A DNA stretch of 35,481 nucleotides. Source: Armatimonadia bacterium (GTDB taxonomy: Bacteria; Armatimonadota; Zipacnadia; Zipacnadales; JABUFB01). Below, one piece after another: positions 1-35,481 of this stretch. The stretch lies in assembly GCA_039679385.1 (NCBI GenBank), contig JBDKVB010000088.1:1-35481 (forward strand). Reading direction: 5' to 3'. Every line of letters begins with the position of its first letter. Within the stretch, counting starts at the first letter, position 1. The translations under genes were made by a program, and so were the position numbers. The notes under the pieces are model-generated. The model was not told the DNA's origin and searched no databases. It was given only the letters and a program-made list of their open reading frames with translations.

Positions 1-2
1 GC

Positions 3-812
3 ATGACAACTCAGGAGTTCAAGGATATCGCAAAGGGCATGGGCGTCGATCTGGTCGGCGTTGCGCCGATCGACCGCTTCTCGCTCTTCTCGCCGGAGGC
101 CCATCCCTGCGCCATACAGCCGCAGACTCGCTCCGTGGTCGTGCTTGGCTTCAGCATTCCGCGCGGTGCCTTGCAGGGCCTCGAGTCCGGAACGGCCGCC
201 TACACGCTCGGTCTGGGGGTGCCCGGTTCCGTGGCTTTGGAGACCACCTACCAGCTGTGCCGCAAGATTGAGAACGAGGGCTGGGAGGCCACGCCGGTGT
301 TCCAGCAGGCAGGGGACATGCGTCGGCAGGGAGTGGCAGTCGCCCCGGACAAGCCCGAACCCAACGTAATCCTGGAGTTTGACTACGCCGCCCATGCCGC
401 AGGACTGGGTGAGGTCGGCCGAGGCAAGTGGCTGCTCACGCCGGACTTCGGCCCGCGGCAGATGCTCACGATCATCCTCACCGACTGGGAGCTTGAGCCC
501 AACGCGCCCTTCGCCGGGAAGGTCTGCGACGAATGTGGAGCCTGCGCCAAGGCCTGCCCGGCCGGTGCCCTGGACTGCGGCAACGTCCACTGCGCACCTC
601 TCAGCGAGGGCAAGGCATGTTGGTACACGCTGCGCATCGAGAATTGCCGCGTGTGCAAGACGGGAACCACTCGACTTCCCTACTCGACCGGCTCCGAGCC
701 CTTCCGTCTGGGAGCAGCCTGCGGTCGAGCCTGCGTCGCGCACCTGGAAGATGGCGGCAAGCTCAATCGCAAGTTCGCTTCGCCCTTCCGATCGGCGAAA
801 GAGGGAGCGTGA
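3..812 (+). CDS. QueG-like 4Fe-4S protein (first of a tandem pair)
   Basis: A 269-residue cytosolic Fe-S protein related to the C-terminal half of epoxyqueuosine reductase (QueG). A GLGEVGRGKWLLTPDFGPRQ segment (about residues 134-152) matches the QueG-type GLGxxG...FG(P/S)R block. It is followed by a ferredoxin motif CxxCxxCxxxCP (C175, C178, C181, C185). A second Cys-rich part near the C-terminus (CRVC, then CGRAC) could hold another cluster. True QueG is near 380 residues with a cobalamin-binding part, so this shorter protein is probably not QueG itself. The ATG lies two bases from the window edge, so its ribosome binding site cannot be seen, but the N-terminus aligns with that of the next gene. 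The next gene starts 6 bases after the stop, so the two are surely cotranscribed. The role is unknown; electron transfer or a reductase activity is likely. Confidence 0.8.
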   Translation: MTTQEFKDIAKGMGVDLVGVAPIDRFSLFSPEAHPCAIQPQTRSVVVLGFSIPRGALQGLESGTAAYTLGLGVPGSVALETTYQLCRKIENEGWEATPVFQQAGDMRRQGVAVAPDKPEPNVILEFDYAAHAAGLGEVGRGKWLLTPDFGPRQMLTIILTDWELEPNAPFAGKVCDECGACAKACPAGALDCGNVHCAPLSEGKACWYTLRIENCRVCKTGTTRLPYSTGSEPFRLGAACGRACVAHLEDGGKLNRKFASPFRSAKEGA

Positions 813-818
813 TCTCCC

Positions 819-1856
819 ATGCTGACGAAGGAAGCTCTGCGTGACTACGCCTACAACGTCGTGAACGTGGACAAGCTGGGTGTCGCCAACATCGAGCGCT
901 TCAAGGACGCCCCGGCCGACATGGACCCGCGCAAGATCATGCCCAAGGCGCGCTCCGTGGTTGTCTACGTCAAGCGCATCCTGCGGGGAACCTTCCGTGG
1001 AGTGGATGAGGGCACACACTGGCCCTCCTACCATATCTTCAGCTACGCGGGCCTCAACCACATGCTCGGGGTCGCCAACTACAAGCTGGCGCGCTTCATC
1101 GAGCAGAACGGTTACGACGCCGCCTCTCTCTCCGGGCAGGCCAGTGATCGCGAGTTCGGGCAGCGCGGCACCGTGGTCATCCAGCATCGCATCGCCGCCA
1201 CCCTTGCGGGCCTCGGTGAGATGGGCTGGTCAAAGGTCTTTATGACCCGCGAGTTCGGACCGCGGCAGCGGATCGGCATCCTGCTGACCGATGCTGAACT
1301 GGAGCCCGATCCCATCGAGACCGGAGTGCTATGCGACCGCTGCAAGCGCTGTGTTGCCGAGTGTCCGGCAGGGGCCATCAGTCGCGACAAGTCCGTCTCC
1401 ATCGAGGTCGAGGGCCATCGCCTCGAGTGGAACGATCTGGACCTGGGCAAGTGCAAGCTCACGCACTTCGGCCTCAACAAGCGCAGTGGCCCCTTCTTCG
1501 CCAAGCGCTTCCCGGGAGTGCGCATGGCGATCGGGGAGCAGGAGGTCACCTGGCTTGAGGCCTGGGACCTGGGGCGGACGATGTTCCCGACCATGCCCGC
1601 CTTGCAGGCTCTCTCTGCGCATCCCGTCGCAGCCTGTGGCGCTCGTGGCTGCATCCTGGGTTGCGTTAAGCACGTGGAGAAGACCGGCGGCGTTGCCAAC
1701 ACTTTCAGGACCCGACCGGTCTTCAGCGAGGAGAAGCCCTGGCGTCTGGGCGAGGAGCCCACGCACCACTTCGCCGAGCACAAGGGGCTGGAGTACGATC
1801 CGGACGCCCCGGCCCCTGAAGAGCCAAAGGAAAGAGCCGACAAGGACTGGTATTGA
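819..1856 (+). CDS. QueG-like 4Fe-4S protein (second of a tandem pair)
   Basis: A 345-residue paralog of the preceding gene. It keeps the same landmarks: GLGEMGWSKVFMTREFGPRQ (about 131-150), the ferredoxin motif CDRCKRCVAECP (C172, C175, C178, C182), and a C-terminal ACGARGCILGC segment that matches CGRAC in the first copy. It is longer because of about 60 extra residues between the cluster motif and the C-terminal Cys group, plus a charged acidic tail. The ATG follows GAGGGA at a suitable distance. The family is related to epoxyqueuosine reductase but occurs in anaerobes as stand-alone 'epoxyqueuosine reductase-like' proteins of unknown substrate. Tight spacing suggests that the two act together, perhaps as a heteromer. 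That is inference. Confidence 0.8.
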   Translation: MLTKEALRDYAYNVVNVDKLGVANIERFKDAPADMDPRKIMPKARSVVVYVKRILRGTFRGVDEGTHWPSYHIFSYAGLNHMLGVANYKLARFIEQNGYDAASLSGQASDREFGQRGTVVIQHRIAATLAGLGEMGWSKVFMTREFGPRQRIGILLTDAELEPDPIETGVLCDRCKRCVAECPAGAISRDKSVSIEVEGHRLEWNDLDLGKCKLTHFGLNKRSGPFFAKRFPGVRMAIGEQEVTWLEAWDLGRTMFPTMPALQALSAHPVAACGARGCILGCVKHVEKTGGVANTFRTRPVFSEEKPWRLGEEPTHHFAEHKGLEYDPDAPAPEEPKERADKDWY

Positions 1857-1872
1857 GAAAGGGCGAAGCTAC

Positions 1873-1899
1873 CCGGGCAGCCACTGGTTGGTTGCCCGG
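1873..1899 (+). terminator. Probable intrinsic terminator after the QueG-like pair
   Basis: An 11-bp stem (1873-1883 with 1889-1899, one G-U pair) closes a 5-base loop and is followed by TTCCCTTTGT. It lies 16 bases after the stop codon. The T tract is interrupted, so termination may be partial. Confidence 0.55.
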
Positions 1900-1955
1900 T
1901 TCCCTTTGTAGTCGCGGTTTCCGGAGCCCGACCCACTGCACAAGGAGAGACGGTA

Positions 1956-2711
1956 ATGCTCGGACTGAGCCTCGCGCTGACGACGTTGTACCAGACGGGT
2001 CTGACGGACCTCCCGGCTGAGATCGCCTGTGAGGGCAAGTACACACACCACCTGCAGGGCATTGCCGGGAACGGTGTGGACACGATCTACTGGAGCTTCA
2101 CCACGGTCCTGCTGAAGACCGACCTTGAGGGGAAGGTCCTGGCCCGTGCGGACGTCCCCACTCACCACGGTGACCTTTGCCTGGCCGGAGACAAGCTCTA
2201 CGTAGCCTGGTCGAACAAGTTCAACCAGCCCGGCGCCGACTCGAAGGTCTACATCTACAAGGCCGACGACCTGTCCCTGCTGTCGATTGTGCCCGTGCCT
2301 GAGGTCAGCTTCGGCTCCGGCGGCATGGACTGCTGCGACGGCCACTTCTTCATCATCGGTGGCCTGCCCGAGGGTTACGAAGAGAACTACGTCTACGAGT
2401 ACGACGGCGACCTGCGCTATCTGAAGACCCATGTGCTGCCCTCGGGCTATACCAAACTCGGCATCCAGACTGCCTGCTTCCATGGCGACTACTGGTGGTT
2501 CGGCTGCTACACGGTGGAGGGCAAGAAGGGCCTTCTGAAGGCCGACCGGAACCTGAAGCTCGTGGGCACCTACGACGTCTCTCCGGCCATCGGGCTCATC
2601 GGCTGGGGCAAGGACCGGTTCCTGATGTCGAAGCACTTCGGCGAGAAGTGGCAGGCGAAGGTCGTCCCGATGAAGCCCGATGACAAGCTTGGCCTCGTCG
2701 CTGCTCACTAA
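1956..2711 (+). CDS. Conserved-looking beta-propeller-like protein of unknown function
   Basis: A 251-residue protein with no catalytic motif that I recognise. It is rich in short beta-strand/turn units with recurrent Y/W and D-G turns (HHLQGIAGNGVDTIYWSF, HHGDLCLAGDKLYVAW, MDCCDGHFFIIGG, FHGDYWWFGCY, IGLIGWGKDRFLMS). This is the pattern of a small beta-propeller or of a sensor domain built of kelch/SMP-30-type blades. The histidines of HH-L-Q-G and HH-G-D could bind a ligand or metal. The N-terminus is only weakly hydrophobic, so secretion is doubtful. AAGGAGAG stands just upstream of the ATG. Similar hypothetical proteins occur, to my recollection, in Planctomycetes-type genomes. I assign no function. 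Confidence 0.6.
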   Translation: MLGLSLALTTLYQTGLTDLPAEIACEGKYTHHLQGIAGNGVDTIYWSFTTVLLKTDLEGKVLARADVPTHHGDLCLAGDKLYVAWSNKFNQPGADSKVYIYKADDLSLLSIVPVPEVSFGSGGMDCCDGHFFIIGGLPEGYEENYVYEYDGDLRYLKTHVLPSGYTKLGIQTACFHGDYWWFGCYTVEGKKGLLKADRNLKLVGTYDVSPAIGLIGWGKDRFLMSKHFGEKWQAKVVPMKPDDKLGLVAAH

Positions 2712-2755
2712 CAGGCCCGGCAGTTGCCGCGATTCACCAAGCGAGGTAGCGACCG

Positions 2756-4063
2756 ATGAAACCAGTAAAGCCGCAGCGCTTCTACATCACCGAATGGGCC
2801 GCCCAGGACCCTCGGTGTGTCGCACGCATGGAAGGCATGATGGCCGGCTTCGGAGTCCCGCTCGACCGCGTGCAGTTGCTTCGTGAGGAGGACCTCGAAC
2901 AGACAGCCCGCGAGCGTGACTGGCTCGACCTCGACGTTCGCCAGGGCCGGTCCTTCTTCACCGGCGACCCTGATGTGGTCTTCAACAAGTTCCGCTGGCC
3001 CAGTGCCGAGGAGCGACAGGCGAAGCTGGCCGAACTCCCGGTGTTCCAAAGCAACCCCGGCCAGTTCTACACGCGCCAGTTCCTGCGCATGCTCTACGGG
3101 ATCGAGGACTTCTACCACTACGAGGACGGCAAGGGCAAGCGCGACCGAGGGACCACCTGCTGGAGCCTGTATGACCTGCACTCGGCGCTTGGCTGCTTCC
3201 ACAAGTGCGGGTACTGCCGTCGCGGTCGCGTCACCACCCTCGGACTGAATCTCGAGGAGTGGCTCGATCACGTCGATGAGCTCATGGACCGGAACCCCTG
3301 GCAGAAGGTCTTCCGGTATGATGTCGAGACCGACTGCCTGATCCTCGAGCCCGAGTACGGGGCCTGCCGGATGCTGGTCGAGCACTATGCGGCGCTGCCC
3401 GACAAGTACATCATCCTCTTCTCGAAGAGTGACAACGTCGACTTCCTGCTCGACCTCGACCACCGAGGCCACACCATCATGCTCTGGACGCTGGCGACTC
3501 CGACCGTCAGTCGGCGGATTGAGGTCGACACCGCAACCACCGAGCAACGCCTCGAGGCCGCACGAAAGTGCCAGAAGGCCGGGTACACCGTGCGGTTCAA
3601 GTTCAAGCCCATCATCCCCGTTGCGAACTGGCGCGAGGAAGCGACGGACATGCTGGAGAAGCTCTTCGAGGCCGTCACTCCGGACAACCTGAGCATGGAG
3701 ATGCTGTTCTTCGACAACGTCGCGGAGTTCAAAGAGCTCTTTGACGAGGACCTCTTCGACCCCGAACTCGTGGCGATGTTGGAGGAGCATGAAGCCTCCG
3801 GACAGATGACCGACCGCGGGCATCCCTTCCCCTTCGAGTTCCGGGCCCAGGTGTACGAGCACTACGCCTCCGAGATCAGGCGGCTCTCACCGGAGACCCG
3901 GATGTCTCTGTGTGCAGAGACGCGCGAGATGTGGGATCGGCTGGGACCGGCTCTGGGTGCGACGCCGGACGCTTTCGCCTGCAACTGCGGGCCGGTGGCA
4001 GTCCCCGGCATCAGGCCCGAGCAACTCGCGACCACCGAGGAAGGCAAAGCCATCCTGCGCTAA
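2756..4063 (+). CDS. Spore-photoproduct-lyase-like radical SAM protein (copy A)
   Basis: A 435-residue radical SAM protein of the SPL (SplB) superfamily. The cluster motif CxxxCxxC (CFHKCGYC) gives C147, C151 and C154. Family-wide blocks follow: LEPEYG, the SKSDNVDFLLDLDHRGHT segment (the SplB equivalent reads TKYEHVDHLLD), GYTVRFKFKPIIPVANWREE, and a C-terminal block with AETREMWDRLG. SplB repairs the spore photoproduct using a conserved Cys a few dozen residues after the cluster (C141 in Bacillus). By eye that position is not Cys here, although C194 and C204 are near, so the reaction may differ. A C-terminal CxCGP motif (C409, C411) is shared with copy B. GAGGTAG precedes the ATG by 7 bases. 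It is convergent with copy B. The organism shows no other sign of sporulation in this window. Confidence 0.8.
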   Translation: MKPVKPQRFYITEWAAQDPRCVARMEGMMAGFGVPLDRVQLLREEDLEQTARERDWLDLDVRQGRSFFTGDPDVVFNKFRWPSAEERQAKLAELPVFQSNPGQFYTRQFLRMLYGIEDFYHYEDGKGKRDRGTTCWSLYDLHSALGCFHKCGYCRRGRVTTLGLNLEEWLDHVDELMDRNPWQKVFRYDVETDCLILEPEYGACRMLVEHYAALPDKYIILFSKSDNVDFLLDLDHRGHTIMLWTLATPTVSRRIEVDTATTEQRLEAARKCQKAGYTVRFKFKPIIPVANWREEATDMLEKLFEAVTPDNLSMEMLFFDNVAEFKELFDEDLFDPELVAMLEEHEASGQMTDRGHPFPFEFRAQVYEHYASEIRRLSPETRMSLCAETREMWDRLGPALGATPDAFACNCGPVAVPGIRPEQLATTEEGKAILR

Positions 4064-4097
4064 GCCGACCCTCGCGACAGGTTCATACACAAAGAGA

Positions 4098-4131
4098 AGC
4101 GCCGGCCTGGACTCGAACCCAGACCGGCGCT
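4098..4131. terminator. Hairpin between two convergent genes, probable bidirectional terminator
   Basis: A 13-position stem (4098-4110 with 4119-4131, one C-A mismatch) with an 8-base loop lies between two gene ends that face each other. The tails on both sides are only modestly T-rich (TGTCGTTACT on plus, TCTCTTTGTG on minus). It is probably used from both directions. Confidence 0.6.
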
Positions 4132-4168
4132 GTCGTTACTCGTGCAGTAGGGCAGGGATGCCACCAGA

Positions 4169-5470
4169 CTACTCGGTCGTCACCTTCTCGGGCGTCGCCA
4201 CATCCCACGGGTCCTGGGTCAACCTGCGCAGTCCCGGAATCACCAGCGGCCCGCATCCGCACACATAATCGCTCCCGGTGAAGCCGAGTTTCGGTCCCAA
4301 CTCCTCCCACATCTCTCCGGACTCCGTCGAGAGCGCCAACGGGACCTCTTTGTCATACTTGCGGACCTCGTCGATGACGAACTCGTAGATCGTCTTGCGC
4401 ACGTGGTGGGGGAAGGGGCGCACCGACCGCGAGCCAAGCTCCTCGACCGCGTCCCGCGCAGCGTCCAGTGCCCAGGGGTCGATGAGGCTCGTGTCGGCAA
4501 GCCTCAGCAGCGTGTCGTAGTCCATCCAGGCCAGCGTGAAGAGGGTGAGGTTGTCCGGCCGAGTCTGCTCGAAAACCAGGCGCACCATCTCCGCCAGCTC
4601 TTCACGCCAGTTGACCACCGGCACGATCGGCTTGAACTTGAACCGCGCGGTGTAGCCCCAGGACGCCACCTTCGCAGCCGCTGCCACCCGCTCTTCCATC
4701 GTCCCGGTGCGGCCCTCCATGATCTCGCTCTGAGTGCGCCCGGTCAGGCTCCACGTGAGGATCGTGTGCCCGCGGTGATCGAGGTGCTCCAGGAAGTCCA
4801 CGTTGGCGCTCTTGGTGTGAACCGTCAGGTACCGGTCGGGTGTGCTCGCGAAGTACTCCACCAGCATCTGCATGCCGCCGTACTCGGGCTCCAGGGCCAG
4901 CGCCTCGGCGTCGTCATCGTACAGCCAGCAGAGCTCCCAGGGGTTCTTCTCCACGAGTTCCTGGAGCTTCACTCGGTACTCCTTGAGATTGGCCGTCGCC
5001 GTCATGACGCCGGTGAAGGGGCAGTAGAAGCACTTGTGCGGGCAGTTGGCTCCGAGGTGCAGTCGCCAGGCCGGACGACAGACTCCACCGGGATTGCCGG
5101 GGCACAAGGAGGCGCGGCCCGGGTTGGCGTAGGAGAAGGCATCGTAGCCGAAGAGCCTGTGCAGAAGCCGAAGCGGCGCCTCCGGGAGGCGCTCCTTGAT
5201 CTCCGCTTGCCGCTCCGGCCAGTTCCCGTCCCAGCAACTGCGCCCGACATACATGATCGGGTCTTCTGCCGGTGGTGGCATGCCCATGTGTACGTATCGT
5301 GCGCCCCAGTTCTCCGCTGTCGCAAGGTCGGGCACTTCCTCTTCCTTCACGACGTGCGTCGGCGTGCTCGCGGGCAGGGCCTTCCGCAGTCGCAGGAATA
5401 CCTCCAGCATGTCCGGGTCCTCGAGCACGTCCCGCAAGACGTACAGATGCGGCGGTCGAAGATCGTACAT
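4169..5470 (-). CDS. Spore-photoproduct-lyase-like radical SAM protein (copy B)
   Basis: A 433-residue paralog of the convergent gene at 2756-4063. The radical SAM motif CPHKCFYC gives C143, C147 and C150. It shares LEPEYGG, TKSANVDFLEHLDHRGHT, GYTARFKFKPIVPVVNWREE, the EMWEELGPKLG block and the C-terminal CGCGP motif (C404, C406). An extra Cys-bearing stretch before the cluster (SLCPGNPGGVCRPAW) is absent from copy A. I chose the ATG at 5470 because GGGAGG precedes it by 7 bases; a TTG two codons upstream is also open. The Cys used by SplB as hydrogen donor is not at the matching position, so the substrate is uncertain. The two copies are clearly homologous yet diverged, which suggests two different jobs or a heterodimer. 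Confidence 0.8.
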   Translation of the reverse strand: MYDLRPPHLYVLRDVLEDPDMLEVFLRLRKALPASTPTHVVKEEEVPDLATAENWGARYVHMGMPPPAEDPIMYVGRSCWDGNWPERQAEIKERLPEAPLRLLHRLFGYDAFSYANPGRASLCPGNPGGVCRPAWRLHLGANCPHKCFYCPFTGVMTATANLKEYRVKLQELVEKNPWELCWLYDDDAEALALEPEYGGMQMLVEYFASTPDRYLTVHTKSANVDFLEHLDHRGHTILTWSLTGRTQSEIMEGRTGTMEERVAAAAKVASWGYTARFKFKPIVPVVNWREELAEMVRLVFEQTRPDNLTLFTLAWMDYDTLLRLADTSLIDPWALDAARDAVEELGSRSVRPFPHHVRKTIYEFVIDEVRKYDKEVPLALSTESGEMWEELGPKLGFTGSDYVCGCGPLVIPGLRRLTQDPWDVATPEKVTTE

Positions 5471-5729
5471 CGTCAAACCTCCCGAGCGTAATGCTGCACG
5501 TCGGGCTCTTCCCCGTCTGGCCGAGATGTCCTTCCGGCAAGATCAGCTCACTCGGGTCTTCAGGGAGAGGGAGCGCCTTGCACGCCGCGAGGAAAGGGAG
5601 GAGGGCGAAGAGTGAGGGGCGAAGTCGGCGGTCTGGCCGAGACGACGACGGTTGAGACTTGGTCCCGTCACGCATCGCAGTCTGTCATGTATGCCGTCCT
5701 GCGGTCGGACGTGACCCCTGGAGAGCCCT

Positions 5730-6170
5730 GTGATCTATCTGATCCTGTCAGTGCTGTGCTACCTGGCCACGAGTGTGACGATGAAGCTGGCTGCCGTGCG
5801 TGGACTGGATGCGATCGAGGTCAACCTGTCCCTGCGCGTGTCGGGGACGATCCTGACGATTGTCCTGCTGCTGATCACCACCGCGAGCCTCACGCAGCCG
5901 CAACTGCCGCAGGCGACTGCCCTCGGCGTGTTCAGCGGCATCTGCACCTTCCTGTCCGGCTACTACTCACTCCGCGCTCTGGACTTCGGCCCCCTGAACA
6001 CCACGTGGTCGGTCCTGCGTATGGCCACGGTGATCCCGGTCCTGGCCTCGATCCTCGTCTGGGGCGAGCTGCGGTCTGCCACTGAGCCCCACGAGATCGT
6101 CACGAAGCTGGCCGGCGTCGCCTGTCTCCTGGCAGCCCTGACTCTCCTGGGGCGTGGTCAGCATGAGTGA
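5730..6170 (+). CDS. Half-size EamA-type membrane protein, subunit 1
   Basis: A 146-residue, very hydrophobic protein with about four membrane segments (roughly residues 1-20, 33-52, 62-82, 92-110, with a last helix at about 123-140). This is one EamA/DMT repeat, half of the usual 10-helix transporter. The start is GTG, with GGAGAG a few bases upstream. Its stop lies inside the next gene (8-base overlap if that gene starts at 6163), so translation of the two is coupled. DMT family members export or exchange metabolites, amino acids or sugars across the inner membrane. The substrate cannot be told. Confidence 0.75.
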   Translation: MIYLILSVLCYLATSVTMKLAAVRGLDAIEVNLSLRVSGTILTIVLLLITTASLTQPQLPQATALGVFSGICTFLSGYYSLRALDFGPLNTTWSVLRMATVIPVLASILVWGELRSATEPHEIVTKLAGVACLLAALTLLGRGQHE

Positions 6171-6627
6171 CACACTGCTTCCGCCGCAGACCTCGGAGGA
6201 GGCTGCCGACTCCTTCGTGCAATGGCGCAAGACGGTCGCCGTCGCCTTCCTGGCCCAGGGCTTCGCCGGGGTTGCTCAGAAGACTCTCGCCTCCCTGGAG
6301 GGCGAGTACCGCCTCTACTTCCTCTGTGCCACCTACGTCGTCGCCGCGCTTCTCTCCTACATACTTTACCGGCAGCGGAAGGCTCGCGTGACGCTCCAGG
6401 GGATACTGCTGGGAACCCTGGCGGGCACCACCTGCGTCCTGAGCGTCTACTTCCTGCTGGCGGCGCTCAAACACACCGGCGGGGTCGTGGTCTTCTCTGT
6501 AGTCCCGGCGGCAGCCCTGACGCTGACGCTCCTCGCAGGGCGGATCGTCTTCAAGGAACGCCTCTCGCGTGAGCAGACCCTTGGCATGATCCTGGCCGTC
6601 GTGGGCATCGTCGTCGTGCAGCTCTAG
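6163..6627 (+). CDS. Half-size EamA-type membrane protein, subunit 2
   Basis: A 154-residue second EamA half with a soluble N-terminus of about 25 residues, then membrane segments near 27-45, 55-70, 80-105, 110-130 and 136-154. The KTVAV..LAQGFAGVAQKTL opening and the C-terminal VVFSVVPAAALTLTLLAGRI / GMILAVVGIVVV helices fit the family. I chose the ATG at 6163, overlapping the previous stop; a GTG at 6154 is also open. The protein most likely pairs with the preceding half to make a complete DMT transporter, as in SMR-type two-gene pairs. It is convergent with the next gene, with a gap of only 32 bases. Confidence 0.75.
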   Translation: MSDTLLPPQTSEEAADSFVQWRKTVAVAFLAQGFAGVAQKTLASLEGEYRLYFLCATYVVAALLSYILYRQRKARVTLQGILLGTLAGTTCVLSVYFLLAALKHTGGVVVFSVVPAAALTLTLLAGRIVFKERLSREQTLGMILAVVGIVVVQL

Positions 6628-6659
6628 CAGTTCTGGTCGTCTGCGCCTCAGCCGAATCC

Positions 6660-7799
6660 TCAGAAGGGGCCGCGACCGTGCTCCCGGTAGTAGGCGAACC
6701 CTTCGACGAGAGTCCGCAGATTCTCCCAGGGCACGCCGGGGGTGATGCTGCTTGAGGCCCCCAGCGCGAGCCCTGTTCGTGGACCATGCTCGACGAGCCA
6801 GGCCATCTCCGACTTCACCTCGGCAGGTGTGCCCAGAGGAAGTGTACGCGTCACGGAGACCCCGGCGATGATGAACAGGTCGTCGCCGTCTCGCGTCTTC
6901 AGTCGGCAGATCTGCTCGTAGTCCATCCCGTCCTCGTACTGGAACCCCTGGAAACCTCGCAGCCCCACCTCTATCAGACGCGGCACCATCTGGCTCAGGT
7001 TGCCGTCGCAATGCCACAGGAGCTTGACGTCCGTCGCCAGCAGCGGCTCCAGGCTCCGGGCGAAGTGCGGGAACCACAGCCGGTCCAGCCACTCGGTCCG
7101 CACCAGCGTTCCTCGTGAGTCCGCCATGTCGTGGTCGAGACGGTACAGTGGAGGCAGGTGCCCTTCATGGTAAGCGCGTGCCGCTGCACGGTTGTTTCGG
7201 ACCGCGAGATCCGACTGCAACGAGAAGTGACGCTCGATCATCTCGGGGTAGAGAGCGAAGGCCATGAAGTAGGGCGCGTAGCCGTAGCGGCTGTAGGAGA
7301 AAGATGGGAAGGCCACGAACCCGTGACCGGTCTTGAGGAGGTTGGGCCCCAGGAGCTCCTGCGTCGCCGCCTCGCGGGCAAGGATCTCCTTGAAGCGTGC
7401 CTCCTCGTCGAAGCTCTGAGCGGCTGCCTGCAGTCGAGGAAACTCCACTTGCTCCAGGTGCTGAGCGACGGCCTCGGGCGAGTCGATCAGGATGCCGTCG
7501 CAGAGGGTCTCTTCTGCGCCCGTGGTCGCACCCTTTCGGGTGCCCTCGAAGCCGGCGCTGCCCATCGTGAGCGGGTTCTCGGGGATCCACTGATCGATGA
7601 AGCAGGTGCCAACCCGCTCCTGCATCCGGTGGTAGGTCGGGATCGGATCGCGCTGGTAGGTTCCCTCCGGAAGACCTGCCAGCCGGTCGATCATCCGCCA
7701 CTCCATGGGGTTGATCAGCCACGTGGGGATCCCCTTCGTGGGCCTGCCGTGAACCGTATCGAGGGCAAGCTGCGCCTCTGCGCCCCATGCCGTCTGCAT
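6660..7799 (-). CDS. Uroporphyrinogen decarboxylase-like (URO-D/MtaA-type) protein
   Basis: A 379-residue protein of the URO-D superfamily, which covers HemE and the MtaA/CmuA cobalamin methyltransferases. Diagnostic parts are the late WHCDGNLSQMVPRLIEVGLRGF block (H263, C264, D265), where MtaA-type enzymes place zinc-binding His/Cys, and the C-terminal GVPWENLRTLVEG segment typical of URO-D-like methyltransferases. The N-terminal arginine motif of true HemE is not evident, so heme synthesis is unlikely. The ATG at 7799 is preferred because GGAGGG lies 9 bases upstream; the frame is open for 34 more codons but without a ribosome site. No corrinoid protein gene is adjacent, so a role in B12-linked methyl transfer is only possible. 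Confidence 0.75.
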   Translation of the reverse strand: MQTAWGAEAQLALDTVHGRPTKGIPTWLINPMEWRMIDRLAGLPEGTYQRDPIPTYHRMQERVGTCFIDQWIPENPLTMGSAGFEGTRKGATTGAEETLCDGILIDSPEAVAQHLEQVEFPRLQAAAQSFDEEARFKEILAREAATQELLGPNLLKTGHGFVAFPSFSYSRYGYAPYFMAFALYPEMIERHFSLQSDLAVRNNRAAARAYHEGHLPPLYRLDHDMADSRGTLVRTEWLDRLWFPHFARSLEPLLATDVKLLWHCDGNLSQMVPRLIEVGLRGFQGFQYEDGMDYEQICRLKTRDGDDLFIIAGVSVTRTLPLGTPAEVKSEMAWLVEHGPRTGLALGASSSITPGVPWENLRTLVEGFAYYREHGRGPF

Positions 7800-7911
7800 G
7801 ATGCGAGTCCCTCCGGTGTGTGCCGGGGTGCCTGCGACTCCAAAGTCCTTCCCGCAACACGCACCTTCCAGTTCGCAGGGTGGCCGACCTTCTGCAGCCA
7901 CACAAAGCGAA

Positions 7912-7945
7912 CCGGCCGCCTCCGTGGAGATTCGGAGACGGCCGG
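7912..7945 (-). terminator. Intrinsic terminator of the ferredoxin-FAD oxidoreductase operon
   Basis: Read on the minus strand, this is a 13-position stem with one mismatch (7912-7924 with 7933-7945), an 8-base loop, and a TTCGCTTTGTGT tail. It lies about 50 bases beyond the stop of the FAD oxidoreductase and 110 bases before the URO-D-like gene, so the latter probably has its own promoter. Confidence 0.7.
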
Positions 7946-7993
7946 GAGGGGTAACTGGGAGAGCTGCCGCGAGCTCCTTGTCAGGCGCGGAGG

Positions 7994-9472
7994 TTACTCT
8001 GTGACGCCCGGGATTGTGCGCTCGGCTTGACCAAGGTTGCAGCCCGCTTCGAGTAGCCGGTGCTGGAGCTCCACACGGTCCACCTTGCGCGGCGGGAGGT
8101 CATGCTTGAGCGACAGCACGGTCGCATGCCCCGCTGCCTCGCCCGTGGCGTTGCAGCACATGATCAGTCGCGTAGCCGACTGGCCCGGAAAGTCCGCCGA
8201 CAGGCAACGCCCGGCTACGAGCAGGTTGTCCACCTTCTGCGGCACCAGGCAGCGGTAGGGAACGTCGTAGTGCGTCTTCTGACGCTCATCCTGCAGTTCC
8301 TCGCCCGTCCGGCCGAGGTAGTCACTCAGCGCCTCGGGACCACCCGGCGGGAAGGAGGAGGATCCATAGCCGTCCAGACCGGCGGTGATGTAGCGCGTCT
8401 CGCCGTCGATCTTGGTCTCGAACCACTTCTGGTTGCCCGGTCCCGTCGGGTTGTGCACATCAAAGCCGCGCCAGGTGACGGCGATCACGTCGTCAAACTT
8501 GGCCCGGCGTGCCACATCGAAGCCCGTCAGCACGTACTCACCGAGGACGCGTCGCGAATCGCGGACGCCAAGCAGCGGCGCCGTGTCGATCAGCCAGCAC
8601 TTCTCGAAGCCCGGCACGTACTTGCGGATGAACTTCCACAGGATGTCGCACTGCTCGCGCCCCTCGAAGTACATGCGGGTCAGGTCGCGGTTCGACAGCG
8701 GGCGGCAGTTCCGCGAGTGAGCGAAGCAGATGCTGACCTCGTCCATGCCGCAATGCTGCGGGCGGCCGGGAACGTGGGTCATCCAGTTGAGGTGGTTGTC
8801 GATGGGGTAGGGGAGATCGCCGGCTTCAAGGCCTCCTTCGATGAGGGCCTCCCAGCGCGGGTCTTGGGCCTTGCACTCGCTCTTCTGATACCTGTCCCAG
8901 TCCACGCCGCCGAGGCGGAACTCCAGCGAGCAGCCCTGGGTGTAGCCGTCTGACTCGCGCCCGACCACGTAGTCACAACCTGCGTAGTAAGCCGCGTCCG
9001 CGTCCCCGGAGCAGTCGATCACGCGCCTCGCCAGAATCGCCTGGCGGCCCGACTTCGACTCCACCACCACGCCGCGGATGGCGCCCTGAGAGACGATGGC
9101 CTCCACCACGGTGGTGACGAACAGCACCTCGCAGCCGGCGCCTCGAACCATCCGATCCAGCACGAGCTTGTGCTTCTCGGGGTCACTGTTGCGGTGCCAG
9201 AGTCCGTCGACCGCCTCCAGCTCGCGGAACATCTCCTCGCCGATGCCCGACAGGTAGTCCAGGGGGATGTTCACGAGCCCCATGGTGGCCAGACCGCCGA
9301 GCCCGGAGGTCTGCTCGATCACCAGGGTCCTGCAGCCACCACGACCCGCTGCAATCGCGGCTCCCACGCCCGCAATGCCGCCACCAACGACCACGACGTC
9401 ATACTCCGACTCGACTGGAAGCGTCTTCTGCGGCTCGATCAGACCATCCTGCGTCTCGCGGTATTCCAGCAT
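7994..9472 (-). CDS. FAD-dependent oxidoreductase (FAD_oxidored family)
   Basis: A 492-residue flavoprotein. A Rossmann FAD motif GGGIAG lies near residue 30 in VVVVGGGIAGVGAAIA, followed by an acidic strand end (LVIEQ). The CSGDADAAYYAGCDY segment and the C-terminal NLLVAGRCLSADFPGQSATR block are hallmarks of the PF12831-type family found in secondary-metabolism and carbohydrate-catabolic loci. The ATG at 9472 has AAGGAGAG in place; the frame stays open upstream into the ferredoxin gene, but that extension is low-complexity and not real. It follows the ferredoxin gene by 40 bases on the same strand, so ferredoxin is the probable electron partner. The substrate is unknown. Confidence 0.85.
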   Translation of the reverse strand: MLEYRETQDGLIEPQKTLPVESEYDVVVVGGGIAGVGAAIAAGRGGCRTLVIEQTSGLGGLATMGLVNIPLDYLSGIGEEMFRELEAVDGLWHRNSDPEKHKLVLDRMVRGAGCEVLFVTTVVEAIVSQGAIRGVVVESKSGRQAILARRVIDCSGDADAAYYAGCDYVVGRESDGYTQGCSLEFRLGGVDWDRYQKSECKAQDPRWEALIEGGLEAGDLPYPIDNHLNWMTHVPGRPQHCGMDEVSICFAHSRNCRPLSNRDLTRMYFEGREQCDILWKFIRKYVPGFEKCWLIDTAPLLGVRDSRRVLGEYVLTGFDVARRAKFDDVIAVTWRGFDVHNPTGPGNQKWFETKIDGETRYITAGLDGYGSSSFPPGGPEALSDYLGRTGEELQDERQKTHYDVPYRCLVPQKVDNLLVAGRCLSADFPGQSATRLIMCCNATGEAAGHATVLSLKHDLPPRKVDRVELQHRLLEAGCNLGQAERTIPGVTE

Positions 9473-9512
9473 GGCTGCTCTCCTTGTCGGACTGTGTACG
9501 CGGGGTCCTGGG

Positions 9513-9704
9513 TCAGGAGTCCTCGGTCTCGACCGCCTCGATGGCTTCCGAAGCGCAGTTGCGGTAGCACTTCCCACAGCCGGTACACTTGTCGGCGTCG
9601 ATGTGGGCGCCGTCCTGGTCCTGCGTGATGGCCTGCACCGGGCACTCATGGAGGCACCAGCCGCATTTCGTGCAGCCTCGTATCACGGCGTAGATCCTGG
9701 CCAT
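9513..9704 (-). CDS. Small 2[4Fe-4S] ferredoxin
   Basis: A 63-residue bacterial-type ferredoxin with two clusters: CTKCGWCLHECP near residue 11 and CTGCGKCYRNCA near residue 40, each CxxCxxCxxxC. I chose the ATG at 9704, with GGGGAG upstream; a TTG six codons earlier is also open. It is the first gene of a two-gene unit with the FAD oxidoreductase. Its length and spacing are normal for a clostridial-type ferredoxin, and it probably supplies or takes electrons from that enzyme. Confidence 0.9.
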   Translation of the reverse strand: MARIYAVIRGCTKCGWCLHECPVQAITQDQDGAHIDADKCTGCGKCYRNCASEAIEAVETEDS

Positions 9705-9797
9705 GTGCCTTACTCCCCTCAAGCCTCAGCGGGACGACTCGGCCGTCCTTCACCGAGGCGTTGCTTCAGGGCTTCTGTGAACTGGTCCGCGGCAGGC

Positions 9798-10526
9798 TCA
9801 GTCGGCGCCACCGACTGGCACGCCAGATGGCTTGTAGTCCCAGACACGGCCGTCCAGCAGTCGTCCTGCCCTCTTCTTGTGGAACCCACCCCACTGCTTG
9901 AAGAAGAAAGGCACGTTGGCTGCCAAGCATTGGTCGCGGATGTCGCGCACCCATTGTCCGTCCATTGCCCTAGCGCGGGGGCCTGACTCGCCCCCGACGA
10001 TGATCCAGTTGATGCGACCCAGATCGAGGTTCGGCAACGGACCAAGAAGGGGCTCCAGAGAGGCAAACTTGACCCTCGCGGGCGTACGGCGCAGGTGGTC
10101 AAGGCGGAACCTGTAGTCACCGTTCTCAACACTGACGCCCATCCAGACGTTGTCTGGCCAGGGCAGACTGGGAGCCAACTCCAGTAGCCGCTCAGAGCGT
10201 TTGGTCAGGACCTGAAAACAGTGCCATCTGGCTGCGACCATGACGTCGAAAACCGCGTGGATGAACCCCTCGGGAACGCGGTCGTGGAACAGGTCACCCA
10301 TGGAGTTGACGAATATCGTGCGTGGCCGTTTCCAGGATAGGGGGAGACTCAGGGTAGCCTCGTGTACATTCACCTCGAATCCGCGAACGTAGTTGGGTTG
10401 ACCCATGGCCTTGAGACGGTGCGCCATCCGTTCGGCGTAGCAGTTGAGACAGCCGGGGCTGATCTTGCTGCACCCCGTAACCGGGTTCCAGGTCGCCTCG
10501 GTCCATTCAATGGTTGTGGCTGCCAC
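9798..10526 (-). CDS. Three-Cys-motif protein, phage Gp37/Gp68 family (DUF5131)
   Basis: A 242-residue protein opening with [20 protein letters not shown], then CLNCYAE. The three cysteines (C19, C26, C29; C-x6-C-x2-C) define this family and resemble a radical-SAM-type cluster site. Later family blocks are visible: [58 protein letters not shown] and FFFKQWGG. The start is GTG and shares one base with the TAG of tcmP (TAGTG), so translation is coupled. The family is linked to phages and mobile islands and is usually paired with TcmP; the biochemical role is not established to my knowledge. A different frame continues after the stop with a plausible tail (about 9719-9797), which may mark an old frameshift at the C-terminus. 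Confidence 0.85.
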
Positions 10527-11362
10527 TAGTCAGCACCCCTGTCGCGGTACTTCTTGAATATCTGTTCGACGATCTTGCTCCCCACGGCGTTTGGGGACGC
10601 GAAGAACAGGTAGTACAGGACCGCGTTCTTGCTGTTGCGCATCGGCAGTGGCTCTGGCACATAGCGAAACCCGGCCACGTCCCTGAGCCGCTTCCGGAAA
10701 GCGTCTGCCAGCGCGTCATTGCCGGTCTTGCCGGGCATGTCGTCAAAGAGCCTGCCCTGGGTCGTGTAGGCGGCATCCCGCCAGCTACCGTCGCCCCAGA
10801 ACCTAGTCAGCCTCTCAGCCTGTTGGGGGTCGATGAGCTCGGGGTTCCTTCTGAGGACCCCTCTGTTTATGTCCATCACCATGAAGTTGAGGAATATCTC
10901 AACGCTTCGCATCTCACCGGCCGCCGACATCACCTGCCAGTCGAGATCGATGTTGTAGGGGTCTAGAAGGCAGAGAGCCCGTCTGTATCTGTTGTACGGG
11001 ACTAGGGGGAACACCTTCTCGATGAGTATCTCGTTGCAGTCCCCTGAGTACGTTGTAACGTCGCGGTCCGTGCGGCCCCGCAGCGAGTCCTCCAGCATGT
11101 CAAGCTTGTCGCCATCCGCGTCGATCAGATGGTATTCGCAGAACGGCGGCGAGACGTTGAGGGCGTTCGTCGGCGAGCCAGGGATGAGTTGGCCGGTCGC
11201 CTTCGATATGTTTACACCCGGCCCAGCGAAGGCATCCACATAGAAGTGCTCGAGTGCTGGGTCTGTCTGGTTTGACATGATCGTTGAGTAAGCTGACGCA
11301 TAGTCGCGAACGATTTCGAGTTTCAGCTCAGTCCAATAGCCTACCTGGTCGACGGGCGACAT
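10526..11362 (-). CDS. tcmP: Three-Cys-motif partner protein TcmP
   Basis: A 278-residue protein with the features of the TcmP family. These are a [16 protein letters not shown] helix, [10 protein letters not shown] (about residues 40-49) resembling methyltransferase motif I, HLIDAD as the acidic motif II, and [11 protein letters not shown] (D134-P135-Y136), which resembles a catalytic motif IV. This suggests a Rossmann-fold SAM-dependent methyltransferase. The substrate is unknown. GGAGGT stands 7 bases before the ATG. It is cotranscribed with the three-Cys-motif gene that follows, the partner from which the family takes its name. Base use looks slightly less GC-biased than in the neighbours (codons such as ATA, TAT and AGT are more frequent), in line with acquisition by transfer. 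Confidence 0.88.
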
Positions 11363-11452
11363 CTGCCTACCTCCGTCTTACTTACTATCCCAAGCGACTG
11401 ATGTGTGTGGTGTTATGGCACGAAACACAGGAGTAGACCTATAGACTCGTCC

Positions 11453-11461
11453 ATAATACCA
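11453..11461 (-). promoter_or_regulatory. Possible extended -10 promoter for tcmP
   Basis: On the minus strand the sequence reads TGG-TATTAT, an extended -10 element, about 90 bases before the tcmP start and in an AT-richer patch. No convincing -35 hexamer is present. This is a weak call based on motif alone. Confidence 0.3.
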
Positions 11462-11624
11462 CGAAGGTAGTGCCCGTACCTACACGCGCTCTACGCCCTG
11501 GACCTTCACGCCGCCCGCCTCGACAACCGGGGGGAGGCCCCAGCGCCTCGCGTGACCAATACTCCCAGGTTCCCGCCCAAAGAGCCCGTCGCTCAAACTC
11601 AGTACGCGACCCGAGGTGCGTCTC

Positions 11625-14600
11625 ATGCGAGCCCTGCGTCTTCCCTGCGCCCTATCACTGCTGGGGGTGTGTCTCATGTGCACAGCCGGCGCCGATACGC
11701 CACGCCTGTTGCTCATCGACGGTGCGAGTGGGATGACCCGGCAAGCTCTGCAAGCTCTCGGGGTGCCGCACACCCTCGCAAGCCCCGGCGACTACAGCAG
11801 CCGGGCGGTCTCCCTCTTCGACTATGAACTCGTCGTGTGGGGGATGGACAACGATCAGGCGGTGCTGAGCCGCTCCAGCGAGCGTGTCCAGGCCTTCGTG
11901 CGCTCCGGCGGGGTCTTCGTAGGGCTCCGCTGCGGCTCCGATATGTCCTGGCTGCCCTCGCCGGTGAAGCTGGACAAGGCCTACCAGCTTGGTGAGGTGC
12001 TGCGGCCGGAGCACCCGATCTTCTGCCAGCCGACGAGGTTCACGAAGTCCGACTTGATGGCGGTGCATGGCGGGAGCATCTACCGGGCCTTCTTCGATCC
12101 CGGTCCCGGCTGGGTACCCCTGGTCAGCACCGGCGCCGAGCAGAACTGGGACAAGTCCGAGCCGCTCAGCAAGGGGCCGCACTATGGCCTCCTGGAGTTG
12201 GCCTACGGCAAAGGACGCATCCTCCTGTGCCAGATGATCCCCGACTACGGTCTCATCAACGATGACAAGGGCCGACCCGGGCCATCGAGCCGATTCCTCG
12301 CCAACCTGCTGGCCTATGCGACCTCGGTGGCTCCTGACTGGCCTGCTCCGAAGCCGCGGGTCCTCCCGGCGAGCTTCCACACCAATCTGGGTGACTTGCT
12401 GCGTGACGGCGGTGCCATGGGCACGCTACGCATGAGTGACGCAGCCTGGCAAGTGACCAGCCAGGGCCCCTACACCTGCAAGACCGACCGCCGTGGCGTC
12501 ATGACGATGTCCCATGCCGACTGTCCGGCGGCTGCCGGGTCCTTCCTGCAGATGCAGCGGACGATCGCTATGCCGTCGGGGCATGTCTGGTTGCGGTTCT
12601 ACAACTCCGATGACTACTGCGGCGGCAACGATCCGACCATGGTCGGCGATAAGCGCGTCTCCAGCCGCGAGAACAAGCTCGCCGGAGTGCGCTACAAGCA
12701 GGTGCTCGTCAACGGTCAGGTGGTCTGGGAGGAGGACGCCCTGGGGCTGAACGCGGTGCCGGCGTCGCGTCGTTTCCAGCTCGTCGACGTCAGCAAGGCC
12801 GCCGGGCAGAGCGGCAAGATGACCGTGACCTTCCGCGTCGAGGACCGCAAGGCTACTGCCGAGGATCAGCCCTTCGCAACAGACGTGTACTGGGCTGGCC
12901 TCGATATCCTGCCGGGGGTCGCTGAAACGCCCGTGGCAGAGGGCCGGACCGACGCCCAGGTGACCTTCACAGGAGCCGCCGGCTCCTACGCGGTACTGGT
13001 GCGTGCTCTCGACGAGCACACCGGCCGAGGCGCTCTGCAAGTCACCGTCGACGGCAAGCCTCTGTCTTCGGCACAGTTGAGCGCCGATGATTACGACTGG
13101 TACTGGATCGACTTTGGCCAGGTCGACCTCAAGCCGGGAGCAACGGTCAGCGTCAAGGCGACGCCCGATGCCGGTGAGGCCTGCACGATGCAGTCCCTTG
13201 CCCTGGTCCCAGCCGGACTACTGGCGACGACTCAGGCCAAGGCTGCAGCGTCCACCGGGTCACCGCTTTACGAGCCCGCTCAGCCTGTAGCGCACGCCAC
13301 CTTCCCTGTCCTCCTCTGCGGACCGGAAGCCTACAAGCCACGGGGTGAGGTCCTTAGCGGCGGTGTGCCCTTCGCCTATGGTGCAGTCAAGTCCGAACAG
13401 AACCTGCGCCTCCTCAATGACCAAGACCGCGAAGTCCCGCTGCAGACTCGAGCCCTGGCGAAGTGGCCCGACGGCTCCCTCAAGTGGGTCCTGTTCACCT
13501 TCCCGACCGCACCGGGACAGCTTCGCTGCGAGTATGGAACGCAGGTGAGTCGCGGACCCGTGGCGGGGCTCACCCTCACCCAGGACGAGGGTAGCATCTC
13601 GATCAACACCGGCCCGCTGCAGGCGGTCGTGAGCAAGACCGGCGGCCAGCTCTGTGAGAGTCTCTCGCTGAACGGGAAACCGGTGAAGACGCCAGCAACC
13701 GCCTGGCCCCTGGAGCTGAAGGTGGGGGACAAGGTCTACTCCTCGGCGGGCGAGACCGTGAGCCGCTGCGAGTTGGTTGAGGCCGGACCCCTGCGAGCAG
13801 TGATTCGTCGCGTAGGTCGCCTGCGCAGCACCGACGGCAGCACGCTGCTGGAGTATGACCTGACCCAGCAGTTCGACGCCAAGAGCACCGAAGTCCGCTT
13901 CCAGCCGGTCCTGACCCACAAGGAGAGCGACGCCGAGGTGAAGCTCAACCGGGTCTCGCTCTCCTTCCCGGTCCCCACCGAGGCTGGTGCAGCGACGGCC
14001 ACCTGGGTCAACACCGAGGGTAAGTGGCTCCAGGGAACCGAGGCCCGCATCGACCAGCGGGACGACGAGAACGCCACGATCTGGATCGCCGACGGCTCGG
14101 CGACCGGCCGGACGCTGCCGGGCAAGCGCGAGAACGGTTTCCTGCGTCGGAGCTGTGGCGGCATGACGGTGGACTTCATCCCACGTTGGTTCTGGCAGAT
14201 GGCGCCGCGAAGTGTGCAGGCCGACCAGTCCGGCCTGCAGGTGGCGATGGTCAACGCCGACTCCTTCGTACTGCATCAGGGCGAGGCGCTATGGAATGAC
14301 TTTGCCCTGCGCTTCTCCAGCGACAGCGGTGCTCCGCAGACGGCCGACTTCGAGGCCCTGGCGTCACCCGCGACGGTGCTGGCCGAGCCCTCCTACCTGG
14401 CCTCCACTCTCGCCCTGGGTGAATTCGGGCCTGCCAGTCCGGCAGTCTTCCCTGAATACGAGCAGAGCGTCGAGAGCGTCTACAAGCAGTACCTGGCGAA
14501 GCGTGACAAACGCCGCGAGTATGGTCTTGAGAACTTCGGCGACGATACCTTCGAGTGGGGCTATGGCCCTGTCTATACCTTCTGGTCCAACCAGGAGTAC

Positions 14601-16184
14601 GACCATCACTACGGGATGCTGCTGCAGTTCGCCCGCAGCGGCGACTACCGCTGGTGGGAGATCGGTGACCAGGGAGCGCGGCACTACCGGGACGTCGACT
14701 GCTACCACTGGGCGCCCGGTCGTGAGCAACTCCTCGGCGCCCCGCACCATCACAACGCCCAGCACTTCGTCGATCAGGGCTGGGTGGCCGATCACACTGT
14801 TGCCGGCGCCTCGAACGGCCACTCCTGGGTCGAGGGTCTCATCGCCTACTACTTCCTGACCGGCGATCCTCGCGCTCGTGAGACCTACGAGCAGATGGGC
14901 AACTGGTACTGCTGGACGGTCGAGAACAACCAGTATGGTGCGGGCGGTCAGGAGCGAGGTCCCGGCTGGACGCTCATCGCGCTCTCGGCCCTATACAACG
15001 CAACCTACGACGCGAAGTACTACAAAGCGGGCAGTCAGGTGCTCGATTGGCTCCGCTCGGTCCAGGACCCGGTGCGTGGCGTCATCTCCATCCCGATCTC
15101 CGAGCAGCCTTCCTATGAGGGCGGGACCTCCTTCATGCATGGCATCGTCGCTCGCGGCGCTGGGCGTTGGTATGAGGCAACCGGTGATGTGCGCGGCAGA
15201 GAGGCAGCGCTGGGCATCGCCGACTGGCTCACCACCGAGGCCATGGGGCCACCGGCGCAGTTCTACTACAAGCAAGCGCCGCGGATCAAAGGCACCTACT
15301 CCGCCCGGGAGTGGCAGTGTCTGACGGCGCTGAGCTATGCTGCCAAGTATGGCGACCCACGGTGGTTCGGGCCTCTGGTCGAGGAGCTCTACACCAGTGG
15401 CGGCGCAGCGACCCGGAGCATCGCCTGGGCTCCGCAGTCCCTTGCACACCTTTTGCCCGTGTTCACGCCTCTGCGAGCTCGCCTTCTGACGTCGAGCCTT
15501 GTTCTCTCGCCGACCGAGCCGGGAGAAGTCAGGGTGAGTGTCACCAACACCACCGGCGAGCCGGTGACGGTGACGACAAAGGTGCTCTCCACGCCGGCAG
15601 GCATCAGCGTTCCTCCGCCGCAGCCCCTCCTCCTCGAACCGGGAGTCCAGAAGGAGTTGGTCGCAAGGGCGACGCTGAAGGACCTCGCGCAGTCGGCTGG
15701 TGAGGTCCGCCTCGAGATCACCGCGGGGCAGATGACCCGGGCGTACACCCTTCCCATCAAGGCGGTCGCGAAGCTGGTGCGCCTCAACCTCGGCGCGGAC
15801 CAGGCCCGACTGAAGGCCCCCTTCACCTTGCTGCAAGAGAAGCCGCCTTGCGGAGCCGTGCTGCGCGACGCCGCCTTCACGGGCAACCCGCGCCAACCGG
15901 GAGAGAAGATAGGCTGGATGGAGTGGGAGGTCGAGGTCCCGGTCGCAGGCACTTACTATCTGGCTGCTGATTGCTGGTGGCTCGACGAGAAGGGGAACTC
16001 GCTGTTCCTGCAAGTGGATGACGGTCCGGAGGCCACCTTTGGCAACGACTCGGACCTGGGACGTTGGCACGTGGTCGATGCTCCGGCGCCCTTGGAGCTG
16101 ACCGCAGGCACGCACACCCTTCGCCTGATCAACCGCGAAGAGGGCGGCAAGATCCGCCGCCTGATGCTGACGAACGTGCAGTAA
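11625..16184 (+). CDS. Secreted multidomain protein with a PL26/YetA-like core
   Basis: A 1,519-residue exported protein. A signal peptide ends near AGA/D (residue 23). Residues about 25-235 look like a ThuA/class I glutamine-amidotransferase-like fold (LFDYELVVWGMD, GGVFVGLRCGSD). Residues about 245-435 are a beta-rich, sugar-binding-like region. From about 550, the segment GGVPFAYGAVKSEQNLRLLN, with ALAKWPDGSLKWVLF, is the RIFT-barrel opening of the exo-rhamnogalacturonan lyase (PcRGLX/YetA, PL26) family. A central beta-sandwich and an alpha/alpha-toroid at about 970-1270 follow, with many Trp/Tyr/His (HHHNAQHFVDQGW). The C-terminus (about 1290-1519) is Ig-like plus a carbohydrate-binding-type sandwich. 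I chose the ATG at 11625 because GAGGTG lies 6 bases upstream; a GTG three codons earlier is possible. PL26 lyases release unsaturated disaccharides from rhamnogalacturonan I, but activity here is inferred only. Confidence 0.75.
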   Translation: MRALRLPCALSLLGVCLMCTAGADTPRLLLIDGASGMTRQALQALGVPHTLASPGDYSSRAVSLFDYELVVWGMDNDQAVLSRSSERVQAFVRSGGVFVGLRCGSDMSWLPSPVKLDKAYQLGEVLRPEHPIFCQPTRFTKSDLMAVHGGSIYRAFFDPGPGWVPLVSTGAEQNWDKSEPLSKGPHYGLLELAYGKGRILLCQMIPDYGLINDDKGRPGPSSRFLANLLAYATSVAPDWPAPKPRVLPASFHTNLGDLLRDGGAMGTLRMSDAAWQVTSQGPYTCKTDRRGVMTMSHADCPAAAGSFLQMQRTIAMPSGHVWLRFYNSDDYCGGNDPTMVGDKRVSSRENKLAGVRYKQVLVNGQVVWEEDALGLNAVPASRRFQLVDVSKAAGQSGKMTVTFRVEDRKATAEDQPFATDVYWAGLDILPGVAETPVAEGRTDAQVTFTGAAGSYAVLVRALDEHTGRGALQVTVDGKPLSSAQLSADDYDWYWIDFGQVDLKPGATVSVKATPDAGEACTMQSLALVPAGLLATTQAKAAASTGSPLYEPAQPVAHATFPVLLCGPEAYKPRGEVLSGGVPFAYGAVKSEQNLRLLNDQDREVPLQTRALAKWPDGSLKWVLFTFPTAPGQLRCEYGTQVSRGPVAGLTLTQDEGSISINTGPLQAVVSKTGGQLCESLSLNGKPVKTPATAWPLELKVGDKVYSSAGETVSRCELVEAGPLRAVIRRVGRLRSTDGSTLLEYDLTQQFDAKSTEVRFQPVLTHKESDAEVKLNRVSLSFPVPTEAGAATATWVNTEGKWLQGTEARIDQRDDENATIWIADGSATGRTLPGKRENGFLRRSCGGMTVDFIPRWFWQMAPRSVQADQSGLQVAMVNADSFVLHQGEALWNDFALRFSSDSGAPQTADFEALASPATVLAEPSYLASTLALGEFGPASPAVFPEYEQSVESVYKQYLAKRDKRREYGLENFGDDTFEWGYGPVYTFWSNQEYDHHYGMLLQFARSGDYRWWEIGDQGARHYRDVDCYHWAPGREQLLGAPHHHNAQHFVDQGWVADHTVAGASNGHSWVEGLIAYYFLTGDPRARETYEQMGNWYCWTVENNQYGAGGQERGPGWTLIALSALYNATYDAKYYKAGSQVLDWLRSVQDPVRGVISIPISEQPSYEGGTSFMHGIVARGAGRWYEATGDVRGREAALGIADWLTTEAMGPPAQFYYKQAPRIKGTYSAREWQCLTALSYAAKYGDPRWFGPLVEELYTSGGAATRSIAWAPQSLAHLLPVFTPLRARLLTSSLVLSPTEPGEVRVSVTNTTGEPVTVTTKVLSTPAGISVPPPQPLLLEPGVQKELVARATLKDLAQSAGEVRLEITAGQMTRAYTLPIKAVAKLVRLNLGADQARLKAPFTLLQEKPPCGAVLRDAAFTGNPRQPGEKIGWMEWEVEVPVAGTYYLAADCWWLDEKGNSLFLQVDDGPEATFGNDSDLGRWHVVDAPAPLELTAGTHTLRLINREEGGKIRRLMLTNVQ

Positions 16185-16202
16185 GGCGCTTCGGCCAACA
16201 CC

Positions 16203-16247
16203 CCCGGGGCCTGCTGCTACCCTCTCCTCAGCTTGACAGGCCCCGGG
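16203..16247. repeat. Perfect 11-bp inverted repeat overlapping the nrdD promoter
   Basis: 16203-16213 is exactly complementary to 16237-16247, with a 23-base loop. The left arm follows the end of the large upstream gene by 18 bases. The right arm covers the end of the -35 hexamer and the start of the spacer. It may be a terminator of the upstream gene or an operator; it has no T tract. Confidence 0.6.
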
Positions 16248-16261
16248 AGGCCACCTATACT
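16233..16261 (+). promoter_or_regulatory. Near-consensus sigma-70 promoter of the riboswitch-nrdDG operon
   Basis: TTGACA (16233-16238), a 17-base spacer, and TATACT (16256-16261). The predicted start near 16267-16268 is only one or two bases before the first paired base of the riboswitch aptamer, so promoter and aptamer fit each other precisely. Confidence 0.85.
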
Positions 16262-16268
16262 TCCTCTT

Positions 16269-16460
16269 GCTCGCGGTTCGCCCCTGTCGTCAGGGGCGTC
16301 GCAAGAGGGAAGCCGGTGTGAGTCCGGCACTGCCCCGCAGCGGTATTGGGAAACGACAGCCGTCATTGAGCACTGTCCCGATTGGGATGGGAAGCGACGG
16401 CCAGTAGGCTGGACCAAGCCATACGGTCCGCGTCCCTGAGTCCGAAGACCTGCCGAGAGC
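16269..16460 (+). promoter_or_regulatory. Cobalamin (B12) riboswitch
   Basis: The conserved core is plain. GGTTCGCCCCT pairs with AGGGGCG, then come AAGAGGGAA, the GCCGG/CCGGC stem with the GTGTGAGT loop, CACTGCCCCGCAGCGGTA, and at the end a canonical B12 box at 16439-16454 (AGTCCGAAGACCTGCC). A closing stem can be drawn between 16269-16276 and 16453-16460. In known cases binding of adenosylcobalamin lowers expression downstream by ending transcription or hiding the ribosome binding site. The gene downstream is a B12-independent class III RNR, so the expected logic is that the cell shuts off this enzyme when B12 is available for a class II RNR. The direction of the response is inferred. Confidence 0.95.
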
Positions 16461-16705
16461 TTGCGCCTTAGGGCGCGATGACGACTGCGGCCTCGTGGGA
16501 GGCTGTGGAAGGGCTTCTCGGCGTCCGTGTCGACTCCGCAGGACACCGCTTTCCCCTTACGCATCTCTCCTCCACGACCGGCCGCTATCTCGCTCGAGGG
16601 GAGCGAGGTCGCGGAAGCGTCTTCGGCCGGTTCTGCTGTTCCGAAGCCGCGTCTCCAGGCGCACCTCTGCCTCCCTCCGAGTCCATCTCCCGGGAGGAGT
16701 CAGCC
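16461..16705 (+). promoter_or_regulatory. Long structured leader between riboswitch and nrdD (expression platform)
   Basis: No gene is assigned in these 245 bases. Hairpins visible are 16463-16476 (5-bp stem, TTAG loop) right after the aptamer, 16589-16607 (perfect 7-bp stem, 5-base loop) and 16617-16650 (9 bp with one mismatch). The nrdD ribosome site GGGAGGAG sits in a 10-base palindrome (CTCCCGGGAG, 16687-16696) and is also complementary to CCTCCCTCC at 16670-16678, so it can be hidden. No T-run follows any hairpin, which favours control of translation. The whole stretch is open in frame with nrdD from an ATG at 16478, but that ATG has no good ribosome site and the extension resembles no NrdD N-terminus. 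Confidence 0.6.
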
Positions 16706-18844
16706 ATGGTGTCCAGCACCCACGAAGCCCAGACCCGCTCCACCGCACACTTCACCCACCTGCAGAAGCGCGACGGTCGCATCGTGCCCTTCGACCTGAG
16801 CAAGATCGCCCGTGCCATCGGCCGGGCCGGGCAGGCCACCGGCGAGTTCGCTGAGGACACCGGTCAGCACCTCGCCTTGCGTGTCCTGGCTCTAGCGCAG
16901 ACCGCGCTGCCATCCCAGACCCCGACCGTGGAGCAGATCCAGGATCTGGTCGAGGAGACGCTGCTCACCTCCCCCTTTCGCAAGACCGCCAAGGCCTACA
17001 TCCTCTACCGCGACCAGCACGCGCGGATCCGCGAGATGGTGCACCAGGCCGATCTGGAGATGGTCGACCACTACCTGGAGCGGTTGGACTGGAAGGTGAA
17101 GGAGAACAGCAACATGGGCTACTCCCTCCAGGGGCTGAACAACTACGTTGCCAGCCAGGTCACCGAGATTTACTGGCTCAACAAGATCTACTCCCCGGAG
17201 GTCCGCGAGGCGCACCTGGAGGGTGACTTGCACCTGCACGACCTGGGCCTGCTCTCCGTGTACTGCGTGGGGTGGGACCTGCAGGATCTGCTGCGTTCCG
17301 GGTTCCGTGGCGCTCCGGGTAAGGCGGAAAGTCGACCCGCACGTCACTTCCGCTCGGCCCTGGGGCAGATCGTCAACTACCTCTACACCCTGCAAGGCGA
17401 GGCGGCCGGCGCACAGGCCTTCTCCAGCTTCGACACGCTGCTGAGCCCCTTCATCCGCTATGATGGGCTGAGTCCCCGCGAGGTCAAGCAGGCCCTTCAG
17501 GAGTTCATCTTCAACCTCAACGTGCCCACGCGCGTCGGGTTCCAGACGCCCTTCACCAACGTAACCCTTGACCTGCAGCCGCCCACGACGCTTGCCGACC
17601 AGCCCGTACTCCTCGGTGGGGAGCCACAGTCGCAGACCTATGGCGACTTCGCCGAGGAGATGACCGTCTTCAACCGCGCCCTCCTGGAGGTGCTGGCCGA
17701 AGGCGATGCGCGGGGACGTGTCTTCACCTTCCCCATCCCCACCTACAATATCGCCGCCGATTTTGACTGGGAAGCACCAGGCATCGAGCGGCTCTGGGAA
17801 GTCACGGCGCGCTACGGGATTCCCTACTTCGCCAACTTCGTGAACTCCGACTTGTCTCCCGAGGACGCCCGCTCGATGTGCTGCCGACTGCGTCTCGACG
17901 TCCGCACTCTCCAGCGGCGGGGCGGGGGGTTGTTCGGTGCCAATCCGCTGACCGGCTCCGTCGGTGTCGTCACCCTCAACATGCCTCGTCTGGGTTACCT
18001 TGCCACCGATGAGGGCGACTTCCTGCGGCGTCTTGACCGCCTCATGCAGATCGCCTGCACCAGTCTCGAGACGAAGCGCAAGGTCCTTGAGCACTTCACG
18101 GAGGAGGGCCTGTACCCGTACACGCGTTACTACCTGCGCGACGTGTATGCGCGCTTCGGTAGCTTCTGGCACAACCACTTCTCTACCATCGGGCTTGTGG
18201 GGGTGAATGAGGCGTGCCGGAACCTGCTGCACACCGATGTGGGAACTCCGGAGGGGCAAGCCTTTGCCGTGCGCATCCTTACTCGCATGCGCGATCGTCT
18301 GGCTGCCTTTCAGGAGGAGACCGGGCACCTCTTCAACCTCGAGGCCACGCCCGCAGAGGGTACCAGCTACCGTCTGGCCCGGCTGGATGCGCAGCGCCTC
18401 CCGGGGATCCTCAGTGCCTGTGACGAGGGTGACGGCAGTGCTGAGCCCTTCTACACCAACTCGACTCAGCTTCCGGTCAACTACACCACCGACGTGTTTG
18501 AGGCCCTCGACCTACAGGATGAGCTGCAGACGCTCTACACCGGAGGCACCGTGCAGCACATCTTCCTGGGCGAGGCTGTGCCGGATCCCGGCGCGGTCAA
18601 GAGTTTCGTGCGCAAGGTCTGCGAGAACTACCGGCTCCCCTACTTCACGGTCACGCCGACCTTCTCCATCTGTCCGACCCATGGCTATCTGAGCGGCGAG
18701 GAGCCCAGGTGCCCGCAGTGCGGCGCAGAGACAGAGGTCTACTCCCGCGTCGTGGGATACCTGCGCCCGGTCTCGCAGTGGAATGCAGGCAAGCAGGCGG
18801 AGTTCGCCCGGCGCAGCACCTTCCGCATCGAGGCAGCGCAGTGA
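16706..18844 (+). CDS. nrdD: Anaerobic (class III) ribonucleoside-triphosphate reductase
   Basis: A 712-residue glycyl-radical enzyme that makes deoxyribonucleotides without oxygen. The N-terminus is an ATP-cone (about residues 14-105, KRDGRIVPFDLSKIARAI). The catalytic barrel includes NMGYSLQGLNNYV, LHLHDLG, a Cys pair in SMCCRLRLD, and SVGVVTLNMPRLGY. The C-terminal zinc site is CPTH...CPQC (C656, H659, C669, C672), followed by the radical loop RVVGYL with Gly684 and then WNAGKQAEF. This C-terminus resembles the Thermotoga type. The ATG at 16706 has GGGAGGAG 6 bases upstream. Its stop overlaps the GTG of nrdG by four bases. Expression is governed by the cobalamin riboswitch. All key residues are present. 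Confidence 0.95.
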   Translation: MVSSTHEAQTRSTAHFTHLQKRDGRIVPFDLSKIARAIGRAGQATGEFAEDTGQHLALRVLALAQTALPSQTPTVEQIQDLVEETLLTSPFRKTAKAYILYRDQHARIREMVHQADLEMVDHYLERLDWKVKENSNMGYSLQGLNNYVASQVTEIYWLNKIYSPEVREAHLEGDLHLHDLGLLSVYCVGWDLQDLLRSGFRGAPGKAESRPARHFRSALGQIVNYLYTLQGEAAGAQAFSSFDTLLSPFIRYDGLSPREVKQALQEFIFNLNVPTRVGFQTPFTNVTLDLQPPTTLADQPVLLGGEPQSQTYGDFAEEMTVFNRALLEVLAEGDARGRVFTFPIPTYNIAADFDWEAPGIERLWEVTARYGIPYFANFVNSDLSPEDARSMCCRLRLDVRTLQRRGGGLFGANPLTGSVGVVTLNMPRLGYLATDEGDFLRRLDRLMQIACTSLETKRKVLEHFTEEGLYPYTRYYLRDVYARFGSFWHNHFSTIGLVGVNEACRNLLHTDVGTPEGQAFAVRILTRMRDRLAAFQEETGHLFNLEATPAEGTSYRLARLDAQRLPGILSACDEGDGSAEPFYTNSTQLPVNYTTDVFEALDLQDELQTLYTGGTVQHIFLGEAVPDPGAVKSFVRKVCENYRLPYFTVTPTFSICPTHGYLSGEEPRCPQCGAETEVYSRVVGYLRPVSQWNAGKQAEFARRSTFRIEAAQ

Positions 18845-19458
18845 AGATCGGCGGCTACGAGCCCTGTAGTCTCTGCGACTACCCCGGCAAGGTAGCCGCG
18901 GCCGTGTTCATGCAAGGGTGCAACTTCCGCTGCCCCTTCTGCCACAACGCGCAGCTTCTGCCCCTGGACGCCCCGGCGGACAGGCTCCTGTCAGTGGAGG
19001 CTGTGCTGGAGCGGCTGCGTCGTGCGGGACGGAGACTTGATGCGGTCGTGGTCAGCGGCGGTGAACCGACGCTGCATGACGACTTGCCCGAGTTCCTCGC
19101 TGAGCTGCGCGGGTTGGGGCTGGAGGTGAAACTGGACACCAACGGGAGTCATCCCGGGATGCTGGCTCGCCTCTTGCGGGACGGGTTGGTGGACTTCGTT
19201 GCCATGGACCTCAAGGCACCGTGGGACAAGTACGACTTGCTGACCGGCGTGGCTGCACCCACCGAGGCGCTTCGGGAGAGTGTGGCGCTACTCGGCCGTA
19301 GCACCGTCGCTCACCAGTTCCGCACCACTTTCGTGACCGACCTACTGACCGAAGAGGATCTGCGGGACATACGTCGGCAGCTTCCCCCTGGTTCGGAGTA
19401 CAAGGTACAGCCCTTCCTTCGGAGCATGGCTCTCGATCCGCAACTGAGAAGACCCTGA
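18841..19458 (+). CDS. nrdG: Anaerobic RNR-activating radical SAM protein
   Basis: A 205-residue radical SAM activase that generates the glycyl radical on NrdD, using a 4Fe-4S cluster and SAM. The motif CNFRCPFC gives C27, C31 and C34. An upstream CSLCDYPGK segment is typical of the TIGR02495-type NrdG subfamily. SGGEPTLH and LDTNG are standard SAM-binding and substrate-loop blocks, and MDLKAPWDKYDLLTG is shared with this subfamily. The GTG start overlaps the nrdD stop (GTGA), so translation is coupled and stoichiometric. The protein ends PQLRRP, slightly shorter than some relatives. Confidence 0.93.
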   Translation: MKIGGYEPCSLCDYPGKVAAAVFMQGCNFRCPFCHNAQLLPLDAPADRLLSVEAVLERLRRAGRRLDAVVVSGGEPTLHDDLPEFLAELRGLGLEVKLDTNGSHPGMLARLLRDGLVDFVAMDLKAPWDKYDLLTGVAAPTEALRESVALLGRSTVAHQFRTTFVTDLLTEEDLRDIRRQLPPGSEYKVQPFLRSMALDPQLRRP

Positions 19459-19488
19459 GTGCCGGCGGACCTGCGTCTTCGAGGAGCA

Positions 19489-19517
19489 TTGTCCGCTTTT
19501 GTCAGGAGGTGTATATA
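19489..19517 (+). promoter_or_regulatory. Probable promoter for the trans-sulfuration gene
   Basis: TTGTCC (19489-19494), a 17-base spacer, and TATATA (19512-19517), about 100 bases before the PLP enzyme start. The -10 lies inside a small palindrome with GTG and CAC flanks (19509-19523), which could be a repressor site. It suggests that the gene is not simply part of the riboswitch operon. Confidence 0.5.
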
Positions 19518-19619
19518 TAGCACTCGAAGACTGTGAAGCCGGGCTGCGACGAGAGCAAAGGGATCGCCTGAGTGCCTGGGCCCCGCCGCGAGACGAGACT
19601 GTGCCACCAGGAGCGTGCC

Positions 19620-20747
19620 ATGAGACTCGAGACCGTGTGCGTACATGCCGGGGAGTACCTCGATGCCGAAACCGGCGGCGTCAACTCACCAATCTTCACC
19701 TCCACCGCCTACGAGTACCTCGGATGTGAGGAACCGCTCTACCAGCGCTACTTCAACACTCCGAACCAGGAGGCAGTAGTCGAGAAGCTCTGCGCACTCG
19801 AAGGCGCCGAGGACGGCATCGTGTGCGCCTCGGGGATGTCCGCCATCTCGACAGCCCTCCTCAGCTTTGCGCAGGCCGGCGACCATGTGGTACTCCAGGA
19901 CGATCTCTACGGCGGAACCCACGCCTTCGCCGAGAGGGGGTTCCCCCGACTGGGCATCGATTGTACCTTCGCTCCCTGCGATCCCGAAGGCCTCCAGGCG
20001 GCGCTGACGGACAAGACAAGGGTCCTCTACCTTGAGACACCCACGAACCCGCTGCTCAAGATCATCGACCTGCGTGCCATGGCCGAGATCGCCCGAGAAG
20101 CCGGCGTGGTGACCATTGTTGACAACACTTTCGCCTCGCCGATCAACCAGACGCCCATCCCCCTGGGGATCGACGTGGTGGTACACAGCGGGACCAAGTA
20201 CCTGGGCGGCCATAGCGACTTGCAGTGTGGCGCAGTCCTGGCGCGTCGCGAGTTGATGGAGCAGATCCGCGAGATCGCGACCCACTTCGGCGGCAGCCTC
20301 AACGCCGAGTCCTGCTACCTGATGGAGCGCAGCATGAAGACCCTTAGCCTGCGCGTGGAGCGCCAGACCTCCAATGCCATGGTGATCGCCCAGGCTCTCT
20401 CCGACCTGCCGCAGATCGGCGCCGTGTACTACCCTGGCCTGCCCAACCACCCCGGGCATGACCTCGCCCGCGAGCAGATGAAGGGCTTCGGCGCCATGCT
20501 GTCCTTTGAGTTGGCCGACCCAACCGCTTCGGCTGAGGACTACATGAGCCGACTGCAGATGATCCATCCTGCCCTCAGCCTTGGTGGCGTCGAGACCAAG
20601 ATCTGCGCTCCGGCCACGGCTTCGCACAGGACAATGGACCCCGAAGCGCGCCGGCGCATCGGCATCTCAGACCAGCTCCTGCGTCTCTCTGTGGGGATCG
20701 AGAACACCGAGGACATCCTATCAGACCTGCAGCAGGCCATGGGCTAG
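19620..20747 (+). CDS. Cystathionine gamma-synthase/lyase family PLP enzyme
   Basis: A 375-residue Cys/Met-metabolism PLP enzyme. The Schiff-base lysine is K193 in VVHSGTKYLGGHSD. Other family signatures are YQRYFNTPNQ (the Y-x-R phosphate contact from the neighbouring subunit), SGMSAIST, DDLYGGT, ETPTNPLLKIIDL, VDNTFASP and SLGGVETKICAPATASHRTM. It could be cystathionine gamma-synthase, gamma-lyase, O-acetylhomoserine sulfhydrylase or methionine gamma-lyase; sequence inspection alone cannot choose. The length of about 375 and the SLGGVE block favour the synthase/gamma-lyase branch. I chose the ATG at 19620 with AGGAG 7 bases upstream; 16 further codons are open upstream. It is convergent with the HerA-like gene. 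Confidence 0.9.
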   Translation: MRLETVCVHAGEYLDAETGGVNSPIFTSTAYEYLGCEEPLYQRYFNTPNQEAVVEKLCALEGAEDGIVCASGMSAISTALLSFAQAGDHVVLQDDLYGGTHAFAERGFPRLGIDCTFAPCDPEGLQAALTDKTRVLYLETPTNPLLKIIDLRAMAEIAREAGVVTIVDNTFASPINQTPIPLGIDVVVHSGTKYLGGHSDLQCGAVLARRELMEQIREIATHFGGSLNAESCYLMERSMKTLSLRVERQTSNAMVIAQALSDLPQIGAVYYPGLPNHPGHDLAREQMKGFGAMLSFELADPTASAEDYMSRLQMIHPALSLGGVETKICAPATASHRTMDPEARRRIGISDQLLRLSVGIENTEDILSDLQQAMG

Positions 20748-20810
20748 AACCGACTGCGGGAGGGCACATCCCCGAAGAGGACAAGCGCAGGATCCCCGGC
20801 GGCGACCCTC

Positions 20811-23393
20811 CTAGGCCGGGCCTGTAGCTCTCTGCGCTGCGGCAGGCAGCTCGAACAACGGCGTCGCCTGGCCGGAAGCGTCGATGGCCCAGGGCGCCCA
20901 GAGCAGAGCAAGCGAGGTCACCTGGATGTCGCTCCTCTTGGCCCGGAGGTCCACGGCCTCAAGGGCGAGTTGCGTGCCATCGACCGCCCGGTTGACCGCC
21001 TGCAGGTCCGCGTTGAACTCGGCCTCGAGTTCCGCCTGGCGTGTCTGAAGCTGCTCCAGTGAGTCCTCTGCCTCCGTTACCTCCCGGCCTCCACGACTCG
21101 CCCGAGTCGCACGGCGCAGCGTCGAGGCGGCGCGGTCCATCGTCTGCCGGCTCACCACCTTGCGCCCAAACAGTCCACCCAGCACCGTCGCTCCCAGGCT
21201 GACAACAGCGTCCAGGTTCTGGCTACTGTGTTCCGCCTGCTCGCGGGCGATCCGCTCCTGAGCCTGTCGGAGGCGTTCCTGAAGACTCGCCAGCCGGTCC
21301 GCGTACTTGGCCCGCACCTGCGCCATGGCCTGGTCTCGACGTTCCCTCGCAGCCTGGCCCAGGCGCATCCGGAACTGCACTTCCGTCTCCTCCGGATCCG
21401 AGACCCCCTTCGGGTCAGCGCACTTCCACAGGCGCAGCGGCATGTCGTTGTAGACGAAGGAGGTCAGGCCCTTGCGGTACTCCTCCAGCCTCCGTGCGCT
21501 CAGCGCTCCCTCACTCAGGGCGGCGAACTGTGCAGGAAGTGGCGCCGGCTCGGATTCCAGGGGCAGACTGCTCTCCTGCACGACCAGCGCACCCTCCCAG
21601 GATATCTGCCGGCCGGGTTCAGGCAGCTCGGCGATCCAGGCCCGCTCAAGGCTATAGTCGACGGCCGGGGTGACGCGCACGTAGCGGATCTCGGCGCAGG
21701 CCAGGAGGATCGGAGAGTACGTCACCTTCGCCCCCGCCGGCGGCTGAAGGGTGACTGGCAGATAGGACTGAGGCAGGCTGATCTCAGGGCCGATCGCCAT
21801 CTGTGCGGCAGGCTGGGCTGCTGCGATCGTCGGAAGGACGACCTGCGGCGCAACCTGTGACACCGGCTCAACCGGAGCAACCGTTTCGGGTACGGTCTGC
21901 GCCAGAGCAGGCGTCGGTGTTGTCAGGGCCCGCGGAGCCTGCGGAGCTGCCGCCGCTGGAGCTTGCACTGCCGGAAGTGGCGCTACGGCTGCCTGCGGTG
22001 TCAGCCGACGAATCTGCTCCCGGGTCAGTGGTCCGCTCAGGTAGGAGAGCGCCCAGCGGGTCTGGAACACCACCGGCGCGTCCTCGTGGACGTTGTGCAT
22101 CAGGAACACACGGTTGCTCAGCCCGGACAGAACCGCATCCATCCGCGACCGGTCAAACTGGCTTCCGGCAGTCGTCGCCGCACCCTCCAGCCCGTCGAGG
22201 ACCCTCGCCTTGTCCCTCTCCGTCTGCAGTCGCCCGATGAGCCAGGTGCCGGTGTTCGCCAGGCCCTTGTAGTCCAGGTCCACCGGGTTCTGTGTCGCCA
22301 GGAGGATCCCCAGACCGTAGGCTCGCGCCTGCTTGAGGAGCGTGAGCATCGGACGCTTGCACGGCGGCATGGCGGTCGGCGGGAAGTAACCGTAGATCTC
22401 GTCCATGTATAGCAGTGCCCGCAGACTCGGTGTGCCTGGCTGCTGGCGCATCCACGCGAGGACCTCGTTGAGCAGCAGCGTCACGAAGAACATCCGCTCC
22501 ACGTCCGAGAGGTGGGCGATGGACAGGATCGAGATTCGCGGCCGTCCCTCGGGGGTGTAGAGCAGTTGCCCGGCATCCAGCGGGTCTCCCTCAAGCCACG
22601 CACTGAACCCGGGCGAGGCAAGCAGGTTGTTGAGCTGCACCGCCAGTGCCATCCTGTCCTTCTCCGGGTACACGCTCTCCAGGTCCATGACCCCGATCGT
22701 GCTGAAGGGCGGTGTCTGGATGTCGGCAATCAGTTCCGCCAGCCCCAGGTTCCGTCCGCCCAGCCAGGCCGTCTCGATGATGGTCGATAGCAGGATGTGC
22801 TCGCGACTGCGGACCGAGTCGGCCTCGATCCCCAGCAGGGCGAGCAGTCCGGAGACGACGCTCTGGATGCGGTCGCGAACCAGCTCCATGTCCGCCATGT
22901 CCGCCGGAGCCTGCAGGGAGCGCAGGACACTGATGGGTCGCCCGGCAGTGCTGCCCGGGGTGTAGAGCGTAGCCTGTGCCGACTCCCTGAGGCGAGCGAT
23001 CCGTGCGCCATCCTGGCCCCAGTCGGCGAGTCCCTTACGCCAGGTCTCGGCGGTCTCAGTCGCGGCAGCCTCCGGGGTGAGGCCCTTCCGAGCTGCTGCG
23101 CTCTCGTCGATCCAGGGGCGGAAGTCCTCCGGTCGCAGTTCGGGGAAGGTCAGCATCAGGTTCCCGAGATCGCCCTTCGGGTCAACAACAATCGCGGGCA
23201 CCCCGTCTATGGCCGCCTCCTCGAGCAGAGATATCGACAGGCCTGTCTTGCCGCTGCCGGTCATCCCCACGCACAGGCCATGGGTGGTGAGGTCGCTCGA
23301 GTCGTAGAGCACCAGGTCGTCCCGTAGCTGCTGGCGCTCCAGGTCATACTCGCGTCCCAGATAGAACAGGCCCAGCTTCTCGAAATCCTGCAT
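20811..23393 (-). CDS. HerA-like/DUF87 family ATPase with C-terminal coiled coil
   Basis: An 860-residue P-loop ATPase of the HerA/FtsK superfamily. Walker A is GMTGSGKT (43-50), followed by VVDPKGDL (70-76), which is typical of HerA and VirB4-like ATPases. Walker B is ALLYMDEIYG (D331-E332), and a sensor-like segment ATQNPVDLDYKGL lies at 366-378. The motor domain ends near 460. An Ala/Pro/Val-rich linker covers about 468-530. A beta-rich part is followed by a long charged coiled coil (about 665-705) and a Gly-rich hydrophobic turn with LGGLFGRK. GAGGG precedes the ATG by 7 bases. HerA proteins pump or unwind DNA with NurA, but no nuclease gene is adjacent. The target could be DNA or a protein complex; this is not decided. 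Confidence 0.8.
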   Translation of the reverse strand: MQDFEKLGLFYLGREYDLERQQLRDDLVLYDSSDLTTHGLCVGMTGSGKTGLSISLLEEAAIDGVPAIVVDPKGDLGNLMLTFPELRPEDFRPWIDESAAARKGLTPEAAATETAETWRKGLADWGQDGARIARLRESAQATLYTPGSTAGRPISVLRSLQAPADMADMELVRDRIQSVVSGLLALLGIEADSVRSREHILLSTIIETAWLGGRNLGLAELIADIQTPPFSTIGVMDLESVYPEKDRMALAVQLNNLLASPGFSAWLEGDPLDAGQLLYTPEGRPRISILSIAHLSDVERMFFVTLLLNEVLAWMRQQPGTPSLRALLYMDEIYGYFPPTAMPPCKRPMLTLLKQARAYGLGILLATQNPVDLDYKGLANTGTWLIGRLQTERDKARVLDGLEGAATTAGSQFDRSRMDAVLSGLSNRVFLMHNVHEDAPVVFQTRWALSYLSGPLTREQIRRLTPQAAVAPLPAVQAPAAAAPQAPRALTTPTPALAQTVPETVAPVEPVSQVAPQVVLPTIAAAQPAAQMAIGPEISLPQSYLPVTLQPPAGAKVTYSPILLACAEIRYVRVTPAVDYSLERAWIAELPEPGRQISWEGALVVQESSLPLESEPAPLPAQFAALSEGALSARRLEEYRKGLTSFVYNDMPLRLWKCADPKGVSDPEETEVQFRMRLGQAARERRDQAMAQVRAKYADRLASLQERLRQAQERIAREQAEHSSQNLDAVVSLGATVLGGLFGRKVVSRQTMDRAASTLRRATRASRGGREVTEAEDSLEQLQTRQAELEAEFNADLQAVNRAVDGTQLALEAVDLRAKRSDIQVTSLALLWAPWAIDASGQATPLFELPAAAQRATGPA

Positions 23394-23761
23394 CTTCCGG
23401 CCCTCAAGAGGTCCCTGCAGCCGCCCTCACGATACAGACGGCCAGGGGAGTTGAGATAGGGAGGAGCCACCGGTCGAGTTGTCTGGCCGAGTCTCGTCAC
23501 CAGGCTCCTCAACCCGCGCCTTGCGTTGCGAAAAGCCACTCCCACTTCTCGTTCTCCCCGGGATATCCTGCAGGTCGCCTTCGCCGACCTGGAGCGGGCC
23601 GACCGTCTCTGTCGCGAGCAGCGGTCCCCTCCTCCCGGTCGAGGGAGGGAGTGTGATCGGGGAGGCGAATAGGCCCTGCGCAGATACCAAGGACACTGCG
23701 ATCCTCCCTGGGCGCTGATATCACCCAGCGGAGCAAGCCATACCCTCTAGGGAGCGTAACC
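23394..23761. other. Intergenic region between divergent genes
   Basis: There is no convincing gene in these 368 bases between the HerA-like gene and the Gfo/Idh/MocA gene, which point away from each other, so it must hold two promoters. One perfect 7-bp hairpin (23571-23577 with 23585-23591) is visible. I could not pick out reliable -35/-10 pairs. Confidence 0.5.
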
Positions 23762-25045
23762 ATGGGACTCAAAATCGGACTGTGCGGGACAGGACAGTTC
23801 GGGAGCTGCTTTGTGCCGGTATTCCTGCGCCATCCGGACGTCTCTGAAGTCTACCTGGCAGACCTCGTGCCGGATCGTCTGGCGAAGGTCGCCGAGCGTA
23901 ACGGTGTCACCAAGACCTTCGATTCGCTGGAGGCCCTGTGCGCCAGTGACTGCGACTGCATCGCGTTGTTCACCCAGCGCTGGACCCATGCGCCTCAGGC
24001 GATCACGGCGCTGAAAGCGGGCAAGCACGTCTACAGCGCCGTCCCTGCAGCCGCCTCGCTGGAGGACCTGGCAGAGTTGGTCGACACCGTCAAGTCCACC
24101 GGCATGATCTACATGCTCGGCGAGACCAGCTACTACCGGGCGCAGACCACCTTCTGCCGCAACAAGTTCGCCCGCGGCGAGTTCGGCGAGTTCGTCTACG
24201 GCGAGGGCCAGTACCACCACGACATGGCCCACTTCTACTCCTCCTATATGTACAGCGGGGGACCCGATTGGAAGAAGACCGCGGGCTTCCCGCCCATGCT
24301 CTACCCGACCCACTCCACAGCCTTCGTCCTGAGTGTGACCTTCCGGCGCATGACGGAGGTGACGTGCTATGGGTACGTCGATCACCATCAGGACGGCGTC
24401 TTCGACCCCGAGTTGAGCCTGTGGCAGAACATCTTCAGCAACGAATCGGGCCTCTTCCGTACCTCCGACGGCGGCATGGCCAGGATCAACGAGTTCCGCC
24501 GCATCGGCGCCGGTGATGGGCGTATGACGATCATGGGCACCCGCGCCGCCTACGAGGAACAGCCCGGCCAGGGCGTCTACACCTGGCTCGACTTCCCGGA
24601 GGACTACGGCAAGAACGGCGAGATCCCCTACGCCGAGACCAACAAGCTGGTGCCGCTCAAGCGCGAGGATGTCAGCGCAATCCGCACCTTCGACGGCGTC
24701 GAGATCACCGAGGAGAACCTGGGTGACCTGCCCCGCGAGTACCTGGGCAAGAAGTTCCTGGGGATCTCCGGGGCGCAGCCCTACTGGCAGTTGCCGGTCG
24801 AGTTTGCCGGAGTGCCCAATGGCCATGACGGGACGCATGTGTTCCTGGTGAATGACTTCCTCCGCTGCGTCGTCAATCACAAGCTCCCACAGAACAACGT
24901 CTGGCAGGCAGCCCGCTACAATGCACCGGGAATGGTCGCTCACGAGTCGGCCAAGCGCGATGGTGAGCGCATGGTGATCCCCGACTTCGGAATGCCGCCT
25001 GCCGATTGGGAGCTTCTGGATCCGATCGCTACGCTCAAGCCCTAA
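23762..25045 (+). CDS. Gfo/Idh/MocA family oxidoreductase
   Basis: A 427-residue NAD(P)-dependent dehydrogenase-like protein. The N-terminal Rossmann motif is GTGQFG (G9-x-G11-xx-G14), with an acidic residue after strand 2 (YLADL). The C-terminal part is the alpha/beta sheet domain of the family, with GYVDHHQDGVF and a late NAPGMVAHESAKRDGE segment. Usual members carry an EKP motif whose lysine is catalytic; here the aligned stretch is KHVYSAVPAAASLED, with A93-V94-P95 in place of E-K-P. The chemistry may therefore differ from simple sugar oxidation. GGGAG lies before the ATG. It opens a long same-direction block of carbohydrate genes. Confidence 0.85.
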   Translation: MGLKIGLCGTGQFGSCFVPVFLRHPDVSEVYLADLVPDRLAKVAERNGVTKTFDSLEALCASDCDCIALFTQRWTHAPQAITALKAGKHVYSAVPAAASLEDLAELVDTVKSTGMIYMLGETSYYRAQTTFCRNKFARGEFGEFVYGEGQYHHDMAHFYSSYMYSGGPDWKKTAGFPPMLYPTHSTAFVLSVTFRRMTEVTCYGYVDHHQDGVFDPELSLWQNIFSNESGLFRTSDGGMARINEFRRIGAGDGRMTIMGTRAAYEEQPGQGVYTWLDFPEDYGKNGEIPYAETNKLVPLKREDVSAIRTFDGVEITEENLGDLPREYLGKKFLGISGAQPYWQLPVEFAGVPNGHDGTHVFLVNDFLRCVVNHKLPQNNVWQAARYNAPGMVAHESAKRDGERMVIPDFGMPPADWELLDPIATLKP

Positions 25046-25090
25046 CAGGGCGCAGTCCGGAAAGCGCTGTGTCTGCAACGGAGGGAGTCG

Positions 25091-27079
25091 ATGAGGCTAT
25101 CACTCTGGTTGTTGGCCTTGTTGTCAGTCGCCGCGAGTGCGCAGCAGCCCCAGGCACCCTTTGTAGTGGGGCTGGGTGCCTTCGACTGTGAGTTCAGCGC
25201 CAGTCACCTCAACGAGGTGCGCTGGCGTGACCAGTTGGTGATCGGCGACCCCTTCAGCGACTCTCGGCCGAACGTGCAGCCACTCCTGCTCAAGCCTGGC
25301 TGGGGTCGCCTCACCGCCTTCACCCAGGGCGAGACGCAGCCGGCTGTTGTCGAACGTGCGCAGGGCCATGTCACCGTGAAACTGGCCGGGGTCGCCGCCG
25401 AGGACAAGGGCGGCCCTGGTCGCTGGGAATGGCAGCAGACCTGGACCTTCACCCAGTCAGGGGTCCTGCGCCTCGACTACCATTTGCGGCAGGTGGTCAA
25501 GCCGCAGGAGAAGTGGTGGCTGCACCGGCTGCAGCTCATCGGGAACCGCCACGAGCTGTTCCTCCGTGAGCCGAACCAGGACGAGAACACGCCGGGCAAG
25601 CCCATACCCATCCGCACCCGTGACGGGCGAGAGGTGGCTCCGCTCTTCGGCGGCAAGGACGGCATTGTCTCTGCGCCGGAGACCGTGCGCCTTCCCTTCG
25701 CCGGTCATGAAGTGGTGCTGCGCCCGGATTCGCAGGCCCGCAGTGTGGAGCTGTGGAATGGGTGGTGGCGCCAGTGCGTGAACTTCGAGTGGCCGGTGGC
25801 CGAGGAGGTCGCCACGCACTTTGAGATCGACCTCTCCGACCTCCCGCAGATCCCTTCGCCGGTCTTCACACTGACCTCCCTTCCGCAGGAACCGCAGCCC
25901 TGGCTGACTGAGCCGATTGCCGCCCTACCTGCCGTGAAGCGCCCGGTGCGTTTCGCTCAGGGATCGCCCTCGATCATCGCCTGGGGCAAGGTCACGCCAC
26001 GTTCCGAGGAGGAGCTCGACCGCTTCTTCCGCGACATGGCGCCGCACTTCGACGTGATGGAGCTGCCGGTCTCCTGGACGGACTGGAAATGGGACCTCAA
26101 CTGGGACAAGAACGAGGCAGCCCGAGCCCACGCCGAGGCCATCGCCGCAGAGATCAAGAAGCAGGTGCGCAGCGCCGCCAGATACGGCATCAAGCTCGCG
26201 CTCAGCCTCAACTTCGGCGGCTCAGGACCTGGTGTGGGGAACCTCGAGACGGCCCGTCAGCCCCAGTTCCAGGGCGAGACCTTCGACCCGGTGACCGGCA
26301 CCTTCACGAAGGCCCCCAAGTTCTACGACTGGGCTAACGAGGAGGCCGTGGCTTCGGCTCAGCGGGCCTTCTCAGACTGCGCCAATCTTGTGGGGCCTGT
26401 CGGTTACCTGTTCTTCAACGAGCCGCTCTGGCGACTGGGCACCTGGTACAACGTGCCCTTGTTCTCCGAGGCGGCGCTGGCGGATTTTCGGCGCTTCACC
26501 GGGAACCCACAGGCGCGTTTCCCCGCGAAGGCCTGGGCCGTCGATACGCCCCGGACGGACAACCACGCCGGTCCCGAGGACTGGGCGCGCTGGTATGACT
26601 GGGCGCAGGCCTGCTTCGCTCGCTCGATCCAGGTCCAGGCGAGGGCCTTCGCCGAGGCTGACGCAGCCAACCCGGACTACGGCGGCGCGATCTACTTCCA
26701 GAACGTCGACTGGGTTGGCCCGCAGTATGCGGTCGACCTCGATCGGCTGGCAGCGCTGCCGGAGGTCACCTGGCTTTGCGCCGAGTACGTTACGAGCGCG
26801 ACCGCCTCGCGCTGGCTCCGGTTCAAGTACTACGCGGGCAAGCATCGCAAGCAGCTCAGCAGCTTCGTCAACATCGGCCGCTACGATCCGAAGGCGCCTG
26901 GACGAGTCCGTTACGAGGGCACCGATGAGGCCTTCGAGGCCGCCGTGCGAATGGGCATCGAAGAGCATGCGCCGATGATCTCGCTGTATCCGTCGGAGGC
27001 CCTTGACCCTCAGTGCCCCGGCTTCAACAAAGCCCGGACGGCGATCTGGGACCGACTGACGCTGCCGCCCGCGCCCTGA
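25091..27079 (+). CDS. Secreted clan GH-A-like glycosidase candidate
   Basis: A 662-residue exported protein with a signal peptide MRLSLWLLALLSVAASA. Residues about 20-260 form a beta-rich domain. From about 290 a TIM-barrel-like region follows. FFNEPLWRLGTW gives N443-E444-P445, the Asn-Glu-Pro that carries the acid/base in clan GH-A (GH5/GH42-like). WLCAEYVTS (E565) sits where the nucleophile at strand 7 is expected. GH42-like trimming enzymes are the nearest feel, but I cannot assign a family. GGAGGG stands 5 bases before the ATG. The gene lies 45 bases after the Gfo/Idh/MocA gene, so it is probably in the same transcript. Action outside the cytoplasm on an oligosaccharide is inferred. Confidence 0.65.
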   Translation: MRLSLWLLALLSVAASAQQPQAPFVVGLGAFDCEFSASHLNEVRWRDQLVIGDPFSDSRPNVQPLLLKPGWGRLTAFTQGETQPAVVERAQGHVTVKLAGVAAEDKGGPGRWEWQQTWTFTQSGVLRLDYHLRQVVKPQEKWWLHRLQLIGNRHELFLREPNQDENTPGKPIPIRTRDGREVAPLFGGKDGIVSAPETVRLPFAGHEVVLRPDSQARSVELWNGWWRQCVNFEWPVAEEVATHFEIDLSDLPQIPSPVFTLTSLPQEPQPWLTEPIAALPAVKRPVRFAQGSPSIIAWGKVTPRSEEELDRFFRDMAPHFDVMELPVSWTDWKWDLNWDKNEAARAHAEAIAAEIKKQVRSAARYGIKLALSLNFGGSGPGVGNLETARQPQFQGETFDPVTGTFTKAPKFYDWANEEAVASAQRAFSDCANLVGPVGYLFFNEPLWRLGTWYNVPLFSEAALADFRRFTGNPQARFPAKAWAVDTPRTDNHAGPEDWARWYDWAQACFARSIQVQARAFAEADAANPDYGGAIYFQNVDWVGPQYAVDLDRLAALPEVTWLCAEYVTSATASRWLRFKYYAGKHRKQLSSFVNIGRYDPKAPGRVRYEGTDEAFEAAVRMGIEEHAPMISLYPSEALDPQCPGFNKARTAIWDRLTLPPAP

Positions 27080-27142
27080 GTACACTGACGAGCTTTGCCG
27101 CAGCACCCGGCGCTGCCACGTTGTGTGGCCGCCGGCGTGTAC
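27079..27142 (+). terminator. Nested stem-loop between secreted-protein genes (weak terminator candidate)
   Basis: Outer arms GTACAC (27079-27084) and GTGTAC (27137-27142) enclose CCGGC/GCCGG and an inner CCAC/GTGG. It starts at the last base of the stop codon. No T tract follows, so it may slow or stabilise the transcript rather than end it. Confidence 0.3.
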
Positions 27143-27167
27143 CCGTTCATAGCCGAAGGTGGTCGCG

Positions 27168-30002
27168 ATGCCAAAGTGGATCGTGCCTGTAGCTTTGCTG
27201 ACCGTCCTGGTTGCAGGTTCTGCCCTGGCCCAGGAGGGCTTCGGTGCCTATACTGTCCTCAACCATGATCTGCCCGCCACGGTGGTGCCCGGGCAGACGG
27301 TGATCGCTCACCTGACCTGGAAGATCCTGACGCCCGGCGAGCCACCCTTCCGCGGTCCCGTGATGGACTTTGCTTCGACCGGCCCGGTCAAGCGAGGCCT
27401 GCGCATCCAGGGCCACAGGCTATCGCCCTGGAGCTTCGACGGCGAGCATAAGGCCGGCGACCTGCTCAAGACAACCGCGACGCTGGAGGTCCCGATCGAC
27501 TTCCCACCGGGACCGGCGGCGATCTCCCTTCTCCTCTCTCGCAACGGTGGCGAGAAGGGCTGGCAGTACGCCAACGTTGTGGATGCGGACGGCAGGAGTC
27601 TCGGCGACGTCTTCCGCTGGCCGCTGACGGTCCAGGGTCCCGAGGCCAGTCCTTCAGCTTCACCGCTGGTCATCCCGACCATCACCGCGCCCAGGATTGA
27701 CGGCAAAGCTGATCCGGCGGAGTGGGCCCGTGCAGCCTCCGTCACCCTTGCAGAAAACTCAGCCGGCCTTGCACCCAAAGCCGCAACCGAGGTGCGCGTC
27801 GGCCATGACGGCACCAACCTGTACCTGGCCTTCAAGTGTGCAGAGCCCGAGTTGGCCAAGGCTGCGCGCACCAGGTACCCCGGCCACGATGCGCCGATCT
27901 GGAACAACGAGTGCGTCGAGGTCTTTCTTGATCCCCGGGGCGACCGAGTGAGCTACTCGCACTTCCTGGTGGACCTCCTCAACCAGCGCCACGACCTGCT
28001 CGGCTCGGACTCCTTTGGCTTCAACCCCACCTGGCAGAGCGCCGTGAGCGAGGGCGAGAACCAGTGGGTCGCGGAGATCGCGATCCCCTTCTCCTCACTC
28101 GGCACCGCAACACCGAAGCCCGGCGAGGCCTGGTACGGTAACCTCTGCCGCGAGCGTAAGGCCGTCAGTGAGCTGTCCGCATGGCGACCTACCGGAGGGT
28201 CCTTCGACGCTGCGGGACGTTTCGGACTGATGGTCTTCGACGACCTCAAGTTGTACCTCGCGAACCAGGTGGCGCAGCTCGAGCCGCCTGCCAATCCGGC
28301 TGCATCGCTCCAGGACGCCCTTGCGCAGTGGCAGCAGCGCCGGACCGCCTTCGAGCAGCAGCTTCAGGCCCTCGACCCGGTAGCCGCGCAGGTATCCTTT
28401 GCGGAACTGTCAGCCACCCTTCAGGGCCTCGACACCGACCTGCGCAAGCTCAAGTCAAGGTCGGCCGCCTTGAGTGGGCAGGGGGTCCTGATGACCCAGG
28501 CTTCGCCTTACCTGGGGGCCCTCGGCGCTATCACTCCGGCTGAGACGCCCGCAGGTCCACTCTCTCTGCAGGCCCTTGCGAAGGAGACGCTCGACCTTGC
28601 CTGGGACCTGACGAACCCGACCGACAATCCGGTGACCGTGCGCCTGACCTTGCGCTATGGCGACCCAAAGGCTGCGGCCAGTTACCTGCAGTTTGGTCTC
28701 CCCGGCGTGACCCATCAGTGGCGTCTGGCTACACCGGTCGCTGCAGGCGACGGCCGTGCGGTCTACGACGCGCTGGTCCCCCTGGCTGCCGGGACTGTGA
28801 CGGTGCCGGCCGGTGAGACTGCCCAGGTCTGGCTGACTGTGCAGGCCCCGCAGGCGATTGACAACGCCACCGGCTTTGTGCGCGTCGACCGCCTCGACAC
28901 TGCGGGAGCCCAGCCGGTGATCTTGCCGCTGCAGCTTCATGTTCTCGCCCAGGATATCCGTGAACCGCGAGCCATGCACACCTTCACCTGGAACGTCCTG
29001 CTCGACCCGGTGCGGAGTGATCCTGCCTGGCTCGATGCGCACCTGAAGGACCTCGCCGATCATGGCGTGGACGTGTGCGCGATCAGCTCCCTGCGCAACC
29101 TCCCCCGCGTGCAGGCGAAGGAAGACGGCATGCTGGCCGAGCCGCTCGACTTCACCCAGCTCGATGCGCTGCTCAAGGCCTCGCGCCGCCACTTCACCAC
29201 CTACTACATCAACCTGGACATCTGGGAGAAGTCCTGGGTGCGCAAGGACCTCTTCGGCCTCCCCTTCGAGAGCCCCGCCTACGAGGTCGCCTTCAAGACC
29301 TGGTTCCGACAGGTTGTGGATCACCTGCTGGCTTCGGGGCTGACCTACGATCAACTACTCTTCTGCCCCTACGATGAATCGGTGAACGAGGCCTGTCGCA
29401 AGATCGCCGGGTGGATGAAGCAGGTGGATCCGCGGGTGCGAGTAGTCATTGACTGCAGCACCCCGGACCTCGAGGAAGCCCGCAAGATGAACGCCCTCAC
29501 CGACGTATGGGTACCGCACTACCGCTACCACTTCGCTCAGGACATGGGGCCCTTCTTCGACCTTCTCCGTGCCGGAGCGAAGCCCCATTGGTGCTACTTC
29601 TACAGCGAGGGCGGCAACGACAAGGCTCAGGACCCGACGCGACACTACCTCGCCAAGTTCTGGTGGGCCTACAGTCAGGGCATCACTGGAATTGGCTACT
29701 GGGCTCAGCAGTACTACGGGGACCCGTGGTATCGCGCCGACTACAAGGCTTCCTACGACACCTCCCTGGTCTACCCGGTCGAGGGTGGCATCGTCGATTC
29801 CCGCCGCTGGGAGGCCTGGCGTCGTGGCTGGCAGGACTACCAGCTCCTGTCGCTGACGGAGGCCAGACTCAGGAAAGCAGGCGACCAGGCGGGTCTGCAG
29901 GAGCTGCAGCGCCGTCTGCAGGAGGTCGTGACGGTTCCCGGCGATCCGGCTCGCGCCGAAGCCACTCGGCAGTGGCTGCGTGAGAAGCTGGCAACGCGCT
30001 AG
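27168..30002 (+). CDS. Secreted CBM9-like plus GH123/DUF4091-like protein
   Basis: A 944-residue exported protein. The signal peptide is MPKWIVPVALLTVLVAGSALA. Residues about 20-160 form a beta sandwich. Residues about 165-360 are CBM9-like (RIDGKADPAEWARA, then EVRVGHDGTNLYLAF, NNECVEVFLDP, GFNPTWQSAV, WVAEIAIPFSSLG). A helical linker lies at about 365-430. From about 600 there is a barrel of GH123/DUF4091 type: FCPYDES supplies the neighbouring Asp736-Glu737 pair expected for substrate-assisted catalysis, and the end SLVYPVEGGIVDSRRWEAWRRGWQDY is the family's C-terminal signature. GH123 enzymes cleave N-acetyl-beta-galactosaminides; many DUF4091 relatives are uncharacterised. I chose the ATG at 27168 (GAAGGTGG upstream); a GTG three codons earlier is open. 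Confidence 0.78.
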   Translation: MPKWIVPVALLTVLVAGSALAQEGFGAYTVLNHDLPATVVPGQTVIAHLTWKILTPGEPPFRGPVMDFASTGPVKRGLRIQGHRLSPWSFDGEHKAGDLLKTTATLEVPIDFPPGPAAISLLLSRNGGEKGWQYANVVDADGRSLGDVFRWPLTVQGPEASPSASPLVIPTITAPRIDGKADPAEWARAASVTLAENSAGLAPKAATEVRVGHDGTNLYLAFKCAEPELAKAARTRYPGHDAPIWNNECVEVFLDPRGDRVSYSHFLVDLLNQRHDLLGSDSFGFNPTWQSAVSEGENQWVAEIAIPFSSLGTATPKPGEAWYGNLCRERKAVSELSAWRPTGGSFDAAGRFGLMVFDDLKLYLANQVAQLEPPANPAASLQDALAQWQQRRTAFEQQLQALDPVAAQVSFAELSATLQGLDTDLRKLKSRSAALSGQGVLMTQASPYLGALGAITPAETPAGPLSLQALAKETLDLAWDLTNPTDNPVTVRLTLRYGDPKAAASYLQFGLPGVTHQWRLATPVAAGDGRAVYDALVPLAAGTVTVPAGETAQVWLTVQAPQAIDNATGFVRVDRLDTAGAQPVILPLQLHVLAQDIREPRAMHTFTWNVLLDPVRSDPAWLDAHLKDLADHGVDVCAISSLRNLPRVQAKEDGMLAEPLDFTQLDALLKASRRHFTTYYINLDIWEKSWVRKDLFGLPFESPAYEVAFKTWFRQVVDHLLASGLTYDQLLFCPYDESVNEACRKIAGWMKQVDPRVRVVIDCSTPDLEEARKMNALTDVWVPHYRYHFAQDMGPFFDLLRAGAKPHWCYFYSEGGNDKAQDPTRHYLAKFWWAYSQGITGIGYWAQQYYGDPWYRADYKASYDTSLVYPVEGGIVDSRRWEAWRRGWQDYQLLSLTEARLRKAGDQAGLQELQRRLQEVVTVPGDPARAEATRQWLREKLATR

Positions 30003-30040
30003 CCGTGGCTTGTGGCACACGAGTCCGGTTCATCCCGTTA

Positions 30041-30066
30041 CGGGAGGGCGGCCTTGCCGCCTCCCG
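30041..30066 (+). terminator. Strong GC hairpin after the GH123-like gene
   Basis: An 11-bp stem with one bulged G (30041-30052 with 30056-30066) and a 3-base loop, followed by a mixed T-containing tail (GATTCAGCCTTGCTTT). It lies 38 bases after the stop. Its presence argues that the next gene starts after it rather than at the upstream GTG at 30012. Confidence 0.55.
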
Positions 30067-30092
30067 GCGATTCAGCCTTGCTTTGCCGAGGA

Positions 30093-31928
30093 GTGACTGC
30101 GCTGAACCCGCACATCACCTGCTCAGCTCCGCAGTACGACGTCATCGTCGAGCCCAACACGAAGCTGCCCTTGCGCGACGGCACCCTTCTGGCCACCGAT
30201 CTGTACTTCCCGGCCTGCGGCGGCGAGAAGCTCGCCGGTGAGTTCCCCGTCATCCTGACCCGCACGCCCTATGACAAGACGAACCACTCTGCGACCGGTC
30301 GCTTCTACGCCGAGCGGGGATATGTGGCGGCGATGCAGGACGTCCGTGGTCGCTATCAGTCCGAGGGTGAGTTCTACGCCTTCGCCCATGAGGGACCCGA
30401 CGGCTACGATACGGTCGAGTGGCTGGCCGCTCAGCCCTGGTGCAACGGTCGGGTCGGGACCATGGGCGCTTCCTACGAGGCCGCCGTGCAGAGCGCCCTG
30501 GCCTCACTCAACCCGCCGCACCTGTCCGCCATGATCCCCACCTTCGGCCCCTCCAGCTACTACCACCACTCGATGCGTCACAATGGTGCGCTGGAGCAGC
30601 GGTTCTTCGTCTACGCCTTCACGATGGCTCCGACCAGTCGCGAGGCCCAGGCCGATCCGGCGCTCAAGATGGCACTGGACGAAGCTGCGGCGAACCTCTG
30701 GGAATGGGTGAAGGCCGGTAGTATACGCCCGGGCAACTCGCCCCTGCGTCTCGTGCCCTCCTACGAGCGCTGGTGCCTGGACTTGCTGACCAGGGTCACC
30801 TATGACGAGTACTGGCAGCAGCCCGGCTATGGTCCGCGGCCTTACTACGACGAGCACGCCGACGTTCCCACTCTCTACGTCGGGGGCTGGTACGATACCT
30901 ACACACGCGCCACAATCACGAACTTCGTCGAGCTGTCCCGGCGGCAGAAGTCGCCCGTGCACCTCCTGATGGGACCGTGGCACCATGGTGGAGTCGGCGT
31001 TCCGGCAGCCGGCGATCTCTCCTTCCGGCCCGAGGGTGGCCTGGCGCATTACGAGACGGTTCGCCTCAAGTGGTTCGACCAGTTCCTCAAGGGCCTGCAT
31101 ACCACGGTCGAACAGGAGAGCCCGGTGCGCTACTTCCTCATGGGTGGCGGTATCGGTCTGGCCGAGGGCAAGCGCACTATCGACCACGGCGGCGAGTGGC
31201 ATAGCGAGTCCTCCTGGCCGCCGGCCGGAGTCTCGGAGACGCCCTTCTACTTCCACGCCGACGGCGGTCTGACCACAGAGCCACCTGCGGAGGAGGGCGC
31301 CTCGACCTCGTACCACTTCGACCCCAAGGACCCGGTGCCGACCATCGGCGGCCAGCTATCCGCCATCCCCATTCCACCGGGCGGCTTCGACCAGCGCAAC
31401 GACAGTCGCTTCCCCTTCACCACGGGACATCTTCCGCTATCGGCGCGCCAGGACGTTCTGTGCTTCGAGACGGAGCCCCTCGCTGAGGACCTGATCGTCG
31501 CCGGTGCGCTCAAGGTGACGCTGTGGGTCGACACCGATGGCCTCGACACGGACTTCACCGCCAAGCTCCTGGACCTGTACCCGCCGGGTGGTGCCTATCC
31601 TGCCGGGGCCGCCATCAACCTCGCCGACAGCATCCTGCGTCTGCGCTTCCGCGAGGGTTTCGAGCAGGAGAAGCTCGCCGAGCCCGGCGAGGTCTACGAG
31701 GTCAGCTTCGAGCTATACCCGACCGCCAACCGCTTCGTGAGGGGCCACCGGATTCGCGTGGATATCTCCAGCAGCAACTACCCGCGCTTCGATGCGAACC
31801 CGAACACCGGCGGCCCCCTGGGACGTGAGCGACTCTCCCGCGTCGCGACGAACACGCTCTACCACGACCGCTCGCGACCCTCGCACATCACCTTGCCGGT
31901 GCAGTCGTCCGACGATCAGAACCTGTAG
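30093..31928 (+). CDS. CocE/NonD family (X-Pro dipeptidyl-peptidase-like) hydrolase
   Basis: A serine hydrolase of about 611 residues. An alpha/beta-hydrolase domain opens with VIVEPNTKLPLRDGTLLATD and contains MQDVRGRYQSEGEF, a block typical of CocE. The triad is visible: Ser127 in GTMGASYEA, Asp268 in GGWYDTYTR, and His298 in GPWHHGG. The C-terminal jelly-roll (PF08530) carries LWVDTDGLDTDFTAKLLD and RIRVDISSSNYPRFDANPNTGG. The start is unsure. The frame is open from a GTG at 30012, but a strong hairpin lies in between. GTG 30093 is chosen, though GAGGAG abuts it and sits better for a CTG at 30102. No signal peptide is seen. Substrates of the family include esters, amide antibiotics and X-Pro peptides. 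Confidence 0.85.
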   Translation: MTALNPHITCSAPQYDVIVEPNTKLPLRDGTLLATDLYFPACGGEKLAGEFPVILTRTPYDKTNHSATGRFYAERGYVAAMQDVRGRYQSEGEFYAFAHEGPDGYDTVEWLAAQPWCNGRVGTMGASYEAAVQSALASLNPPHLSAMIPTFGPSSYYHHSMRHNGALEQRFFVYAFTMAPTSREAQADPALKMALDEAAANLWEWVKAGSIRPGNSPLRLVPSYERWCLDLLTRVTYDEYWQQPGYGPRPYYDEHADVPTLYVGGWYDTYTRATITNFVELSRRQKSPVHLLMGPWHHGGVGVPAAGDLSFRPEGGLAHYETVRLKWFDQFLKGLHTTVEQESPVRYFLMGGGIGLAEGKRTIDHGGEWHSESSWPPAGVSETPFYFHADGGLTTEPPAEEGASTSYHFDPKDPVPTIGGQLSAIPIPPGGFDQRNDSRFPFTTGHLPLSARQDVLCFETEPLAEDLIVAGALKVTLWVDTDGLDTDFTAKLLDLYPPGGAYPAGAAINLADSILRLRFREGFEQEKLAEPGEVYEVSFELYPTANRFVRGHRIRVDISSSNYPRFDANPNTGGPLGRERLSRVATNTLYHDRSRPSHITLPVQSSDDQNL

Positions 31929-31976
31929 CCAACCACCAACAGCAAGGGTGGCTTGTATCGCCCTGAGGAGACCACA

Positions 31977-32606
31977 ATGGACAGCCAGACCGCCGTCGCA
32001 GCCCTGGCCGAGATGTCAACTGCGATCCTCAGCGACGCCCTGTTTCGTATGGGGCACAAGAACCGCACGATGCGTCACCAAATCAAGCCGATCGCTGACA
32101 ACCTGCGGGTTCATGGGCCTGCCTGCACAGCCCATGCCTATCCCGGGGGGACCTACGCCAGCGGTCTTGCCCTCGACACAGCGAAGCCGGGCGAGGTGAT
32201 CGTGATCGACGCCCAGGGTTTCCTGGAGGCGATCATGTGGGGCGAGATCTTCAGCCTCACCGCCCTCACCCGTGGCATCGCGGGCACCGTGATCGACGGT
32301 GCAGTCCGCGACATCGCCGAGGTGCGAACGCTGGGCTATCCGCTCTTCGCCGCCGGAATCCACCCAGCGTCCGGCACGGGCGACAAGCTTGGTGAGGTCA
32401 ACGTCCCGATCCAGTGCGGCGGCGTGCTCGTGCGACCCGGCGACCTGATCTTTGGCGACCTGCTCGGAGTGGTGGTTGTGCAGCCGGAGGAACTGCTGGA
32501 GACCTACGACACGTGCCGGCAAGTGCTGGAGAAGGAAGCGGAGTGGAAGGCGAAGCTGTACGAGAAGCTGGGCCCGGACGCTGCTCGCAGACACACGGAG
32601 GTCTAG
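31977..32606 (+). CDS. RraA family protein (HMG/CHA aldolase-like)
   Basis: A 209-residue member of the RraA fold. The signature is complete: G-E in WGEIFSLTALTRGIAG, then TVIDGAVRD (R111, D112), GYPLFAAGIHPAS, and VQPGD-like VRPGDLIFGDLLGVVVV. In this superfamily the proteins are either class II 4-hydroxy-4-methyl-2-oxoglutarate/4-carboxy-4-hydroxy-2-oxoadipate aldolases, oxaloacetate decarboxylases, or RNase E inhibitors. The G-x20-R-D metal-site pattern of the aldolase branch is kept. In a sugar-catabolic setting an aldolase or decarboxylase role is more likely. I chose the ATG at 31977 because GAGGAG lies just upstream; a TTG eight codons earlier is open. Confidence 0.85.
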   Translation: MDSQTAVAALAEMSTAILSDALFRMGHKNRTMRHQIKPIADNLRVHGPACTAHAYPGGTYASGLALDTAKPGEVIVIDAQGFLEAIMWGEIFSLTALTRGIAGTVIDGAVRDIAEVRTLGYPLFAAGIHPASGTGDKLGEVNVPIQCGGVLVRPGDLIFGDLLGVVVVQPEELLETYDTCRQVLEKEAEWKAKLYEKLGPDAARRHTEV

Positions 32607-32695
32607 CCGGGGCCCTGGACTGACGTCCGATCTCCTCCATCCGTCCGCTGCCGCTTCAAGACCGCGGATATGCCGCGAACAAGGAGTTCCTACTC

Positions 32696-34705
32696 GTGCC
32701 GGATACCTACAAGCGACTGCTGTGGATCGAGCTCATTGGCTTCGACAACACGCTGCCGGACTTCGGCGTCGGCGAGTTCCTCTCGCGTACCGGATTCGTG
32801 CCGGACGTGATCTCCTTCCACCTCTGCTGCCCGGACTTCATCCACACCCACGAGGGGCTTGCCGAGGAGCGCGACCTGCCGCCTGAGAACTGCTCCTACG
32901 GTGCGCGGCCCTACAGTCCGGAGCGACCGCGACAGGTGTGGACGAACCGGCAGCTCAAGGCCCTGGTCGATGAGCTCCACAAGCACGATGTTGCGGTGTA
33001 CTGCGCCGTCTTCGACCTGTTCGTGAACCGCGTCGACGGCGAGATCCGGCGCAGCCCCTGGACGGACAGTCACCCCGAGCTTCACGAGACCAACCGCCGG
33101 GGTGAGCGCCTGAACTGCCTCTGCCCGCTGCACCGCTTCGCAGACGGGACCTACTATGGCGACTTCTACGCCGAGAAGCTGCTGCAGGTCCTCCGCGACT
33201 ACGGCTTCGACGGCTATCATGCGGCCGACGGCTACACGAGCACCCGTCTGCCGATCTATGAGGTCGACTTCTCCGACGATATGGTCGATCAGTTCGCCAC
33301 CGCCACCGGGGCGATGCCGGTTGACCTCGCCAGGCCCTGCGAGGGCGATTCTGAAGCCTTCGCCAAGCGCGCCGACTACCTCTGGGCGAATCTGCGTGCC
33401 GAGTGGCTGAGCTTCCATGCCGACCGCTGGACCGCTTTCTGGACCAAGATCGTTGCTGCCCTGCACGCCGACGGGCGCAAGATCGTCTTCAACAACGCCT
33501 GGACGCGTGACCCCTTTCAGGCCTACTACCGCTACGGGGTCGACTATCGGCGTATCGCCCAAACGGGTATCGACGGCTTCGTCGCGGAGACCGTTGCGGC
33601 AGGTGTCTCGATTGGTGCCGAGGGCGGTGCGGCAGTCGATGCGCGCTACGACTACGCTGCGATGCTGATGCTGATGAAGGCCTACACGCCGCAGACGCCG
33701 ATCCACGGCCTCTTCGGCACCCACGACACGAACGAGGAGTGGGACGTACTCCGCCACGCCCCGACCGTCTCCGAGCGCGAGAGCTACACGATGAGCAACC
33801 TCTACCGCGTCGGCTCCGGCGGTCAGTATGACCGCTGCTGGGCCGGGCCGATGGTCTGCCTGGCGGACTGCCTCCAGGCTCACGAGTGGCAGGCGCTGCG
33901 CGAGCGCTGGGACGTGGGCTTCTCGGGTGATACCGTGGGCGTGGAAGGTGCAACGCTCGTGTGGTCGGAGGCTGCGAACGCGGCGCAGCTTGACGACTAC
34001 GTCCGCACTCGCCGCTGGACGACGCACCGTATCGTGTACGCCCTGACCTCGCACGGGGCGCCGGTCAACGCGGTCGTGGACATTGCAGACCTCGACCAGG
34101 CCCAGGGGCCGATCCTGGTCTGCAACCCTTACCTGTTCCCCGAGGAGGAGTTGTCTCGGGTCTGCGCCTACCGGAAGGGGCCTGTCATCTGCATCGGCGG
34201 CACGGCCGATTCACTGCCGGAGGCCGACTTCGGGTTCGAGGATGTGTACGCGCCGCAGGCCCTGTGCTGCCGCGTCTATGGGGCGAGACCGGAGATCGTG
34301 CCAAATCTGGTGAGCGATGGGGAAGAGACGATCCCCGACGATCTTGCAGGCGTCCCGGAGCCCGTGAGCTTCCTGCAGGAGCTCTACTACCGCAAGGTGT
34401 CCGAGAGCTTCGTGCAGGCCTGCGCCGACACGATCCTTGCCTGTGCGAGGGCCCCGCACGCACTGACCCGTGCGGACGTGACGCGTCTGTTCAGCGCTCG
34501 CCAGGCAGACGGTACGCTGCGCCTGTTCATCGGCAACGACAGCTACTACTACACCTTGCCACAGATCGAGACGGGGCGGGAGATCGAGAGTATCCGCGTC
34601 CGCTCCTCCTTCCCGGGCAAGCCCGTGTTCCCGGAGGGCTCGCAGTTCCGCGTGAAGGTTCCACCCCGCGGAATGGTGGTCCTGGACCTCACCTGGAAGA
34701 CCTGA
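32696..34705 (+). CDS. Cytosolic TIM-barrel-like protein of unknown function
   Basis: A 669-residue protein without a signal peptide. The first 400 residues look like a glycosidase-type barrel: LKALVDELHKHDVAVYCAVF, LLQVLRDYGFDGYHAADGYT, ADGRKIVFNNAWTRDP, GIDGFVAETVAAG and TPIHGLFGTHDTNEEWDV. The strand-ending Asp/Glu residues are suitable for catalysis, but I see no family signature. The C-terminal 200 residues are beta-rich (LRLFIGNDSYYYTLP, FRVKVPPRGMVVLDLTWK) with an ATP-grasp-like or GATase-like segment before them (GPILVCNPYLFPEEELSRV). This resembles the trimerisation plus beta-domain layout of GH42 and relatives. The start is GTG with AAGGAG upstream. It follows the RraA gene by 89 bases. 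Confidence 0.6.
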   Translation: MPDTYKRLLWIELIGFDNTLPDFGVGEFLSRTGFVPDVISFHLCCPDFIHTHEGLAEERDLPPENCSYGARPYSPERPRQVWTNRQLKALVDELHKHDVAVYCAVFDLFVNRVDGEIRRSPWTDSHPELHETNRRGERLNCLCPLHRFADGTYYGDFYAEKLLQVLRDYGFDGYHAADGYTSTRLPIYEVDFSDDMVDQFATATGAMPVDLARPCEGDSEAFAKRADYLWANLRAEWLSFHADRWTAFWTKIVAALHADGRKIVFNNAWTRDPFQAYYRYGVDYRRIAQTGIDGFVAETVAAGVSIGAEGGAAVDARYDYAAMLMLMKAYTPQTPIHGLFGTHDTNEEWDVLRHAPTVSERESYTMSNLYRVGSGGQYDRCWAGPMVCLADCLQAHEWQALRERWDVGFSGDTVGVEGATLVWSEAANAAQLDDYVRTRRWTTHRIVYALTSHGAPVNAVVDIADLDQAQGPILVCNPYLFPEEELSRVCAYRKGPVICIGGTADSLPEADFGFEDVYAPQALCCRVYGARPEIVPNLVSDGEETIPDDLAGVPEPVSFLQELYYRKVSESFVQACADTILACARAPHALTRADVTRLFSARQADGTLRLFIGNDSYYYTLPQIETGREIESIRVRSSFPGKPVFPEGSQFRVKVPPRGMVVLDLTWKT

Positions 34706-34745
34706 GCCTGCATCACTCCCGGCGTCCGTGAGAGGATATCGGCTG

Positions 34746-35481
34746 ATGATCGAGCTGCTGACACGAGGGCTGAGGATGAGCGTTCTGCTGGGGCTTGTCT
34801 CCTCCGGTGTGGCCATGGCCGAGACCTGGCACAACGACCTGATTCCACCAGAGTGGGGTCAGCTCTGGCAGCCGCAGCTTCCCGCCAAAGAGCGACACCC
34901 CTCTCTGCTTTTCGACGAGAGCGATCGGCAGCGAATGCGCGAGCGCCTCAGCCAGCCTCCCACCGATGCCTGGTGGAAGAGCTTCCGCAGTTCGGGGTAT
35001 CGCTGCGCTCCGGCCCTTGAGTGGTGGCTGGTTGGTGATGAAGCCGCTGCACGCCGGGCACGCGAGGACCTCCTCGCGCAGCCCATCTGGCGGGAAGCCG
35101 AGCACGGGTACCTCGAGCCCAGTTCCCACCGCTTCGCTGACTATGTGCTGGCCTACGATGTCCTGGCCGCCTGGGACGGGCTCAGCCCGGAGGACCATCG
35201 TGCCCTCCGTGCACGAATTGCCGCCGAGGCCGAGTACTACTACCGGGTCATGGACGGCGTGACCGGTGGTGCGAACTATGGCAATCAGCGGACGCTGGGC
35301 ACCTCGGCTCTGGGAATGGCGGCACTGACCCTTTGCGAATACCGCGAGGGCTCGCTCTTGCCCTCGCAGTGGCTGACGCGAGCGCTGTACCAAACGCGGC
35401 GCGAGGAGAACTGGTGGTTCTTCCGCCCCGATGGTCTCTTCGTCGAGGGCCTCGGCTACAGCCAGTACATGGGGTGCCTGT
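34746..35481 (+). CDS. Secreted heparinase II/III-like protein (3' end beyond window)
   Basis: 245 codons are present and the frame is open at the window end. The N-terminus MIELLTRGLRMSVLLGLVSS, then GVAMA/E, is a signal peptide; an internal ATG at 34776 could also serve. After it, HPSLLFDESDRQRMRERL is the opening typical of heparinase II/III and alginate-lyase-like proteins. An alpha/alpha-toroid follows, rich in W and Y (DAWWKSF, ALEWWLVGDEAAARRAREDL, FADYVLAYDVLAAWDGLSPED, GGANYGNQRTLGTSALGMAAL, GLFVEGLGYSQYM). These enzymes cleave uronic-acid polysaccharides by beta-elimination. AGAGGA lies about 9 bases upstream. The C-terminal beta-domain is not in view, so the family assignment remains provisional. 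Confidence 0.75.
   Translation, partial: MIELLTRGLRMSVLLGLVSSGVAMAETWHNDLIPPEWGQLWQPQLPAKERHPSLLFDESDRQRMRERLSQPPTDAWWKSFRSSGYRCAPALEWWLVGDEAAARRAREDLLAQPIWREAEHGYLEPSSHRFADYVLAYDVLAAWDGLSPEDHRALRARIAAEAEYYYRVMDGVTGGANYGNQRTLGTSALGMAALTLCEYREGSLLPSQWLTRALYQTRREENWWFFRPDGLFVEGLGYSQYMGCL

Follow-up and report, generated by a model that had tools for sequence, protein, structure and literature searches.

SPL-fold radical SAM proteins of uncultured anaerobes lack both relay residues of spore photoproduct lyase and may hold an auxiliary iron-sulfur cluster

Introduction

Spore photoproduct lyase (SPL) is a textbook radical SAM enzyme in which a Cys-Tyr relay recycles SAM. The relay residues are C141 and Y99 (PMC3742179). 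The SPL of Clostridium acetobutylicum, SPL(Ca), functions with another donor Cys, C74, sited elsewhere than C141, on the side of the pocket opposite the Tyr (PMC5368176). Because this enzyme uses C74, loss of C141 alone is no proof of non-SPL chemistry, and such a loss would not by itself exclude SPL activity. Other radical SAM enzymes, namely, MoaA, TYW1, MiaB, RimO, and lipoyl synthase (LipA), hold auxiliary clusters with three Cys (PMC5352715). In LipA, the auxiliary ligands are three Cys and Ser308, and an S308C variant retains the cluster and alters the product (PMC13232139).

Here, we describe two SPL-like genes, A and B, from an Armatimonadia bacterium (Armatimonadota; Zipacnadia; Zipacnadales; JABUFB01). 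The genes lie on a stretch of 35,481 nucleotides, referred to here as the window (GenBank assembly GCA_039679385.1, contig JBDKVB010000088.1, forward strand). Zipacnadia have been described as living in anoxic sediments, probably as obligate anaerobes (PMC10290634).

Results

Genes A and B are convergent, with their stop codons 105 bp apart (Table 1). The open frame of B extends over positions 4169 to 5476 of the minus strand and has 435 codons if read from the TTG, the same number as A. We placed the start of B at the downstream ATG, using the MYxLxP start that is conserved across the family. The two proteins are paralogs, with 37% identity over 405 columns (E, 3e-85). The original prediction, made from the DNA letters, described a convergent pair of diverged SPL-like proteins with CxxxCxxC and the SPL core. 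This description was borne out: both are real, full-length ORFs, and both lie outside true SPL. The hairpin between the stop codons is likely able to stop transcription from both sides. It also holds a stretch resembling a tRNA T arm, GGGTTCGAGTCC, which has one copy in the genome; ARAGORN called no tRNA.

Table 1. Features of the A/B locus, in positions of the window
Feature	Position	Strand	Basis or remark
RDH/QueG-like 4Fe-4S protein; opens the run of four co-directional genes that A closes	3..812	+	Profiles
Second RDH/QueG-like 4Fe-4S protein	819..1856	+	At 7 loci, relatives precede SPL-like genes on the same strand
251-aa protein without family (P0009)	1956..2711	+	Profile searches
ORF A, SPL-like radical SAM protein, 435 aa	2756..4063	+	ORF, Pfam, model
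A Cys135, 12 residues ahead of the radical SAM motif	3158..3160	+	Cys in 100/101 members
A radical SAM motif C147xxxC151xYC154, then R155 at the SplB Tyr99 site	3194..3217	+	Alignment
A Val190, column of the SplB H-donor Cys141	3323..3325	+	Alignment
A E198-P199-E200, family signature	3347..3355	+	101-102/103 members; absent from SplB
A Cys386	3911..3913	+	Position is Cys or Ser only
A C409-N-C411-G-P, tail past the SPL end	3980..3994	+	Both Cys in 98/98
15-bp hairpin between the A and B stops	4098..4131	.	Likely two-way terminator
ORF B, SPL-like radical SAM protein	4169..5470	-	ATG at 5470; upstream TTG at 5476
B C406-G-C408-G-P (406-410)	4247..4261	-	Sequence
B Ser383, equivalent of A Cys386	4328..4330	-	Alignment
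B radical SAM motif C145xxxC149xYC152	5021..5044	-	Alignment
B Cys133, equivalent of A Cys135	5078..5080	-	Alignment
B Cys125, its one truly extra Cys	5102..5104	-	Low-confidence loop

Both proteins matched the Pfam SPL profile (PF20903) above its gathering cut-off of 27, A with 73.1 bits (E, 2.5e-20) and B with 50.8 bits (E, 1.5e-13). The matches were partial, covering profile positions 79 to 266 (A) and 85 to 254 (B) of 338. Neither protein reached the cut-off of TIGR04070, the SplB equivalog (81.2 bits for A and 59.3 bits for B; cut-off, 400), or that of TIGR03886, the SPL family protein (47.7 and 44.7 bits; cut-off, 437.55). Neither matched TIGR03942, the anaerobic sulfatase-maturating enzyme (anSME). 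The only PDB sequences that A and B matched were those of SPL.

Structure prediction of each protein, one of the checks named in the original prediction, gave the SPL fold for both. The AlphaFold models, made with alignments of 74 (A) and 61 (B) members, had pLDDT values of 96.5 and 93.7. Residues 2 to 387 of A matched residues 2 to 341 of SPL with a Z score of 27.4, and residues 3 to 384 of B matched with a Z score of 28.3. SPL stood apart from all other solved structures, a result that Foldseek supported; the next-best fold had a Z score of about 15 or lower. LipA scored about 13, a value equaled or exceeded by many other radical SAM enzymes, with matched ranges that extend into the CxC tail. 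Since the structural match to SPL stops at residue 387 of A, this tail is an addition to SPL. The family runs approximately 48 residues past the SPL end, and the CxCGP motif sits in that tail, which is ordered in the model of A (pLDDT, about 96).

We examined 103 members of the family, mostly from uncultured anaerobes. Members were detected in 28 of 61 relatives and in 32 of the 291 genomes of the phylum, with at most six per genome. The named carriers are Candidatus Zipacnadia/WS1, other Armatimonadota, Lentisphaerae, Verrucomicrobia, Planctomycetota, Poribacteria, Latescibacterota, Omnitrophota, and Asgard archaea. Searching the genome to which the window belongs gave no true SPL; ten other genomes of the phylum had strong SPL-family matches (E, ≤1e-30), and no SPL match was found in phages. 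We built a quick tree (no bootstrap) of 127 proteins, including Bacillus velezensis SplB and SPL-family proteins of plasmids and relatives. The family formed one side of a branch with an SH-aLRT of 100, with the SPLs outside; comparison with SplB, also named as a check, thus gave a separate clade and no nesting within SPL. Our literature search, which reached a minority of the subscription journals, found no description of the SPL-like family. We conclude that this SPL-fold family is real and under-described.

The original prediction held that the H-donor Cys of SplB was absent from both proteins. We read the C141 column from an alignment containing real SplB sequences, in which the donor motif of B. 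velezensis SplB is EASC, not EAAC. At this column, A has V190 and B has D188, as had been predicted in that neither is Cys, and none of the 103 members has Cys. The second relay residue is also missing: Tyr occupies the Tyr99 site in none of 101 family members, compared with 21 of 21 SPLs and other reference homologs. This column is free of alignment doubt because it adjoins the last cluster Cys. SplB Y97 is kept in all 101 members. As judged from sequence, A and B are not true SPLs: the relay residues are lost, the scores are far under the cut-offs, and the clade is separate. The "spore photoproduct lyase family protein" sequences of Deinococcus and Streptomyces (L201-L208), together with the related loci L195, L196, and L207, have Glu at the C141 column and keep Tyr99.

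An auxiliary cluster of the LipA/MoaA kind calls for three or four conserved extra Cys, with Ser allowed, and the family has C135, C/S386, C409, and C411. In L095, the one member that lacks C135, a Cys stands two residues before that site. Position 386 is Cys in 64 members and Ser in 33, with no other residue. We considered whether this choice trades with an upstream Cys and found no correlation (Cys with an upstream Cys, 30; Cys without, 33; Ser with, 17; Ser without, 15). The CxCGP ending was correctly predicted for both proteins (residues 409 to 413 of A) and is absent from SplB. An extra Cys pair that had been noted in B was half right. C125 is extra and lies in the single low-confidence loop of B, residues 122 to 127; C133 is not extra, because it is a family-wide Cys that is present in A as C135. 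In a phmmer search, the best hit of B was the SPL C140A/S76C mutant (4rh0), with C133 aligned to Cys76. According to the study of that mutant, Cys74(Ca) reportedly corresponds to Ser76(Gt).

Sister groups keep the tally of extra Cys with the ligand places shifted. In the L110 group, these are C135, C386, and CxC. The Spirochaete/Marinimicrobia group has C(-20), CC(-13,-12), and LC(386), each in 11 of 11 sequences, and no CxC. A steady number of about four extra ligands at shifting places would fit a second metal cluster, and Ser308 of LipA offers a precedent for Cys/Ser exchange at a single ligand (PMC13232139). The Spirochaete/Marinimicrobia sequences (L177-L187) all carry CPG..CC ahead of the radical SAM motif and LCxE close to the C terminus; they represent another uncharacterized family, with a likely second cluster.

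We next considered gene context. The four co-directional genes that end in A are separated by gaps of 6, 99, and 44 bp, and the same order of two Fe-S genes, the 251-aa gene, and an SPL-like gene is repeated in a relative (G016:C171, L046), where the SPL-like gene belongs to the sister clade of A. Among the relatives, RDH/QueG-like genes lay less than 3 kb from an SPL-like gene at 5 loci, with 0.28 expected (Poisson P, about 1e-5); widening the count to 6.5 kb gave 7 loci, with 0.56 expected (P, about 2e-6). At such loci they were always upstream and co-directional. Since this test was chosen after the pattern was seen, and since the module of two Fe-S genes and P0009 also occurs in a genome that has no SPL-like gene (G019), the association is suggestive only. 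The tandem RDH/QueG-like genes and the 251-aa orphan are a recurring module (G016:C171, G019:C72, and G022:C89), with about 10 Fe-S copies per genome. We rejected P0009 as a partner: it occurs in 15 of 61 genomes and adjoins an SPL-like gene only in the window and in G016.

No neighbor cluster was common to most members, and a conserved operon context was therefore rejected. Gfo/Idh/MocA, sulfatase, and DegT neighbors were spread over positions 1 to 6 and look like background; together with fucosidases, they fit a background of carbohydrate degradation. Elsewhere in the window, a cobalamin riboswitch (RF00174; 104 bits) at positions 16257 to 16471 of the plus strand lies just upstream of an ORF at 16478 to 18844. 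A DUF5131/mobile-pair-A-like protein is encoded at 9798 to 11362 of the minus strand beside the three-Cys-motif partner TcmP (TIGR04474; 201 bits). Two overlapping short membrane-like ORFs at 5730 to 6627 of the plus strand, the first a weak EamA match, are perhaps a split EamA-type transporter.

A functional pair of A and B was also suggested in the original prediction. Six family paralogs are scattered over five contigs of the genome. We counted 68 members whose flanks extend at least 2 kb on each side; apart from A and B, none had a second family member within 6 genes. In the tree, A and B fall in different subclades, each with its own orthologs: A clusters with orthologs of five other genomes of the same order and of Lentisphaerae and Verrucomicrobia, and B clusters with L081 (G016) and next with another paralog of its own genome. 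The presence/absence pattern, which had been named as a check, showed A orthologs in other genomes in the absence of B orthologs. On the basis of copy number, tree, and adjacency counts, we rejected a functional pair. We conclude that A and B likely act independently and that their adjacency is likely incidental.

Discussion

SplB (TIGR04070; PDB 4fhd series) shares with A and B the full fold (Z scores of 27 to 28), CxxxCxYC, and a match to Pfam SPL. Identity is only 17 to 22% of aligned columns, and A and B differ from SplB in having neither C141 nor Y99, in forming a separate clade, and in adding the EPE signature, C135, C/S386, and the CxCGP tail. The C. acetobutylicum-type SPL resembles them in having a Cys before the radical SAM motif, a likeness seen by phmmer via the S76C mutant rather than the Ca sequence; A and B differ in lacking Y99 and in having further conserved Cys. 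TIGR03886 proteins of Deinococcus and Streptomyces have the SPL core, and several lack Cys at the C141 column, but they keep Tyr99, have neither C135 nor CxC, and form a separate clade. LipA has a radical SAM barrel with an added C-terminal tail, and its ligand set of three Cys and one Ser is like the three Cys and Cys/Ser proposed here. In contrast to LipA, A and B lack CX4CX5C and RSSY and have a single conserved upstream Cys; their extra Cys come from other places, and that part is not homologous. The Spirochaete/Marinimicrobia and L110-L113 groups share the pre-cluster Cys and LCxE, and the L110 group also CxC, but identity is 23 to 29%, and the Spirochaete group has CPG..CC instead of CxC.

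The reading that we favor, tentatively and at somewhat less than even confidence, is that A and B represent an SPL-fold radical SAM family with an auxiliary [4Fe-4S] cluster, a probable substrate other than a DNA photoproduct, and independent action of A and B. C135, C/S386, C409, and C411 would ligate the cluster close to the active site: three Cys would be joined by a Cys or Ser at the unique iron, comparable to LipA (three Cys and Ser) or MoaA/TYW1 (three Cys). The 5′-deoxyadenosyl radical would abstract H from a substrate carbon, and the auxiliary cluster would then accept an electron, bind the substrate, or donate sulfur. In contrast to SPL, the enzyme would consume SAM rather than regenerate it. 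Different paralogs likely act on different substrates, and electrons may come from the Fe-S protein encoded upstream. A DNA photoproduct is an improbable substrate, because the family is multicopy and its members lie among sugar, sulfatase, Gfo/Idh, and Fe-S genes. Two points temper the cluster assignment: CxC is an uncommon cluster spacing and could instead be Zn binding or redox active, and C135 also fits a relocated H donor.

The latter is the main rival explanation, to which we assign a clearly lower likelihood. C135 (C133 in B) would be a relocated H-atom donor like C74 of SPL(Ca), with CxC re-reducing it or relaying the radical, and the enzyme, having no auxiliary cluster, would carry out SPL-type back-donation with DNA or some other substrate. 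The alignment of C133 with Cys76 of the 4rh0 mutant, the natural use of C74 by SPL(Ca) (PMC5368176), and the retained Y97 are consistent with this idea, but it must accommodate the loss of Tyr99, otherwise kept in every reference homolog, and it leaves the C/S-only position 386 and the shifted Cys of the Spirochaete group unexplained. The tail, moreover, is modeled as ordered and not as a swinging arm.

It is improbable that A and B are diverged lyases repairing DNA photoproducts or other nucleic acid damage, with SPL function retained on a changed lesion. The full SPL fold and the lack of any other SPL in the genome would fit, but both relay residues are missing, the clade is separate from SPL, six paralogs are present in a lineage of anoxic sediments, and no repair genes are among the commonest co-directional neighbor families. 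We consider it very unlikely that they are sulfatase-maturating or other peptide-modifying enzymes. Sulfatases make up 7 of 106 co-directional neighbor genes, but some such adjacency is expected by chance because the genome has 42 sulfatases; two canonical anSMEs are already present, elsewhere than A and B, and no conserved small precursor ORF was seen among gene calls of at least 60 aa. Finally, a functional pair or heterodimer is scarcely credible, since the adjacent, convergent arrangement that suggested it precludes a shared operon, is seen nowhere else among the flanked members, and is not required by A orthologs that occur without B orthologs.

Under the auxiliary-cluster reading, and with slightly less confidence than we give that reading itself, the SPL relay Cys and Tyr may have been traded for an auxiliary [4Fe-4S] cluster with a C/S fourth ligand, supporting nonrepair chemistry by paralogs that are specialized by substrate in uncultured anaerobes. 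For example, a sugar-type substrate or a peptide could undergo sulfur insertion, oxidation, or rearrangement. Because only Cys and Ser occur at position 386, a LipA-like hypothesis can be put to a direct test. If our reading is true, this large sister family, which has the SPL fold, neither relay residue, and a Cys set like that of a second cluster, would show how the SPL scaffold was repurposed. It would also caution that genes of uncultured phyla annotated as "spore photoproduct lyase," as many as six in one genome, are probably misnamed.
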